NCBI RefSeq assembly: GCF_001592205.1
Contig: NZ_BCWM01000011.1
Location: forward strand, 1-64,000
Length of the DNA: 64,000 nucleotides
DNA from: Brevundimonas vesicularis NBRC 12165
GTDB taxonomy: Bacteria; Pseudomonadota; Alphaproteobacteria; Caulobacterales; Caulobacteraceae
Direction of reading: 5' to 3'
Part shown: piece after piece, positions 1 to 64,000 of the stretch
How the letters are laid out: each line of letters opens with the position of its first letter
Numbering within the stretch: the stretch's first letter is position 1
Notes under the pieces: model-generated
What the model saw: only the letters and a program-made list of their open reading frames with translations
Told to the model about the DNA's origin: nothing
Database searches by the model: none
Translations under genes and position numbers: made by a program

Positions 1-285
1 GAAAACCCGTCGGCGATTCGATTGGAGCGCGGAACCTAGTGAAACCAACCGATGAAAGCAAGAAGTTTTTCGCCTCTTTCTTCCGTGGGACCGTGAGGAC
101 CTAAACCCCCGCGGCCCCGTCGGCCGGCCCGTTTCCGAGCGAGGCGGCTCTATACGGACCACCCTCTTTGTCAGCAAGCGGATTCTGATGATGCGGGGGA
201 AGTTTCTCACAGACTCATGATCGTCGATCAGGAATCGTATTCCTCGAGGCTATTCGAAGCCCGTAAATACTGGCGTTTCGCCTTC
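1..285. other. Left-edge stretch without a confident gene
   Basis: No gene can be supported here. Forward frame 3 is open from the window edge to a TAA at 114-116, so it could be the last 37 codons of a gene that starts outside the window, and its tail (FFASFFRGTVRT) looks protein-like. A second forward frame is also open to a TGA at 53-55, so openness alone proves little. From about 120 to 285 I see no RNA gene, no clear terminator and no repeat. Confidence 0.4.
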
Positions 286-486
286 TCAGGCCCCGCCGAG
301 ACGCGACATCAGTTCCGGATCCTGCTCGGAGGCCACGACCTCGTCGTCGAAGGCGCGTTGGGCATCCGCCTCGTCCGCAAAGGTCGCCGGCTCTGACAGC
401 CGCAGGCTTGAAACCTCGTAGACATCGTCCTTCTGCTCGAGCGTGACGCCGCTGCGGGCGTGGAGGATGCGGGCGTCCATGGTCAT
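286..486 (-). CDS. Small hypothetical protein (66 aa)
   Basis: An unrecognised acidic 66-aa protein with no signal peptide or membrane segment. It begins MTMDARILHARSG and is rich in Asp, Glu and Ala. The ATG at 486 is preferred over an upstream in-frame start because an AGGAG sits nine bases before it. The upstream neighbour is the DUF167 gene on the same strand, 54 bp away, so the two may be co-transcribed. Function unknown. Confidence 0.6.
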   Translation of the reverse strand: MTMDARILHARSGVTLEQKDDVYEVSSLRLSEPATFADEADAQRAFDDEVVASEQDPELMSRLGGA

Positions 487-540
487 TGGGCTGGTCTCCT
501 GTTCCGATGCAGAACGCACCAATCGGCCGGATGGCTCTCC

Positions 541-831
541 TCAATCGCCAGAAAGACCGTCTACGAGGCGCGAGCGCAGCTCTTCGTCATCCAGTCCCTG
601 CACGACGATCATTTTCGAGCGCGACTGTCCGCCGCGTCCCACGCTGATCGACGACTTCGGCACGCCAAGGCTTTTGGCCAGGAGCCGGATCAGGGCGTCG
701 TTGGCCTCTCCCTCGATCGGACGGGCGCGGACGCGCACCTTGAGCACGGGTCGTCCCTCGGCGTCGGTCGCCCAGCCATCAATGCGATCGGCCGCAGCGC
801 CGGGCTGCAGCCTTATGGGCAAGTTCGCCAT
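541..831 (-). CDS. DUF167 (YggU-type) family protein
   Basis: A 96-aa protein of the DUF167/YggU family, whose biochemical role is not established. Family hallmarks are the N-terminal strand MANLPIRLQPGAAADRI and the central PIEGEANDALIRLLAKSLGVPKSSI, matching the conserved EGxAN..L...LA...GVP segment. The size is normal for the family. The ATG at 831 has an AGAGGA upstream and is preferred over a TTG at 849. The gene lies just beyond the etfBA terminator, so it probably has its own promoter or depends on read-through. Confidence 0.85.
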   Translation of the reverse strand: MANLPIRLQPGAAADRIDGWATDAEGRPVLKVRVRARPIEGEANDALIRLLAKSLGVPKSSISVGRGGQSRSKMIVVQGLDDEELRSRLVDGLSGD

Positions 832-850
832 GTGGTCCTCTGCGGGCAAG

Positions 851-884
851 AAAAAGGGCGCGGCTCCGATCGGCGCCGCGCCCT
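851..884 (-). terminator. Rho-independent terminator after etfBA
   Basis: On the minus strand a perfect 9-bp GC stem (GGGCGCGGC / GCCGCGCCC, arms 875-883 and 856-864) is followed by five T residues (855-851). It lies 24 bp beyond the etfA stop codon, so it should end the etfB-etfA transcript before the DUF167 gene. Confidence 0.85.
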
Positions 885-907
885 CTTCAGATGGATTCGA
901 CCTGGGC

Positions 908-1837
908 CTAGCCCAAGGCGGCCATCAGTTCCGGCACCACCGTCTTGTAGTCGCCGACCAGACCATAGTCCGCGACCTGGAAGATCGGGGCGTCCGCGTC
1001 CTTGTTGATGGCGACGATGGTCTTGGAGTCCTTCATCCCGGCCAGGTGCTGAATCGCGCCCGAGATGCCGATGGCGATGTAGAGCGCCGGGGCGACCACC
1101 TTGCCGGTCTGACCGACCTGATAGTCGTTGGGCGCATAGCCGGCGTCGACCGCCGCGCGCGAGGCGCCGATGGCGGCCCCCAGCTTGTCGGCGAGCGGCT
1201 CCATCACGGCATGGAACTCGTCCGCCGAGCCCAGGGCGCGACCGCCCGAGACGATGATCTTGGCGGCGCCCAGTTCGGGCCGGTCCGACTTGACCATTTC
1301 CTCGGACACGAAGGCCGTCTTGGGCGCATCGGCGCCGGCGACGCTCTCGACCGGCGCCGAACCGCCCTCAGCCGCGGCGGCGAAGGCGGTCGGGCGCACC
1401 GTGATCATCTTCTTGGCGTCGGCCGACTGGATCGTCTCCAGCGCATTGCCGGCATAGATGGGGCGCACGAAGGTATCGGCCGACACCACCTCGATGATGT
1501 CCGAAATCGGCGCGACGTCCAGCTTGGCGGCCAGACGCGGGGCGAAGTTCTTTCCGTCCGTGGTCGCAGGCGTCAGGATGGCGTCGTAGCCCCCGGCCAA
1601 CGGCAGGACGGTCGCCTCGACCGCCTCAGCCAGCATCTTGCCCAGACCGGCGCTATCAGCCAGCAGCACCTTGCGGACGCCCGCGATCTTGGCGGCGCTA
1701 TCGGCGGCGGCCTGCGCCCCCTGCCCCAGAACCAGGACATCCACATCGGACGAGAGGCCCAGCGCGGCGGTCACGGTCTTGTGGGTGGTGTCGCGAACGG
1801 TCGAACCGTCGTGATCGGCGATGACGAGGACAGCCAT
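908..1837 (-). CDS. etfA: Electron transfer flavoprotein alpha subunit (FixB family)
   Basis: A 309-aa alpha subunit of the soluble FAD-containing electron transfer flavoprotein, which collects electrons from acyl-CoA and other dehydrogenases and passes them to ETF-ubiquinone oxidoreductase. The N-terminal domain starts MAVLVIADHDG. The C-terminal FAD-binding domain carries ELGAAKIIVSGGRALGS, GASRAAVDAGYAPNDYQVGQTGK and the ISGAIQHLAGM stretch typical of the family. The ATG at 1837 overlaps nothing but lies one base after the etfB stop, so translation is coupled. Length is standard and all expected segments are present. Confidence 0.97.
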   Translation of the reverse strand: MAVLVIADHDGSTVRDTTHKTVTAALGLSSDVDVLVLGQGAQAAADSAAKIAGVRKVLLADSAGLGKMLAEAVEATVLPLAGGYDAILTPATTDGKNFAPRLAAKLDVAPISDIIEVVSADTFVRPIYAGNALETIQSADAKKMITVRPTAFAAAAEGGSAPVESVAGADAPKTAFVSEEMVKSDRPELGAAKIIVSGGRALGSADEFHAVMEPLADKLGAAIGASRAAVDAGYAPNDYQVGQTGKVVAPALYIAIGISGAIQHLAGMKDSKTIVAINKDADAPIFQVADYGLVGDYKTVVPELMAALG

Positions 1838-1838
1838 A

Positions 1839-2603
1839 TTACAGCGCTCCCGCAGACTTGAGCTTGGAAACCAGTTCGGCCGCATCGGCCACCTTGACGC
1901 CGGCCGACCGTTTGGGCGGCTCGGTGACCTTGATGACCTTCAGACGGTCGGCGACATCGACGCCGTAGTCGGCGACCGCCTTCATGGCGATCTCCTTCTT
2001 CTTGGCCTTCATGATGTTCGGCAAGGAGGCGTAGCGCGGCGTATTCAGCCGCAGATCCACCGTCACCACCGCCGGCAGTTCGGCGGCGATCGTCTGCAGG
2101 CCGCCATCGACCTCGCGCGTGACCGTGGCTTTTCCGCCGTCGATCGCCAGCTTGCCGGCGAAGGTCGCCTGGGGCCAGTCCAGCAGGGCGGCCAGCATCT
2201 GACCCACCGCATTGTTGTCGCCGTCGATCGACTGTTTGCCCATCAGGACCAGGTCGGGCTTTTCTTGCTCGACCACCGCCTTCAGCAGCTTGGCGACCGC
2301 CAGCGGCTCAAGATCCGTGTCCGACTGGATCAGCAGCCCCCGATCCGCGCCCATGGCCAGCGCCGTGCGGATGGTTTCCTGCGCCTGGGTCACACCGATG
2401 GAGACCACGACGATTTCCGTCGCGGTGCCGGCGGCATGGTGTTCCTTGCCTTCCTTCAGACGAACCGCCTCTTCGACGGCGATCTCGTCGAAGGGGTTCA
2501 TGCTCATCTTGACGTTGGCCAGATCGACGCCCGACTGATCCGCCTTGACGCGGGCCTTGACGTTATAGTCGATCACCCGTTTGACGGGGACGAGTACCTT
2601 CAT
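1839..2603 (-). CDS. etfB: Electron transfer flavoprotein beta subunit (FixA family)
   Basis: A 254-aa beta subunit of the electron transfer flavoprotein, which binds AMP and forms the heterodimer with EtfA. Family features include the start [16 protein letters not shown], the [17 protein letters not shown] segment and the [20 protein letters not shown] signature. The start at 2603 is chosen because the family begins MKVLVPVKR; the open frame upstream has no homologous sequence. First gene of the etfBA operon, divergent from the small membrane protein gene at 2720. Confidence 0.97.
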
Positions 2604-2719
2604 GGGTCTATCCGTGAAATCGCCTGAATGTGTGGGCAGGACATGGAGCGGTCGCGAAGGCCTGTCAACGTAACGTGGGGTCAAGCTGTGGCTTCGATCC
2701 CTATCCAACGGACCACGAG

Positions 2720-3064
2720 ATGAAGCGTTTCCTGACCTTTCCCCGCCTGGCGATGATCTTCTTCGGCTTGTTCGGCATCACGGTCGTCGGGATTTTTGCC
2801 TTGCAGGACTATTGGGTCGCGCCCGGCAAACGCTGCGAGGCGGCGGGCAAATGGTACGACATGGAAAGCCGCATCTGCGCCCAGCCTATCTCCATCGCCC
2901 AGATCACCGGCCGCCCCAATGGCGTGTCTCGCGCCGAGGCTTCGGCCGAGAAGAACCGGGAGCTGGTTCGCATCGAACAGGACCTCGCCGCGCAGAGCCG
3001 CGCCCGCGCCGCAGAGGCCGAGCGTCAGAAAGCCGCACTGGCGGCGGCGCGTCCCGCCGCCTGA
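2720..3064 (+). CDS. Small single-pass membrane protein
   Basis: A 114-aa protein of unknown function. Residues about 8-27 ([20 protein letters not shown]) form one hydrophobic helix near the N-terminus. The rest is soluble, contains two Cys (KRCEAAG and RICAQ) and ends in an Ala/Glu/Arg-rich stretch that could be a coiled coil. The ATG at 2720 is chosen because it puts the membrane helix at the N-terminus, although the ribosome binding site is weak. Convergent with the adenosyltransferase gene, 10 bp from its stop. Confidence 0.65.
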
Positions 3065-3074
3065 CCGGTTTCGC

Positions 3075-3647
3075 CTAACGGGTCGCGCCGGGCTTCCATT
3101 TGATGTCGCTGGCGCCGTTGGCGTTGGCGCGTCGCGCGGCGACGAACAGATGGTCGGACAGGCGGTTCAGATATTTGACCGCTTCGACATTCACGGCCTC
3201 GCCGTTTTCGATCAGGCGCACCGCCTCGCGTTCGGCCCGTCGGCAGACGGTGCGCGCGACATGCAGATGGGCCGACAACGGCGCGCCGCCCGGCAGGATG
3301 AAGCTGTCGAGCGCCTTCAGGCTCTCGTTCATCCAGTCGATTTCCTGCTCAAGGCGCGCAACCTGACTCTCGACGATGCGCAAGGCCTCCCAGGCCGGCG
3401 GCGGGTCCAGAGGCGTGGCCAGATCGGCGCCCAGGTCGAACAGCTCATTCTGGATCCGGCCCAGCATGGCGTCGATCCGGTCGTTCTGGCCGCTGTTCAG
3501 CCGGGCGACCCCGATCACCGCGTTCAGCTCATCCACCGCGCCATAGGCCTCGACCCGAGCATCGCTCTTGGACACAGGCGCGCCAGACGCCAGACGCGTG
3601 CGACCGTCGTCGCCCGTGCGGGTGTAGATTTTGTTCAGCGTCACCAT
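3075..3647 (-). CDS. Cob(I)alamin adenosyltransferase, PduO type
   Basis: A 190-aa ATP:cob(I)alamin (or cob(I)yrinic acid a,c-diamide) adenosyltransferase, which makes the upper ligand of adenosylcobalamin. The ATP-binding N-terminus TRTGDDGRTRLASG and the FILPGGAPLSAHLHVARTVCRRAER segment with the conserved Arg residues are diagnostic of the PduO-type trimeric family. The start at 3647 matches the family's MVTLNKIYTRTGD start; a long upstream frame is spurious. It sits 2 bp after the HIG1-like gene on the same strand, so the two form an operon. No riboswitch is seen upstream. Confidence 0.93.
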   Translation of the reverse strand: MVTLNKIYTRTGDDGRTRLASGAPVSKSDARVEAYGAVDELNAVIGVARLNSGQNDRIDAMLGRIQNELFDLGADLATPLDPPPAWEALRIVESQVARLEQEIDWMNESLKALDSFILPGGAPLSAHLHVARTVCRRAEREAVRLIENGEAVNVEAVKYLNRLSDHLFVAARRANANGASDIKWKPGATR

Positions 3648-3649
3648 GA

Positions 3650-3853
3650 TCAGGCTCCCTGCGTCGCCTTCCACATCATGCCGACGACCAGCAGGATGAC
3701 GGCGACCGCCTGAAGCCCGACGCGCAGACGCATCAGCTTGTTGGAATGGCTGCGCGCATAGTCCCCGCCCCGGAACAGCGAATAGAGGCCGAAGCCCAAG
3801 GTGATCGTCACGGCCAGGATCGCGAGGATGATCAAAATGTCGAAAATCTGCAT
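3650..3853 (-). CDS. HIG1-domain-like twin transmembrane protein
   Basis: A 67-aa inner-membrane protein with two predicted helices, residues about 3-25 and 48-64. The loop and second helix (HSNKLMRLRVGLQAVAVILLVVGMMW) match the HIG_1_N-type bacterial twin transmembrane proteins, whose mitochondrial relatives associate with respiratory complexes. The bacterial function is unproven. It directly precedes the cobalamin adenosyltransferase gene with a 2-bp gap, an order common in alphaproteobacteria as far as I recall. Confidence 0.8.
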   Translation of the reverse strand: MQIFDILIILAILAVTITLGFGLYSLFRGGDYARSHSNKLMRLRVGLQAVAVILLVVGMMWKATQGA

Positions 3854-4010
3854 GCCGTCGTTCTAGACCCGGATCGCCGTCACGCGCCAGCGCAGCGCTC
3901 AAAGCCATTGTCCGGCGCGCAGGATCGAACGGCAGAAATTCGCCAATCGCAGATATTTTATTTCCCGAGCTAAGCCATTTGGTGACGATTGTTGGCGTAA
4001 CGTCAGCGCC

Positions 4011-5165
4011 ATGACTGATCGCGCCGTCCGCAACCTGGAGCACCTCAAGAGCTCGGCCTCCACAGCTCGCGTGCTGAATCTGCTGCGCGTGTGGGAGGAG
4101 AACGGCGACAGCGCGCCCGACGGCGCCGTGCGCAATCCCGACTGGGCTGCGCGTCCGATCTTCCGTACGGCGGCGCTGAACCGCGCCCTGATCATCAAAC
4201 ATCGTCTGCGGCGCAACGAGACCGATCTGTTCACCGGCCGACGCCAGGTCGCGACCAAGGTCGTCATCCCCATCGACGATGCGGACCTGAAGACCGGCGG
4301 CCGATACGTCTTCGTCAATCAGATCGGCTTTGAGCGGATGATGATGGAGGCGTTCGGCGTCGCGCCCAACCACCCCGATATCGAAACCCTGCGCCTGATC
4401 GACAAACTGCCGTCGCTGGACCCCTTTTTGCTGCGTGAGCAGTTGCGTCGCGGCGGCCTAGACCCCTCGCCCTGCTACTTCTCGATCAGCGACAGTGATC
4501 TTCAGCGCATGCTGGCCTTCGTCCGCAGCGAGATCGAGCCGCTGGTGACGCTTAGCCTGGGCGCGGATACGGTAGCCGTGAATTCGGATTCCGCCGGGCG
4601 GATGGCGTCCAAGATTCTGTCGAACACGCCCGGCGATCAGCTGGACGCCCTGCGACTGACCCTGCGCCTGGCGCCCGAACAGTATCAGGAGGGCGTCTTC
4701 TGCTGGAAAGGCTTCCTCTATTACAAGTGGACGCTCGCCGCCCTGCTGGGCGAGGTCGCCGGCGTCGCCGAGGCCGTGCGCACCATCAAGCCCGTCGGCA
4801 AGGTCGATCACGCCGCTAAAGAATATCTGGCGCGCAGCCGCGATGTCCTGCGCGGCCGCATCATCAAGACGTGCGACGAAGTCAGCAGAACCCTGCGCGT
4901 CTATGACGACGCCTACGCCAAATTGACCCAGGAAGGCCGCCCTATCGCGTTCCGTGACTTCCTGCTGGACGCCCCGTCCATGTTCGCAAAGCTGGGCGAC
5001 CAGCTGGGCGCCGTCCAGCACATCGTCAGCTACTGGCGCTTCCGCTTCGGCCCCTCCGCCGCTCCGGTGAACGTCGAGGAGCTGATGGACATCTTCATGG
5101 ACTTCGAAACCGGCCTGCTCGGCCGTGGCGAACTGCCCGACGACATCGGAATGATCGCCGCCTAG
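4011..5165 (+). CDS. Conserved-looking protein of unknown function (384 aa)
   Basis: I do not recognise this protein. It is long, has ordinary codon use for the window and no frame interruptions, so it is a real gene. There is no signal peptide and no clear membrane segment; the sequence looks mostly helical, with basic clusters near the N-terminus (RHRLRRNE-like, LLREQLRRGG) and an acidic C-terminus ending DDIGMIAA. I see no nucleotide-binding loop or metal motif. It has its own AT-rich upstream region (3930-4000), divergent from the HIG1 gene, and converges on polA with 7 bp between stops. Confidence 0.8.
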   Translation: MTDRAVRNLEHLKSSASTARVLNLLRVWEENGDSAPDGAVRNPDWAARPIFRTAALNRALIIKHRLRRNETDLFTGRRQVATKVVIPIDDADLKTGGRYVFVNQIGFERMMMEAFGVAPNHPDIETLRLIDKLPSLDPFLLREQLRRGGLDPSPCYFSISDSDLQRMLAFVRSEIEPLVTLSLGADTVAVNSDSAGRMASKILSNTPGDQLDALRLTLRLAPEQYQEGVFCWKGFLYYKWTLAALLGEVAGVAEAVRTIKPVGKVDHAAKEYLARSRDVLRGRIIKTCDEVSRTLRVYDDAYAKLTQEGRPIAFRDFLLDAPSMFAKLGDQLGAVQHIVSYWRFRFGPSAAPVNVEELMDIFMDFETGLLGRGELPDDIGMIAA

Positions 5166-5172
5166 CCCGATC

Positions 5173-8085
5173 CTAGTGCGCCGCGTCCCAGTTCGACGCC
5201 GCGCGGGCATCCACTACGAGGGGTACGGTCAGGGCCACGGCTGGGTCCGACGCGTTTTCCATCACGCGTTTGATGACGGCGATGGCGCGGTCGGCCTCGG
5301 CTTCCGGCGCCTCGAACACCAGTTCGTCGTGGACCTGAAGCAACATGCGCGTGCTGAGGCCGGCCTCGGTCAGGGCGGCGGGCATGCGGATCATGGCGCG
5401 GCGGATGATGTCGGCGGCCGCGCCCTGGATCGGGGCGTTGATGGCGGCGCGCTCGCCGAACTGGCGCTCGGCGCCGGACTTGGAATGGATGGCCGGGATG
5501 TGGATTCGGCGGCCGAAGACGGTCGAGACGAAGCCGGTCTGGCGCACCTCGGCCTTGGTCTTGTCCATATAGGCGCGAATGCCCGGGAACCGTTCGAAAT
5601 AGGTCTTGATATAGGCCCCCGCCTCGCCCTGATCGATGCCCAGCTGGTTGGCGAGGCCGAAGGCCGAAATGCCGTAGACGATGCCGAAGTTGATCGCCTT
5701 GGCGCGGCGCCGCGTCTCGGACGGCATGCCCTCGACCGGCACGCCGAACATCTCCGAGGCCGTCGCCGCGTGAATATCCAGCCCCGCCTTGAAGGCGCGC
5801 TTCAGTTCGGGAATGTCGCCGATATGGGCCAAAAGACGCAGCTCGATCTGGCTGTAGTCGGCGCTGATCAGAACATTGCCGGGCGCGGCGATGAAGGCCT
5901 GGCGGATCTCGCGGCCCGTCTCGGTGCGGATCGGGATGTTCTGCAGGTTGGGATCGCTGGACGCCAGACGGCCCGTGGTGGCGGCGGCCAGCTGATAGCT
6001 GGTGTGGACGCGGTCCGTCTTGGGATCGGCGGCCGCGGTCAAGGCGTCCGTATAGGTGCCCTTCAGCTTCGACAGCTGGCGCCAGTCCAGGATCGCGCGC
6101 GGCAGATCGTGGCTGAGCGCCAGTTCCTCCAACACGCTGGCGTCGGTGCCCCACTGGCCCGAGGCGGTCTTCTTGCCGCCCGGCAGGTTCAGTTCGCCGA
6201 ACAGTATCTCGCCGATCTGGCGCGGCGAGCCGATGTTGAAGGGGCGCCCGGCGATCTCATGGGCCTGGGCCTCCAGCTCGGCCATACGTAGGCCGAACTC
6301 GCTGGACAGCCGCTTCAGCCGGTCGGGATCGATGCGAACCCCGTTCAGCTCCATGTCCGCCAGCACCGTCGGCATGCCGCGCTCCAGCGTCTCATAGACG
6401 GTGGACAGGCCTTCACGCGCCAGACGGGGTTTCAGAATACGCCACAGCCGCAGCGTCACATCCGCATCCTCGGCGGCATATTCCGAGGCGGGTTTCAGCG
6501 CGACGTGCTTGAAGGATTTCTGGCTCTTGCCAGTACCCGCCACGCTCTTAAACGGGATCGGCTCGTGGCCCAGGTGCAGGCGCGCCAGCTCGTCCATGCC
6601 GTGCCCGTGCAGTCCGCCCTCCAGCACATAGGAGATCAGCATCGTGTCGTCATAGGGCGCGACGCGGATGTCCCGACGCGCCATGACGGCGATGTCGTAT
6701 TTGGCGTTCTGAAGCACTTTCAGGACCGACGGGTCTTCCAGCAGCGTCTTCAGCTTGGCCAGGGTCGTAGGCTTGTCCAGCTGATGGATCGGCTCGGGCG
6801 CCTCGCCCGTTTCGCCAAATAGTCCGCCCTCGCCGGACTGCGGCTCGTGCTCGTGCGTCAGGGGGATGTAGCAGGCCTCGTTCGGCCCCACCGCCAACGA
6901 CACGCCGCACAGACCCGCGTGGGTCGCCGACAGCGTATCGGTCTCGGTGTCGAAGCCGACGACGCCGACCTCGGTCGCGCGCGCGATCCAGCGATCCAGC
7001 GCCTCTTCAGTCTGAACGCATTCGTAGGCTGCGTGATCGAAGGTCTGGACCTCGGCGGGGCCTTCGACGACCTGGCCGTAGCGAGGGGTCGCGACCGGCG
7101 CGTTCAGGTTCGGCGCGCGCTTGGGCGCAAAGGCGGAAACGTCGCTGGGCCCGGCCTTGCCGTCGCCCACGCGGCGCTGCAGCGAGCGGAACTCCATCGT
7201 CTCCAAAAAGGCCGACAGGATCGCAGGATCGGGATCGCGCACGGCGAAATCGTCGATCGCCTCGGGCGCCGGCGCATCGCAGGTCAGGCGCACCAGCTCA
7301 CGCGACAGCCGGATCTGGTCGGCGAAGTCGATCAGAGTCTGACGGCGCTTGGGCTGTTTGATCTCACCGGCATTGGCCAGCAGGGTGTCCAGATCGCCGT
7401 ATTCGTCCAGCAGCTGCGCCGCCGTCTTCGGTCCGATGCCTGGCGCGCCGGGGACGTTGTCCACGCTGTCGCCGATCAGGGCCTGCAGATCGACCATCTT
7501 CTCAGGCGCAACCCCGAACTTTTCGAAGACCTCAGGCTCGGCCAGACGCCGGTCCTTCATTGGATCCCACATCACGACGCCGCCGCCGATCAGCTGCATC
7601 AAATCCTTGTCCGACGAGACGATCACCGCCTCCCCGCCCGCATCGCGCGCCTTGCAGGCGTAGGTCGCGATCAGGTCGTCGGCCTCGTAGCCGGGCAGTT
7701 CGACGCAATGGACGCCGAACGCCGCCGTCGCTTCGCGCACCAGCGGAAACTGCGGGACCAGATCCTCGGGCGGCGGCGGACGATGGGCCTTGTACTGATC
7801 GTACAGGGTGTTTCGGAACGTCTTTTCCGAATGGTCGAAGATGGCCACCAGATGGGTGGGGCCATCGGCGCCCTTCATGTCCTTCAGCAGCTTCCACAAC
7901 ATGTTGCAGTAGCCCTGGACCGCGCCGACCGGCAGGCCGTCGGACTTTCTCGTTAATGGCGGCAGGGCGTGATAGGCGCGAAAGATGTAGGCCGAGGCGT
8001 CGATCATCCACAGACGCAGCGCAGGGCCGTCCTGCGTCATCTGGCGTTCGGTCTCTGGATTTTCGGGCGCAGTCGTCTCGGTCAT
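5173..8085 (-). CDS. polA: DNA polymerase I
   Basis: A 970-aa DNA polymerase I for Okazaki-fragment maturation and repair. The 5'-nuclease domain is N-terminal (LWMIDASAYIFRAYHALPP; VDNVPGAPGIGPKTAAQLL). The proofreading domain looks active: Exo I FDTETDTL, Exo II NAKYD and Exo III YAAEDAD retain the acidic and Tyr residues. Polymerase motifs A (SADYSQIELRLLAHI), B (RRRAKAINFGIVYG) and C (QVHDELVFEAP) are intact. The ATG at 8085 is chosen over an upstream TTG. It is slightly longer than the E. coli enzyme. It stands alone, between the 384-aa gene and a lipoprotein gene. Confidence 0.98.
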   Translation of the reverse strand: MTETTAPENPETERQMTQDGPALRLWMIDASAYIFRAYHALPPLTRKSDGLPVGAVQGYCNMLWKLLKDMKGADGPTHLVAIFDHSEKTFRNTLYDQYKAHRPPPPEDLVPQFPLVREATAAFGVHCVELPGYEADDLIATYACKARDAGGEAVIVSSDKDLMQLIGGGVVMWDPMKDRRLAEPEVFEKFGVAPEKMVDLQALIGDSVDNVPGAPGIGPKTAAQLLDEYGDLDTLLANAGEIKQPKRRQTLIDFADQIRLSRELVRLTCDAPAPEAIDDFAVRDPDPAILSAFLETMEFRSLQRRVGDGKAGPSDVSAFAPKRAPNLNAPVATPRYGQVVEGPAEVQTFDHAAYECVQTEEALDRWIARATEVGVVGFDTETDTLSATHAGLCGVSLAVGPNEACYIPLTHEHEPQSGEGGLFGETGEAPEPIHQLDKPTTLAKLKTLLEDPSVLKVLQNAKYDIAVMARRDIRVAPYDDTMLISYVLEGGLHGHGMDELARLHLGHEPIPFKSVAGTGKSQKSFKHVALKPASEYAAEDADVTLRLWRILKPRLAREGLSTVYETLERGMPTVLADMELNGVRIDPDRLKRLSSEFGLRMAELEAQAHEIAGRPFNIGSPRQIGEILFGELNLPGGKKTASGQWGTDASVLEELALSHDLPRAILDWRQLSKLKGTYTDALTAAADPKTDRVHTSYQLAAATTGRLASSDPNLQNIPIRTETGREIRQAFIAAPGNVLISADYSQIELRLLAHIGDIPELKRAFKAGLDIHAATASEMFGVPVEGMPSETRRRAKAINFGIVYGISAFGLANQLGIDQGEAGAYIKTYFERFPGIRAYMDKTKAEVRQTGFVSTVFGRRIHIPAIHSKSGAERQFGERAAINAPIQGAAADIIRRAMIRMPAALTEAGLSTRMLLQVHDELVFEAPEAEADRAIAVIKRVMENASDPAVALTVPLVVDARAASNWDAAH

Positions 8086-8122
8086 GGCCGGAACATAGGG
8101 CTCCAACGCCCCCGCGTCAGCG

Positions 8123-8740
8123 TCAGAATTCGGTCCAGCTCGATCCCGGATCGCGTTGACCCGGCTGGGCCTGCTGCTGGCCCCAGGACACGACCATGAA
8201 AGCCTTGTGGCTGCGGATACGATAGGTGCCGATCATCGGCACCACCGCGCCCAGCGGCGCACCGGTCTTGGCTTCGTAGAGGAAGCCGGAAAACTCGGCG
8301 ACCCCGACCCGGTCCCGGTGGCTGTAGACCGATAGTTCCGGCAGGGAGACGACGTTGAAGGTCTCGTTGATCGGGATCCGCATCTCGGGGATGCCGAAGA
8401 CGCGCCGCATCTGCTCCAGCGACAGGGCGCCGGCGCGGATCTCGAACACGGCGTTCGCCTCGTCCTTGTTGCGGGCCAGGCTGAAACCGGCGTCCGAGAT
8501 CGCGCCGCGTATCGCGCTGACGGCGTAGCGGGTGCCCTCGCCCTGGAAATAGGCGTCGTCGATGAAGACCGAAGCGCCCGTCGGCAGCGGCAGGACCAGC
8601 CCCTCGACCGCCCGGTCCGAGGCGCGCGCCAAGAGCAGCTGCTCCGTCGCCGTGCGGCCGGTGTTGCTTTCGGTGGTCGAGGCGCAGGCCGACAGCACGA
8701 CCGCCGCAACCGTCAGCAGAGCCGCCGTCCGGGCCGTCAT
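8123..8740 (-). CDS. Putative lipoprotein of unknown function (205 aa)
   Basis: A predicted outer-membrane or periplasmic lipoprotein. The N-terminus MTARTAALLTVAAVVLSACAS has a signal peptide with an LSAC lipobox, so Cys19 should be lipidated. The mature part contains VFIDDAYFQGEGTRYAVSAIRGAI and a central segment that recurs in alphaproteobacterial hypothetical lipoproteins, but I cannot name a function. Its ATG overlaps the glyoxalase stop codon as TGATG, so translation is coupled to that gene. Confidence 0.8.
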   Translation of the reverse strand: MTARTAALLTVAAVVLSACASTTESNTGRTATEQLLLARASDRAVEGLVLPLPTGASVFIDDAYFQGEGTRYAVSAIRGAISDAGFSLARNKDEANAVFEIRAGALSLEQMRRVFGIPEMRIPINETFNVVSLPELSVYSHRDRVGVAEFSGFLYEAKTGAPLGAVVPMIGTYRIRSHKAFMVVSWGQQQAQPGQRDPGSSWTEF

Positions 8741-9180
8741 CACCAGGCGCCGACGTTCGGCATGGAGGCCCAGGGCTCGGCCGGCGCCAGCGGCGCGCCT
8801 TCCTGAAGCAGTTCGATGGAGATGCCGTCGGGCGAGCGGACGAAGGCCATGTTGCCGTCGCGCGGCGGACGGTTGATCGTCACCCCGCCGTCCATCAGCG
8901 TCTGGCAGGCGGCGTAGATGTCATCGACCTTATAGGCCAGGTGACCGAAGTTGCGGCCGCCCTGATACTCTTCCGGATCCCAGTTGAAGGTCAGCTCGAC
9001 CTCGGGGCAGCGTTCCGCCGCCGACTGTTCCAGATTCTTGGGCGCTACGAGAAACACGAGCGTGAACCGGCCCGCCTCGTTCTCGGTGCGGCGCACCTCC
9101 TGCAGACCCAGAAGGTCGCAATAGAAGTGCAGCGAGGCGTCGATGTCCTTTACCCGGACCATGGTGTGCAGATAGCGCAA
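8740..9180 (-). CDS. gloA: Lactoylglutathione lyase (glyoxalase I)
   Basis: A 146-aa VOC-superfamily glyoxalase I, which turns the methylglyoxal-glutathione hemithioacetal into S-lactoylglutathione. Putative metal ligands are His5 (RYLHTMVRV), a Glu in the PEVELTFNW strand, His in NFGHLAYKV and Glu in ISIELLQ. The frame starts with TTG at 9180, preceded by GGAG; the next ATG would remove the His5 ligand, so the TTG is preferred. Co-transcribed with the downstream lipoprotein gene through a TGATG overlap. Confidence 0.93.
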   Translation of the reverse strand: MRYLHTMVRVKDIDASLHFYCDLLGLQEVRRTENEAGRFTLVFLVAPKNLEQSAAERCPEVELTFNWDPEEYQGGRNFGHLAYKVDDIYAACQTLMDGGVTINRPPRDGNMAFVRSPDGISIELLQEGAPLAPAEPWASMPNVGAW

Positions 9181-9261
9181 GGCTCGTCTCCGTCCGAACA
9201 GCGTGTCAGCCGTCTATAGACCCAACCGCCGCAACACCGCGACTGAACTGAGGTTACGGTC

Positions 9262-9501
9262 TCAGTGGGCCTCGGGTGCGCGGGCGGCGGGGCTCAGATA
9301 TTCGTTCTCGTCGTGGGCCTGGGCCGACAGGACGAAACGCCGGTCGCAATAGCCGCACTCGATGAAGTCGTCCTCGCCCATGTCCATATAGACCAGCGGA
9401 TGGCCCAGGGCCCCGCCGCCGCCGTCGCAGGCCACGCGTTTGGTCGAGACGACGATCTCTTCGGGCGGCGGGATGATGGCGTCGGAATGGCGGGGAGGCA
9501 T
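9262..9501 (-). CDS. Zinc-finger domain protein (CHCC type)
   Basis: A 79-aa protein with one small zinc finger of the CHCC/NDUFS6-like type: a Cys in VACDGGGGALGHP, the following His, and CGYC in DFIECGYCDRRFVL. In mitochondria related fingers belong to a complex I subunit; in alphaproteobacteria this small protein is widespread and its exact role is uncertain. The ATG at 9501 fits the family length; the upstream in-frame extension is low complexity. Confidence 0.85.
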   Translation of the reverse strand: MPPRHSDAIIPPPEEIVVSTKRVACDGGGGALGHPLVYMDMGEDDFIECGYCDRRFVLSAQAHDENEYLSPAARAPEAH

Positions 9502-9557
9502 GGTCCGGTCCGGGTCTGAAAGGCTTGCGCGCTTCCTAGGCGGCGCAGGCCGGAAGG

Positions 9558-9854
9558 TCAAACCTCAGCGGTCCGGCGACCCAGCAGCCGGTTCAGCATC
9601 GCCTTGCGCTTCTTAAACAGGGTCAGGCCCAGACAGGCCGCGCCGACCCACAGACCGATCTCGCCGATCAGCAACAGGGCGGCGCCGGCGATGGCGGCAT
9701 GCGTCATTTCTATCTGATCGGTCTTGCCCGCCAGCAGCGCCAGTCCTCCACCGACATATCCGATGGCGCAGACAGCCATGGCGACGAAGCCGATCAGGCG
9801 GGTGCGGGTCAGGGGCGTCCTGGCTTTTTTAATGGGGGTCACGGCGTTCTCCAT
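9558..9854 (-). CDS. Small two-helix membrane protein (transporter suffix domain-like)
   Basis: A 98-aa inner-membrane protein with two hydrophobic helices, residues about 20-42 and 54-78, and a basic C-terminal tail (LFKKRKAMLNRLLGRR). It resembles the short transporter suffix domain proteins seen alone or fused to transporters; no activity can be assigned. The ATG at 9854 is preferred over a TTG one codon earlier. Its start faces the ABC ATPase gene across a region that contains inverted repeats. Confidence 0.7.
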   Translation of the reverse strand: MENAVTPIKKARTPLTRTRLIGFVAMAVCAIGYVGGGLALLAGKTDQIEMTHAAIAGAALLLIGEIGLWVGAACLGLTLFKKRKAMLNRLLGRRTAEV

Positions 9855-9863
9855 CAAGTTCGG

Positions 9864-9878
9864 TTGTCTTTATGACAA
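9864..9878. promoter_or_regulatory. Inverted repeat, possible operator
   Basis: TTGTC-N5-GACAA is a perfect 5-bp inverted repeat 10 bp upstream of the small membrane protein start, in the divergent region shared with the ABC ATPase gene. A perfect TGACGTCA palindrome follows at 9900-9907. These could bind a dimeric repressor, but no regulator gene is adjacent. Confidence 0.35.
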
Positions 9879-10027
9879 GCAAGCTAGACATGTTGATTGA
9901 TGACGTCAAGCATCATTGACACATGGACAGGTCTGCTTGTCGGATGGCGTCGGCGAGACAGGTTGGCGATTGCGGTCACTCGCCCTACCTATGCCGCTCG
10001 CCGTCCCGTCCGAGTGAATAGCCGACC

Positions 10028-11002
10028 ATGTCAGAGACCCCCGCCCTGCCCGACAACGCCATCGCGGTGCGGGGACTGAAGAAGACCTATGCCGGGTCCA
10101 AGAAGGCCGCTCCCAAGACGGCCCTGCGTGGCGTCGATCTGGTCATTCCGCGCGGCTCCGTCTTCGGCCTGCTTGGCCCGAACGGGGCGGGCAAGTCGAC
10201 ACTGATCAACATCCTGGCCGGCGTGGTGAAGAAGTCCGAGGGCTCGGTGACCATCTGGGGCCGCGACATCGACAAGGAGCCGCGCGACGCCGCCGCCGCC
10301 CTGGGCGTCGTGCCGCAGGAGATCGTCGCCGACGTCTTCTTCACCCCGCGCGAATCGCTGGAGGTGCAAGCGGGCTTTTACGGCGTGCCTAAGGACGAGC
10401 GCCGGTCCGACGAACTGCTTGCCGCGCTCGGCCTGTCGGACAAGGCCAACGCCTATGTCCGTGCCCTGTCCGGCGGTATGAAGCGCCGGCTGATGGTGGC
10501 CAAGGCCTTGGTCCACAATCCGCCCATCCTGATCCTGGACGAGCCGACGGCCGGCGTGGACGTCGAACTGCGTCGCCAGCTGTGGGCCTACGTCCGCCGC
10601 ATCAACGAGGAGGGGGTGACCATCGTCCTGACCACCCACTATCTCGAAGAAGCGCAGGAGCTTTGCGACACCATCGCCATCGTCAACCGGGGCGAGGTGG
10701 TGGCCTGCGAGCCCACGCCGCAGCTTCTGCGCCGTCTGGACAGCCGCAATGTCGTTGTGACCCCTGAAACGCCCCAGGCGACGCCGCCGGTGCTGGCCGG
10801 TTTCGAGGTTACGCCTCGTCCGGGCGGCGCCTTCGCGGTCGCCTATAAAAAGGGGCAGTCTTCGGTCGAGCTGGTCATCAACGCCGTGCGCGCCGCCGGC
10901 GTCACCATCGCCGACATCACCACCGAAGATCCGGATTTGGAGGACGTCTTCCTAGCCCTGACCTACGGCGACACGTCGCGGGTCGATCCGACCAGGGACT
11001 AA
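10028..11002 (+). CDS. ABC transporter ATP-binding protein
   Basis: A 324-aa ATPase of the ABC-2 (drug or polysaccharide export) type. Walker A is GPNGAGKST, the signature is LSGGMKRRL and Walker B is ILILDEPTAGVD, followed by an H-loop TTHYLEE. Residues beyond about 230 form an extra C-terminal domain. The usual partner permease is not beside it: the next gene is a hydrolase on the opposite strand. Either the permease is encoded elsewhere or the protein serves several transporters. Its stop codon overlaps that of the convergent hydrolase (CTAA). Confidence 0.92.
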   Translation: MSETPALPDNAIAVRGLKKTYAGSKKAAPKTALRGVDLVIPRGSVFGLLGPNGAGKSTLINILAGVVKKSEGSVTIWGRDIDKEPRDAAAALGVVPQEIVADVFFTPRESLEVQAGFYGVPKDERRSDELLAALGLSDKANAYVRALSGGMKRRLMVAKALVHNPPILILDEPTAGVDVELRRQLWAYVRRINEEGVTIVLTTHYLEEAQELCDTIAIVNRGEVVACEPTPQLLRRLDSRNVVVTPETPQATPPVLAGFEVTPRPGGAFAVAYKKGQSSVELVINAVRAAGVTIADITTEDPDLEDVFLALTYGDTSRVDPTRD

Positions 11003-11880
11003 TCGACCTCGGCTAGGAATTCGAAGATCGCGGCCTTGGCCTCGGCCTCGTCCAACATGGGCGCGTGGCCGATGCCGGGAACCTCGACATAGGCCATGGT
11101 CGGGGCCGCCTTCTTCATCCGCGCGGCGATGTCGGCGCTCAGCAGATCCGAGGCAGCGCCCCGCACCAGCAGCGTCGGCTTCTTCTTCGCGAGGCGTCGG
11201 AACATGGGCCACAGGTTCGGGACCAGCGCCTTGGCGCCCGCCGCTCGGATCGGCACGGCGATGTCCGGATCGTAGTCCAGCGCGATCTCGCCGTCGGGCT
11301 GCTGGCGGAAAATGCGCCGGGCGAAGGCGTCCCAGTCCGCATCCGTATAGTGCGGGAACGCCACCGCATTGATCCGCTTCGCATAGGCCGCCGCATCGGC
11401 CCAGGAGCCGATCTCGACCGGCTGGCCGCTGTAGGCGGCGATGCGCGCCAGACCTTCCGGCGCCACCTCCGGCCCGATGTCGTTCAGGATCGCGGCGACC
11501 ACCGCCTTGGACCGCATCGCCGTCAGCGCCATGGTGATCAGCCCGCCCATCGAGGTGCCGACGAAGACCGCTTTATCGATCCCGGCCTGCTCCATCAGGG
11601 CCAGCACGTCGCGCGCATAGACGTCGGGCATATAGGTCATGGCGTCGGGCGCACGGTCCGACAGGCCACGTCCACGCACATCCACGGCCAGCACCCGACG
11701 CCCGCTCTGAGCCAAAAGCGGCGCGATGGCTTCGAAATCGGCGCTGTTGCGGGTCAGGCCATGGATGGCGATCACCGGCGGCCGCGCGACGCCGGGACCG
11801 GGCGCATAATCACGCGCAAAGAGCGTGAGCCCATCCGGCGAGGTCCAGCGGCGTTCAACGAATGGATAGGGCGCGCTCAT
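10999..11880 (-). CDS. Alpha/beta hydrolase
   Basis: A 293-aa alpha/beta-fold hydrolase. The nucleophile elbow is GTSMGG (Ser about residue 111), the oxyanion region is IAIHGLTRNSADF and the catalytic His lies in GIGHAPMLDE near the C-terminus. There is no signal peptide, so it is cytoplasmic. Substrate unknown; the family includes esterases, lactonases and C-C bond hydrolases. It is transcribed alone and overlaps the ABC ATPase stop by four bases. Confidence 0.88.
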   Translation of the reverse strand: MSAPYPFVERRWTSPDGLTLFARDYAPGPGVARPPVIAIHGLTRNSADFEAIAPLLAQSGRRVLAVDVRGRGLSDRAPDAMTYMPDVYARDVLALMEQAGIDKAVFVGTSMGGLITMALTAMRSKAVVAAILNDIGPEVAPEGLARIAAYSGQPVEIGSWADAAAYAKRINAVAFPHYTDADWDAFARRIFRQQPDGEIALDYDPDIAVPIRAAGAKALVPNLWPMFRRLAKKKPTLLVRGAASDLLSADIAARMKKAAPTMAYVEVPGIGHAPMLDEAEAKAAIFEFLAEVD

Positions 11881-11943
11881 TGGCGATGTCCTCCGATTTT
11901 GGATCAGAGTAATTCACCAGCCGAGGAAATGCGACGCCCGGTC

Positions 11944-12453
11944 TTAAAGACCCACCACATCGCGCACGAAAGAGTCCAGATCGCCGCCTTCGAAGAGATA
12001 GCCCGCCACCCCGGCCCGCTCTCCGGCCTGCAGATCGCGCGTCTGATCGCCTATGATGAAGGACTGAGCCGGGTCCAGATGGTGCTGGGCGATAGCGCGC
12101 AGCAACATGCCCGGATTGGGCTTGCGATCAGGGTGATCAGGATGGCGATAGCGCGCCTCGATCGCCTCGGGATGGAAGGGCGCGGAATAGACGGCGTCGA
12201 TGATCGCCCCCTCTTCGGCCAATCGCGCGACCAGCAGATCGTTGAAGGCGTTCATCGTCTCTTCGCTGAACAGGCCTCGCGCCACGCCCGACTGGTTCGT
12301 CACGATCACGGTGCGATAGCCGGCCTTGTTCATCCGCCGCACCGCCGCCGCCGCGCCGGGGATCAGCTTCAAATCCTCGGGCCGATGCGGATAACCGCTG
12401 TCCTCGATCAGCACCCCGTCCCGATCCAGAAAGGCGGCGGGCCGGCCGGTCAT
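11944..12453 (-). CDS. HAD-family phosphatase, GmhB-like
   Basis: A 169-aa HAD phosphatase of the histidinol-phosphate/heptose-bisphosphate (GmhB) group. Motif I is FLDRDGVL, motif II TNQSG and motif III/IV GDQTRDLQAG. In classical GmhB a four-Cys/His zinc loop precedes the RKPKPGM segment. Here the region reads APFHPEAIEARYRHPDHP then DRKPNPGM and has no cysteine, so the zinc site is absent. The start overlaps the end of the AGE epimerase gene by four bases (ATGA), which suggests a joint role in sugar-phosphate metabolism. Confidence 0.88.
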   Translation of the reverse strand: MTGRPAAFLDRDGVLIEDSGYPHRPEDLKLIPGAAAAVRRMNKAGYRTVIVTNQSGVARGLFSEETMNAFNDLLVARLAEEGAIIDAVYSAPFHPEAIEARYRHPDHPDRKPNPGMLLRAIAQHHLDPAQSFIIGDQTRDLQAGERAGVAGYLFEGGDLDSFVRDVVGL

Positions 12454-13526
12454 GCGTCGCTCCGAAGCAATTCCGAAAAGGCGGTCATCAGGTGATAGAG
12501 GCTGGACGCCGGCGCCGCTTCATCGTGCGAGCGGCAGTCGGCGTCGTAGCTGTCCACCCATAGGCCCGGCACGGCGGTCGCCAGATGCGTGTCGAACACG
12601 GCGGCGATCAGTGCCGAAACGCCGGTGTCGCCAAAACTCAACCCTGTGCGAATGGCCTCGGTCTGGGACCACAGACGCCGCCCGCCATCCAGCACCTCTC
12701 CCGCCGGGCCGATCTCACGGATGGCGAACCCGTCGCGATAACCGCGTGCTGTCGCTCGGCGATGCAGCGCCGTGGCCAGATCTGAATCGTCCCCACTCTG
12801 TTGTAACAGCCAGGCCCATTCTTCGAGGTGGCCCGGCTCGATCACATAACCTGTCGCTGGATCGGCGGACCAATCCTCGGTGAAATATTCGCGGATCGCG
12901 CCGTCGATCAGGAAGCGGTGTTTGCACAGGTCCAGCGACACCCGCGCCGCCGCTTCGAACGCTGGGTCGGGCGCAATCGCCTGCCAGGCCAGCATGGCCT
13001 CCAGCATATGCATGTGGGGATTTTGACGCCGCGGCAGGCGTGGCGGCAGCGCCTCTTCCCATCCCCCATGCGAAGACGCCATCAACCGATCGATCGCAGC
13101 CAGCGTCTCCACCGCCAGAGGCCGCGCTCGCGCATCACCCAGGACGCGGTGCGCCGCCGCGAGCGCGAACAGAACGAAGGCCAAATCATAGAGATCAGGC
13201 GTCTCATCGACCACAACGCCGTCGTCATCGGTTGCCGAGACCCAAAGGCCGTCGTAACGTCGGCGACTGGATATCAGTTGATCCAGCCCGGCCTGGGCCA
13301 CCGCACGGCCCTGCGCCCATCCCAAGGCGGCCGCTTCGCAAAACACATAGACCTGACGCGCCTGAACCCGCGTGCGACGACGAAGACCGGTCACCGGCCG
13401 GCCATCGAAATCCAGCTGCTCGAAGAAGCGCCCCTGCGCATCCACGCCCCGCTCAGCCCACAGCGGCAGGGCATGGTCGAACAGCCAGTTCGAAACCCTG
13501 GTCCGGGCGGCGGAAAGCTTCGTCAT
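12450..13526 (-). CDS. AGE-family sugar epimerase/isomerase
   Basis: A 358-aa (alpha/alpha)6-barrel protein of the N-acylglucosamine 2-epimerase family, which also covers mannose/glucose isomerases and mannose-6-phosphate isomerase-like enzymes. Visible family segments are RRTRVQARQVYVFCEAAALGW, NPHMHMLEAMLAW and a C-terminal H in SLYHLMTAFSELL. The substrate cannot be read from sequence. It is coupled to the HAD phosphatase by a 4-bp overlap and has its own upstream region divergent from the DegT aminotransferase. Confidence 0.88.
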   Translation of the reverse strand: MTKLSAARTRVSNWLFDHALPLWAERGVDAQGRFFEQLDFDGRPVTGLRRRTRVQARQVYVFCEAAALGWAQGRAVAQAGLDQLISSRRRYDGLWVSATDDDGVVVDETPDLYDLAFVLFALAAAHRVLGDARARPLAVETLAAIDRLMASSHGGWEEALPPRLPRRQNPHMHMLEAMLAWQAIAPDPAFEAAARVSLDLCKHRFLIDGAIREYFTEDWSADPATGYVIEPGHLEEWAWLLQQSGDDSDLATALHRRATARGYRDGFAIREIGPAGEVLDGGRRLWSQTEAIRTGLSFGDTGVSALIAAVFDTHLATAVPGLWVDSYDADCRSHDEAAPASSLYHLMTAFSELLRSDA

Positions 13527-13702
13527 GGCGCTGGCTTAGGACGCAAGCCGACGGGCGCCAAGACCTGTGTGCGGTAGCAAAGGGCAACGCGATGTGACGC
13601 CGCGCGATTTGGCCCGCGCGCCCGATCTTGCTAGGACGACCCGACATTCGCGGCCCGCCTGTCCGGCCGCCGCCCCCGATTCCCCCGTGGAGAGCGTCCC
13701 CC

Positions 13703-14866
13703 ATGATCCCCTTCATCGACCTTCAGGCCCAGCGCCAGCGCCTCGGCGGCAAGATCGAGGCCGCCGTTCAGGAAGCCGTTGTCGGCGGCGCCTGGGTCAT
13801 GGGTCCGCAGGTCCGCCAGTTCGAGGCCGACCTCGCCGCCTTCGGTCAGGCCAAACACGCCTTGGGCTGCGGCAACGGCACCGACGCCCTGATCCTGCCG
13901 TTGATCGCCTGGGGCGTTCGCACCGGCGACGCCGTCTTCTGCCCCAGCTTCACCTTCACGGCCACGGCCGAGGTCGTGCCGTGGCTGGGCGCCTCGCCCG
14001 TGTTCGTGGACGTCGACGCCCACACCTACAATATGGACCCGGCCAAGCTTGAGGCGGCCATCGAAGCGGTCAAGGCCGAAGGTCGCCTGACGCCCAAGGT
14101 GGTCATCGCCGTCGATCTGTTTGGTCAGCCGGCCGACTATCCCGCCATCCGCGCTATCTGCGACCGCCACGGGCTCAAGCTGATCTCGGATTCGGCGCAG
14201 GGCTTCGGATGCACCCTGAACGGCGACCATCCGCTGAAGTGGGCCGATGTCACCACGACCAGCTTCTTCCCGGCCAAGCCTTTGGGCTGCTACGGCGACG
14301 GCGGGGCGGTGCTGACAGACGACGACGATCTGGCTCAGGAAATGGATTCCCTTCGCGTGCACGGCAAGGTCGTCGCCAAGGACCTGGAGGCCGGCGCCGC
14401 CGCCTTCGCCCACGACCCCAAATATCTGGCCATGCGCATCGGCATGAACAGCCGGCTGGACACCATCCAGGCCGCCATCCTGATCGAGAAGCTGAAGGTC
14501 TTCGGTCAGGAGATCGAGTGGCGCAACCGGATCGCCGCCCGCTACAACGAACGCCTCGCACCCCATGTCTCGGCCGTGCCCCACGTCATCGACGGCGGCG
14601 TTTCCATCTGGGCGCAATACACGATCGAGCATGAGGATCGCGACGGGCTGGCCGCGCACCTGAAGGATCGCGGCGTGCCCACCGCCGTCTATTATCCGGT
14701 GCCGATGCACATGCAGCCGGCCTATCAGCGCTTCCCGCAGGGCGCGGGTGGCCTGCCGGTTACCGAACGGCTGAGGAACCGGGTCCTCAGCCTGCCGATG
14801 CACGCCGATCTGGACGAGGCGACCCAGGACAAGGTCGTCGCCGCCGTCGCCAGCTACAAGGGCTAA
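13703..14866 (+). CDS. DegT/DnrJ/EryC1/StrS aminotransferase
   Basis: A 387-aa PLP-dependent nucleotide-sugar aminotransferase. The start MIPFIDLQAQRQRL, the phosphate-binding GNGTDALILPL, the SDSAQGFG aspartate region and the Schiff-base Lys in SFFPAKPLGCYGDGG are all present. Such enzymes aminate 3-keto or 4-keto sugars linked to UDP, GDP or dTDP. The next gene is a Gfo/Idh dehydrogenase 4 bp away, like the WbpE-WbpB pair that builds 2,3-diamino sugars of surface polysaccharides. The ATG at 13703 has GGAGAG upstream; an upstream in-frame Pro/Arg-rich extension is not credible. Confidence 0.92.
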   Translation: MIPFIDLQAQRQRLGGKIEAAVQEAVVGGAWVMGPQVRQFEADLAAFGQAKHALGCGNGTDALILPLIAWGVRTGDAVFCPSFTFTATAEVVPWLGASPVFVDVDAHTYNMDPAKLEAAIEAVKAEGRLTPKVVIAVDLFGQPADYPAIRAICDRHGLKLISDSAQGFGCTLNGDHPLKWADVTTTSFFPAKPLGCYGDGGAVLTDDDDLAQEMDSLRVHGKVVAKDLEAGAAAFAHDPKYLAMRIGMNSRLDTIQAAILIEKLKVFGQEIEWRNRIAARYNERLAPHVSAVPHVIDGGVSIWAQYTIEHEDRDGLAAHLKDRGVPTAVYYPVPMHMQPAYQRFPQGAGGLPVTERLRNRVLSLPMHADLDEATQDKVVAAVASYKG

Positions 14867-14870
14867 GCCG

Positions 14871-15803
14871 ATGCCGAACACCCCCGCCCTCAAGATCGGC
14901 GTCGCCGGCGTCGGCGTCATGGGCCGCAACCATGCGCGCGTCGCCTCCGAGATGCGCGAGTTCGACCTGACCACCGTCTTCGATCCCGATGCGGTGACGG
15001 CCGAGGGAGTCGCCGCCGCCTATGGCGCATCGCCCGTCACGACGGCCCAGGCCTTCGTGGACGCCGGTCTGGACGCCGCCATCGTCGCCACGCCCAACCG
15101 GTTCCACGCCGAGATTGGCGTCGCCCTCCTGGAAAAGGGCGTCCACGTCCTTGTCGAAAAGCCGATCGCCGCCAGCGTCGCCGACGCCCAACGCATGATC
15201 GATGCGGCCAAGGCCAATGACCGGGTCCTGATGGTCGGTCAGGTCGAGCGCTTCAATCCTGCGGTCGAAACCGTGAAGCGCGCCGTGACTGACGACGACA
15301 TCATCTCGATCCAGATCACCCGGGTTGGTCCCTTCCCGCCCCGCATGGGCGAGGTCGGCGTGGTCATCGATCTGGCCGTGCACGACATCGACATCATCCG
15401 CCACCTGACGGGCTCCGAGATCGTCGAGGTGCAGCCGCAACTGGCCCGCACCCGCGCCGACCGCGAGGACACGGCCCTGCTCCAGTTCCGTCTGGACAGC
15501 GGTGTGATCGCCCATATCACCACCAACTGGGTCACCCCCTACAAGACCCGCACGCTGCAGGTCGCGACCAAGACCAAATTCATCGTCGCCGATCTGATCA
15601 CGCGCCAGGTCACCGAGTATTTCGGCCAGCAGCCGGACGGCTCCTATTCGACCCGGATGCTGAACAACTGGCCGGCCGAACCGCTTAAGAAGGAGCTGGA
15701 GGCCTTCGCCCGGGCCATCACGACCGGCGAAACGCCAGCCGTCACCGGTGAAGACGGCCTGCGCAATCTCGAGGTCGCGCTGCGCTGCCTCGGCGAGCAC
15801 TGA
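14871..15803 (+). CDS. Gfo/Idh/MocA family oxidoreductase
   Basis: A 310-aa NAD(P)-dependent sugar dehydrogenase. The Rossmann motif is GVAGVGVMGRNHARV, the conserved EKP motif with catalytic Lys is VEKPIAAS, and VIDLAVHDIDIIRHLTG holds the conserved Asp and His. Located 4 bp after the DegT aminotransferase, so the two are one operon. A reasonable inference is oxidation at C3 of a UDP-sugar followed by transamination, as for WbpB/WlbA with WbpE. The acetyltransferase of that pathway is not adjacent. Confidence 0.92.
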   Translation: MPNTPALKIGVAGVGVMGRNHARVASEMREFDLTTVFDPDAVTAEGVAAAYGASPVTTAQAFVDAGLDAAIVATPNRFHAEIGVALLEKGVHVLVEKPIAASVADAQRMIDAAKANDRVLMVGQVERFNPAVETVKRAVTDDDIISIQITRVGPFPPRMGEVGVVIDLAVHDIDIIRHLTGSEIVEVQPQLARTRADREDTALLQFRLDSGVIAHITTNWVTPYKTRTLQVATKTKFIVADLITRQVTEYFGQQPDGSYSTRMLNNWPAEPLKKELEAFARAITTGETPAVTGEDGLRNLEVALRCLGEH

Positions 15804-15850
15804 TCGGATCAGGCCCCGTTCTCGCCGCAAAACCTGAGGAAGAGAAACGT

Positions 15851-16354
15851 ATGCGCCGTATCACCGCCACCGCTCTCGCCCTGATCGTCGTCGGTTCGGC
15901 GGCGGCGCCCGCCCACGCGGACGCCCGCTACCTGGCCTATAATGCATCGGACCGGATCACCCAGGCGCTGACCAAGGGCGTCACCTTGCAGGTGCGGCGC
16001 GGTCTGTTCGGGGCGGTGCAGGTCGAGCGTCTGTTCTCCACCACCGCGCGCGGGACAGCAGGCTTCACGCGCGGCGGGCCGGACGCCGCGCGACGCGTCC
16101 TGCCCCAGGGCGCCGAGGAAAACGACATCTATGCCATCGATCAGGACGGCGACGGCCGCGGCCTGTCGCGCGCCCTGTGTCCCGGCGCCGACGAGGTCTG
16201 GCTGATCATGGGTCGCGTGCGTGCGCCTCGTCCCCTGACCATGCAGGCCGTGGGTCGGTGGTCGGACGGCGCCTATCGGCACTGCGTGACGCTCAGCTAC
16301 GACTGGCGCGGCGAATGGGCGACAGCCCCGCAGGCGCAAACGCCACGAGACTGA
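15851..16354 (+). CDS. Secreted protein of unknown function (167 aa)
   Basis: Begins with a Sec signal peptide (MRRITATALALIVVGSAAAPAHA, cleavage likely after AHA) and has a mature domain of about 144 residues with two Cys (RALCPGAD and YRHCVTL) that could form a disulphide. No family is recognised. A clear GAGGAAGAGA precedes the ATG. It lies 47 bp after the dehydrogenase gene and may be part of that operon. Confidence 0.75.
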   Translation: MRRITATALALIVVGSAAAPAHADARYLAYNASDRITQALTKGVTLQVRRGLFGAVQVERLFSTTARGTAGFTRGGPDAARRVLPQGAEENDIYAIDQDGDGRGLSRALCPGADEVWLIMGRVRAPRPLTMQAVGRWSDGAYRHCVTLSYDWRGEWATAPQAQTPRD

Positions 16355-16427
16355 TCCGCGTCCAGACTGTTTCATAATGAGCACGCACAAGCGGACAATT
16401 GTGACGATTTGACTTTTATATTCGTCA

Positions 16428-16545
16428 GTGACACTTTGAGCACACGAGCGGCGGCGGCCGTTCTACCGCCCTGGAATATCCCCCTCCCCGGCGGCGAGAG
16501 AGACGAACCTCCCAGAGCCCGGCCCGTCGCGGTCGGGCTTTTTTT
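16428..16545 (+). ncRNA. Candidate small RNA or xth leader
   Basis: The 217-bp gap before xth holds a possible promoter (TTATAT at 16416-16421), a TGACGA/TCGTCA inverted repeat (16402-16427), two C-rich anti-ribosome-binding stretches (CCCCCTCCCC about 16480-16489; CCTCCC about 16508-16513), a GGCGG/CCGCC hairpin near 16455, and a strong terminator ending at 16545. This fits a transcript of about 118 nt. It could equally be the 3' end of the secreted-protein transcript or an attenuator for xth. The 5' end is a guess. Confidence 0.35.
16516..16545 (+). terminator. Rho-independent terminator
   Basis: AGCCCGGCC (16516-16524) pairs with GGTCGGGCT (16531-16539, one G-T pair), closes a 6-nt loop and runs into seven T residues (16539-16545). 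It lies only 26 bp before the xth start, so it ends transcripts from upstream or acts as an attenuator. Confidence 0.85.
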
Positions 16546-16571
16546 ACGCCGCGCGCCTGCTAGACGGGGGC

Positions 16572-17369
16572 ATGACCCTTCGCCTCGCCACCTGGAACAT
16601 CAACTCCGTCCGCCTGCGCATCGACCAGGTCGCCCGCTTCGTCGCCGAACGCGCGCCCGATGTCCTGATGCTGCAGGAGATCAAATGCACCACGGACCAG
16701 TTCCCACGCGGCGCCTTCGAGGACATGGGCATGCCCCACCTTCGCGTGGCGGGCCAGAAGGGCTGGCACGGCGTCGCCATCGCCAGCCGCCTGCCGCTTG
16801 AGGACAGCGACACCTTCCAGGTTTGCAAACTGGGTCATGCGCGCTGCGTCTCGGCCCGCGTGTCCGGCATCGACGTGCAGAACTTCTATATCCCGGCCGG
16901 CGGCGACGTTCCGGACCGGGCGCTGAACCCCAAGTTCGACCACAAGATGGACTTCTATGAACAGCTGACCGCGATCGTGGCCAAGCAGGACAAGTCTCGC
17001 CCCCTGGTCATGGCCGGCGACTTCAACATTGCACCGGGAGAGGGCGATGTTTGGAACCACCGCTACATGTCCAAGATCGTCAGCCATACGCCGATTGAGG
17101 TCGAGACACTGAACCGGCTCCAGGAGACGGGCGGTTTCGCCGATGTGCTGCGCGACCGTTTTCCCGAGCCTCAGAAACTGGCCAGCTGGTGGAGCTATCG
17201 CGCCGCCGACTTCCGCAAATCGAATCGCGGTCTGCGCCTGGACCACATCTGGACCTCGCCCGGCCTGACCCCCGCCGTGGTCAAGGACACCGCCCGCATC
17301 CACGACGACGTCCGCGAATGGGATCGTCCCAGCGACCACGCGCCGGTCACGGTTGATCTGGACGTCTGA
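16572..17369 (+). CDS. xth: Exodeoxyribonuclease III
   Basis: A 265-aa exonuclease III/AP endonuclease of the ExoA-XthA family for base-excision repair. Motifs include ATWNINSVR (Asn), LQEIKC (metal-binding Glu), AGDFNIAPGEGDVWN (catalytic Asp and Asn) and the C-terminal SDHAPV (catalytic Asp-His). Length is standard and the start MTLRLATWN is the family start. The preceding terminator implies its own promoter or attenuation control. Convergent with the MocR gene, 3 bp apart. Confidence 0.96.
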   Translation: MTLRLATWNINSVRLRIDQVARFVAERAPDVLMLQEIKCTTDQFPRGAFEDMGMPHLRVAGQKGWHGVAIASRLPLEDSDTFQVCKLGHARCVSARVSGIDVQNFYIPAGGDVPDRALNPKFDHKMDFYEQLTAIVAKQDKSRPLVMAGDFNIAPGEGDVWNHRYMSKIVSHTPIEVETLNRLQETGGFADVLRDRFPEPQKLASWWSYRAADFRKSNRGLRLDHIWTSPGLTPAVVKDTARIHDDVREWDRPSDHAPVTVDLDV

Positions 17370-17372
17370 TCC

Positions 17373-18821
17373 TCAATAGACGGCGACCGGCTTGACCGAC
17401 GCCGGCGCCTTTCGACCCCGGCCGACTTTTCTGGCGGCGCGCCCGAGCCGAACCACCGCCTCGTCCAGCTGGTCTTCCGGCAGGGTGTAGGGCAGGCGCA
17501 GGCGGCGTTCGAAGGCGCCGTCGACGCCGAATCGCGGACCGGCGGCGAGGCGCAGGCCTTCGGCCTCGGCCGCGATCGTGAGGGCGGAACTGATCGGCGT
17601 GGGCAGGCGCGCCCACAGCGACAGCCCGCCGGCCGGGCGGGGACAGACCCAGTCAGGCAGTTTTTCAGCGAGCCGCGTCCGCAGATGATCCCGCCGGGCG
17701 CGCAGGAGAGGCCGGCGCGCCGCCAGGGCCTTGCCGCCGTCGTTCAACAGTTCGACCGCCGCCAGCTGCTCCAGGATCGGAACACCCAGATCGAAGCTGG
17801 CGCGACTTTGGGCCAGGCGCTGGATCACCGCCCGGTCAGCGCGGATCCAGCCGATCCGCAAACCGCCCCAGACGCTTTTGGACATCGATCCCAGTCTGAC
17901 CATCCGCGGCGCATCGACGGCCGAGGCGCTGAGCGCCGGCGGTCCGCTCAAGGTCAGTTCGACCAAGGTCTCGTCCAGCACCAGCAAGGTTTCAGACCCC
18001 TTCAGCCCCGCCAGCAGCCGCGCCCGATCCGACGCCCGCATCATGCGCCCGGTCGGATTGTTGTGATCCAGCACCAGATAGGCCATGGCCGCGCCGCTGC
18101 TGCGACAGGCCGAGACGAGCCCCTCGACGTCCCAGCCCTCCTCGCCTTCGCCGTCGGGCAAGGCCACCGGCACGGCGCGACCGCCCGCCGCCAGGATGGC
18201 GTCGATCGCCTGCGGATAGGTGGGATGGTCGAACACCACCGGGGCGCCGGGCCGCGTCGTCAGGCGCAGCAGATGAACCAGAGCATTGTGGGCGCCGTGG
18301 GTGATCAGAATCTGCCCCGACGAGGTCGCCAGGCCGCGCCGCCGGTATCCCGCAGCCACCGCTTCGCGCAGTTCCTCCAGCCCCGCCGTCTCATAACCGT
18401 GTCCGGGCAGGTTCGCCGGCAACCGCTCCAGCGCCCGCACATAGGCCGCATGCACATTGGGATCGGCCGGCAACACGGCGGCGGTCAGGTCGATCAGACC
18501 GGTCTTGTCCGTTTGCGTCGCCTCATGACGCGGCGAAGGTCCGGTCGGCAGGCTGGTGCGCGCGGCGGCGCCCTGCCCGCCGGTCAGGAATCCGTCATCC
18601 CGCAAGCGTCCGTAGGCGGCCGAGACGGTCGTTCGGCTCAGGCCCAGCGCCTGGGCCAGTTCCCGTTCGCCGGGCAAACGCGCCGCCAAGGGCAGTCGGC
18701 CATCCAGAATCAGCAGTCGTATCGCGCCTGAGAGCTGCCGATAGGCTGCGCCTGCGCCCGGCGACCGCCAGGCGCCGAGGTGGCGTGTCAGAGAAACAAG
18801 ACCGATCGACCGCGACGACAT
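17373..18821 (-). CDS. MocR-type transcriptional regulator (YczR-like)
   Basis: A 482-aa fusion of an N-terminal GntR winged helix (about residues 20-90; LPGERELAQALGLSRTTVSAAYGRLRDDGFL) with a fold-type I aminotransferase domain. The PLP Lys is in GSMSKSVWGGLRIGW and the cofactor-binding Asp-Asn-Pro region reads LDHNNPTGR. MocR proteins use PLP or an adduct as effector. Its gene is divergent from a YczE-type membrane protein, the classical YczR-YczE pairing, so it most likely controls that gene. The ATG at 18821 abuts repeated GGCCAG/CTGGCC half-sites. Confidence 0.92.
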   Translation of the reverse strand: MSSRSIGLVSLTRHLGAWRSPGAGAAYRQLSGAIRLLILDGRLPLAARLPGERELAQALGLSRTTVSAAYGRLRDDGFLTGGQGAAARTSLPTGPSPRHEATQTDKTGLIDLTAAVLPADPNVHAAYVRALERLPANLPGHGYETAGLEELREAVAAGYRRRGLATSSGQILITHGAHNALVHLLRLTTRPGAPVVFDHPTYPQAIDAILAAGGRAVPVALPDGEGEEGWDVEGLVSACRSSGAAMAYLVLDHNNPTGRMMRASDRARLLAGLKGSETLLVLDETLVELTLSGPPALSASAVDAPRMVRLGSMSKSVWGGLRIGWIRADRAVIQRLAQSRASFDLGVPILEQLAAVELLNDGGKALAARRPLLRARRDHLRTRLAEKLPDWVCPRPAGGLSLWARLPTPISSALTIAAEAEGLRLAAGPRFGVDGAFERRLRLPYTLPEDQLDEAVVRLGRAARKVGRGRKAPASVKPVAVY

Positions 18822-18823
18822 GG

Positions 18824-18864
18824 GGCCAGAATGGCATAACTGGCCCTGTTTTCGATAGCCAGTT
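18824..18864. promoter_or_regulatory. Predicted MocR operator between divergent genes
   Basis: Three half-sites are spaced across the 62-bp region between the two start codons: GGCCAG (18824-18829), CTGGCC (18840-18845) and GCCAG (18858-18862). The second and third form a perfect 7-bp inverted repeat (AACTGGC / GCCAGTT, 18838-18844 and 18858-18864). The layout fits binding by a dimeric MocR protein that controls both directions. Confidence 0.55.
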
Positions 18865-18883
18865 TGGCGCATCAGATCGATCT

Positions 18884-19483
18884 ATGACCCGTCGCCTGAT
18901 CCAGCTCTTCGCCGGCCTTTTTCTCTACGGCCTGTCCATCGCCCTGATCGTCCGCGCCGATCTCGGTCTGGATCCATGGGACGTGCTGAACCAAGGGGTG
19001 TTCGAGCGGTTCGCGAAACCCGCCGGTATGAGCTTCGGTCTGGTGGTCAATCTGATCGGTATGGCCGTGCTTCTGCTATGGATCCCCCTACGCCAGAAGC
19101 CAGGGATCGGGACCGTCGCCAATGTGTTGGTCATCGGCACGGTCGCCAATTTCGGTTTGGACTGGATCCCGTCCGACCTAGGCCTACCGCTCCGGGCCGG
19201 CCTGCTCATCGCCGGCATCGTCCTGAACGGCGTGGCCAGCGGGGCCTATATCGGCGCAGGCCTCGGTCCCGGCCCCCGCGACGGCCTAATGACCGGCATC
19301 GTCGCGCGCACAGGCTGGCCGGTGAAATGGGTGCGGACGGCCATTGAACTGACCGTTATCGCCGTCGGCTGGCTCTTGGGTGGTTCGGTCGGAGTGGGCA
19401 CGTTGCTTTACGCCCTGACCATCGGCCCACTGGTCCACGTCTTCCTGCCGCTGTTCGCAATTCGTCCGAAGGCGGCCGGTTGA
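18884..19483 (+). CDS. YczE/YyaS/YitT family membrane protein
   Basis: A 199-aa integral membrane protein with about five hydrophobic helices (first MTRRLIQLFAGLFLYGLSIALIV). The segment RADLGLDPWDVLNQGVF and the later GPRDGLMTGI are characteristic of the YczE group. Its biochemical function is unknown. The divergent MocR regulator and shared operator-like repeats indicate that its expression is regulated, perhaps by pyridoxal phosphate. The ATG at 18884 places the first helix at the N-terminus. Confidence 0.9.
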   Translation: MTRRLIQLFAGLFLYGLSIALIVRADLGLDPWDVLNQGVFERFAKPAGMSFGLVVNLIGMAVLLLWIPLRQKPGIGTVANVLVIGTVANFGLDWIPSDLGLPLRAGLLIAGIVLNGVASGAYIGAGLGPGPRDGLMTGIVARTGWPVKWVRTAIELTVIAVGWLLGGSVGVGTLLYALTIGPLVHVFLPLFAIRPKAAG

Positions 19484-19488
19484 ACCCG

Positions 19489-20175
19489 TTAGGGCTGCAG
19501 CCGGTATCCGCCCGCGTCGGTCAGCAGCAGACGCGCATGGCCCGGTTCCGGTTCGATCTTCTGGCGCAGGCGATAGATATGGGTTTCCAGCGTATGCGTC
19601 GTGACCCCGGCGTTGTAGCCCCAGACCTCGGTCAGCAACTCTTCGCGCGACACCGGCTTGGCCCCGGCGCGATAGAGGTATTTCAGGATATTGGTTTCCT
19701 TCTCGGTCAACCGCACCTTCTTGCCCTTTGAGTCCATCAGCACCTTGGCGGCAGGCCGGAACTCGTAGGGGCCAATGGTGAAGACGGCGTCCTCAGATTG
19801 TTCATGGCTGCGCAGATGGGCGCGGATGCGCGCCAGCAGCACGGCGAACCGGAAGGGCTTGGTGACATAATCGTTGGCTCCGGCGTCCAGGCCCAGGATG
19901 GCGTCGGCGTCCGCCGATTGCGCCGTCAGCATGATGACCGGGGTCGAAACCCCGTCCTTGCGCAACAGGCGACAGGCCTCGCGGCCATCCATGTCGGGCA
20001 GATCGACGTCCAACAGGATCAGATCGGCGCGGATCTCGCGCCCCATCCGGACGCCATCGGTCGCGGTCGCGGCCTGCTGGGTCTTGAACTCCTCATGCAG
20101 GTTCAGCTGCTCGGCCAAGGCCTCGCGCAGGTCGTCGTCGTCGTCGATGATCAGAATGGTCTTGGGCGTAGGCAT
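19489..20175 (-). CDS. cenR: OmpR-family response regulator, CenR-like
   Basis: A 228-aa response regulator. The receiver domain has the acidic cluster IIDDDDDLREAL, phospho-acceptor Asp in LLDVDLPDMDG, a Thr in MLTAQ and Lys in YVTKPFRFAVLLARIRAHLR. The C-terminal winged helix includes EKETNILKYLYRAG and THTLETHIYRLRQKI. The YVTKPFRFAVLLARIRA...EQSEDAVFTIGPY stretch resembles CenR, an essential envelope regulator in Caulobacter. The symbol rests on memory of that protein and on the origin-proximal synteny. No histidine kinase is adjacent. The ATG at 20175 fits. Confidence 0.85.
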   Translation of the reverse strand: MPTPKTILIIDDDDDLREALAEQLNLHEEFKTQQAATATDGVRMGREIRADLILLDVDLPDMDGREACRLLRKDGVSTPVIMLTAQSADADAILGLDAGANDYVTKPFRFAVLLARIRAHLRSHEQSEDAVFTIGPYEFRPAAKVLMDSKGKKVRLTEKETNILKYLYRAGAKPVSREELLTEVWGYNAGVTTHTLETHIYRLRQKIEPEPGHARLLLTDAGGYRLQP

Positions 20176-20240
20176 GGGACAGACAATGGCGAGGCTTGGC
20201 CCCCGCGCCAAGGCTTGGGGGTGCGAATATTCACATCGGG

Positions 20241-20957
20241 TTACGAGCTAGAGGGCGTTTCGGGTCGATTTCGTTCCCCGAACAAGGCCGTTCCGACCCT
20301 GACGTGCGTCGCGCCGCACCGGATGGCGGTCTCATAGTCGCCGCTCATACCCATCGACAGGACCGACAAACCGTTTCGTTCGGCCATGTCCCGCAACATC
20401 TGAAAATGCGGCTCTGCGTCCTGATCCGCCGGGGGAATGCACATCAGACCCTCTACCGTCAGCCGATACGTGTCGCGCGCCGCCGCAATCAGGGCGTCGG
20501 CGGCATCGGGCAGGACCCCGGCCTTCTGGTCCTCCGCGCCCGTGTTGACCTGGACCAGGACGCGCGGCGATCGGCCGCGCTTTTCGCCCGCCTTCGCCAG
20601 GGCGCGCGCCAGCTTTTCGCGGTCCAGGGTTTCCATCACGTCGAACAGAGCGACCGCATCCTCGGCCTTATTGGTCTGCAAGGGGCCGATCAGCCGCAGC
20701 TCCAAACCCTGTGCGCCCCCGCGACGATCAGCCCACCGTCCCTGCGCCTCCTGCACCCGGTTCTCGCCGAAGATCCGCTGACCCGTCGCCAAGATGGCGT
20801 CGATGGCCTCTGGGGCTTGCGTCTTGGAGACGGCGGTCAGGATCACGTCCGCTGGATCCCGACCGGCCGCATGGCAGGCGGCGTCGATGCGCGCCCGCAC
20901 CTCGGCGACCCTTTCGGCGATGGACGGGGCGGAAAAAGCGGAGGAAGAAGAGGTCAT
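20241..20957 (-). CDS. YggS family pyridoxal phosphate-binding protein
   Basis: A 238-aa fold-type III PLP protein (PLPBP/YggS) that buffers pyridoxal phosphate rather than catalysing a known reaction. PLP Lys is in ILTAVSKTQAPEAI; FGENRVQEAQ, LIGPLQTNK and LSMGMSGDYETAIRCGATHVRVGTALFG are diagnostic. Its ATG (20957-20955) overlaps the ATG of the thiamine-phosphate-synthase-like gene on the other strand, which starts at 20956. In this neighbourhood there are two PLP-linked proteins (this and the MocR regulator). Confidence 0.95.
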   Translation of the reverse strand: MTSSSSAFSAPSIAERVAEVRARIDAACHAAGRDPADVILTAVSKTQAPEAIDAILATGQRIFGENRVQEAQGRWADRRGGAQGLELRLIGPLQTNKAEDAVALFDVMETLDREKLARALAKAGEKRGRSPRVLVQVNTGAEDQKAGVLPDAADALIAAARDTYRLTVEGLMCIPPADQDAEPHFQMLRDMAERNGLSVLSMGMSGDYETAIRCGATHVRVGTALFGERNRPETPSSS

Positions 20958-21600
20958 GATCCTGCCGGCCGGTTACAGCGACGATGCGCGCGCGATCTGG
21001 AACGCCGCGACCGCTCTAAACCGCGCCGCCGTCGCTGTCAGCCCGGCCGCCGCAGCCTTGCCGCCGATGCTGTTCTTCACCGACCCGGATCGCACGCCCC
21101 GACCGTGGGAGACGGCGGCGCGCCTGCCCGCCGGCTCGGCGGTGATCTATCGCGCCTTCGGCGCCTCCGACGCCGTAGAAACGGGGCATCGGCTTCGGGA
21201 AGCGACGGCCGATCGGGGCGTGAAACTGTTGGTCGGGCTGGACCCTGATCTGGCCGAGGCGATCGACGCCGACGGGCTACACCTGCCCGAACGTGCGGTT
21301 GAGCAGGCCGCGCGCATTCGCTCGGACCGACCCGACTGGATTTTGACAGCGGCTTGGCACGGCCTATCCCAGCCGCCCGAAGACTTGAACGCCCTGATCC
21401 TGTCGCCGGTGTTTCCGGCGGGCGGCGCGTCCGCCGGCAAACCCGCCTGGGGCGTCGCTGCGTTCGAACGGCATGTGAAAGCCGCCGGCCTGCCGGTCTA
21501 TGCGCTGGGCGGCGTCACGCCAGAAAACGCCGCAACGCTCGCATACACAGGCGCCTGCGGCCTGGCGGCGGTAAGTGCGATCCAGTCAGCGTTTCGCTGA
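20956..21600 (+). CDS. Thiamine phosphate synthase-like protein
   Basis: A 214-aa TIM-barrel protein of the ThiE/TenI superfamily. The strand LPPMLFFTDPDRTP, the ADGLHLPE segment, LILSPVFPAGG..GKPAWGV and the phosphate-binding VYALGGVTPENAA are family features. ThiE joins HMP-PP to thiazole phosphate; the divergent N-terminus leaves open a TenI-like role. The ATG at 20956 has GAGGAAGAAGAGG upstream, inside the yggS coding region, and overlaps the yggS start. An internal ATG near 21068 is an alternative start. No TPP riboswitch is seen. Confidence 0.8.
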   Translation: MILPAGYSDDARAIWNAATALNRAAVAVSPAAAALPPMLFFTDPDRTPRPWETAARLPAGSAVIYRAFGASDAVETGHRLREATADRGVKLLVGLDPDLAEAIDADGLHLPERAVEQAARIRSDRPDWILTAAWHGLSQPPEDLNALILSPVFPAGGASAGKPAWGVAAFERHVKAAGLPVYALGGVTPENAATLAYTGACGLAAVSAIQSAFR

Positions 21601-21610
21601 CCGATCGAAA

Positions 21611-21991
21611 TCAGAACTTGAAGATGGTTTCCAGACGGACGCGGGGCTGGGCCCGGCCGTTGGTTTCGGGCGCGCGGGCCGGATCGGCTTCCGGCGTGCT
21701 GACGGCGGCGGCGGCGCCGACGCGCAGACGGTCGTTCAGGCGATAATAGGCGCCGGCCTCGACATCGCCCCAGTCGGTTTCGCGGCCCACGGGCTGGTTC
21801 AGGTTGAAATCCAGGCCCCAGCGGCCACGGTCGTTCAGGCGCAGGCCGCGACGCTGCGGCGCCGGCGCATTGCGCTGCGCCGCCTGGGCCTCCGAAAGGG
21901 AAACGGTGGACGTGCTTTGGGCGAGCGCCGACGTCGACGCGGCCATCGCCGTCGTCGCCATCATCACAGCCAGGAAACCACCGAACCGCAT
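21611..21991 (-). CDS. ntrZ: NtrZ family periplasmic regulatory protein
   Basis: A 126-aa secreted protein. The signal peptide runs to about residue 26 (MRFGGFLAVMMATTAMAAS...ALAQ). The mature part GRWGLDFNLNQPVGRETDW, GDVEAGAYYRLNDRLRVGAA and the ending PRVRLETIFKF match my recollection of NtrZ, the Caulobacter periplasmic protein that restrains NtrY phosphatase activity, and the position near leuS and parB agrees. AAGGA six bases before the ATG at 21991 sets the start. It converges on the thiE-like gene, 10 bp apart. Confidence 0.8.
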   Translation of the reverse strand: MRFGGFLAVMMATTAMAASTSALAQSTSTVSLSEAQAAQRNAPAPQRRGLRLNDRGRWGLDFNLNQPVGRETDWGDVEAGAYYRLNDRLRVGAAAAVSTPEADPARAPETNGRAQPRVRLETIFKF

Positions 21992-22354
21992 ACCAAATCC
22001 TTCGAACCCCGCCATGAGGCGGCGTTTCAACCCTGAACCGACCTTATATGGTCGTGAGCCCCGCGATTAGACACCGGGTGTCTGCGCGGTCAACGCAATG
22101 AGCCGGCGCTAACAAGGTTCCCGCGCATTGTTGTCGGCGTATGTGTCTCAAGCGTCACGGCATTCGGGCGGATTCCGGCGAAATCTCACATGCCCTTCAC
22201 AAAACACCGCGACGCGCGATGCGACGGGAACCGACTTCGCCTTGTCATCGCCCCTTTTCGCCGTGTTATAGAGCCTGGCAGTCGGCATTCCTCATGCCGT
22301 GCGCGCGTGCGGGCGAGGGCTCTCACGTCCCTGAGTTTACGGAGACTTCTCTTG
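21992..22354. other. Divergent intergenic region with palindromes
   Basis: This 363-bp region separates the ntrZ-like gene from the DUF3576 gene. It holds CGACC-N6-GGTCG (22039-22054) and a perfect 15-bp palindrome AGACACC-G-GGTGTCT (22069-22083), both on the ntrZ side, and a promoter-like TTGTCA / TTATAG pair on the DUF3576 side. The short open frame crossing 22190-22354 is in frame with the DUF3576 gene but has no signal peptide and poor coding character. Confidence 0.5.
22242..22271 (+). promoter_or_regulatory. Sigma-70-type promoter for the DUF3576 gene
   Basis: TTGTCA (22242-22247) and TTATAG (22266-22271) are separated by 18 bp and point at the DUF3576 gene, giving a leader of about 77 nt. 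The hexamers are each one or two bases from consensus. Confidence 0.45.
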
Positions 22355-22819
22355 ATGAGCCTCAACAAGGCCTTGGTTCGGAACGTCGCGGTCGTGCTGG
22401 TCTCGGGCGTGGCCCTGGGCGCGTCCCTGTCGGCCTGCTCGAGCATTCCCTTCGTCGGCGGCAAGAAGTCTGCGCCCAAGACGAACGTGCAACAGGGCAT
22501 CGGCGTCAACGCCTTCCTGTGGCGCGCCTCGCTCGACACCCTCAGCTTCATGCCGCTGCTGACCGCCGATCCGTGGGGCGGCGTCATCAACTATGACTGG
22601 TACATCAACCCCCAGACGCCGAACGAGCGCTTCAAGGCGACCGTCTTCATCCTGGACACCCGTCTGCGCGCCGACGCGCTGAACGTCACGGTGACCAAGG
22701 AAGTGAAGGGCGCCGATGGTCAGTGGACCGCCGCCCCGGTCGCCGCCCAGACCGAGGCCGATCTGGAAAACGCCATCCTGACCAAGGCGCGCCAGCTGAA
22801 TCTGTCGAACGCCGGCTAA
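22355..22819 (+). CDS. DUF3576 family lipoprotein
   Basis: A 154-aa lipoprotein: the N-terminus ends in a lipobox SLSACSS, so Cys27 is the likely lipidation site. The conserved DUF3576 core IGVNAFLWRASLDTLSFMPL, DPWGGVINYDWY and ERFKATVFILDTRLRADAL is complete. The family is confined to alphaproteobacteria as far as I know and its role in the envelope is unknown. The ATG at 22355 is taken; a TTG directly before it has better spacing to GGAG. Two palindromic repeats separate it from leuS. Confidence 0.92.
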   Translation: MSLNKALVRNVAVVLVSGVALGASLSACSSIPFVGGKKSAPKTNVQQGIGVNAFLWRASLDTLSFMPLLTADPWGGVINYDWYINPQTPNERFKATVFILDTRLRADALNVTVTKEVKGADGQWTAAPVAAQTEADLENAILTKARQLNLSNAG

Positions 22820-22840
22820 AGCCGGCGCTCGCTTTATTTC

Positions 22841-22876
22841 TAGGCGCTACCGCCCTTTGGGCTACTTGAGCGCCTA
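22841..22876. repeat. GGGC/GCCC palindromic repeat, copy 1
   Basis: A 36-bp intergenic palindrome with outer arms TAGGCGCT and AGCGCCTA (22841-22848, 22869-22876) and an inner GCCC-TTT-GGGC hairpin. Its 30-bp core matches copy 3 (38852-38881) at 26 of 30 positions. It lies between the DUF3576 gene and leuS. Confidence 0.85.
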
Positions 22877-22927
22877 CTGGTTTAGTTTCGTCAGACCTGC
22901 TGGGAACGCCGAAACGCATTACTTCTT

Positions 22928-22976
22928 GGGCGCTGTCGTCCTTCGGGCTAGTTGAGCCGGGAGGGCGTCAGCGCCC
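22928..22976. repeat. GGGC/GCCC palindromic repeat, copy 2
   Basis: Outer arms GGGCGCTG and CAGCGCCC (22928-22935, 22969-22976) enclose CGTCCTTCGGGCTAGTTGAG, clearly related to copy 1. A nested AGGGCG-TCAG-CGCCCT hairpin (22962-22977) closes it. It ends 20 bp before the leuS start. Confidence 0.8.
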
Positions 22977-22996
22977 TTTCGACTTTCAGGACGACC

Positions 22997-25576
22997 GTGG
23001 CCCGTTACGAACCCAAGACCGCCGAACCCCGCCAGCAGGCCCGATGGGCCGAGGCTTCCGCCTTCGTCACGAAGGACACCGGCCGGCCGAAATACTATGT
23101 GCTGGAGATGTTCCCCTATCCGTCGGGCAACATTCACATGGGTCACGCCCGCAACTATGTGATGGGCGACGTGGTGGCGCGGTCCAAGCGCGCGCAAGGG
23201 TACGACGTTCTGCACCCGATGGGCTGGGACGCCTTCGGCATGCCGGCCGAGAACGCGGCCATGGAGCGCGGCATCCACCCGAAAGGCTGGACCTATTCCA
23301 ACATCGCCAACATGCGCGAGCAGCTGAAGCTGCTGGGCCTGTCGCTGGACTGGTCGCGCGAGTTCGCCACCTGCGACCCGGAATACTATGGCAAGCAGCA
23401 GGCCTGGTTTCTGGAGCTGTATCGGCGCGGTCTGGTCTATCGCAAGGACGCGGTGGTAAACTGGGATCCGGTCGACAACACGGTCCTGGCCAACGAACAG
23501 GTGATCGACGGACGCGGCTGGCGCTCGGGCGCCCTGGTGGAGAAGCGCAAGCTGAACCAGTGGTTCCTTCGCATCACCGACTATGCCGACGACCTGATCG
23601 ACGGCCTGAAGACCTTGGACCGCTGGCCCGAAAAGGTCCGGCTGATGCAAGAGAACTGGATCGGCAAGTCCAAGGGCGCGACCCTGTGGTGGGACATCGT
23701 CGAGGCGCCGGCCTTCCTGCCCGCCTCCCCCGAGGGCGAACCCAATCACGCCCGCGATCCGATCGAGGTCTACACCACCCGCCCCGATACCCTGTTCGGC
23801 GCCAGCTTCCTGGCCTTGGCGCCCGACCATCCCCTGACTAAGGCCATCGCCGAACATCGGCCGGACGTGGCGGACTTCATCAAGGCCTGTGCTCAGACCG
23901 GCACCAGCGAAGCCGAGATCGAAAAGGCCGAGAAGCTGGGCGTGGATCTGGGCGTTCGCGTCCGCCATCCCTTCGATCCGGACAAGACCCTGCCCGTCTG
24001 GGCCGCCAACTTCGTGCTGTCGACCTACGGTTCGGGCGCCATCTTCGGCTGCCCGGCCCACGACCAACGCGACCTGGACTTCGCCCGCAAATACGATCTG
24101 CCGGTGACGCCGGTGGTGAAACCCGACGACGCCGAGACGGTCGAGATCGGAACCGAGGCCTATGTCGGCCCCGGCCGCATCTTCAACTCCGACTTCCTGA
24201 ACGGCATGGACGTCGAGGCCGCCAAGGCCGCCGCGATCGCCAAGGTCGAGACCGCCGGCCAGGGCCGCGCCGAGACCATCTATCGCCTTCGTGACTGGGG
24301 TGTTTCGCGCCAGCGGTATTGGGGTTGCCCGATCCCGATCATCCACTGCCCGTCCTGCGGCGTCGTCGAGGTGCCCGCCGATCAGTTGCCGGTCGTCCTG
24401 CCTGACGATGTGACCTTCGACGTGCCCGGCAACCCGTTGGCGCGTCACGCGACCTGGAAGCACGTCATGTGCCCGTCGTGCGGCGCCGACGCGACGCGCG
24501 AGACCGACACGCTCGACACCTTCGTCGACTCCAGCTGGTATTTCGCCCGCTTCACCGATCCGACGGCCGAGGCGCCGATCGACAAGGCCGCCGCCGACCG
24601 CTGGCTGGCCGTCGATCAATATATCGGCGGAGTCGAGCACGCGGTCCTGCACCTGCTGTACGCCCGCTTCATCACCCGCGCCCTGTCTGACGCCGGCATG
24701 TTGTCGGTGAAGGAGCCGTTCGCCGGCCTGTTCACCCAAGGCATGGTGGTCCACGAGACCTATCGCCGGGCCGACGGCGCCTGGGTCGAGCCGACCGACG
24801 TGGAGCTGAAGAACGACAACGGCGTCCGCTCGGCCCGCCAGCTTTCGACCGGCGAAATCCTGGTCATCGGCGACATCGAAAAGATGTCGAAGTCCAAGAA
24901 GAACGTCGTCGCGCCGGCCGAAATCCTGGAAAGCCACGGCGTGGACGCCGGTCGCCTGTTCGTCCTGTCCGACAGCCCGCCCGAGCGGGACGTGCAGTGG
25001 ACCCCTGGCGGCGTGGAGGGCGCCAGCCGCTTCGTCCAGCGCACCTGGACCCTGTTCGACACCTATGACGCCGGTTTCGCGGGCGGAGACAAGGCCAACG
25101 CCGATCTGCTGCGCGAGACGCACAAAGCCATCAAGGCCGTGTCCGAAGGGGTCGAAGGCTTCCGCTTCAACTCGGCCATCGCCAAGCTTTACGCCTTCGT
25201 CGCGACCATTCGCGACAATGCCCAGGCCGGCGGCGACGCCAAGCGTCAGGCTCTTTCGGCGCTGGCTCGTCTGATCGCCCCCTTCACCCCGCATCTGGCC
25301 GAAGAAGCCTGGACGCGCCTGGGTGAGGACGGGATGGTTCTGGACGCGCCGTGGCCCGTGTGGGACGCTGCGCTCGCGGCCGACGACGAGGTGGTCCTGC
25401 CCATCCAGATCAACGGCAAGCGTCGCGCGGAAATCCGCGTGCCGCGCGGCATGGAGCCGTCCGAGGTCGAAGCCCTGGTCCTGGCCGACGAAACGGTCAA
25501 GGCGCGGCTGGAGGGTCTGAGCGTGAAGAAGATCGTCGTGGTCAAGGACCGCATCGTCAATCTGGTGGCTGGCTGA
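22997..25576 (+). CDS. leuS: Leucyl-tRNA synthetase
   Basis: An 859-aa class I aminoacyl-tRNA synthetase that charges tRNA-Leu. The HIGH-type motif is [14 protein letters not shown] near residue 40, the CP1 editing domain follows with [10 protein letters not shown] and the KMSKS motif is [11 protein letters not shown] near residue 635. The start is a GTG at 22997 ([10 protein letters not shown]) with AGGA five bases upstream; a longer frame from 22952 would begin inside a repeat element. First gene of leuS-lptE-holA; its TGA overlaps the lptE ATG. Confidence 0.97.
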
Positions 25577-26055
25577 TGCGTATTGCGGCGACTTGCGCGG
25601 TTCTCGCGTCTCTGGCGGTTTCCGCCTGCGGCTTCACGCCCATGTACGCCGAGCCGGCCGTGGGGTCATCTCTGCGCCGGATCGCCGTCACGACCCAGGA
25701 TGACCGCCTGGGCTATCGCCTGCGCGAGCAGCTGGAAGACGTCCTCGCCTGGGATCGCGGCGCGACGCCGTTGTATCGCCTGACGACCGAGGTCCAGCAG
25801 AACCGCCGCTCGCTGGGTCGCCGCATCGACGACACCGCCACCCGCTATGAACTCACGGTCAAGGCGACCTGGACCCTCACCCCCGCCGCCGGGGGAACGC
25901 CCGTCAGCGGCACGGAAACGGTCACCACGACCTACGCCACCGCCGACCAGCCCTATGCCGCCATCGCCGCCCAGCAGGACGGAGAGGAGCGCGCCGCAGC
26001 CGAACTGGCTCGCCTGATCCGACTGGATCTGATGCAGGCGCTGTCGAACCCGTGA
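25576..26055 (+). CDS. lptE: LPS assembly lipoprotein LptE
   Basis: A 159-aa outer-membrane lipoprotein that plugs the LptD barrel for lipopolysaccharide export. The signal peptide [18 protein letters not shown] ends in the lipobox VSAC, followed by GFTPMYAE, which is the usual LptE start after the lipidated Cys. Its ATG overlaps the leuS stop (TGATG) and its TGA overlaps the holA start (GTGA), so the three genes are translationally coupled. leuS-lptE-holA is a widely conserved order. Confidence 0.92.
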   Translation: MRIAATCAVLASLAVSACGFTPMYAEPAVGSSLRRIAVTTQDDRLGYRLREQLEDVLAWDRGATPLYRLTTEVQQNRRSLGRRIDDTATRYELTVKATWTLTPAAGGTPVSGTETVTTTYATADQPYAAIAAQQDGEERAAAELARLIRLDLMQALSNP

Positions 26056-27104
26056 TCCTGGCCAAACGCCCCGAGATCGATCGCTTCCTGAAGGCGCCCG
26101 ATCCGGCGATCCGGGCGGCGGTGATCCACGGCAAGGACCGGTCAGGCGTCGCTGAGCGGGCCGAGGTGCTGTGCAAGACGGTCACGCCGGACCTGAACGA
26201 CCCCTTCAATGTCACCGTCCTGACCGACAGCGACATCGATGGCGATGAAACGAAGCTGGAAGAAGCGCTGACGGCCATGTCCCTGATGGGCGGCCGTCGT
26301 CTGGTGCGCATCCGTCTGTCGACGCTTAAGCCCGGCGTGGACAAGGCTGTCGCCGCCGCGCTGAAGATTCACGCCGACGGCGGCTACAATCCCGACGCCA
26401 TGATGGTGGTCGAGGCCGACCAGCTGGGCCGCGAATCCGCGCTCAGAAAGGCGGCCGAGAAGGAGAACGGCGCGGTCGGCATCGTCTGCTACGAGGACGA
26501 GACCGGCGATGTCGCCCGCATGGTCCGTGAGGCCCTGGCCGCCGACAAGGTGGGCCTGACCTCCGACGCCCTGGACCGTTTCGTCGCGCGCCTGCCGCGC
26601 GAGCGGGGTTTGATGCGGCAAGAGATCGAGCGCCTGGCCCTCTTCATCGGCCCTGGCTCCGGCAAGACGCTGGATATGGATGCGCTGGAGCATCATCTCG
26701 GCGTTGAACCGGACGCCTCCCTGTCGGATGCGGCGCTTCAGGCTTTCGGCGCGCGTCCCGGCCCGGCGCAGGCGGGGCTCAGGCGCGCCTTCGCCGAGGG
26801 CGAATCGTCGGTGCTCGCCGTTCGCTCCACCGCGATCCATCTCGGAAAGCTACGTCGGATCAATATCTTGCAAGCCAGCGGCGCGAACGCCAAGGAGGCC
26901 GCCAAGGCCGCTGGCGTCTTCTGGAAACAGGAGGCGGAAATGCTGCGTCAGGCGCGATCCTGGCGGCTGGAAGCCCTGGACGAGGTTTTGGACAGCATCA
27001 ACACGGCCGATGTCGCCACCAAGACGACCGGAATGCCGGACCAACTGATCGCCGAACGCCTGCTGCTGGAAATCGCAGGTCGCGCCAGACGCTTGGGGCT
27101 GTAG
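26052..27104 (+). CDS. holA: DNA polymerase III delta subunit
   Basis: A 350-aa clamp-loader delta subunit that opens the beta sliding clamp. It has the family's N-terminal AAA+-like domain without a functional Walker motif (IRAAVIHGKDRSGVAERAEVL), the LMGGRRLVRI region and the C-terminal collar domain. The start is a GTG at 26052 overlapping the lptE stop. It converges on the 60-aa gene, 2 bp between stops. Confidence 0.93.
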   Translation: MILAKRPEIDRFLKAPDPAIRAAVIHGKDRSGVAERAEVLCKTVTPDLNDPFNVTVLTDSDIDGDETKLEEALTAMSLMGGRRLVRIRLSTLKPGVDKAVAAALKIHADGGYNPDAMMVVEADQLGRESALRKAAEKENGAVGIVCYEDETGDVARMVREALAADKVGLTSDALDRFVARLPRERGLMRQEIERLALFIGPGSGKTLDMDALEHHLGVEPDASLSDAALQAFGARPGPAQAGLRRAFAEGESSVLAVRSTAIHLGKLRRINILQASGANAKEAAKAAGVFWKQEAEMLRQARSWRLEALDEVLDSINTADVATKTTGMPDQLIAERLLLEIAGRARRLGL

Positions 27105-27106
27105 CC

Positions 27107-27289
27107 CTAGCCGCGCTTTGACGCCTTGCGGAAGGCGGGCTGGGCCATGGCGACATTGCGCGCCGACACAGCCTTCTCTTCGGCCTTGGCGCCCGGTTGG
27201 GCGTTGAACCCATGACCCGCCTTGGCCTTCTTGGCGGCGAGCGCCTGTTTCAGCTTGTCGGCGGCTGTGGGTGTCGTGTCTTCAGTCAT
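27107..27289 (-). CDS. Small basic protein (60 aa)
   Basis: A 60-aa Lys/Ala-rich protein (DKLKQALAAKKAKAGHGFNAQ; RKASKRG at the end) with no signal peptide or membrane segment. I do not recognise a family. It begins 26 bp after the parB stop on the same strand, so it is probably the last gene of the mnmE-parB operon. Nucleic-acid binding is possible from the charge but not shown. Confidence 0.6.
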   Translation of the reverse strand: MTEDTTPTAADKLKQALAAKKAKAGHGFNAQPGAKAEEKAVSARNVAMAQPAFRKASKRG

Positions 27290-27315
27290 ATCGACACCCT
27301 AGCACAGTCTAGCGC

Positions 27316-28206
27316 TCAGCCGCGCATCAAACGGCGGCACAGGTCGTCGAGCTGCTCCAGCGAGCCGTAGCCGATCGTCAGTTCGCCCTTTCCGCCCTTG
27401 TCCGACAACTGCACTTTCAGGCCCAGCGCATCGGCCAGATCCTGCTGCAGGGCGGCGACATCGGCCGCCCCTTCCCCGCCGACGGCCGCCGACGCCGACT
27501 TGGTCTTCGTCGGCTTCGGCCCCTCGACCGCACGGCGCGCCAGGGCCTCTGTCTCACGGACGCTGAGACCATCCACGAAGGCGATGTCCGCCAACTGGCC
27601 CGGATCGGGCGTATTGATGAGGGCCCGGGCGTGACCCGCGGACAGCTTGCCTTCGCGCACGTAGAACAGCACCCGCTCGGGCAGTTGCAGCAGGCGCATG
27701 GTGTTGGCCACGTGGCTGCGGCTCTTGCCGACCACGCCAGCCACCGCATCCTGCGTCCGCCCGAAGCGCTCCATCAGAACGCGGTACGCCTCAGCCTCTT
27801 CCAGAGGATTTAAGTCCGCGCGTTGGACATTCTCGACGATCGCGACCTCAAACACCTCGACGTCGTCCATCTCGTGGACAACGATCGGCACCTCGGTCAG
27901 GCGCGCCGCCTGTGACGCGCGCCAGCGGCGCTCGCCGGCGATAATCTGCCAGACGCCGTCCTCGCCCGGTTGGGTCCGCACCAGGATCGGCTGCAACACC
28001 CCCTTGTCGCGGATAGAGGCGGTCAGTTCCTCCAGATCCTCCTGGCGAAAGGTCTTGCGCGGCTGGTCCGGATTGGGCTTCAGGCTTTCGATCGGCACGC
28101 GTTGCACGCCGGCGGGCACAGGCGCGTCAGATGCGACCGGCGCCTCGGCGTCCTGCCCCATCAACGCCGACAGGCCGCGGCCCAGACCTCTTTGTCGTTC
28201 AGCCAA
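27316..28206 (-). CDS. parB: Chromosome partitioning protein ParB
   Basis: A 296-aa ParB that binds parS and loads as a CTP-dependent DNA clamp. The ParA-interacting N-terminus is RGLGRGLSALMG. The CTP-binding domain has PNPDQPRKTF, GERRWRAS and ENVQRADLNPLEEAEAY. A helix-turn-helix DNA-binding domain follows (TQDAVAGVVGKSRSHVANTMRLLQLP), and the C-terminus is the dimerisation domain. The start is a TTG at 28206, the only one that keeps the N-terminal ParA-contact peptide. It follows parA by 24 bp. Confidence 0.97.
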   Translation of the reverse strand: MAERQRGLGRGLSALMGQDAEAPVASDAPVPAGVQRVPIESLKPNPDQPRKTFRQEDLEELTASIRDKGVLQPILVRTQPGEDGVWQIIAGERRWRASQAARLTEVPIVVHEMDDVEVFEVAIVENVQRADLNPLEEAEAYRVLMERFGRTQDAVAGVVGKSRSHVANTMRLLQLPERVLFYVREGKLSAGHARALINTPDPGQLADIAFVDGLSVRETEALARRAVEGPKPTKTKSASAAVGGEGAADVAALQQDLADALGLKVQLSDKGGKGELTIGYGSLEQLDDLCRRLMRG

Positions 28207-28230
28207 GATACTGTTCCGTTCTATTAAAAC

Positions 28231-29049
28231 TCAGGCGGCCAGCTTCAGGCGCTGGCGTTCGCGCTTCACCACTTCCTTGGCCAGCCGTAGATAGGCCTGG
28301 CTGCCGGCGCACTTCAGGTCATAGATCAGCGCCGGCTTGCCGAACGACGGCGCCTCGGCGACGCGGACGTTACGCGGGATCACGCTCTCATAGACCTTAT
28401 CGCCGAAGTGAGCGCGCACGTCGTTGGCCACCTGGCCCGACAGGGCGCTGCGACGATCGAACATTGTCAGGACCAGGCCCTGGATTTCCAGCGATGGGTT
28501 GAGGCTGTGCTTGACCATATCGATGGTACGCATCAGCTGGCTCAGGCCTTCCAGGGCGAAGAACTCGCATTGCAACGGCACCAGCACCGCGTCCGCCGCC
28601 GCCATCGCATTCAGCGTCAACAGGTTCAGCGACGGCGGGCAGTCGATCAGCACATAGTCATACGCGGTAGGGCCGTCGTCGTGCGCGCGAAGAGCATCAC
28701 GCAGCCGATAGGACCGGCGATCCGCTTGGCTCAGTTCGATCTCAACGCCCGACATGTCCGCGTCGGCCGGGACGATCCACAAACCCGGCACAGTCGTCTG
28801 CACCGAGGCATCCGCGATCGAGCGCTGGTCAACGACGACATCATAAATGGTCACCCGCCGTGTTTCACGTGGAACACCCAGACCCGTTGAGGCATTGCCC
28901 TGAGGGTCCATATCCACGATCAGCACGCGCTCCCCGATAGCGGCCAGGGCGGTGCCGAGGTTGATCGCTGTCGTCGTCTTGCCAACCCCGCCCTTCTGGT
29001 TGGACACGGCGAGGACGCGGGCGGGCTTTCTAGCGCGTTGAGCGGGCAC
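28231..29049 (-). CDS. parA: Chromosome partitioning ATPase ParA
   Basis: A 272-aa Walker-type ATPase that moves the ParB-parS complex over the nucleoid. The deviant Walker A motif is NQKGGVGKTTT, Walker A' DMDPQGN and Walker B VLIDCPPSLNLLTLNA. The start is a GTG at 29049, overlapping the last 20 bp of rsmG. The coding sequence itself contains one parS site (28861-28876), within codons for the PRETRRV segment. parA-parB form an operon with rsmG and mnmG upstream. Confidence 0.97.
   Translation of the reverse strand: MPAQRARKPARVLAVSNQKGGVGKTTTAINLGTALAAIGERVLIVDMDPQGNASTGLGVPRETRRVTIYDVVVDQRSIADASVQTTVPGLWIVPADADMSGVEIELSQADRRSYRLRDALRAHDDGPTAYDYVLIDCPPSLNLLTLNAMAAADAVLVPLQCEFFALEGLSQLMRTIDMVKHSLNPSLEIQGLVLTMFDRRSALSGQVANDVRAHFGDKVYESVIPRNVRVAEAPSFGKPALIYDLKCAGSQAYLRLAKEVVKRERQRLKLAA
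28861..28876. promoter_or_regulatory. parS: parS centromere site 1
   Basis: TGTTTCACGTGGAACA; its reverse complement TGTTCCACGTGAAACA is the classical bacterial parS consensus. It lies inside parA. ParB nucleates here and spreads on flanking DNA. Confidence 0.92.
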
Positions 29050-29662
29050 GGCGGAGGCTCCGGATTGTCACGATGCGGCCGCGCACGTCGCTTTGCGACG
29101 GGGCCAGTTCAGCCTCGAAATGCCAGGATTTGCGCGCTTCGATCAACTCGGATTCGGCACGCTCCCCCTTCAGGAACAGACCTTGTGCACCCCTTTGGAA
29201 GTAGGGCTGTGCATAACCCAGCAGTTTCTCCATCGGCGCGACGGCACGGGCGGTGACGATGTCGCACGTCACCGACTGCGCCTCAGCCCGACCGACGATG
29301 ACCGTCGCCGGCAAGGACAGCGCATCGACCACTTCTCGCAAGAATCGGCAGCGCTTGGCCAAACTGTCGATCAGCCAGACATGCGCCCCGTCCCGCCCCT
29401 TCAGCATGATGGAAAGGATCAGTCCGGGAAAGCCGGCTCCTGCCCCCAAATCCGCCCAGGTCTTGGCTTCAGGCGCCAGATCAAGCAGTTGCGCACTATC
29501 CCAGACATGGCGGTTCCAGAAGTCCGGCAGACTGTCCGGGCCCACCAGATTCATCACCGTATTCGCCTCGACCAACCGCAGCCGAAAGGCCTCGAGGTCG
29601 GCGATCTGTTCCGCTGACGCATTGGAGCGTGAACGGAACGCTTGTTGTTCAGTCTCCAACAT
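29030..29662 (-). CDS. rsmG: 16S rRNA (guanine527-N7)-methyltransferase RsmG (GidB)
   Basis: A 210-aa SAM-dependent methyltransferase that makes m7G527 in 16S rRNA. The SAM motif is WADLGAGAGFPGLILSI, preceded by NLVGPDSLPDFWNRHVWDSAQLL, both typical of RsmG. The ATG at 29662 shares one base with the mnmG stop (TGATG), so it is translated by coupling; a longer upstream frame lies inside mnmG and is spurious. Its end overlaps the parA start. Confidence 0.95.
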   Translation of the reverse strand: MLETEQQAFRSRSNASAEQIADLEAFRLRLVEANTVMNLVGPDSLPDFWNRHVWDSAQLLDLAPEAKTWADLGAGAGFPGLILSIMLKGRDGAHVWLIDSLAKRCRFLREVVDALSLPATVIVGRAEAQSVTCDIVTARAVAPMEKLLGYAQPYFQRGAQGLFLKGERAESELIEARKSWHFEAELAPSQSDVRGRIVTIRSLRRARSTR

Positions 29663-31542
29663 CAGGCCGCGACCGACGCCTTTGGCGCGCGCTTCACATA
29701 GGCCAGCAGCGCGGTCAAAGCGCCCGGCGTCATGCCCTCGATCCGACCAGCTTGGCCCAAGGTGCGCGGTTGGACGCGCGCCAGCTTTTCCTTCACCTCG
29801 TTCGATAGACCGCCAACGGCGCCGTAATCGAGATCGGTCGGGAGCATCAGCCCCTCCTCCGCCTTCAGCGCATCCGCATCCTGCGACTGTCGATCCAGGT
29901 AGTTGGCGTAGGCAGCGTCGATTTGAACCTGCTCGCGAACGTCGTCGGTCCAATCGGCGATGATGGGCACTGCTGAAACAAACTGATCCAAAATCACATC
30001 GGGGAAGGCCAGCAGCTCGCGCATCGACCGCCGACGACCGTCAGCATTGACCGAAATGCCAAGCGCACCGGCCTCGTTCGGCGTGAATAGTGTTTCACGT
30101 GAAACAGCGCTAGCCACCGCAAGCGCCGATCGCTTGGATTCAAAGCGAACACGCCGTTGCTCGCCGACGATGCCCAGCTCGATCGCAAGCGGCGTCAGTC
30201 GAAGGTCGGCGTTGTCAGCGCGCAGCGTCAGCCGATACTCCGCCCGGCTGGTGAACATCCGATACGGTTCGGTAACGCCGCGCGTCACCAGATCGTCGAT
30301 CATGACGCCGATATAGGCCTGATCACGCCCCAGGATCACCGGCTCCAAGCCCGCCGCCGAACGCGCGGCGTTTAGCCCTGCCATCAACCCCTGCGCCGCG
30401 GCCTCCTCATAGCCCGTCGTGCCGTTGATCTGTCCGGCGAGATATAGTCCCGGACGCTTCTTGACCTCCAGCGCCGCCGTCAGCTCGCGCGGATCGACAT
30501 AGTCGTACTCGATGGCGTAGCCGTATCGAAACACCTCGACCGCTTCCAACCCCGGAATGGTGCGGAGGAAGGCGAGCTGTGTCGGCTCTGACACCGAGGT
30601 GGAGATGCCGTTTGGATAGACCGTCGGATCGTCTAAGCCCTCCGGCTCCAGGAAGATCTGATGGCTCGTCTTATCGGCGAACCGAACGACCTTGTCTTCG
30701 ATCGACGGACAATACCGCGGGCCACGTCCCGACAGCTTGCCGCCATAGACGGCGCTCTCGCCAAGATTTTCCGCGATGATCCGATGGGTCTCCTCGGTCG
30801 TGTGGGTCACGCCGCAGGCGATCTGGGGCACGTCGATCCGGTCGGTAAGAAAGGAAAAGGCTGACGGCGTATTGTCCGCTTCCTGCATTTCCAGCCGGTC
30901 CCAGGCTATCGTCCTACCGTCCAGGCGTGCGGGCGTGCCTGTCTTCAAACGTCCCATTATAAGGTCGGCGGCATGAAGATCGGCGGCCAGACACGTCGAA
31001 GGCTCCTCGCCATGCCGCCCCGCCGGGATGCGCTCGTCGCCGCGATGGATGATCCCGTTCAGGAAGGTGCCGGTCGTCAGGACGACCGCCCCAGCGCGAA
31101 CCGTCTCTCCCGCGCCGGTCACGACGCCGACCACACGGTCGCCTTCAAGGACAAGCCGCTCGGCCGTCCCGGCCATCAGGGTCAGATTGGGCGTCCCTTG
31201 CAGTTCGGCCTGCATGGCCTCGCGATAGAGGCGTCGGTCGATCTGGCTGCGCGGGCCCCTGACGGCGGCGCCCTTGGATCGATTCAGGAGGCGGAATTGG
31301 ATGCCTGACACATCGGCCAGCCGTCCCATCACGCCGTCCATTGCGTCGATCTCGCGAACGAGATGCCCCTTCCCCAGCCCCCCAATAGCCGGGTTGCACG
31401 ACATCTCGCCAATCGTCTCCAACTTCTGGGTGAGCAAGACGGTGCGGGCACCCGCCCGCGCGGACGCCGCCGCCGCTTCACAGCCGGCGTGGCCGCCGCC
31501 GATGACGACGACGTCGAATACGCGATCTGAGGGAGAAATCAT
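29662..31542 (-). CDS. mnmG: tRNA uridine-5-carboxymethylaminomethyl synthesis enzyme MnmG (GidA)
   Basis: A 626-aa FAD protein that, with MnmE, modifies U34 in the wobble position of several tRNAs. The FAD-binding motif is [38 protein letters not shown] and the [18 protein letters not shown] and [17 protein letters not shown] segments are highly conserved. The ATG at 31542 is chosen over a TTG six codons earlier. The coding sequence contains parS site 2. Partner mnmE lies 102 bp upstream across parS site 3. Confidence 0.97.
30091..30106. promoter_or_regulatory. parS: parS centromere site 2
   Basis: TGTTTCACGTGAAACA, a perfect 16-bp palindrome, located inside the mnmG coding region. Confidence 0.93.
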
Positions 31543-31613
31543 CGCTGCCACATAGGGCAAAAAGGGTGTGATCGCCAGAGGCAGGCCAACCGCGTCACGC
31601 TGTGCCTCGCCTC

Positions 31614-31629
31614 TGTTTCACGTGAAACG
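31614..31629. promoter_or_regulatory. parS: parS centromere site 3
   Basis: TGTTTCACGTGAAACG, one outer base off the perfect palindrome, located in the 102-bp gap between mnmE and mnmG. Confidence 0.9.
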
Positions 31630-31644
31630 CTGGTATGGCTAGAC

Positions 31645-32952
31645 CTACTTTCCGATGCAGAAGGTCGAAAAGACTTCGCCCAGAATGTCCTCAACACCAA
31701 TCGCACCTGTCACGCGCGCCAGAGCGTCGGCAGCCCGTCTCAGATCGTCGCCAGCCATTTCCGGCGCTACATTGAGCGCAGCCCGCGCCGCATCGACGCT
31801 TTCCAACGCCTCAAGCAAACGCAGCCGATGGCGCTCTTGCGTCACGGCAGGGAAGTCGGCGCCTGACAGGTCCCGGGCAAGACGGGCAGCAATCCATTCT
31901 CGAAGCTCAGCCAGGCCGGCACCGGTCACGGTGCTCACCGCTAAAGTCTCATACTCGTCATCGGCTGAGCCGGCGCCTAGGTCGGACTTGGTCGCCACGA
32001 TCAGATCGCCATCCTTGACGTAGTTAGCAGCCACCCCGTCCGGATCACCCGGCGCGCGAACCCAGACACGCAAGTCGGCTTGTTCGGCGCGAAGCCGGGC
32101 GCGGCGCACGCCCTCGGCCTCGACGGGGTCGTCGCTGTCTCTCAAGCCTGCCGTATCCGACAAAGTCACGGCATAGCCCCCGATCACCAGATCGGCATCC
32201 AGCACATCCCGCGTGGTGCCGGCGATCGGCGTCACGATGGCCGCCTCACGTGCAACGAGCGCATTGAACAACGACGACTTGCCGGCGTTCGTCTCACCGA
32301 TCAGGACGATGCGGTAACCATCCCTCACCCGTTCGCCACGCCGCCCCGTATCGACCGCGCGTCTCAGGTCGGCGCCGAGCCGGTCCAGCACAGGCCCCGC
32401 CGTACGGGCCAGATTGTCCGGGACCTCTTCATCCGGAAAATCGATCTCGGCCTCGACCAGAACCAGGGCGTGAAGAAGATCACGGCGGAAGCAGGCATAG
32501 GTTTCGCTGAGCTTGCCATCCAACTGACCCAACGCCTGCTTGGCCTGGGCGCTGGTCTCCGCATCGATCAGATCGGCGACGGCCTCGGCTTGCGCCAAAT
32601 CCATGCGGCCATTTTGAAACGCGCGACGCGTGAATTCGCCGGGGTCCGCCGGGCGCAAGCCCAGTGCGATCAAGGCGCGACTGGCGGCCTCGATGACGGC
32701 ACGACCGCCATGCAGATGCAGCTCGGCTGCGTCCTCACCCGTGTAACTGTTTGGCGCCACGAAACGCAGCACCAGCGCCTGATCGATGTGATCGCCGGCA
32801 TGGCTGAGGTTGCGCACCGAAGCCATGCGCGGCGTTAAACGGGTCGCGCCCAGCGCCGTCAACGCGGCCTCTACGCCGGGGCCCGACAAACGGAGAACCG
32901 CGATGGCGCCTCGGCCGGGCGGCGTTGCCAAGGCGAATATGGTATCGATCAT
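31645..32952 (-). CDS. mnmE: tRNA modification GTPase MnmE (TrmE)
   Basis: A 435-aa GTPase that works with MnmG on the wobble uridine of tRNAs. The N-terminal tetrahydrofolate-binding domain begins MIDTIFALATPPGRGAIAVLR. The inserted G domain has the P-loop GETNAGKSSLFN, switch AGTTRDV and Walker B-type DTAGLRDSDDPVE. The C-terminus ends with the diagnostic FCIGK. The ATG at 32952 directly follows a TTG that is less likely. It lies 36 bp after the DUF6489 gene in the same operon. Confidence 0.97.
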   Translation of the reverse strand: MIDTIFALATPPGRGAIAVLRLSGPGVEAALTALGATRLTPRMASVRNLSHAGDHIDQALVLRFVAPNSYTGEDAAELHLHGGRAVIEAASRALIALGLRPADPGEFTRRAFQNGRMDLAQAEAVADLIDAETSAQAKQALGQLDGKLSETYACFRRDLLHALVLVEAEIDFPDEEVPDNLARTAGPVLDRLGADLRRAVDTGRRGERVRDGYRIVLIGETNAGKSSLFNALVAREAAIVTPIAGTTRDVLDADLVIGGYAVTLSDTAGLRDSDDPVEAEGVRRARLRAEQADLRVWVRAPGDPDGVAANYVKDGDLIVATKSDLGAGSADDEYETLAVSTVTGAGLAELREWIAARLARDLSGADFPAVTQERHRLRLLEALESVDAARAALNVAPEMAGDDLRRAADALARVTGAIGVEDILGEVFSTFCIGK

Positions 32953-32988
32953 CAACTCAGACCGAGCGGCTCCTGGGCGGGCGGATGC

Positions 32989-33213
32989 TCACTTCACCGC
33001 CGCTTCCATCAGGCGTCGAAACTGGTCTTGGGCCTGCAGGCCGAAGCTGGTCCAGGTCTTCATCAATTCCTCGGGCTGCATGGCGGCGACATTGGCCTCC
33101 ATCCGCTTCTGCATCTCCGCGACCATGGCCTCGTTCAGCGGCGTCACGTCCGGCAGACCTAGGAATGCGCGTGCCTCCGCCGGTGTGCATTCGACTTCCA
33201 CATTGACCTTCAT
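32989..33213 (-). CDS. DUF6489 family protein
   Basis: A 74-aa protein with start MKVNVEVECTPAEARAFLGLPDV, which matches the DUF6489 family of alphaproteobacteria; function unknown. The remainder is helical and ends QFRRLMEAAVK, reminiscent of phasin-like or small amphipathic proteins, but this is only a resemblance. An AGGAGA lies 7 bp upstream of the ATG and abuts parS site 4. Probably the first gene of the mnmE-mnmG-rsmG-parAB transcript. Confidence 0.88.
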   Translation of the reverse strand: MKVNVEVECTPAEARAFLGLPDVTPLNEAMVAEMQKRMEANVAAMQPEELMKTWTSFGLQAQDQFRRLMEAAVK

Positions 33214-33225
33214 CGCATGGTCTCC

Positions 33226-33241
33226 TGTTTCACGTGAAACG
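33226..33241. promoter_or_regulatory. parS: parS centromere site 4
   Basis: TGTTTCACGTGAAACG, one outer base off the perfect palindrome, next to the ribosome binding site of the DUF6489 gene. It is the parS closest to the predicted origin (about 4.3 kb). Confidence 0.9.
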
Positions 33242-33257
33242 CCATTTCTACCCTAAC

Positions 33258-33278
33258 GCCACGCGCGCGGCGCGTGGC
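33258..33278 (-). repeat. Perfect hairpin downstream of rho
   Basis: GCCACGCGC-GCG-GCGCGTGGC is a perfect 9-bp inverted repeat 18 bp beyond the rho stop. No T run follows on the minus strand, so it is not a standard Rho-independent terminator; it may protect the rho mRNA 3' end. The flank GGCTGCTTGAGG resembles part of the dispersed palindromic repeat. Confidence 0.5.
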
Positions 33279-33295
33279 TGCTTGAGGATGACGGA

Positions 33296-34729
33296 TCAGG
33301 TGTTCATCGACTGGAAGAAGTCCGAGTTGTTCTTCGACTGACGCAGTTTGTCGAGCAGGAACTCGATCGCGTCCTGCGGCCCCATCGGATTCAGGATGCG
33401 GCGCAGGACGTAGGTCTTGGCCAGCTGATCCTTCGGCGTGATCAGGTCTTCCTTGCGGGTGCCGGATTTCAGCACGTCGATGGCGGGGAAGATGCGCTTG
33501 TCGGCGACCTTGCGATCCAGCACGATTTCCGAGTTGCCGGTGCCCTTGAACTCTTCGAAGATCACCTCGTCCATCCGGCTGCCGGTGTCGATCAGGGCCG
33601 TGGCGATGATGGTCAGCGAACCGCCCTGCTCTACATTGCGCGCGGCGCCGAAGAAGCGCTTCGGCCGTTGCAGGGCGTTGGCGTCCACACCGCCCGTCAG
33701 CACCTTACCCGACGAGGGAACAGTGGCGTTGTAGGCGCGGCCCAGACGCGTAATGGAGTCCAGCAGGATCACCACGTCCTTCTTGTGCTCGACCAGACGC
33801 TTGGCCTTTTCGATCACCATTTCGGCGACAGCGACGTGGCGGGTGGCGGGCTCGTCGAAGGTGGAGGCGACGACCTCGCCCTTCACGGTGCGCTGCATGT
33901 CCGTCACTTCTTCGGGGCGTTCGTCGATGAGCAGGACGATCAGGAAGACTTCCGGGTGGTTGCGTTCAATCGATTTGGCGATGTTCTGCAGCATCACTGT
34001 CTTACCGACGCGCGGCGGCGCCACGATCAGGCAGCGTTGGCCCTTGCCCAGAGGCGCGACGATATCGATCACCCGGCCCGAGCGATCCTTCAGCGTCGGA
34101 TCCTGGATTTCCATGTGCAGCCGCTCTTCGGGATAGAGCGGCGTCAGGTTGTCGAACAGGACCTTGGTCTTGACCGCTTCGGGGTCTTCCAGATTGATCG
34201 TGTCGACCTTGAGCAAGGCGAAGTAGCGTTCGCCTTCCCGCGGGGCCCGCACGGCCCCATGGACGGTGTCGCCCGAGCGCAGGCCGAAGCGGCGGATCTG
34301 CGACGGCGAGACATAGACGTCGTCCGGCCCCGGCAGATAGTTGGCGTCCGAGCTGCGCAGGAAGCCGAACCCGTCCGGCAGAATTTCCAGCACGCCGTCG
34401 GCGATGATCTCGACTTCTTCGTCGGCCAAGGCCTTCAGAATGGCGAACAGCAGATCCTGTTTGCGCAGGTTCGAGGCGTTCTCAACCTCCAGTTGTTCGG
34501 CGAAGGCGACCAGATCGGCTGGGGTCTTCTCGTTCAGTTCGGCCAGCGTGATGCGGCCGTTGGCGACGACAGGCTCGCCGTCCTCTTCGTCATCCGCCGT
34601 CGTGTCCACGCCGGAATCGGCGCCCGCCGCCTCGCCGGCTTCATGCGCCGCGCCGTGATGGGTGGGGGTTTCAACCTCCACGCCTTCGTTTTCGGGGGTG
34701 TCGGTGTTGGTGTCGCGGACGTCGGTCAT
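33296..34729 (-). CDS. rho: Transcription termination factor Rho
   Basis: A 477-aa RNA-dependent hexameric helicase. About 55 N-terminal residues are acidic and low-complexity, then come the Rho_N helical domain ([22 protein letters not shown]), the RNA-binding cold-shock fold ([15 protein letters not shown]) and the ATPase with Walker [18 protein letters not shown] and Walker [17 protein letters not shown]. It is longer than the E. coli protein because of the acidic extension. A 207-bp leader separates it from hemJ on the same strand and could host the autoregulation known for rho genes. Confidence 0.97.
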
Positions 34730-34936
34730 GATGCAGGCTCGCGGGCGCACACGGCCAGACGGCTGCGGCGCGGGTCTCTGAAAATGTCTGGCCGGAAGGC
34801 CGAAGGGAGGTGCAACGGGCTCCCGCTGGCTCCAAGGCCTGCAGGCGTCACGAAAGAGAGGGACCGCCGACGCGGGACGCCGAACGGTTCGCCGCCAGCG
34901 GAACCACAGGCGGCGGGTCAGGTCAAGCGGAGCCGC

Positions 34937-35404
34937 TTAATGGAACGTCCACTCCGTCGTCACCGACAGCACCATGACGATGGCCAGGACGAACGGAACC
35001 TCATTCGTCATGCGCCAGAACTTGCCTGAATACTTCGACGTGCCGGCGGCGATCTTCTTTCTTTGGGCCGCCAGGAAGCCGTGCCAGCCGCTGAGCAGGA
35101 AGACACCCGCCAGCTTGGCGACCATCCACGGCTCGCCCAAGAAGGCGGCGCCGCGCGCCGAGACATCGATGTGGATCAACCACAGACCAAAAACCCAAGC
35201 CAGGATCATCGCCGGGTTCAGAATGATGCGCAGCAGCCGCGTCTGCCACAGGCGCAACAGCGCCTGCATTTCACTTTTCAGCGGTTCGGGCTTGGCGTCC
35301 TGTTCGGCGTCATAGGCGTAGAGCCGGGGCAGGAACAGCAGGCCCGCCATCCAGGCGATCACCGCCAGAATGTGCAGTCCACGTGCGAGATCATAGGTGT
35401 TCAT
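34937..35404 (-). CDS. hemJ: Protoporphyrinogen oxidase HemJ
   Basis: A 155-aa inner-membrane protein with four predicted helices that oxidises protoporphyrinogen IX. The family's conserved His is in RGLHILAVIAWMAGLLFLPRL, followed by the second-helix NPAMILAWVFGLW, a Lys in WMVAKLAGVFLLSGWHGFL, and NEVPFVLAIVMVLSV at the C-terminus. Its ATG overlaps the ferrochelatase stop by four bases (ATGA). hemE-hemH-hemJ thus encode successive late haem steps in one operon. Confidence 0.92.
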   Translation of the reverse strand: MNTYDLARGLHILAVIAWMAGLLFLPRLYAYDAEQDAKPEPLKSEMQALLRLWQTRLLRIILNPAMILAWVFGLWLIHIDVSARGAAFLGEPWMVAKLAGVFLLSGWHGFLAAQRKKIAAGTSKYSGKFWRMTNEVPFVLAIVMVLSVTTEWTFH

Positions 35405-36462
35405 GCCGCCTGCCTCCCCTTGCGATGCGGACAGGCCTTCCAGTCCGCCTTGCACCCCTGGCCGAACGGCGCGACGCCCACGTGGGACAATGCGCCCACA
35501 GCCGCATCGGCCAAGGCGTCTATGAACAGCGGCTCGATCCCGACCGCCGTCGCCCGCAAATAGGGACTGGCCCCTTTTTCGTGGGCCAGTTCGCCATATT
35601 CGATATCCAGCTCGACCAGGGTCTCGATATGTTCCGAGACAAAGGCGATAGGCGTGACGACGACCCCGACGCCGTCTTTGGCCGCCGTTTCAATGGTTTC
35701 GGGCGTGGACGGGCCCAGCCATTTCATCGGCCCGACCCGGCTTTGGTAGCAGATAGCGTGGTCGATCGGCCCGCGCTGGGCCTCGATGGCGGCGACCACG
35801 GCGGCGACCGTCGTCTCGATCTGCTCCTGATAGGGATCCCCCTTGCCGGTCACCAGCTTCTCGGGGATGCCATGGGCGGAGAACAGCACCCGCACCGGCT
35901 GGCCCACCGCCTCGTCCAGCTTCTCGCCGATCGCCTGGGCCTGGGCCTCAACCCAGCCTGTCGCGGCCGGATAGCAGCAGACGGCCCGGCTGACGCCCGG
36001 GCCGGCATAGGAGACGCTCCAAGCCTTCAGCGAGGATTCCGTCGTCGTGGTCGAAAACTGCGGATAGAGCGGCAGCAGGACGACTTCGTCGGGTCCGAAG
36101 GCGGCGACCTCGGCCGCCGTCTCCTCGGTCAACGGATGCCAATAGCGCATGGCGATGAAGACCTTGACCTCATCGCCGCCAAGCCGCGCGCCAAGCAACG
36201 CCTGCAAAGCCTCGGCCTGACGACGGGTTTCGGGCAGCAGCGGCGATCCCCCGCCCATCAGGGCGTAGTTGGCCTGGGCGCTGGTTTCGCGCCGGCTGGA
36301 GATCAGTTTGGCCAGAGGCGTGCGGAAGATCCCCGGAAGGCCGATGATGGCCGGATCGTTGAACAGGTTGAACAGGAACGGCTTGACCGAAGCCTGATCG
36401 TCCGGCCCGCCCAGATTGAACAGCACCACCGCGATGCGGCGGCCGGGGTTCGCATCGCTCAT
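35401..36462 (-). CDS. hemH: Ferrochelatase
   Basis: A 353-aa enzyme that inserts Fe2+ into protoporphyrin IX. Conserved features are VVLFNLGGPD near the N-terminus, the catalytic His in RVLFSAHGIPEK and Glu in VTPIAFVSEHIETLVELDIEY. Overlaps hemE and hemJ by four bases on each side. The C-terminus has a CKADWKACPHRKG cysteine pair, as in some alphaproteobacterial ferrochelatases. Confidence 0.97.
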   Translation of the reverse strand: MSDANPGRRIAVVLFNLGGPDDQASVKPFLFNLFNDPAIIGLPGIFRTPLAKLISSRRETSAQANYALMGGGSPLLPETRRQAEALQALLGARLGGDEVKVFIAMRYWHPLTEETAAEVAAFGPDEVVLLPLYPQFSTTTTESSLKAWSVSYAGPGVSRAVCCYPAATGWVEAQAQAIGEKLDEAVGQPVRVLFSAHGIPEKLVTGKGDPYQEQIETTVAAVVAAIEAQRGPIDHAICYQSRVGPMKWLGPSTPETIETAAKDGVGVVVTPIAFVSEHIETLVELDIEYGELAHEKGASPYLRATAVGIEPLFIDALADAAVGALSHVGVAPFGQGCKADWKACPHRKGRQAA

Positions 36463-37517
36463 TGGGCGCCGATCCGTCTCAGAACCTGTTCGACATGGTC
36501 GATCGGCACATCCGGCAGGATGCCGTGGCCGAGGTTGAACAGCCAGGGCCCCTGCCCCCAGGCCTCCATCAGCTGATCGACGCGTCGGTCCAGCAGATCG
36601 CCGCCGGCGCGCAGCAACAGCGGGTCGAGCGCCCCTTGGATCGGCTTGATCTGCTGCACCCGTTTGCCGACCTCGAGTGGGCAGGCGGTGTCCAGGGCGA
36701 CGGCATCGACCTCGACCGCCTCGGCATACTGCTCTGCGAGCGCCGCAGAGCCCCGTGGGAAGCCGATGAGGGGTACGGTGACCCCAAGCTCCCGCGTCCG
36801 CTTCACCAGCGCCTGGTGGGGCTTCAGGACCAGTCTTTCGAACAGGTCGTCCGGCAAGCCCTCTGCCCAGCTCTCGAAGATCTTCAGAACCTGGGCGCCG
36901 GCGTCGGCCTGCATCTTCAGATATCGGGCCGTGGCCTCGACCAGAACCTCCAGCGTCTCATCGACGCGCTCGGGATCGGCATAGGCGTAGGTGCGGGCTT
37001 GGGCGCGTTCACCCTTGCCTATGGTGCGCGCCTGGCCGTCCAGCATATAGGTCGCCACTGTCCAGGGCGCGCCGGCGAAGCCGATCAGGGCGCGTTCCGG
37101 CTCCAAGGCCGCGCGCACGATCGACAGGGTCTCACCCACCGCCGACAGATGCTCGCCCGCCGCCGGAGCCAGTTCGGCCATCCGACCCGGGATCGGCATT
37201 TCGCCCAGACGCGGCCCCTCCCCCGTCTCGAACCAGACGTCCTGGCCGAGGGCGCGCGGGATCAGCAGGATGTCGGCGAAAACGATCGCCGCATCGAAGC
37301 CGAACCGGCGCATGGGCTGAAGCGTCGCCTCGGCGGCCATTTCGGGGTTCAGACAGAAGGCGATGAAGTCGGGCGCCTCGGCCCTCAGCTTGCGATATTC
37401 CGGCAGATACCGCCCGGCCTGGCGCATGAACCACACCGGCGGACGCTCCAACGTCTCCCCGCGGAGAGCTCGGAGCACCAAGGGTGTCGGATCGGCATTC
37501 TGGGTCTGATCGGTCAT
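36459..37517 (-). CDS. hemE: Uroporphyrinogen decarboxylase
   Basis: A 352-aa enzyme that converts uroporphyrinogen III to coproporphyrinogen III. The N-terminal signature RPPVWFMRQAGRYLPEYRKLR and the GFAGAPWTVATYML segment are diagnostic. First gene of hemEHJ, transcribed away from the predicted origin. In Caulobacter hemE is the gene bordering the replication origin, and a strong promoter into hemE overlaps origin sites there, so regulation by CtrA is plausible here too. Confidence 0.97.
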   Translation of the reverse strand: MTDQTQNADPTPLVLRALRGETLERPPVWFMRQAGRYLPEYRKLRAEAPDFIAFCLNPEMAAEATLQPMRRFGFDAAIVFADILLIPRALGQDVWFETGEGPRLGEMPIPGRMAELAPAAGEHLSAVGETLSIVRAALEPERALIGFAGAPWTVATYMLDGQARTIGKGERAQARTYAYADPERVDETLEVLVEATARYLKMQADAGAQVLKIFESWAEGLPDDLFERLVLKPHQALVKRTRELGVTVPLIGFPRGSAALAEQYAEAVEVDAVALDTACPLEVGKRVQQIKPIQGALDPLLLRAGGDLLDRRVDQLMEAWGQGPWLFNLGHGILPDVPIDHVEQVLRRIGAQ

Positions 37518-37712
37518 GCCGGAGGATTAAGGTCACAGCCCCCCGCTCTCAATCCCTAATCAGATTAAGAATTAAAAGATTCGAAGTGGCAGGTAGGGCG
37601 GTGGAATGGCGGGGATGACTCGATCGGGGGCGACGGAACAAAAGCGGATATCCACGCCTGGCATATCGTTAACGGGGATGTCGAAACGACCAATCCTGCC
37701 GGTGGACAATCC

Positions 37713-37727
37713 CTAACAAAACCTTAA
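37713..37727 (-). promoter_or_regulatory. CtrA-like binding site a
   Basis: Read on the minus strand: TTAA-N7-TTAG (GGTTTTG spacer). One base from the TTAA-N7-TTAA consensus of the cell-cycle regulator CtrA, which blocks initiation at the Caulobacter origin. Confidence 0.55.
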
Positions 37728-37776
37728 CGGGCAAGGGTTTGCGGGGACTTGCGGCTGTGAACGCGGTTAAACGCCG

Positions 37777-37791
37777 TTAACCTTTCATTAG
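37777..37791 (+). promoter_or_regulatory. CtrA-like binding site b
   Basis: TTAA-CCTTTCA-TTAG, again one base from consensus, starting inside the right arm of the GGTTAA-N6-TTAACC repeat and ending 2 bp before the DnaA-box-like TTTTCCACA. Confidence 0.6.
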
Positions 37792-37793
37792 GA

Positions 37794-37802
37794 TTTTCCA
37801 CA
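37794..37802 (+). promoter_or_regulatory. DnaA-box-like sequence
   Basis: TTTTCCACA differs from TTATCCACA at one position. Its closeness to CtrA-like site b would allow competition between DnaA and CtrA, as described for Caulobacter. Confidence 0.55.
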
Positions 37803-37967
37803 GCGGTGAGAAAGTAGGTTTTCCGCCTTGGGATGATCCGGCGTCGGACGACCAACGCCATCCACCATCATCCCCGCTCGCGGGCGGATCGATCAGCGGC
37901 TAAGAAAAACGGCGCCCCGACGGTCCAACGCCGTCCCCCAACTTTCAACAGGGAGACAGACAGTCTC

Positions 37968-38837
37968 ATGAGCCCTGCGAGACCCTCGGGACCGGCCCGT
38001 CTGGCCACCTATTTCCACGTTCACCTGGTGTCAGACTCCACCGGCGAGACCTTGAATGCCATGGCCAAGGCGGTGACCGCACGCTTCGATGGGGTCATTC
38101 CGATCGAGCACATCTATTCCCTAGTGCGATCGGCAAAGCAGATGGAGCGGGTGCTGCAGGAGGTGGAGTCCGCGCCCGGCGTCGTTCTCCACACCCTGGT
38201 CGACCGCGATCTGCGAGAGCAGCTGGAAGAAGGCTGCCGTCGCCTGGACATGCCCCAGATCGGCGCGCTGGATCCCTTGGTCGGCGCCATGTCGCGCTAT
38301 CTCGGCGCGGCCCTGTCCACCCGCATCGGCGCCCAGCACGCGCTGGACCACGACTATTTCAACCGGATCGCGGCGCTGGACTTCGCCATGGCCTATGATG
38401 ACGGCCAGGGCTCTCTGGATCAGCTGGAGGGCGCCGACGTCGTTCTGTGCGGTGTCAGCCGGACATCCAAGACCCCCACCTGCATCTATCTGGCCCACCG
38501 AGGCATCCGGGCGGCCAACGTGCCCCTGGTGCCGGGTCAGGAGGACGGCGAGCGGCTGACCAAGCTGAAGAACCCCTTGGTGATCGGCCTGACCGTGTCG
38601 CCGGATCGACTGGTTCAGATCCGGCGCAACCGCATCGACAATCTGAACGCCAGCCAATCGTCGAACTACACTGATCAAGACGCCGTGCGCGACGAGACGA
38701 TCAAAGCCCGGCGGGCCTTCGAGCGGCGCGGCTGGCCGACCATCGACGTGACCCGCCGTTCGGTGGAAGAGACGGCGGCGGCGATCACCAATCTTCTGAG
38801 CGAGCATCGCAACCACAAGATCGGGACGACATGGTGA
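37968..38837 (+). CDS. Pyruvate, water dikinase regulatory protein (PpsR/DUF299)
   Basis: A 289-aa bifunctional serine/threonine kinase and phosphorylase of the DUF299 family that switches PEP synthase or PPDK activity. HVHLVSDSTGETLNAMAKAV at the N-terminus and the P-loop GVSRTSKTPTCIYLA near residue 160 are diagnostic. The ATG at 37968 has GGGAG upstream; an in-frame extension to 37833 lies in the origin. First gene of the ppsR-maf-aroE-coaE run; its stop overlaps the maf start (TGATG). Confidence 0.94.
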   Translation: MSPARPSGPARLATYFHVHLVSDSTGETLNAMAKAVTARFDGVIPIEHIYSLVRSAKQMERVLQEVESAPGVVLHTLVDRDLREQLEEGCRRLDMPQIGALDPLVGAMSRYLGAALSTRIGAQHALDHDYFNRIAALDFAMAYDDGQGSLDQLEGADVVLCGVSRTSKTPTCIYLAHRGIRAANVPLVPGQEDGERLTKLKNPLVIGLTVSPDRLVQIRRNRIDNLNASQSSNYTDQDAVRDETIKARRAFERRGWPTIDVTRRSVEETAAAITNLLSEHRNHKIGTTW

Positions 38838-39469
38838 TGAGCGTTTCTGTTGCGCTATCGCCCTCCGGGCTGCTTGAGCGCGGAACTCTGATCCTGGCGT
38901 CCAAGAGCGCGGCCCGCCGCGCCATGCTGGAAAACGCCGGCGTCGCCTTCGAGGTGCGCGTCGCCGATGTGGACGAGGACGCCATCAAGGCCGTCTCGAC
39001 CGACCTGGACGCCGCCGCCCTCGCCGTTCGTCTTGCGGAAGCCAAGGCCCTGGCCGTCTCACGCGACGATGAGACCGCCTGGGTGCTGGGCTCGGATCAG
39101 ACCCTGGCCTTTGACGGCGGCCTGGTCTCCAAGGCCAAGTCTCTGGACGCGGCGCGCGAGCGGCTGAAGGCCATGCGCGGCAAGTCGCACCAACTGCATT
39201 CCGGCGCAGCGTTGGCGACCAAGGGCCAGATCGTCTGGTCCGGCGTCGATACGGTTCAGATGCGGATGCGCGATTTCTCCGACGCCTTCCTCGACGCCTA
39301 TCTGGTGGCGGAGGGCGAAGCCCTGCTGTCCTGCGTCGGCTCTTACCGGCTGGAGGGACTGGGCTCGCAGCTGTTCGAGACGGTGGACGGCGACTATTTC
39401 ACAGTGCTGGGTCTGCCGCTCTGGCCGGTGTTGAAAGAGCTGCGTCGGGCTGGGGTGATCGCGGCATGA
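38837..39469 (+). CDS. maf: Maf family nucleotide pyrophosphatase
   Basis: A 210-aa Maf/YceF-type nucleoside triphosphate pyrophosphatase that hydrolyses non-canonical or modified nucleotides. Core motifs are LILASKSAARRAML, the EAKALAV segment and GSDQTLAFDG. About 15 extra residues precede the core; most of them (ALSPSGLLER) are encoded by palindromic repeat copy 3, and an ATG after the repeat is lacking, so the repeat is translated. The ATG at 38837 overlaps the ppsR stop. aroE overlaps its end by four bases. Confidence 0.92.
   Translation: MSVSVALSPSGLLERGTLILASKSAARRAMLENAGVAFEVRVADVDEDAIKAVSTDLDAAALAVRLAEAKALAVSRDDETAWVLGSDQTLAFDGGLVSKAKSLDAARERLKAMRGKSHQLHSGAALATKGQIVWSGVDTVQMRMRDFSDAFLDAYLVAEGEALLSCVGSYRLEGLGSQLFETVDGDYFTVLGLPLWPVLKELRRAGVIAA
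38852..38881. repeat. GGGC/GCCC palindromic repeat, copy 3, inside maf
   Basis: Outer arms GCGCT (38852-38856) and AGCGC (38877-38881) with inner GCCC-TCC-GGGC. It matches copy 1 at 26 of 30 positions. It lies in frame near the start of maf and encodes part of the N-terminus. Confidence 0.8.
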
Positions 39470-40296
39470 GCACGCCCCGCATAACCGGGGCCGCCATGGT
39501 CGCCGGGATCGCCGGAAATCCCGTCGCCCATTCGCTCAGCCCGGTCATCCACAACGCCTGGCTGGCGGCCGGCGGGATCGACGGCGCCTACGTCCCCTTC
39601 GCCCCTGCCGATGCGGCCGGGTTCGAGGCCCTGGTCGCGGCGGGACGCGCGGGTCTGATCATGGGCCTGAACGTCACCGCCCCGTTCAAGGAACAGGCCT
39701 TCGCCCTGGCGGAGCAGGCGACGCCGGCGGCGCGGCTGACGTCCTCGGCCAATATCCTGCAGTTTGAAAACGGGCTGGTCCTGGCCGACAGTTCCGACGG
39801 CGTCGGCCTGATGCGCGGCCTGAAGGAACAGGCGCCGGGCCTGGACGTGGCCGGGCGGCCGGTGGTGATGCTGGGCGCCGGCGGCGCGGCCCGCGCAGGC
39901 TCCGGCGCCTTGGTCGAGGCCGGCGCCGAGGTTCGCATCGTCAACCGTTCGCCCGAACGTGCAGAGGCTTTGGCCGCTGATCTTGGACCCTCGGTTCGGG
40001 TCATGGCGGACGGCGACGCCTGCGACGGCGCAGCCTTGGTCATCAATGCGCTCAGCGTTGCGCCGACCATCGACTTTGACCGGATCGCGCCCGGCACGGT
40101 GGTGATGGATATGACGTACAAGCCGCTGTCCACGCCGTTCCTGACGGCAGCGCGCGAACGCGGCCTGCCGACGGTGGATGGATTGGCGATGCTGATCGGC
40201 CAGGCGGCGCCGTCGTTCGAAGCCCTGTTCCGCCGCCCGCCGCCGCCTCTCGATCTTCGCGCCCTGTTGATGACGCATCTGGGCGAGGCGACATGA
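39466..40296 (+). CDS. aroE: Shikimate dehydrogenase
   Basis: A 276-aa NADPH-dependent enzyme for the fourth step of the shikimate pathway. Substrate-binding [16 protein letters not shown], catalytic Lys in NVTAPFKEQ, Asp in [12 protein letters not shown] and the NADP motif [11 protein letters not shown] are present. The usual NTDG reads SSDG here, a conservative change. Overlaps maf and coaE by four bases each, so the run is translationally coupled. Confidence 0.95.
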
Positions 40297-40925
40297 TCCT
40301 GCTCGGTCTCACCGGCTCCATCGGCATGGGCAAGTCGACGACGACGACCATGTTCGCCGATTTGGGGGCGATTGTCTGGAACGCCGATGATGCGGTCCAC
40401 CGCCTCTACGCGCCCGGCGGTGAGGCGGTCGGTCCTGTGGGCGAAGCCTTTCCCGGCGTCGTCGTGGACGGCGCGGTCGATCGCACACGTCTGGCCGAGG
40501 CCCTTGGGAAAGACGAGACCGCCTTTCGGCGTCTGGAAGCCATCGTCCACCCCTTGGTCGCCCAAGGTCGCGCGGCGGATCTGGAGGCGGCGCGCACGGC
40601 GGGTGTGAAACTGGCGGTTCTGGACATCCCCCTGCTGTTCGAGACGGGTGGGGACAGTGCTGTCGACGCCGTGGTGGTGGTCACCGCCGATCCGGCGATC
40701 CAGGCGGAGCGCGTCCTGGCCCGTCCCGGCATGACCCGCGAACGGTTCGACGCCATCCTGGTGCGCCAGATGCCGGACGCCGAAAAGCGCGCCCGCGCCG
40801 ATTTCGTCATCGACACCGGCCGGGGGTTGGAGGCCGCGCGGGACGAGGTCGAGGCGATCGTCGCTGTCGTTCTGGACCCGTCGTGGATATCTCCCCGGCG
40901 CGGCGCGGCGAGCCTTTCGCGCTGA
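40293..40925 (+). CDS. coaE: Dephospho-CoA kinase
   Basis: A 210-aa kinase that phosphorylates dephospho-CoA in the last step of CoA synthesis. Walker A is [13 protein letters not shown], and [23 protein letters not shown] and [19 protein letters not shown] are conserved CoaE segments. Size is standard. It overlaps aroE by four bases and precedes dnaQ by 24 bp, the order also seen in Caulobacter. Confidence 0.96.
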
Positions 40926-40949
40926 GGCGAATGACGCCATTAAGAGCAA

Positions 40950-41672
40950 ATGGCGCGCGAGATCGTTCTGGATACGGAAACCACCGGCTTCGACCCCAAG
41001 ACGGGCGACCGGCTGATCGAGGTCGGCTGTATCGAGATCCAGGATCTGCTGCCGACGGGGCGGACATTCCATCGGTTCGTCAATCCCGAGCGGCTGATCC
41101 CGCCCGACGCCATCCGGGTTCACGGCATCACCGACGAGAAGGTCAAGGATGCGCCCAAGTTCGCCGAGATCGCTGACGACCTGATCGAATTCATTGGCGA
41201 TGCGCAGATGATCGCCCACAACGCCGCCTTCGACCGCAACTTCATCGACTTCGAATATGCGCGGTGCGGCCGGCCGATCACCGGCGAGGCGCGCTGGATC
41301 GATACGCTGAAACTGGCCCAGACGCGGTTTCCGGGCATGCCCAACTCACTGGACGCCCTATGCAAACGGTACAAGGTGTCGCTGGTCGAGCGGACTCTGC
41401 ACGGCGCCCTGATCGATGCCCGTCTGCTGGCCGAGGTCTATCTAGAGCTTCGCGGCGGCAAGGAACGGGTGCTGGACCTGTCGTCCGCGCCTGTCGGTCG
41501 TGGCCCCGGCGGCGTCATCGAAACCGCCGCCTACGGCCAGCGTCCCCGCCCCTTGGCGCCGCGCTCCACGCCCGAGGAACAGGCCGCCCACGTCGCCTTC
41601 CTCGCCAAGGCCCTGAAGGACCGCTCACTGTGGGAAGCCTACGGCCTGCCGGCGCAGGAAGACGCGGCGTAG
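40950..41672 (+). CDS. dnaQ: DNA polymerase III epsilon subunit (proofreading exonuclease)
   Basis: A 240-aa DEDDh 3'-5' exonuclease. Exo I is VLDTETTGFD, HGITDEKV follows, Exo II is AHNAAFDRNFIDFE and Exo III is LHGALIDARLLAEVYLEL with the His and Asp. The C-terminal tail after residue about 180 is the linker that binds the alpha subunit. A 24-bp gap separates it from coaE. In Caulobacter secB is the next gene; here a palindromic element and dapB follow instead. Confidence 0.96.
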   Translation: MAREIVLDTETTGFDPKTGDRLIEVGCIEIQDLLPTGRTFHRFVNPERLIPPDAIRVHGITDEKVKDAPKFAEIADDLIEFIGDAQMIAHNAAFDRNFIDFEYARCGRPITGEARWIDTLKLAQTRFPGMPNSLDALCKRYKVSLVERTLHGALIDARLLAEVYLELRGGKERVLDLSSAPVGRGPGGVIETAAYGQRPRPLAPRSTPEEQAAHVAFLAKALKDRSLWEAYGLPAQEDAA

Positions 41673-41695
41673 CCAAGATGACCCTGAAATACCGT

Positions 41696-41825
41696 CGTCA
41701 TTCCGGGGCTGAGCGGAGCGAGGAACCCGGAAGCCAGGCGTGAGGTTTGGATCTCGGACGCATTTTCTAGAACGAGATTGCGCTCCTAGGTTCCGGGTTC
41801 GGCCTTCGGCCGCCCCGGAATGACG
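41696..41825. repeat. 130-bp palindromic (MITE-like) element
   Basis: Perfect 14-bp terminal inverted repeats CGTCATTCCGGGGC (41696-41709) and GCCCCGGAATGACG (41812-41825) and an internal perfect 10-bp pair GAACCCGGAA / TTCCGGGTTC (41723-41732, 41791-41800). No transposase. The short open frame across it, with the peptide RHSGAAEGRTRNL, is the type of spurious ORF such repeats give. No clear target duplication is seen. Confidence 0.85.
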
Positions 41826-41891
41826 CAGATGATCTGTTTTGACTTCGTGACCGAGTCGCAAACATAGCAGGGCGGCAATGGCCCTTGGGCA

Positions 41892-42641
41892 TTAGGCCTG
41901 TCTGAAGCCCAGCACGTCTTGCATGTCGTAAAGACCGGGGCGGCGGGTGCGGACCCAGGCGGCGGCGGCAACGGCGCCGCGGGCGAACAGCGACCGGTCG
42001 ATGGCCGAATGGCTGAGCGTCAGAACCTCGTCCTCGGAGGCGAACAGCACCGTGTGTTCGCCCACAATCCCGCCGGCGCGGATCGAAGAAAAGCCGATCT
42101 TCCCGCTCTCGCGCTCGCCCTGGACACCGTCGTAGGGTTTGGAGCGCAGGTCATCCAGATCCGCGAACCGGCCCTCGGCGGCGGCTTCGCCCAGCATCAG
42201 GGCCGTGCCCGACGGTGAATCCACTTTCCGGCGGTGGTGGGCCTCGGTGATCTCGATGTCCCAATCCTGGGCGTCCAGACGTTGGGCCGCATGCTGGACC
42301 AGGCCGATCAGGATGTTGACGCCCAGAGAGAAGTTGCCGCTCTTGACGATGGCGACCTTCTCGGCGGCCTTCATCAGGTCGGCCTCCTGCTCGTCCGTGA
42401 AGCCGGTCGAACCGATCACCAAGGCCGGGCCGCCGCGCTCGGCCGCGCTCCGGGCCAAGGCCACCGAGGCGGCCGGGGTGGAGAAGTCGATGATCACGTC
42501 GCACAGCGACAGGTCGGCGGTTTCGCCCCAATCGAAGCGGGCGGCGACCACCACGTCCTCGCGGGCATCCAGAACCTGAGAGACCGCACGCCCCATCCGG
42601 CCGCGATAGCCGGAAATGCCGGCGTGGAAGATTGCGCTCAA
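41892..42641 (-). CDS. dapB: 4-hydroxy-tetrahydrodipicolinate reductase
   Basis: A 249-aa enzyme of lysine and diaminopimelate synthesis. The NAD(P) motif reads GISGYRGRMGRAV, and the catalytic/substrate segment is ITEAHHRRKVDSPSGTAL with the His-His, Lys and SGT residues. It overlaps dnaJ by four bases, giving a dnaJ-dapB operon. Convergent with dnaQ across the palindromic element. Confidence 0.96.
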   Translation of the reverse strand: MSAIFHAGISGYRGRMGRAVSQVLDAREDVVVAARFDWGETADLSLCDVIIDFSTPAASVALARSAAERGGPALVIGSTGFTDEQEADLMKAAEKVAIVKSGNFSLGVNILIGLVQHAAQRLDAQDWDIEITEAHHRRKVDSPSGTALMLGEAAAEGRFADLDDLRSKPYDGVQGERESGKIGFSSIRAGGIVGEHTVLFASEDEVLTLSHSAIDRSLFARGAVAAAAWVRTRRPGLYDMQDVLGFRQA

Positions 42642-43840
42642 ACCGCGTTCTCTTTCGACCCGTCCGCGTCCTGACTGCCCAGGATGTCGGCCCAGAAACG
42701 CTTCGCCTTCCCGGCAAAGCTGGAATTCCTGGGGTTCTGCCCCTCCCCGAACGACAGGGCAAGCTCTTCCAGCAACTCACGCTGGCGCGCGGTCAGATCG
42801 GTGGGCGTCTCGACGAACAGTTCGACCACCAGATCGCCCCGGTTGCGGCCGTTCAGATGGGGCATGCCCTTGCCCTTGATGCGTACGGTCTTGCCGGTCT
42901 GGGCGCCGGCCGGCACGGCGACCGAGGCCTTGCACTTGCCGTCGCAGGCCGTTGAGACCAGGCAAGGGGCGTCGATCTCGCCGCCCAGGGCCGCCACCGT
43001 CATCGGCACGGGCACGGTGACCAGCAGGTCCAGGTTGTCGCGCTCGAACAGGTCGTGCGGCGTGACCGAGATGAAGACGTATAGATCGCCGCGCGGTCCG
43101 CCGCGCTGGCCCGCATCGCCCTCGCCCGACAGACGGATGCGCGAACCGTCGTCCACGCCGGCGGGGATTTTCAGGTTCAGGGTGCGGGTTTTGCGCACTT
43201 GGCCATGCCCGTGGCAGGTGGTGCAGGGATCGGCGATCATCTGACCCTGGCCGTGGCAACGGGGGCAGGTGCGCTCGACTTGGAAGAAGCCGTTCGCTTG
43301 GCGCACGCGACCGGCGCCCTGGCAGGTGGTGCAGGTGACAGGCTTGGTGCCCGGCTTGGCCCCCGACCCCTCGCAGGTGTCGCAGGTCATGGTCGAGGGG
43401 ATGTCGATCTCGACGTCCTCGCCCTTGTAGGCCTGCTCCAGGGTGATCTCCAGATCGTAGCGCAGGTCCGAGCCCCGGCGCGGTCCGCCCTGCTGGCCCC
43501 GGCCCTGGCGTCCGCCGAACGCGTCCCCGAACGCATCGCCAAAGACCTGGGAGAAGATGTCATTGATGTCCGAGAAGCCCTGGCCGCCCTGGCCGAAGGG
43601 ATTGCCGCCCCCGCCGCCGTTCACGCCCGCATGGCCGTAACGATCATAGGCCGCGCGCTTGTTGTCATCCGACAGCACCGTATAGGCCTCGGACAACTCC
43701 TTGAACTTGGCCATCGACTCTTCCGATCCGCCGTTGCGGTCCGGGTGGTGGATCATGGCCAGCTTGCGGTAGGCGGCTTTTAGGCCGGGGGCGTCGATCG
43801 TGCGTTCGACACCCAGAACTTCGTAATAATCACGCGCCAT
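42638..43840 (-). CDS. dnaJ: Chaperone DnaJ (Hsp40)
   Basis: A 400-aa type I Hsp40. The J domain carries HPD (LAMIHHPDRNGG). A Gly/Phe-rich linker is followed by four CxxCxGxG zinc repeats (CDTCEGSGA, CTTCQGAGR, CPRCHGQGQ, CTTCHGHGQ) and the substrate-binding beta domain. It lies 175 bp after dnaK with a terminator-like hairpin in between, so it is expressed by read-through or from an internal promoter. Confidence 0.97.
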   Translation of the reverse strand: MARDYYEVLGVERTIDAPGLKAAYRKLAMIHHPDRNGGSEESMAKFKELSEAYTVLSDDNKRAAYDRYGHAGVNGGGGGNPFGQGGQGFSDINDIFSQVFGDAFGDAFGGRQGRGQQGGPRRGSDLRYDLEITLEQAYKGEDVEIDIPSTMTCDTCEGSGAKPGTKPVTCTTCQGAGRVRQANGFFQVERTCPRCHGQGQMIADPCTTCHGHGQVRKTRTLNLKIPAGVDDGSRIRLSGEGDAGQRGGPRGDLYVFISVTPHDLFERDNLDLLVTVPVPMTVAALGGEIDAPCLVSTACDGKCKASVAVPAGAQTGKTVRIKGKGMPHLNGRNRGDLVVELFVETPTDLTARQRELLEELALSFGEGQNPRNSSFAGKAKRFWADILGSQDADGSKENAV

Positions 43841-43955
43841 CGGGCGTTCGTCCTCATACTTCCCCGTTCGCTTTCGCCTCGCCTCTTACCGAGCGTTGGT
43901 CGAAATCGATGTCCCGGCTGACATGGGGTCCGGGACCAATGATGCAAGTTTCATG

Positions 43956-43989
43956 AAAAGGCCCCGCCTATCGCAAGACAAGCGGGGCC
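43956..43989 (-). terminator. Terminator-like hairpin between dnaK and dnaJ
   Basis: On the minus strand GGCCCCGC (43989-43982) pairs with GCGGGGCC (43967-43960) over a 14-nt loop and is followed by four T residues. The short T run suggests partial termination, which would lower DnaJ relative to DnaK. Confidence 0.7.
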
Positions 43990-44015
43990 GTATCATTTCA
44001 GCGACCTGTGACGGA

Positions 44016-45923
<1,908 letters not shown>

Positions 45924-46062
45924 GTGTTCTTCAGTCTCTCTGGTTCGGCGGGCGATGCGGCGGCCTTCGACGAAGCGCCGCGCGTGACCGCCCCCGGTTG
46001 GGTTGGCGTGGATCAGGCTGGATAGCCCCAAGTTTCGCGGGGTTTCTCCGAAGCTGGCCCCG

Positions 46063-46090
46063 ATATGGGAAAATCCCCCCGGCCCGCAAG
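46063..46090 (-). promoter_or_regulatory. RpoH (sigma-32) promoter of dnaK
   Basis: On the minus strand CTTGCG (46090-46085), 15 bp, then CCCATAT (46069-46063) match the heat-shock promoter pattern CTTG...CCCCATNT. It predicts a dnaK leader of about 134 nt. Confidence 0.75.
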
Positions 46091-46213
46091 GGCGTTATGC
46101 GATTCAACGCTTTCGAAGAACGGTGAAATTCGAAGATGCAGGCGCGGCGATTACGGCGCATAAGATTTTGCATCGCGCTCTGGGGATCGCGATCGAGGAA
46201 GGGAGAGGAAAGA

Positions 46214-46582
46214 ATGATCAAGATCATGCTCAAGGCCGCCGTCGCCGCCGCCGTTCTGATCGGCTCTGCGGCGGCCGCCGCGCCGCCTGCTGGGGCGCCG
46301 GCCATCCAGTCGCGTGACGGCTATGATCGGCACGTCACAATCAAGAACCGCACCGGCTGGACCATGTTGCGCTTCTACGCGTCGGATTCGCGCAGCGACG
46401 ACTGGGAAGAGGACATCCTGGGCTCGGACGTTCTGGAAAGCGGGCAGGATGTGCGCATCAACATCGATGACGGCTCGGGCGCCTGCATCTATGACTTCAA
46501 GGCCGAGTTCACCAACGGTCAGGAGCTGACGCGGTCGCGCATCAATGTCTGTGAGGTCAGCGAATACACCTATACCCGTTGA
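46214..46582 (+). CDS. Secreted protein of unknown function (122 aa)
   Basis: Signal peptide MIKIMLKAAVAAAVLIGSAAAAA, then a short Pro-rich linker and a compact domain NRTGWTMLRFYASDSRSDDWEEDILG ... INIDDGSGACIYDFKAEFTNG with two Cys. Similar short secreted proteins occur in other alphaproteobacteria in my recollection, with no known function. GGGAGAGGAA precedes the ATG. Divergent from dnaK; its 3' end overlaps the AlkB gene by 38 bp. Confidence 0.78.
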   Translation: MIKIMLKAAVAAAVLIGSAAAAAPPAGAPAIQSRDGYDRHVTIKNRTGWTMLRFYASDSRSDDWEEDILGSDVLESGQDVRINIDDGSGACIYDFKAEFTNGQELTRSRINVCEVSEYTYTR

Positions 46583-47183
46583 GGTGAAGACCGCTATCGA
46601 GGGCTTCCGGCTCTGGCCGGGGGCGCTTGATGCCGCGGCGCAGGCTGATCTGGTCGCCGAGGTATTCGCCCGGCTGCATGACGCGCCCCTCTATCGGCCG
46701 ACCACGCCGGGCGGTCGGCCCTTTTCGGTTCAGATGAGCAACTTCGGGCGGCTGGGCTGGGTCTCCGACCGGGGCGGTTATCGCTATCAGTCGACCCATC
46801 CGGAGACCGGGCGACCCTGGCCCGCGATCCCGACTGTGCTGCTCGATCTGTGGCACGCCACGGTCGGCTGGCCCACGCCGCCGGACGCCTGTCTGGTCAA
46901 TCTGTATCGCGATGCGGCGAAGATGGGCCTGCACCAGGACAAGGACGAGGCCGACCTCGGCGCGCCCGTCCTGTCGGTGTCGCTAGGGGACACGGCCACG
47001 TTCCGCATCGGCGCGGCGGAGGGCGGACGCACCACGACGCTGAGGTTGACCAGCGGCGACGTCTGCGCCCTGACCGGACCCGCGCGCCTGGCCCGCCACG
47101 GCGTCGACCGCGTGCTGGCCGGATCGTCGCGCCTGATCCCCGGCGGCGGCCGGCTGAACCTGACGCTGCGCCGGGCGCGTTGA
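46545..47183 (+). CDS. alkB: Alpha-ketoglutarate-dependent dioxygenase AlkB
   Basis: A 212-aa Fe(II)/2-oxoglutarate dioxygenase that repairs alkylated bases by oxidative demethylation. Iron ligands are His and Asp in GLHQDKDEADL and His in LARHGVDRV; the 2-oxoglutarate Arg is in GGRLNLTLRRA. NLYRDAAKMGLHQDKDE is the AlkB signature. The start is uncertain: the ATG at 46545 lies inside the preceding gene, and a GTG at 46584 just after that gene's stop is an alternative. No ada gene adjoins it. Confidence 0.9.
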   Translation: MSVRSANTPIPVEVKTAIEGFRLWPGALDAAAQADLVAEVFARLHDAPLYRPTTPGGRPFSVQMSNFGRLGWVSDRGGYRYQSTHPETGRPWPAIPTVLLDLWHATVGWPTPPDACLVNLYRDAAKMGLHQDKDEADLGAPVLSVSLGDTATFRIGAAEGGRTTTLRLTSGDVCALTGPARLARHGVDRVLAGSSRLIPGGGRLNLTLRRAR

Positions 47184-47186
47184 ACG

Positions 47187-47987
47187 TCAGTCTTCGATGA
47201 CGCCAAGGGCGCCGCCATCGCCCAGACGCCAGTAGCCCGCCGCCTTCATCGCCTTGGCGTCGAAACCGAGTGCGACCATGGCGCCGCGCAACGCCTTGGC
47301 CGCCTGGGCTTCCGCCGCGATCCAGACATAGGCGTCGTCGCGCGATACGTCGGCCGCTGCCGACTTCACGGCCGAAACCAGGGCGTCGGCCTGTCCATGA
47401 TCGCCGTCGCGCTCGACCCAGACTGACGTCAGGTTCGCGCGGCTCGCCAGCGTCAATCGCGAGGCGGCGTCTGCAACCTCGATCACGGTCAGGGCGCGCA
47501 CCCCGGCCGGCAGTTCCTCCACACGGCGGGCGATGGCGGGCAAGGCCGTGTCATCGCCGATCAGGATATGGTCGGCATAGTCGACCGGGACGATGAACGA
47601 CCCACGTGGCCCGCCGACGCCCAGGATCGATCCAGGCGCCGCCGCTTCGGCCCATTCCGTCGCCGGACCGCTATGGCCGATGACAAAGTCGATGGTCAGC
47701 CGGTTGGTCGCGGGATCATAGGCCCGCAGCGTGTAGTCGCGCGCGATCGGCCGGGGCTCTGAAAACACCGGGCCGTCTGGCCCTGCGGTCGGCAGGTTCA
47801 GCGTCTCTCCGTCTCGTACGGGAAAGATTTTCACATGATCGTCGAATCCTGCGCTGACGAAGCCGGTCAGGTCATCGCCGCTCAGGATCACCCGCTTCAG
47901 GGTGGGCGTCAGGCCTTCGACCGAGACGACCGAGAGCGTGCGAAACTTCAGCTCGTGCCGAACGCGACGGCTTTCGCGCGCACTCAT
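47187..47987 (-). CDS. Siderophore-interacting protein (ferric reductase)
   Basis: A 266-aa FAD/NAD(P)H-dependent ferric-siderophore reductase of the SIP family. The N-terminal FAD-binding barrel contains RDYTLRAYDPATNRLTIDFVIGH, typical of the family's RxYTxR motif, followed by GVGGPRGSFIVPVDYADHILIGDDTALPAIARR. It overlaps the PadR gene by four bases, so both are controlled together. Cytoplasmic release of iron from siderophores is the likely role. Confidence 0.93.
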   Translation of the reverse strand: MSARESRRVRHELKFRTLSVVSVEGLTPTLKRVILSGDDLTGFVSAGFDDHVKIFPVRDGETLNLPTAGPDGPVFSEPRPIARDYTLRAYDPATNRLTIDFVIGHSGPATEWAEAAAPGSILGVGGPRGSFIVPVDYADHILIGDDTALPAIARRVEELPAGVRALTVIEVADAASRLTLASRANLTSVWVERDGDHGQADALVSAVKSAAADVSRDDAYVWIAAEAQAAKALRGAMVALGFDAKAMKAAGYWRLGDGGALGVIED

Positions 47988-48613
47988 GTCTTTTCGATCC
48001 TGTCGGCCGCCTCGGCCAAAACGGCGGCGATGGCCTCGACCTGAGCGTCGGTCAGGGCGATCTCGCCGGTCAGCCGCCCATGGAGGGTGTGGCGCAGTCG
48101 GCCGATGGCGTCCTGGATGGCCGTCGGACGCAGGGCGCGCGCGGCGAACTTGTCCATCGTCGCCTCGGCGGCCTTCAGCACGTCTTCGTTTTCCGCCAGC
48201 ATGGCGCGTCCGGCCTCGGTGATCGCGTACCGCTTCTTGCCGCCCTGGGCCTCGGACACCAGCGCGCCCATCTCTTCCAGCAAGGTCAGGCTGGGATAGA
48301 TGACGCCGGGGCTGGGCGAATAGGCGCCGCCCAGTCTCGTTTCGACCGCCTTGATCAGCTCATAACCGTGGCTGGGCTTGTCGGCGATCAGCGACAAAAG
48401 CACCCAGCGCAGCGTGCCGTGGTCGAACAGGCGCCCGCCGCCGCGCCGGCCATGGCCGTGACCACGTCCGCGCGCCTCGCCGCCTTCCCAGCCGGGACCG
48501 AAGTCCGCGCCGCGCCCGCCGCGCATGCCACGTCCGAAGGCCAGGCCGCCATGGCGACCGTGCTTTTCGCCGCATTCGTTGCGGCGTCCTTGAAAGATCC
48601 CCTTGGACCTCAT
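47984..48613 (-). CDS. PadR family transcriptional regulator
   Basis: A 209-aa regulator. About 60 N-terminal residues are rich in Gly, Arg and His (RGHGHGRRGGG; one Cys), followed by the PadR winged helix (LFDHGTLRWVLLSLIADKPSHGYELIKAVE; SPGVIYPSLTLLEEMGALV) and a C-terminal dimerisation helix. It is coupled to a siderophore-interacting protein gene, and two GATATATC palindromes lie just upstream, so autoregulation with iron or haem as the signal is likely. The ATG at 48613 is used. Confidence 0.92.
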   Translation of the reverse strand: MRSKGIFQGRRNECGEKHGRHGGLAFGRGMRGGRGADFGPGWEGGEARGRGHGHGRRGGGRLFDHGTLRWVLLSLIADKPSHGYELIKAVETRLGGAYSPSPGVIYPSLTLLEEMGALVSEAQGGKKRYAITEAGRAMLAENEDVLKAAEATMDKFAARALRPTAIQDAIGRLRHTLHGRLTGEIALTDAQVEAIAAVLAEAADRIEKT

Positions 48614-48628
48614 GATCGATTCCTTTTC

Positions 48629-48663
48629 GATATATCTATTCACAGCGGTTCAGATATATCTGA
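48629..48663. promoter_or_regulatory. PadR operator candidate
   Basis: Two GATATATC palindromes (48629-48636 and 48653-48660), 24 bp apart centre to centre; the second sits in a perfect 14-bp palindrome TCAGATATATCTGA (48650-48663). ATAT-centred repeats are typical PadR targets. The site lies 16 bp upstream of the padR ATG. Confidence 0.7.
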
Positions 48664-48721
48664 ATGGGGAAATGCGCAAGAGGGGCTGGCGTTGGAGCGC
48701 AAGCTGCGGCGTAAATCGGGA

Positions 48722-49471
48722 ATGGACGATCTGAAGCGCCGCTGGGCCCGCCTCGAACCCCACATCACCGTCGTAGGCCCCGACGACGACCGGCCCCGCC
48801 CGGCGGTGCTGCTGTTCCATGGCTGCGGGGGGCTGCGCGATCACCTGCCCCGCTATGCCGAGGTCGCCAAGGCGGCGGGCTGGCGCGCCTTCATCATCGA
48901 TTCCTACGGCCCGCGCGGCTGGGGTCGGGCCTTTACCCTAGCGGCGGTCTGCACCGGCCTGTCGTTCCGGGGCTATGAGCGTGTGGGCGACGTCCTGGCG
49001 GCGATCCGGGGCGTTTCGGCCCGCCCTGATGTCGATGCGACAAAGCTGGCCCTCGCCGGCTGGAGCCACGGCGGCTGGTCGATCATGGAGATGATGAGCG
49101 GCGCGCCGACGCCCGGCGCCTTTGGCGTGATCGATCCCGCCGAGGCCAGCCTGTCCGGCGTCAAGGCGGTGTGGCTGGCCTATCCCTACATCGGCCCGTT
49201 CGCCTTCAACCGGCTGAAGCCCTGGCGGCATTGCCCGCGCGTTCTGGCCGTCACCTGCAAGCGCGACCACTTGACGACTGTGCGCAACGCCGAACAGGTC
49301 AACGCCATGATCCGCAACTGCGGCTCCCAGGTCGAAAGCTGGATCGCCGGGGGTACCCACGCCTTCGACGAACCCACCAACAATGGGCCGATGCGCCACG
49401 ATCCGACCCTGACGGCCGAGGCCCTGCGCCGGTTTGGCGCCTTCCTGACCGACGCCGTCCCACACGGCTGA
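48722..49471 (+). CDS. Dienelactone hydrolase family protein
   Basis: A 249-aa alpha/beta hydrolase. The oxyanion region is VLLFHGCGGLRDHLPRYAEVA, the nucleophile elbow ALAGWSHGGWSIMEMM, and a C-terminal His lies in GGTHAFDEPTNNG, which matches dienelactone hydrolase-like proteins. The nucleophile is Ser rather than the Cys of true dienelactone hydrolases. No signal peptide. The ATG at 48722 has a weak ribosome binding site; upstream in-frame sequence overlaps padR and its operator and is spurious. Divergent from padR, so it may share control. Confidence 0.85.
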   Translation: MDDLKRRWARLEPHITVVGPDDDRPRPAVLLFHGCGGLRDHLPRYAEVAKAAGWRAFIIDSYGPRGWGRAFTLAAVCTGLSFRGYERVGDVLAAIRGVSARPDVDATKLALAGWSHGGWSIMEMMSGAPTPGAFGVIDPAEASLSGVKAVWLAYPYIGPFAFNRLKPWRHCPRVLAVTCKRDHLTTVRNAEQVNAMIRNCGSQVESWIAGGTHAFDEPTNNGPMRHDPTLTAEALRRFGAFLTDAVPHG

Positions 49472-49512
49472 AAAAGAAAACTGACCCGCGCTCTTGACGG
49501 GCGATCCATCAC

Positions 49513-49529
49513 GTAACAATTTTAGTTAC
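49513..49529 (+). promoter_or_regulatory. Inverted repeat at the Rrf2 gene start
   Basis: GTAAC-N7-GTTAC ends exactly one base before the Rrf2 ATG. A TTGAC element lies at 49496-49500. The position suggests autorepression and a very short or absent leader. Confidence 0.55.
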
Positions 49530-50009
49530 ATGAAAAGGGATTCCCGGCTGTCCAACATCCTCCACGCCCTGCTGCACATGGCCGAGCATGAGACACGCAC
49601 CGGCTCGCCCATGACCTCGGACCAGCTGGCGGTCTGCCTTTCGACCAATCCCGTGGTGGTGCGCCGAACCATGGCCGGCCTGCGCGAGCAGGGATTGGTG
49701 GCGTCGGAGAAGGGGCATGGCGGGGGCTGGCGTCTGTCGCGACCGCTGGATCAGGTCACCCTGGGCCAGGTGAACAAGGCCCTCGGCGGCGCGGATCTGT
49801 TTCCGGCCGCTCCGCCTGTCGAGGCCGACGGCTGCCTGGTCGAGGCGGCGGTCAATGACGCCCTGGCCGAGACCTACGCCGCCGCCCGCGCCCTGCTGAT
49901 CGCGCGTCTGAACGACATAACCCTGGCCGATCTGGCGGCGGATTTCTCGCGCCGCATGGCCGAACATCCCAAGAGAGACCTCCTGCATGCCCACGCCCGA
50001 AAGTCCTGA
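49530..50009 (+). CDS. Rrf2 family transcriptional regulator
   Basis: A 159-aa Rrf2-type winged-helix protein: RLSNILHALLHMAEHE, MTSDQLAVCLSTNPVVVRRTMAGLREQGLVASEKGHGGGWRLSRP and the wing are typical. The Fe-S-binding Cys triad of IscR is absent (only two scattered Cys), so it is not a classical cluster sensor. Overlaps the next gene (a thioredoxin-reductase-like protein) by 23 bp, which is its probable target. The ATG at 49530 is used because an inverted repeat abuts it. Confidence 0.92.
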   Translation: MKRDSRLSNILHALLHMAEHETRTGSPMTSDQLAVCLSTNPVVVRRTMAGLREQGLVASEKGHGGGWRLSRPLDQVTLGQVNKALGGADLFPAAPPVEADGCLVEAAVNDALAETYAAARALLIARLNDITLADLAADFSRRMAEHPKRDLLHAHARKS

Positions 50010-50928
50010 CGTCATGCCGCACGACGCCCTGATCATCGGCGGCTCCTATGCCGGCCTGTCCGCAGCCATGCAGCTGGTCCGCGCGCGCCGCCGCGTTCTT
50101 GTTATCGACGACGGCAGGCCGCGCAATCGGTTCGCCGCCCGCGCCCATGGCGTTCTGACGAATGACGGAAAGCCCGGCGCTGAGATCACGGCGTCCGCCC
50201 GGTCTCAGGTCGCGGCCTATCCGACCGCCGCCTTCCGCATGGCGGAGGCGGTCGAGGTCGAACGGATCGATGGCGGTTTCTCGGTCGCCTTCGCTGACGG
50301 CACACGGACAAGCGGTCGCCGGCTGCTGCTGTCGCACGGGGTCGAGGACGTGCTGGCCGACATTCCGGGAGTGAAGGAACGCTGGGGCCGCACCGCCCTG
50401 CACTGTCCCTGGTGCCACGGCTATGAGATCGGCGGCGGCCGCATCGGCGTGCTGGGGCGCGGCGATCACGCGGTCCCGTATGCGGCGACGGTCGCCGAAT
50501 GGGGCCAGGTCACCCTGTTCATGGATCTCGACGTGGGCCTGTCGCCCGAAGACGCCCATCTGCTGGATCGACGCGGGGTCACCATCGAGGCCACGCCCAT
50601 CGCGCGGCTGGAGGGCGAGGCGCCGGACCTGAGCGGCGCGCGGCTGACCGACGGACGGTTCGTCGAGCTGAAGGCCATCTTCGTCGGCGCCAATGTGCGC
50701 GTCGCCAGCCCCTTCGCCGAGCGTTTGGGCTGCGAGATGACCGACACGCCGATGGGGCGAGTGATCAAGGTGGACGCCATGCAGCAGACGACCCAGCCCG
50801 GCGTCTTCGCCGCCGGCGACCTGGCGCGCGCCGCCTCCAACATCACCCTGGCGACCTCGGACGGCATGATCGCCGCCCACGCCCTGTTCAGGTCCCTGGT
50901 CGAGGAAGAGACGGCGGTCGCCGCCTAG
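49987..50928 (+). CDS. NAD(P)/FAD-dependent oxidoreductase, thioredoxin-reductase-like
   Basis: A 313-aa flavoprotein with the FAD motif ALIIGGSYAGLSAA, a redox CxxC in LHCPWCHGYEIGGG and the C-terminal FAD segment GVFAAGDLARAASNITLATSDG. It resembles the thioredoxin-reductase-like proteins often paired with Rrf2 regulators; the true electron acceptor is unknown. An alternative start is the ATG at 50014. Its stop codon overlaps that of the convergent OsmC gene (CTAG). Confidence 0.9.
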   Translation: MPTPESPDVMPHDALIIGGSYAGLSAAMQLVRARRRVLVIDDGRPRNRFAARAHGVLTNDGKPGAEITASARSQVAAYPTAAFRMAEAVEVERIDGGFSVAFADGTRTSGRRLLLSHGVEDVLADIPGVKERWGRTALHCPWCHGYEIGGGRIGVLGRGDHAVPYAATVAEWGQVTLFMDLDVGLSPEDAHLLDRRGVTIEATPIARLEGEAPDLSGARLTDGRFVELKAIFVGANVRVASPFAERLGCEMTDTPMGRVIKVDAMQQTTQPGVFAAGDLARAASNITLATSDGMIAAHALFRSLVEEETAVAA

Positions 50929-51389
50929 CCGATCGTCGCCTCGACCGTGATGGTCGCGCGGACCGAATGGGCCATTTCGCAATGGTCGTGCGCCTGATGA
51001 TGCAGGGCGTCGATCTCGGCCTGATCGGGCTCGCGGCCGGTGAAGCTGATGAAGGGGCGCAGCGTCACCTCGGCGAGGTAGCGCTTGCCGTCATCGTCCT
51101 TGCCCATCTTGCCCGAAGCCTCGTCGACATAGGTGTCGACCACCAGGCCGGCGTTGGCGGCGAAGGCCAGGAACCACAGCATGTGACAGCTGGACAGAGA
51201 GGCGATCATCGCCTCTTCCGGATCGACGCCGGCCGGATCGGACATTGGCACGGGCACGCTGGAGGGCGCCGACGACCCCGGCACCACCGCTCCGCCGTCG
51301 AAGCTCCAGGAATGGGCCCGGCTGTAGCGCTTGTCCAGGAAGGGCTGGTCGCCGCGGTTCCAGACGACCTTGGCTTCATAGACCCCCAT
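50925..51389 (-). CDS. OsmC family peroxiredoxin-like protein
   Basis: A 154-aa OsmC/Ohr superfamily protein for organic hydroperoxide removal. The resolving features are EEAMIASLSSCHMLWFLAFAANAG, with the first Cys, and AHDHCEMAHSV, with the second. It has the YciW/YhfA-type spacing, so the substrate cannot be assigned. Its ATG overlaps the trpS stop (TAATG), giving a trpS-osmC operon. A long open frame reading through trpS is spurious. Confidence 0.9.
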   Translation of the reverse strand: MGVYEAKVVWNRGDQPFLDKRYSRAHSWSFDGGAVVPGSSAPSSVPVPMSDPAGVDPEEAMIASLSSCHMLWFLAFAANAGLVVDTYVDEASGKMGKDDDGKRYLAEVTLRPFISFTGREPDQAEIDALHHQAHDHCEMAHSVRATITVEATIG

Positions 51390-52432
51390 TACGCCCTCCA
51401 GAAGCCGACGATCTTCTTGACCTCGTCCACCACGGGATCGGCGACCTCGGCGGCGCGTTCGGCGCCGGCCTTCAGCACGCGGTCGATCTCGGCCGGATCG
51501 TCCATCAGACGGCGCATCTCGGCCGTCACGGGCGCCAGCGACGACACGGCCAGGTCCGCCAGCGCCGGCTTGAAGGCGCCGAAGCCCTGGCCGCCGAACT
51601 GTGCGATCACCTGTTCGCGGGTCAGGCCCGCCAACGCCGCATAGATGGCGACCAGATTCTTGGCCTCGGGCCGTTCGTTCAGGCCATCCAGCGTTTCCGG
51701 CAACGGCTCGGGATCGGTCTTGGCCTTCTTGATCTTGGAGGCGATCGTGTCGGCGTCGTCGGTCAGGTTGATGCGGCTGTTGTCGGACGGATCCGACTTG
51801 GACATTTTGGCCGCCCCGTCGCGCAGGGACATGACGCGGGTCGCCGGTCCCTGGATGATCGGCTCGGGTACGGGGAAGAAGCCGGGAACGCCGAAGTCGT
51901 TGTTGAACTTGGCGGCGATGTCGCGGGTCAGCTCCAGATGCTGCTTCTGGTCCTCGCCGACCGGCACCTCGGTGGCCTTGTACAGCAGGATGTCGGCCGC
52001 CTGGAGCACGGGATAGGTATAGAGACCGACCGAGGAGCGTTCCTTGTGCTTGCCCGACTTCTCCTTGAACTGGGTCATCCGGTCGAGCCAGCCGAGGCGG
52101 GCGACGCAGTTGAAGATCCAGGCCAGTTCCGCATGGGCGCGCACGGCCGACTGCGGGAAGATGGTCGCCTTTTCCGGATCCAGGCCCGAGGCCAGATAGG
52201 CGGCGGCGATCTCGCGCGTCTGGGCGGTCAGTTTGGCGGGATCCTGCCACACGGTGATGGCGTGCATGTCGGCGACGAAGACATAGACCGGCGCGCCCTG
52301 GTCCTGCAGTTCCACGAACCGCTTCAGGGCGCCGAGGTAGTTGCCCAGGTGCAGCGCGCCTGAGGCTTGGATGCCGGACAGGATGCGGCGCGGGCCGTCA
52401 TAGGTCGCAACGGCGGGGGTTTGGTCGGTCAT
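51389..52432 (-). CDS. trpS: Tryptophanyl-tRNA synthetase
   Basis: A 347-aa class I synthetase. The HIGH-type motif is [13 protein letters not shown] near the N-terminus and KMSKS is [14 protein letters not shown] near residue 210. The ATG at 52432 starts [25 protein letters not shown]; an upstream in-frame extension is Pro/Arg-rich and unlikely. It is followed with a one-base overlap by the OsmC gene and lies 125 bp after murJ on the same strand. Confidence 0.96.
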
Positions 52433-52557
52433 GGGATCGGGTCTCGGAAGGTCGAAAGGCAGGCGTGGCGAGGCAGGCGGCGGCTCAGCCGCGCCATCGC
52501 AGGTCATGGATCAGGCCCGAGGTCGTCATGGCCTCGCGCTTATCGGTTCGCCGCCTG

Positions 52558-54153
52558 TCAGTCCAGACCGGAGACCGCGCCGCCGCCGGGCGCGCGCTTC
52601 AGCGTGGCCTTCAGTTCCGAGATGGTGACGGCCCGGAACGCCAGCAGGCAGAAGCCGTAAAGCCCGGCCCCGGCGCCGCAGACCACCAGGACGGCGATCT
52701 CCTTGGCCAGGAACAGGCGGCTAAGCTGCGGATAGAAGACGTCGGCGGCGAACAGCAGGGCGGCCATCATGGCGCTGGCGGCGATCACGCGGGCGATGCG
52801 TGACAAAAAGGCCGGCGACGGCCGCCAGCTGTTTTCGCGGATCAGGACGCCGCCCAACAGAGCGACGTTGACCCAGGCCGAGGTGCTGGTGGCGATGGCC
52901 AGGCCCAGCACTCCGTCCCAGCCCTGACGGCGGAACCAGAAGAACAGGGCCGAGCCCAGGATGACGGTGATGACCACGCTGGCCACGGCGAAGATCATCG
53001 GACGGCGCGTGTCCTGGCGCGCGAAGAAGGGCGGGGTCAGAACCTTGGCCAGGACGAAGGCCGGCACGCCCCAGGCGAACTGACGCAAAACGTCGGCGGT
53101 GCGGGCGGCGTCGGCCGAGGTGAAGGCGCCCCGCGTCACCGTCGCGTCGATGATGAAGAAGGGAATGACGAACAAGGCCACCGCCGCCGGCAGGGTGAAG
53201 GCCATGGCCAGGTTGATGCCGTCGTCCAGCGTCTTCTGCCCGCCCTCGTGATCGCCGTCGACGAAGGCCTTGGTCAGGCGCGGCACCAGGGCCAAGCCGA
53301 TGGCGACGCCCACCAGGCCCAGCGGCAGTTGATACAGCCGGTCGGCGTTATACAGCACCGAACGCGCGCCCTCGTCCGACCCGGTCAGGAACTGCGACAC
53401 CAGAGAGTTGATCTGCAGCGCCCCGCCCGCCAGGGCGCCGGGCACGGCGAGCGCCAGGGTGTGACGCACATTCGGCGTGATGCGCGGCAGGCCGATCTTG
53501 AGCCGCACGCCCAGACGCCGCACGCCCCACCACAGCAGACCGGCCTGGATCAGGCCCGAAACTGTCACCGCCGCCGTCACCATCAGCAGCACCGTCTCCT
53601 GCGGGATCGGCATGATCAGCGGCGGCATCAGGGCGGCCAGGGTGCACAGGTTCAGAAATACCGGCACGGCCGCCGACAGGGCGAACCGACCGCCGGTGTT
53701 CAGTACGCCCGACAGCAGCGAGGCCACGGTCATACAGGCCAGATAGGGCATGGCCAGTTGGGTCGCGATCACGGCGGCGCGCAACACCTCGGGCTGGCCC
53801 TGATAGGCCGACAGCAGCCACGGCATGATCCACGGCATCACGACCTGCAGCAGGATGCAGAAGCCGGCGACCACGGCCAGCATGAAGCTGAGCGCCTCGG
53901 ACGCCGTGACGGCGGCCGCTTCCTCGCCCTCGCGCGCCCGAACCCCGCCATAGACCGGCACGAAGGCCTGGGCGAAGGCGCCCTCGGCGAACAGGCGGCG
54001 GAACATGTTGGGCAGCATCAACGCCGTGGTGAAGGCGTCCATCATCGGTCCCTGGCCGAAGCGCGCCGCCAGCGCCATGTCGCGCACGAAGCCGAGAATT
54101 CGACTGCCCAGCGTCAGGGTCGACTGCACCAGGGTGTTTCGGGCGAGGCTCAT
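52558..54153 (-). CDS. murJ: Lipid II flippase MurJ (MviN)
   Basis: A 531-aa MOP-superfamily membrane protein with about fourteen hydrophobic helices that moves lipid II across the inner membrane. It starts MSLARNTLVQSTLTLGSRILGFVRDMALAARFGQGPMMDAF, the conserved MurJ N-terminus with the charged residues of helix 1-2, and has FRRLFAEGAFAQAFVPVYG. Located 36 bp after glnD in a glnD-murJ run, an order common in proteobacteria. Confidence 0.96.
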   Translation of the reverse strand: MSLARNTLVQSTLTLGSRILGFVRDMALAARFGQGPMMDAFTTALMLPNMFRRLFAEGAFAQAFVPVYGGVRAREGEEAAAVTASEALSFMLAVVAGFCILLQVVMPWIMPWLLSAYQGQPEVLRAAVIATQLAMPYLACMTVASLLSGVLNTGGRFALSAAVPVFLNLCTLAALMPPLIMPIPQETVLLMVTAAVTVSGLIQAGLLWWGVRRLGVRLKIGLPRITPNVRHTLALAVPGALAGGALQINSLVSQFLTGSDEGARSVLYNADRLYQLPLGLVGVAIGLALVPRLTKAFVDGDHEGGQKTLDDGINLAMAFTLPAAVALFVIPFFIIDATVTRGAFTSADAARTADVLRQFAWGVPAFVLAKVLTPPFFARQDTRRPMIFAVASVVITVILGSALFFWFRRQGWDGVLGLAIATSTSAWVNVALLGGVLIRENSWRPSPAFLSRIARVIAASAMMAALLFAADVFYPQLSRLFLAKEIAVLVVCGAGAGLYGFCLLAFRAVTISELKATLKRAPGGGAVSGLD

Positions 54154-54189
54154 GCGGACATTCGACAGGGCGCGGAGGAAGGGTGTCGC

Positions 54190-56895
54190 TTAGCGCGCTT
54201 GTTCGCCGGGCGATACGGGCTTTGCGCGCGGGCTGCGGCGGCCCAGGTCGGAGACGTCGCGCGCACTGGCGCGGGCTGAGGCGACCTTGCGTCCGGCGGG
54301 CGCGGGCGCGCGACTGTCCAGCACGGCCTCAAGCGCGGTGCGCAGTTCGGCGATCCGCTGTTCCGAGGTGATCTTTCGCCCTTTGCGATCCACGACGTAA
54401 AAACTGTCCACCGCCCGCTCGCCATAGCTGGCGACGTGGGCGGAGCGGATGCTCAGGCCTTCGTCGTTGAACACGCGCGACAGGTCCGCCAGCAGCCCCG
54501 GTCGGTCTGCACAGGACACCTCGACCACGGTGGCGACCTCGCTGGCATGGTGATCGACCATGACCACGGGCCGGACTTCGAAGGCGGCCTTGCGCGCATT
54601 GCCGGTCGGATCGGGCGCCTGGCCGATGCGACCCTCGCCCCGCGCAGCCTTTTCCAGCGCCTCGACCAGGGCCTTCAGGCGACGCGGTTCAGCCTGGCCA
54701 TAGGGCAGGCCCGCTCCGTCCTGAACGCGAAACACGTCCAGGACGACGCCGTCCTCGGTCGCCACCCGGGCGTCGGTCACGTCGGCGCCCAGGGCGGCCA
54801 TGGTCTGGGCCAGGTCGGCGAACAGGCCCGGTCGGTCGGCGGCGGCGATGGAGATTTCGGTCGTCTGGACCGTCAGCCCCTGCACCGGCGCGGTGGGCGC
54901 GCTCTCGGCGGCCGCGCCCGTTTCGCGCGCCCGCTGGACCAGGGCCGGGTGCGCCGCCAGCGGATCCTCGCGCGTCACGTCCTCACCCCGGAACAGGGCG
55001 GCGACCTGGTTGTAGAGGGTGCGCATCAGCTGACCCTTCCAGCCGTTCCACACGCCCGGCCCCACGGCCCGAATATCGGCCACGGTCAGGACCAGCAGCA
55101 TCCGCAGGCGCTCGGGATCGCCGACCAGTTCGGCGAAGGCGCGGATGGTCGCCGGGTCCGACAGATCGCGCTTCTGGGCATAGTCCGACAACGCCAGATG
55201 GCTGCGCACCAGCCAGACAACCAGTTCGATCCGGCGCGGATCGACGCCCAGCCGTTCGCACGCCCGACGCGCGGCGATGGCGCCGTCCTCCAGCTGCCCC
55301 CGTTCGCCACCCTTGCCCACATCGTGCAGCAGCATGCCCAGCATCAGGGCTTCCATGTCCGAGATCAGATGCACGATCTCGCTGGCCATCGGGTGGTCGG
55401 TCTTCAGCTTGCCGCGCGCGATGTCGTTGATGATGCCGATGGCCTGAAGCGTGTGCTCGTCGACCGTATAGGCGTGGTACATGTTGAACTGGGTCTGGCC
55501 GACGATCCGCCCCCATTCGGGCAGGAACCGGCCCAACAGGCCCGTCTCGTTCATGATGGTCAGGACGCGATAAGGCCGCTGCCCGTGCGCCAGAACGTCC
55601 AGGAAGGCGCGCGTCGCCGCCGGATCGCGCCTCAGCCGGGGCGTCACCAGCGACAGCGACCGCGTCACCGCCGAAAAGGCGTCCGGATGCAAATCCAGGT
55701 CGTGCTTGTCGGCGCAGACGAACAGGGTCAGCAGCTTGACCGGATCGGCGGCGAACACCTCCGGCCCCTCGACCGACAGACGCCCCTGATCGATCCAGAA
55801 CCCCTCGACCTCCAGCTTGCGCCGGGGGGCGGGCCGGAACGGCGCCATCAGACGCGACAGGCCGTGCGCCGTCTTCTGGTGGCGCGCCTCCAGCTTAGCC
55901 GACATGGCGCGCGTCAGGGCGCCGACGTCGCGGGCCACCAGAAAGTATCGCCGCATGAACCGCTCGACCGCCGGTTCGTCGCCGCGCCCGCGCCAGCCCA
56001 TACGTCGGGCCACCTCGGGCTGCATGTCGAACGTCAGCTTCTCTTCGGCCCGGCCCGCGATCAGATGCAGATGGATGCGGACACGCCACAGGAAGTCGAA
56101 CGCCTCGTCCGACGTCCGTCGCTCGCGCGGGGTGAACAGCTCGTCCATCACCGTGGCGCCCAGCCGGCTTTCGGGCGCCAGGGACCGGGCGATCCAGTAC
56201 AGGGTGTTCAGGTCGCGCAAGCCCCCCTTGCCGTCCTTGACGTTGGGTTCGACCTTGTAGCGGGTCGAGCCGGCCTTTTCGTGCCGGGCGGCCCGCTCCT
56301 CCAGCTTGGCGGCGATGAAGGGGCGCGGATCGGATTTCGACACCATGTCGCGAAACCGGCCGATCATCAGCTGGGCCAGCGCCTCGTCCCCCGCCAGCGG
56401 ACGCGCCTCCAGCAGGGTCGTCCGCACCGTCATGTCGGTGCGCGACAGGCTCAGACACTCTTCGACCGAGCGCACCGCCGACCCAACCTTGGCCCCTAGG
56501 TCCCACAGCACATAGAGGACGAACTGGATCACCTGCTCGCCGCGCGGCGTCGCTTTGGACGATCTCAGAAACAGCAGGTCGAGATCGGAATGGGGCGCCA
56601 GCACGCCCCGGCCGTAGCCGCCGACCGCGACCAGGGCCAGCCGCTCGGCCTCGACCGGCGAGGTCGGCCACAGCGTCTGGGTCGCCACCCGCCACAGGCC
56701 GGCCAGCATCTCGTCGGCCGCGGCGGCGTACAGACGCGCCACATCGCGGCCCTTCATGCCGCCGTCCAGCTTGCGCTCCGCCCGGGCGCGGGCGGCGTCA
56801 TAGGTCTCGCGCAAAACGACAGAGACCGCTGCGCGCGGGTCTTCCGCGCGGGCGGCCTCGTCAAGGCGGTCATCCAGACTGGGCGAGGCGTTCAT
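54190..56895 (-). CDS. glnD: [Protein-PII] uridylyltransferase/uridylyl-removing enzyme
   Basis: A 901-aa bifunctional nitrogen sensor that adds UMP to PII when glutamine is low and removes it when high. The nucleotidyltransferase motif is GGYGRGVLAPHSDLDLLFL, the HD domain has LLHDVGKGGERG and the C-terminus carries two ACT domains (ISIAAADRPGLFADLAQ and VEVSCADRPGLLADLSR). All parts are present, so both activities should work. It is followed by murJ. The start MNASPSLDDRL at 56895 is used. Confidence 0.96.
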   Translation of the reverse strand: MNASPSLDDRLDEAARAEDPRAAVSVVLRETYDAARARAERKLDGGMKGRDVARLYAAAADEMLAGLWRVATQTLWPTSPVEAERLALVAVGGYGRGVLAPHSDLDLLFLRSSKATPRGEQVIQFVLYVLWDLGAKVGSAVRSVEECLSLSRTDMTVRTTLLEARPLAGDEALAQLMIGRFRDMVSKSDPRPFIAAKLEERAARHEKAGSTRYKVEPNVKDGKGGLRDLNTLYWIARSLAPESRLGATVMDELFTPRERRTSDEAFDFLWRVRIHLHLIAGRAEEKLTFDMQPEVARRMGWRGRGDEPAVERFMRRYFLVARDVGALTRAMSAKLEARHQKTAHGLSRLMAPFRPAPRRKLEVEGFWIDQGRLSVEGPEVFAADPVKLLTLFVCADKHDLDLHPDAFSAVTRSLSLVTPRLRRDPAATRAFLDVLAHGQRPYRVLTIMNETGLLGRFLPEWGRIVGQTQFNMYHAYTVDEHTLQAIGIINDIARGKLKTDHPMASEIVHLISDMEALMLGMLLHDVGKGGERGQLEDGAIAARRACERLGVDPRRIELVVWLVRSHLALSDYAQKRDLSDPATIRAFAELVGDPERLRMLLVLTVADIRAVGPGVWNGWKGQLMRTLYNQVAALFRGEDVTREDPLAAHPALVQRARETGAAAESAPTAPVQGLTVQTTEISIAAADRPGLFADLAQTMAALGADVTDARVATEDGVVLDVFRVQDGAGLPYGQAEPRRLKALVEALEKAARGEGRIGQAPDPTGNARKAAFEVRPVVMVDHHASEVATVVEVSCADRPGLLADLSRVFNDEGLSIRSAHVASYGERAVDSFYVVDRKGRKITSEQRIAELRTALEAVLDSRAPAPAGRKVASARASARDVSDLGRRSPRAKPVSPGEQAR

Positions 56896-56946
56896 GTCAG
56901 CCGTCTATAGGCCGCATCCCACCGCACGTCAGTCAGGGATTGCTGA

Positions 56947-58779
<1,833 letters not shown>

Positions 58780-59012
58780 TTGAGTATCGCGAAAAGGCGC
58801 GGCCGGCATACGGGCGGCCGCTGGTCATGAAAAGGCATGCGGGAGGCGCGCGCCTCTTACAGGCATGTGGACAGAAAGACCAGAGCGGGCGTTCGCCGCG
58901 CTGATCGCCGCCTTACCGATATTTCATCCGCGACGCCGCATCTGACGCCGCTGACGGACGCCTCCCTCCTACGACGGGCCTGACGCAGGCCCATTCCGAT
59001 GGGGAGATGACG

Positions 59013-59318
59013 ATGGGTTTGATGATCGCAGCCGCGCTTGCCGCCGCCCTTGCCGCGGGCGAGGCGCCGGACATGCATGTGGATGCCGAGGGGCTGAACA
59101 TGGCCCGACCGGGCGAGGCGATGATCCTGGCCGGCCGCATCCGCGCCGCCAGCCGCGACTGGTGCGCCGTCCATCGCGCGGTCCTGACCCCCGACAGCCT
59201 TGGCGACGCCAGCGTCTGCGAGCGTGAAATGAGACGCCGGGCCTATGTCGCCCTGCCCCGTCCTCAACGCATCTATTTCGTGCGCGCGGGCGGCCAGACC
59301 GCGCTCAATCGGCGCTAG
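59013..59318 (+). CDS. UrcA-like secreted protein
   Basis: A 101-aa protein with an N-terminal signal peptide (MGLMIAAALAAALAAGEA) and two Cys (RDWCAVH and ASVCEREMRRRAYVALP) arranged as in the UrcA family of small secreted proteins. Function unknown. The ATG at 59013 gives GGGGAG six bases upstream; an ATG two codons earlier is too close. A GGGCCT-GACGC-AGGCCC hairpin (58976-58992) lies just upstream. Its stop overlaps that of the GNAT gene (CTAG). Confidence 0.7.
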   Translation: MGLMIAAALAAALAAGEAPDMHVDAEGLNMARPGEAMILAGRIRAASRDWCAVHRAVLTPDSLGDASVCEREMRRRAYVALPRPQRIYFVRAGGQTALNRR

Positions 59319-59812
59319 AGCGGTCGCAGCATATAGCGGGCGTCGGCGCCGTAGCTGGCCAGTTTGGCCGCCATGGCCTCGGCGGGTTGCTCGACGAAAT
59401 CTTGTCGCGACCAGAATCCGACAGCGTCATTGACCGCGACCAGGGCGATGGCGGGCCAGCCGTCTTCCGTCGCCTGTTCGGCCAGCCGCTCAACGATGGC
59501 GCCGGTCACGCCCCCGCCCCGCGCCTCGGGGTGCAGAGCAAGATCGTGCAGATAGATCAAATCCGGCTGGGGCGGCAGGCCTTCGATCACCGTGTTCAGC
59601 GGCGGCGCGCTCTCGGCCTTCCACGGATAGGCGATCAGATAGCCCCGCGCGGCGCCCTCGCTCTCCGCCAGCACGAAACAGCCGCGCGGATAAAGCGCCA
59701 GCCGGTTTTGGAAACAGGCGCGATCCTCGAAATGGTCGGGAAACGACAGCCGCGCCACCTCCACCACCGCATCGATGTCCGTCGGCCGCATAGGCCGCCA
59801 TTGCACGGTCAT
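59315..59812 (-). CDS. GNAT family N-acetyltransferase
   Basis: A 165-aa acetyltransferase. It begins MTVQWRPMRPTDIDAVVEVA, and the acetyl-CoA loop is HDLALHPEARGGGVTGAIVERLAEQA, matching the R/QxxGxG/A motif region. The substrate cannot be told. Its ATG shares one base with the stop codon of the DUF1178 gene (TGATG), so it is the last gene of the grxC-nitrilase-DUF1178-GNAT operon. Confidence 0.88.
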   Translation of the reverse strand: MTVQWRPMRPTDIDAVVEVARLSFPDHFEDRACFQNRLALYPRGCFVLAESEGAARGYLIAYPWKAESAPPLNTVIEGLPPQPDLIYLHDLALHPEARGGGVTGAIVERLAEQATEDGWPAIALVAVNDAVGFWSRQDFVEQPAEAMAAKLASYGADARYMLRPL

Positions 59813-60246
59813 CAGTTCACCTTGGACGGGTCTGGCAGAGCGTCAGGCAGGGCGGAAACCGGAACGCCGTCGTCCTTCAGCTTCTTCACCTCGGCGGGCG
59901 TGGCCTCGCCATAGATTTCGCGCTTCTCGGATCGGCCCTCGTGGATGTCGCGCGCCTCGCGGGCGAAGGTGTCGCCGACGTAGTCGAAGTTGGCCTCGAC
60001 ATGGGCGCGGACCTCGCGGGCGGCGGCCATCATCATCGTCTGCATCTTGGCGGCGACGTCAGAGGCGGGATCGGCCTTGCGGGCGCCGCTGATGGCCGGG
60101 GCCATGATCGCCTTTTCCACCGCGCGCGAACCGCAGAACGGGCATTCCACCAGCCCCCGCGCCGCCTGATCGTCATAGTCGGTCGAGGAGCCGAACCAGG
60201 CTTCGAAGGCGTGGGCTTGGTCGCATTTCAGGGCGTAGCGGATCAT
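59812..60246 (-). CDS. DUF1178 family protein
   Basis: A 144-aa protein of the DUF1178 family: MIRYALKCDQAHAFEAWFGSSTDYD and VECPFCGSRAVEKAIMAPAI are diagnostic, with a CPFC pair that with the early Cys could bind zinc. Function unknown. It follows the nitrilase-type gene by 6 bp; a nitrilase, glutaredoxin and DUF1178 order is common in alphaproteobacteria as far as I recall. Confidence 0.92.
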   Translation of the reverse strand: MIRYALKCDQAHAFEAWFGSSTDYDDQAARGLVECPFCGSRAVEKAIMAPAISGARKADPASDVAAKMQTMMMAAAREVRAHVEANFDYVGDTFAREARDIHEGRSEKREIYGEATPAEVKKLKDDGVPVSALPDALPDPSKVN

Positions 60247-60252
60247 GGGGCG

Positions 60253-61092
60253 TTAAACAGCGGGCAGGAAATCGCGATCGTGGGTCAGGCTGGGCACGGC
60301 GGCGCGCGCCCTGGCCACGGCCTCCATGTCCAGTTTCGCACGCACGATGCAAGGTTCGTCGTGATCCGCCTTGGCGATGATCTCGCCCCAGGGTCCGACG
60401 ACGGTGGATCGCCCCCAGGTTCGGCGAGCATCCTCGTGCAGTCCGCCCTGCGCTGGGGCCAGGACGAACGCCCCCGTCTCGATGGCGCGGGCGCGTAGCA
60501 GGGTCTCCCAATGCGCCTCGCCCGTCGGGGCGGTGAAGGCGGCTGGCACGGCGATCACCGACGCCCCGGCCTTGGCCAGCTGGCGGTGCAGATGGGGAAA
60601 GCGGATGTCGTAGCAGATGGTCAGGCCCAGCCGGCCCCAAGGCGTGTCCGCCACCGACGCCCCGTCGCCGGGCCTCACCGTCGCGCTTTCGCGATAGGTC
60701 TCGCCATTGGGCAGGTTCACGTCGAAGACGTGCAGCTTGTCGTATCGGGCCACGATCCCGCCCGACCCATCGATCAGCAGCGACCGATTGGCGGCGCGGC
60801 CATCTCCCGCCTGGCCAGACCGGACGATGGCCGAACCGATCAGTAGCCAGACGCCTAGTTCCGCCGCCAGACGACGCAGACCCAGAACGGCGACGTCCTC
60901 GTCCTCGGTCGTAATCGCCGCATCGCGCCGGTCTCGGCGCTGCTCCAGGACATTGGTCCCCTCGGGCGTCAGGATGAACTTCGCTCCGCCCGACGCCGCC
61001 TCGCGGATCAAGGGCTCAACATGGGCCAGCGCCGCTCGCGCCGTCGCCGGCGTGCGCGTCTGGATCAGGGCGATGTCGAGCCCGCTGCTCAT
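60253..61092 (-). CDS. Carbon-nitrogen hydrolase (Nit-type amidase)
   Basis: A 279-aa nitrilase-superfamily enzyme. The Glu-Lys-Cys triad is visible: Glu in ILTPEGTNV, Lys in YDKLHVFDVNLPNGE and Cys in LTICYDIRFPHLHR. It resembles Nit2/Nit1, which removes deaminated glutathione or omega-amidates, and the next gene upstream encodes glutaredoxin, which supports a glutathione link. Starts at 61092, 3 bp after grxC. Confidence 0.93.
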   Translation of the reverse strand: MSSGLDIALIQTRTPATARAALAHVEPLIREAASGGAKFILTPEGTNVLEQRRDRRDAAITTEDEDVAVLGLRRLAAELGVWLLIGSAIVRSGQAGDGRAANRSLLIDGSGGIVARYDKLHVFDVNLPNGETYRESATVRPGDGASVADTPWGRLGLTICYDIRFPHLHRQLAKAGASVIAVPAAFTAPTGEAHWETLLRARAIETGAFVLAPAQGGLHEDARRTWGRSTVVGPWGEIIAKADHDEPCIVRAKLDMEAVARARAAVPSLTHDRDFLPAV

Positions 61093-61095
61093 GGA

Positions 61096-61353
61096 TCAGG
61101 CGGCCAGAAGTCCGTCCAGCTTGCCGTCGCGATCCAGCGCGTGGATCTCGTCGGAACCGCCGATGTGCTGGCCGTCGATGAAGATCTGCGGGAAGGTCAT
61201 GCGGCCGCCCGACTTCTCGACCATCTCGGCCTTCTTGTCGGGATCGTTGGAGGCGACGATCTCGGTATAGTCCACGCCCTTTTTCTTCAGCAGCGACATG
61301 GCGCTGAAGCAGTAGGGGCAGCCAGGCTTGGTGTAGATGACGACGTCGGCCAA
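61096..61353 (-). CDS. grxC: Glutaredoxin 3
   Basis: An 85-aa dithiol glutaredoxin with active site TKPGCPYCFSAM, the cis-Pro region MTFPQIFIDGQHIGGSDEIHALDRDG and the usual full length. It reduces disulphides using glutathione. First gene of the grxC-nitrilase-DUF1178-GNAT operon; a palindromic repeat separates it from comF on the same strand. Confidence 0.96.
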   Translation of the reverse strand: MADVVIYTKPGCPYCFSAMSLLKKKGVDYTEIVASNDPDKKAEMVEKSGGRMTFPQIFIDGQHIGGSDEIHALDRDGKLDGLLAA

Positions 61354-61376
61354 GTTCAGATCTCCAAAATAAAATC

Positions 61377-61424
61377 GAGCGCCCTCAAGCAGCGAGCCGC
61401 CGCGCGGCGAGCGATAGGGCGCTC
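61377..61424. repeat. GGGC/GCCC palindromic repeat, copy 4
   Basis: A 48-bp palindrome between comF and grxC, with outer 9-bp arms GAGCGCCCT (61377-61385) and AGGGCGCTC (61416-61424). Its reverse complement has CTATCGC and GCTGCTTGAG in common with copy 3, around an enlarged GCCGCGCGGC centre. Confidence 0.75.
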
Positions 61425-61425
61425 T

Positions 61426-62220
61426 TCACATAGTCAGTTCACGGGCGTTTCGCACCCGCGCGATGACGGCGAGGTCCACGGCGCGCGCTCCGGCGTCGAT
61501 CAGGGCGCGCGCGCAGGCCTCTCCGGTCGCGCCCGTGGTCAACACATCGTCGATCAGAAGGATGCGTCGCCCCCGGATCCGACGCCGGCCCGCCTCGGTC
61601 ACGGCGAAGGCCTGCTTGACGTTCAGCCGCCGCCCGCGCTGGCTCTTGCCGCCCTGGCTGGTCGTGTGGGTCGTGCGGACCAGACCGTCGGGCAAATAGT
61701 CGCGGTCGGCGTGCCGGGCCAGCGGCCGGGCGATTTCGGCGGCCTGATTGAAGCGCCGCGACAACAGGCGAAACCGATGCAGCGGCACGGGCAGGATCAC
61801 ATCCGCGTCTTCTACCAGATCGGCGGCGGCGCGTCCGATCCAGCGCGCGAACAGGGGCGCGAACTGTTGCTGGTCCCCGTGCTTGAACCTCAGGATCAGG
61901 CCGCGCGACGCCTCGTCATACAGGCAAGCCGCGCGCGCTCTCTCGAACGCATAGGGCTTGGCGATACAGGCGGCGCAGCGATCCTCGGCGAAGGCGCCGC
62001 CGTCAAAGTCGAATGCCGCCCCGCAGCCGTCGCAGACCGGCGCCTCCAGAAATTTGATCCGGCTCCAGGCGTCGGGCGTCAGGCCGGCCGCAGCCGTCGC
62101 CTCTCGGCTGTCGTGCGCCATCGGCGGCAGGATCAGGTCGGCCAGTCCCCGCCCCGCTCCGCGCAAGTGACGGCCCGCCCCTTCCCAGGCGCGTCGCCAG
62201 CCCCCATCCTGTGCGTCCAT
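61426..62220 (-). CDS. ComF family protein (phosphoribosyltransferase domain)
   Basis: A 264-aa ComF protein, linked to DNA uptake or natural transformation in some bacteria. It has a zinc-finger-like Cys region (CDGCGAAF ... CAACIAKPYAF) and a C-terminal phosphoribosyltransferase fold with ILLIDDVLTTGATGEACARAL. The start is the ATG at 62220 (MDAQDGGWRRAWEG) preceded by a GGGGGG run; this ATG overlaps the ATG of the divergent methyltransferase gene (62219). Confidence 0.93.
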   Translation of the reverse strand: MDAQDGGWRRAWEGAGRHLRGAGRGLADLILPPMAHDSREATAAAGLTPDAWSRIKFLEAPVCDGCGAAFDFDGGAFAEDRCAACIAKPYAFERARAACLYDEASRGLILRFKHGDQQQFAPLFARWIGRAAADLVEDADVILPVPLHRFRLLSRRFNQAAEIARPLARHADRDYLPDGLVRTTHTTSQGGKSQRGRRLNVKQAFAVTEAGRRRIRGRRILLIDDVLTTGATGEACARALIDAGARAVDLAVIARVRNARELTM

Positions 62221-63121
62221 GACCGCCCCCCAATCCCCTTCCGAAGGCCCCCCGCGCATCTTCGACGCCGTTCGACGTCAGGCGCGGCTTGTGCGGTCCG
62301 CCTCCCGGTTCCCCCAAGCCGACTTCCTGCACGCCCGCGCCGCCGCCAACGCCGCCGAGAGCCTGGAAGCCATACTGCGCGATTTTCCCGTTACGGTCGA
62401 TCTGTCCGCCCATCCAGGCGTGTTCGATGCGGCGGTGCGGTCCAGCGACGCTGCGGGACGGGTCGGCCCCGTCCAGACGCCCGTCTCCCTGGCCCAGCGC
62501 GCAGCGCCGGGTGCGGACGCGCTGCCGCTGGCCGACGCCTCGACCGATCTGATCGTCTCCCTTTTGACCCTTCACTGGGCCAACGACCTGCCTGGCGCCC
62601 TGGCCCAGATCCGGCGCGCGTTAAAACCGGACGGCCTGTTTATCGGCACGCTGTTCGGCGCGGGCACGCTGAAAGAGCTTCGCGCCGTCCTGACCGAGGT
62701 CGAACTGGAAGAGCGCGGCGGAGCCCAGGCGCGGGTTTCGCCCTTCGCTGACGGCTATGACGGGGCGGCCCTCTTGCAGCGCGCCGGGTTCGCCCTGCCG
62801 GTATCGGACGTGGATCGGTTCACCGTCCGCTACGCCGACCTGTTCGCCCTGATCCGCGACCTGCGCGCCATGGGGGAGACCAATGTGCTGCACGGACCCG
62901 TTCGGCCGTTGAGCCGCCGTATCGTGGCGCGCGCCGCCGCCCTCTATGCCGAGCGATACGGTCTCGACGACAGCCGCATACCGGCGACGTTCGAGATCAT
63001 TCACCTGGCCGGCTGGAAACCCCACGACAGCCAGCAGAAGCCCCTGCCGCGCGGCTCGGCCAAGACGCGGCTGGCCGATGCCCTGGGCGTCAAGGAAATG
63101 ACGGGCGAAGAGCCGGACTAG
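62219..63121 (+). CDS. SAM-dependent methyltransferase-like protein (NDUFAF5-type)
   Basis: A 300-aa class I methyltransferase-like protein. Motif I is degenerate: the usual DxGxGxG reads VDLSAHPGVFDAAV. The later core is intact (ADALPLADASTDLIVSLLTLHWANDLPGALAQIRRALKPDGLFIGTLFG), resembling BioC and mitochondrial NDUFAF5, a complex I assembly factor. It may not bind SAM in the standard way. Divergent from comF with overlapping start codons; its stop overlaps that of the Flp pilin (CTAG). Confidence 0.85.
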   Translation: MTAPQSPSEGPPRIFDAVRRQARLVRSASRFPQADFLHARAAANAAESLEAILRDFPVTVDLSAHPGVFDAAVRSSDAAGRVGPVQTPVSLAQRAAPGADALPLADASTDLIVSLLTLHWANDLPGALAQIRRALKPDGLFIGTLFGAGTLKELRAVLTEVELEERGGAQARVSPFADGYDGAALLQRAGFALPVSDVDRFTVRYADLFALIRDLRAMGETNVLHGPVRPLSRRIVARAAALYAERYGLDDSRIPATFEIIHLAGWKPHDSQQKPLPRGSAKTRLADALGVKEMTGEEPD

Positions 63122-63306
63122 CTGATCGCGGCCTGTATGGCGGCGCTCAGCTTGTTCACCGTCGCGGCCAGGCCGCCGTTCTGGCTGTTCGCCAAGGCGC
63201 TGATCGAAGTCACGATCGCCAGGAAGATCAGGGCGCAGAGCAGCCCGTATTCGATGGCTGTGGCCCCGCTCTCATTGCGCAGGAACCGGCCGATAAGACG
63301 TCGCAT
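63118..63306 (-). CDS. Flp family type IVb pilin
   Basis: A 62-aa prepilin: after a short basic leader (MRRLIGRFLRNESG) comes the Flp-type ATAIEYGLLCALIFLAIVTSISALANS with the conserved Glu-Tyr. Cleavage after Gly14 is expected. It forms Tad/Flp pili used for adhesion. No other tad gene adjoins it here, so the assembly machinery is elsewhere. Convergent with the methyltransferase gene. Confidence 0.93.
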   Translation of the reverse strand: MRRLIGRFLRNESGATAIEYGLLCALIFLAIVTSISALANSQNGGLAATVNKLSAAIQAAIS

Positions 63307-63331
63307 GGCCGGCCTCCCTGGTCGGCGGTGG

Positions 63332-63745
63332 TCAGAGCAGGTCGCGCAACCAGGCGACCAGAGGTTCGTCCGCCGGGGGCATGGGATAGTCCGAAAGTTT
63401 GCTCGGCTTCACCCAGGCCAGGCCGTCGTGTTCACGCGCCGTGACCACGCCGTCCCACCGTCGGCACAGATACAATGGCATCAACAGGTGAAACGAATCG
63501 TAAGCGTGACTGGCGAAAACGAACGGCGACAGACAGTTTTCGCTGACGTCGATGCCCAGCTCTTCCTTCAGCTCGCGGATCAGGGCCTGTTCAGGCCGCT
63601 CTCCGGGCTCGACCTTGCCGCCCGGAAACTCCCACAGACCGGCCAGCTTCTTGCCCTCGGGACGCTTGGCGATCAGAACCCGCCCATCCACGTCAATCAG
63701 GGCGACGGCGACGACCAGGATGGTGGGAAGGGGCGCAGCGGTCAC
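63332..63745 (-). CDS. mutT: 8-oxo-dGTP diphosphatase MutT
   Basis: A 137-aa Nudix hydrolase that removes 8-oxo-dGTP. The Nudix box is [24 protein letters not shown]. The start is a GTG at 63745 that overlaps the argJ stop as GTGA; argJ-mutT is a common alphaproteobacterial pair. An ATG-like start farther upstream lies inside argJ and is rejected. Confidence 0.93.
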
Positions 63746-64000
63746 GAGCGATAGTCGCCGTTGATCTCGATGTAGCCCTTGGTCAGATCGCAGGTCCACA
63801 CGGTCGCCGACGCCCGGCCCGAACCCACGTCGACGGTGATGTCGATTTCGGGGTTCTTCATATAGGCGGTCATCTTGGCCTCGTCGTAGGTCGGGGACGG
63901 GGCGCCGTCGATGGCGGCCTGGTGCGGACCGAACTTGATGGCCAGGCGGTCGCGATCGACCGGTTCCTCGGTCTTGCCCACCGCCATGACGACCCGGCCC
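63742..64000 (-). CDS. argJ: ArgJ, C-terminal part (ornithine acetyltransferase), cut by the window end
   Basis: The last 85 codons of ArgJ, the bifunctional glutamate N-acetyltransferase / ornithine acetyltransferase. The ending [20 protein letters not shown] is the conserved ArgJ C-terminus and [10 protein letters not shown] begins the visible part; the rest, including the autocleavage Thr, lies outside. It is the first gene before mutT on the minus strand. Confidence 0.93.

Follow-up and report, generated by a model that had tools for sequence, protein, structure and literature searches.

The locus considered here raises the question of whether the 450 bp between hemE and a DUF299 gene in Brevundimonas vesicularis NBRC 12165 are the replication origin of the chromosome, and whether such an origin would be controlled as in Caulobacter crescentus. 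According to PMC4468827 and PMC4285127, CtrA blocks the origin of the latter (Cori) in swarmer cells, exclusion of DnaA being the simplest way, and the CtrA sites of Cori number five, alongside two G-boxes and a set of weak W-boxes. An earlier note on the 64,000-nucleotide stretch analysed here (the window) had predicted a Caulobacter-type origin in this gap, and that prediction is now supported by the flanking genes, the CtrA-like and DnaA-like sites, an unstable 40-bp stretch, parS, dif and conservation, the skew evidence being mixed. In our view it is highly likely that chromosome replication in this Brevundimonas starts in the gap and that this origin works like Cori. The case is built on position, motif content, conservation and chromosome-scale geometry, from which we infer protein binding, unwinding and an on/off switch.

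Elements of the intergenic region

The features of the locus are collected in Table 1. Pfam names both flanking genes as the earlier note had done. To the left lie hemH-, rho-, mnmE-, gidA- and gidB-like genes and then parA and parB, and to the right maf-, aroE-, coaE- and dnaQ-like genes together with dapB-, dnaJ- and dnaK-like ones, all identified by reading the ORF translations (rho, parA and parB also by Pfam). The strain's own 42-contig draft has a single dnaA match, located on a different contig from the gap.

Table 1. Features of the hemE/DUF299 locus and its parS region (window coordinates)
Feature	Position	Strand	Remarks
Predicted chromosome origin (hemE/DUF299 intergenic region)	37518..37967	.	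motif content, conservation, chromosome-scale geometry
hemE, uroporphyrinogen decarboxylase	36459..37517	-	PF01208 (URO-D), E 1.6e-99; left border of gap
DUF299 / Kinase-PPPase gene	37968..38837	+	PF03618, E 9.7e-86; right border; stop TGA at 38835
Candidate DNA unwinding element, AT-rich	37546..37585	.	nearest-neighbour energies; unwinding predicted
GANTC (CcrM-type site)	37578..37582	.	number not above chance
GANTC (CcrM-type site)	37617..37621	.	number not above chance
CGGGGAT repeat	37610..37616	+	possible weak (W-box-like) DnaA site; putative role
Weaker DnaA-box-like ATATCCACG	37648..37656	+	TCC core conserved in alignment; putative role
CGGGGAT repeat	37673..37679	+	possible weak DnaA site; putative role
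Left CtrA-like site TTAAGGTTTTGTTAG	37713..37727	-	TTAA-N7-TTAG, one mismatch to consensus; conserved in relatives
Right CtrA-like site TTAACCTTTCATTAG	37777..37791	+	TTAA-N7-TTAG, one mismatch to consensus; conserved in relatives
DnaA-box-like TTTTCCACA	37794..37802	+	2 bp from right CtrA-like site
CGGGGAT repeat	37870..37876	-	possible weak DnaA site; putative role
GGCGCC, single	37911..37916	.	position conserved in alignment; not enriched in this window
parB	27316..28206	-	PF02195, PF17762
parA	28231..29049	-	PF13614
parS-like	28862..28875	+	one mismatch
parS GTTTCACGTGAAAC	30092..30105	.	perfect match
parS GTTTCACGTGAAAC	31615..31628	.	perfect match
parS GTTTCACGTGAAAC	33227..33240	.	perfect match

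The two TTAA-N7-TTAG sites that had been read from the sequence were found exactly where they had been placed, and together with the DnaA box they span the 90 bp claimed. Their number at one mismatch is indeed lower than the five of Caulobacter, a figure not reached here, and site number varies among species; a two-mismatch search for a third site adds only two forms, both overlapping the right site. When TTAA-N7-TTAA is sought with at most one mismatch, these are the only two matches in the whole 64 kb. Two such matches anywhere in 64 kb are no rarity, occurring in 16 of 100 shuffles; two inside one 450-bp gap did not arise in any of 20,000 sequences generated by a Markov model with the composition of the gap. 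Moreover, the whole 3.36-Mb draft has 17 distinct TTAA-N7-TTAR sites listed (27 rows when the strands are counted separately), and no pair but that in the gap is less than 100 bp apart. As a separate observation, a TTAA-N7-TTAG site in genome G000 (C1:218824-218838) begins 93 bp before a match to SciP (DUF1153).

The DnaA-box-like sequence noticed beside one of the CtrA-like sites is also where it was said to be, at the spacing given in Table 1. The DnaA G-box TGATCCACA is absent from the gap, TTTTCCACA being present in its stead, and the W-box TCCCCA has no copy there. Three of the nine copies of CGGGGAT (ATCCCCG) in the 64 kb fall in the gap, 0.06 being expected. By nearest-neighbour energies, no 40-bp window in the 64 kb is less stable than that of the AT-rich stretch described earlier; when the windows are widened to 60 bp, the gap drops to second place. 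As for the two GANTC sites, their presence was confirmed but not their value as evidence for an origin, since two are observed against 2.2 expected from the gap's own composition (0.86 at the density of the window), and they were therefore set aside. The direct repeat AATCCCTAA occurs at 37551-37559, inside the AT-rich stretch, and at 37708-37716, overlapping the left CtrA-like site; these are its sole two copies in the 64 kb.

Proposed working and comparison with known origins

In the model proposed, DnaA would bind TTTTCCACA and, more weakly, the TCCAC site and the CGGGGAT repeats, and would then open the AT-rich stretch. Phosphorylated CtrA would bind both TTAA-N7-TTAG sites, keeping the origin shut in non-replicating cells. 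On the right site it would crowd the adjacent DnaA box, a competition suggested by the layout and by analogy with C. crescentus, for which it is described in PMC4468827. ParB on the parS sites, 4-8 kb away, may then segregate the copied origins.

The locus shares with Cori the hemE/DUF299-type setting, an AT-rich stretch, parS within 10 kb and a CtrA site close to a DnaA box that points the same way, the spacing being 2 bp in the window and 4 bp in L194-L196. It differs in having two near-consensus CtrA sites where Cori has five, TTTTCCACA instead of the G-box TGATCCACA, and CGGGGAT repeats rather than the W-box TCCCCA; a further difference is the distance of dnaA from the gap in relatives (139-531 kb in 14). 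In Hyphomonas neptunium, another stalked alphaproteobacterium, CtrA is likewise found beside the chromosomal origin, but at one site and by ChIP-seq, according to PMC7200025, whereas the two sites here are predicted from sequence.

Conservation among relatives

The loci compared came from the best 80 of 116 contig matches, from DUF299 searches of the genus and the family, each contributing up to 30 loci, and from 60 regions taken directly; of the genomes searched, 118 of the 121 for the genus and 148 of the 149 for the family had a DUF299 match. Among 190 loci, 183 have the divergent hemE/DUF299 arrangement, and the seven without a hemE match in the DNA examined (one of them only 568 bp long) were dropped. 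Removal of duplicates left 158 rows, 123 of the Brevundimonas group, including one of another genus code (L168, G128, code g9), and 35 others. In G192 and G188, the DUF299 match holds one in-frame stop inside the open frame (TGA and TAG).

The comparison with other Brevundimonas origins that the earlier note had called for bore it out, the CtrA-like sites and their spacing being kept in most of the genus. In fact, at least one TTAA-N7-TTAR lies in the gap of 98 of the 123 Brevundimonas-group rows and 32 of the 35 others, and at least two in 57 and 22, respectively. The first two sites start 60-65 bp apart in 54 of those 57 Brevundimonas-group rows. The pattern is absent from 25 of the 123, namely the 18 rows of a clade around B. 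diminuta, described below, and seven others. When the 105 gaps outside this clade were compared with their own, mostly coding, flanks, the most enriched hexamers were CtrA half-sites (CTTAAC, CGTTAA), which had not been specified in advance; TCCACA is present in 95 of these 105. L194-L196 (genus code g21) carry TTAA-N7-TTAA 4 bp before TGATCCACA, a layout comparable to the 2 bp of the window; they probably belong to Caulobacter, because TGATCCACA is the C. crescentus G-box given in PMC4285127.

These data also bear on a second reading, that the origin is here but that the TTAA-N7-TTAG sites bind CtrA too weakly to exert control, the timing coming from DnaA regulation alone. Each site misses one consensus base, and only mild effects followed in the laboratory when CtrA binding was removed from Cori of C. 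crescentus, as PMC4468827 reports. Furthermore, CtrA-like sites seem dispensable for an origin, because the 18 clade rows and seven other Brevundimonas-group rows are without them. Against this, most of the genus retains the two sites at this spacing and many relatives have a full TTAA-N7-TTAA at the same aligned places, so we consider such weak binding unlikely, and an origin under CtrA control is retained as the preferred reading.

Position on the chromosome

In the window, three perfect parS sites stand at a distance of 4-8 kb from the gap; in relatives, all 70 loci with 9 kb of flank have one or more perfect copies beside it. A dif-like sequence, CCTAAGATATATTATGYGAA, initially picked up by a looser pattern that matched other places too, recurs as a single copy in each of the 15 genomes searched with up to three mismatches (e.g., G079:C1:1948522; the match in G113 has three). 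The distance from gap to dif averages 0.475 of the chromosome, with a range of 0.363-0.499 in 16 genomes, six of whose lengths were rounded to two figures; that from dnaA to dif averages 0.387 in 14 genomes. The gap is closer than dnaA to the dif antipode in 13 of 14 genomes, the exception being G068, where dnaA is slightly closer; G028, with dif at 0.363, also departs from the rule. Although in 8 of 16 single-contig genomes base 1 is no more than 700 bp from the start of the dnaA match, dnaA lies 139-531 kb from the gap in the 14 measured and off the dif antipode, and was rejected as an origin marker.

The GC-skew test suggested at the outset gave a divided answer: the minimum is about 4 kb from the gap in G068 but 58 kb off in G079, and the strain's own genome is a 42-contig draft. 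In detail, G068, a member of the B. diminuta clade, has its cumulative-skew minimum at 2,560,000 (400 kb on a 10-kb grid), with the gap at about 2,563,800 and dnaA at 2,759,235. In G086, of the same clade, the skew switches sign somewhere between the samples taken at 1.06 and 1.13 Mb, the gap lying at 1.113 Mb and the best-fit position at 1.07 Mb (R2 0.56). G079, the nearest complete relative examined, has its minimum at 410 kb (40 samples, R2 0.32) or 430 kb (400 kb contiguous), 38-58 kb away from its gap, which is located at 372 kb; fits in which the origin was fixed gave an R2 of 0.243 for the gap versus 0.206 for dnaA. Within the window, cumulative skew falls to about 38 kb and is flat afterwards. 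The skew in this lineage is read as too weak to place the origin on its own.

Alternatively, the gap could be taken as merely the divergent, CtrA-regulated promoter of hemE and DUF299, with the true origin elsewhere, e.g., at dnaA, a view that can point to the divergent arrangement itself, to the CtrA-like site before another gene (SciP/DUF1153) in G000 and to the displaced minimum of G079, but that is made very improbable by the adjoining parS cluster, by a dif close to the gap's antipode, by skew, whose minimum coincides with the gap in G068 and whose sign change spans it in G086, and by the poorer fit of dnaA in G079. The window thus very probably holds a well-supported, ordinary Caulobacter-type origin with a reduced set of CtrA sites.

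A GGCGCC array in the B. diminuta clade

On a FastTree tree of hemE and the DUF299 N-terminus, the presence of at least six GGCGCC in the gap maps as a single change, shared by a clade of 18 rows (local support 99) with B. diminuta ATCC 11568, B. guildfordensis, B. bullata, MYb52, MAGs and further genomes, and by its sister row, L027 (support 82), which has seven GGCGCC and still one TTAA-N7-TTAG. TTAA-N7-TTAR is absent from all 18 clade gaps, and TCCACA is retained in 4 of the 18, versus the 95 of 105 in the other Brevundimonas-group rows. CGGGGA is kept, with a median of 4 both inside and outside the clade. The tree also puts L098, a MAG contig with the title Bordetella sp., together with B. 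diminuta, and this record is probably mislabelled.

Each clade gap holds 6-11 GGCGCC within roughly 190-290 bp, at largely conserved positions (e.g., L101, L167, L214, L215, L090, L092, L228), and GGCGCC is the top enriched hexamer, both in the five loci used initially and in all 18. Against expectations from their own, mostly coding, flanks, 151 copies are observed in the 18 clade gaps versus 21.2 expected, 224 versus 97.6 in the other 105 Brevundimonas-group gaps, and 46 versus 31.2 in the 35 gaps of other genera. The evidence is strongest where GGCGCC is otherwise rare: L101 has nine in the gap and one in the remaining 9.7 kb examined, and L215 nine and none in the remaining 1.3 kb. In GGCGCC-rich members such as L090 and L092 the counts are not decisive, because some 450-bp stretches outside the gap also hold seven. 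At the genome level, at least 7 of 12 close GGCGCC pairs of G005 lie in the gap (11 of the 12 being listed) and 6 of 14 in G024, a control pattern giving 5 and 13 pairs, respectively; what is remarkable is therefore the concentration of pairs in the gap rather than their total. G068 has 584 close pairs genome-wide. GANTC is raised in clade gaps (106 versus 9.2 expected from flanks) and in other gaps as well (259 versus 58.3). Apart from the array, GGCGCC is scarce (0-0.5 per kb) in the flanks of L055, L066, L069, L079, L083, L088, L101 and L110, and not in those of other Brevundimonas, which could result from restriction avoidance or from deamination loss of methylated cytosine.

Judged by skew, G068 and G086, the two clade genomes examined, retain the origin at its usual place, and parS is present in all eight clade loci with enough flank. 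A CtrA protein query found ctrA, at 87-89% identity, in 19 of 20 genomes searched, including 14 of 15 from the clade; the sole miss is G005, a clade assembly 66% complete. An expected location of ctrA beside sciP (PF06627) was discarded, as the translations read at the locus were flagellar-type and mnmA-type genes instead. From its motifs, the clade looks like one with a CtrA-free, rewired origin. As a tentative reading, possible rather than probable, its origin would have kept its place and lost CtrA control with ctrA itself intact, the GGCGCC array being a new control element, either as target of the solitary cytosine methyltransferase reported from Caulobacter and predicted for Brevundimonas, a counterpart of GATC and Dam at the E. 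coli oriC, or as operator of an unknown regulator replacing CtrA. A literature search covering titles, the openings of abstracts and selected passages, mostly outside subscription journals, found no description of such an origin array.

Candidate readers of GGCGCC

The E. coli oriC contains clustered GATC methylation sites and is served by Dam and SeqA. Likeness to it is limited to the B. diminuta clade, where a reported methylation target, GGCGCC, is clustered; the putative clade mark would involve cytosine rather than adenine methylation, and the window itself has one GGCGCC.

In Caulobacter, GGCGCC is the reported target of a solitary cytosine methyltransferase, CCNA_03741, for which an orthologue is stated for subvibrioides and no partner restriction enzyme is listed in the available part of PMC7987155, a study in which m5C was beyond detection. 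C. crescentus is described, in PMC12907096, as having two solitary cytosine methyltransferases, CCNA_03741 and ScmA, the latter acting on YGCCGGCR. In Rhizobium leguminosarum, PMC8709438 gives GGCGCC methylation as called 4mC and tied to restriction-modification genes, whose enzymes are about 52% similar to M.CcrNAIV (CCNA_03741).

A PF00145 protein was found in all 30 Brevundimonas and all 11 other family genomes searched, and those compared (from 18 Brevundimonas and 10 of the 11 others) include an EFFAGGG-type family with two branches in Brevundimonas. The C5 methyltransferases compared in 20 regions from 18 Brevundimonas form two groups, 41-51% alike. Identity to the enzyme conserved in genus g21 is about 46-58% for either group, which leaves two candidates for GGCGCC specificity, and a firm link between a methyltransferase and the array was therefore rejected. 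A DNA-binding regulator as the reader of GGCGCC would be an equally open alternative to methylation.

Implications

The origin of B. vesicularis-type Brevundimonas is hereby placed to 450 bp, with defined sites to mutate. Since half of the single-contig genomes are numbered from near dnaA, at a considerable distance from the gap, base 1 of complete Brevundimonas genomes should not be assumed to be the origin. Moreover, the genus represents a natural experiment in the loss of CtrA from an origin: close relatives keep ctrA without its origin sites, so that the role of CtrA at the origin, and its possible replacements, can be tested by comparison. Should the GGCGCC array turn out to be read through methylation, the origin would bear a cytosine-based mark of an unusual sort. 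What merits following up is the comparison, in which a sister clade shows a GGCGCC array at an origin apparently free of CtrA.
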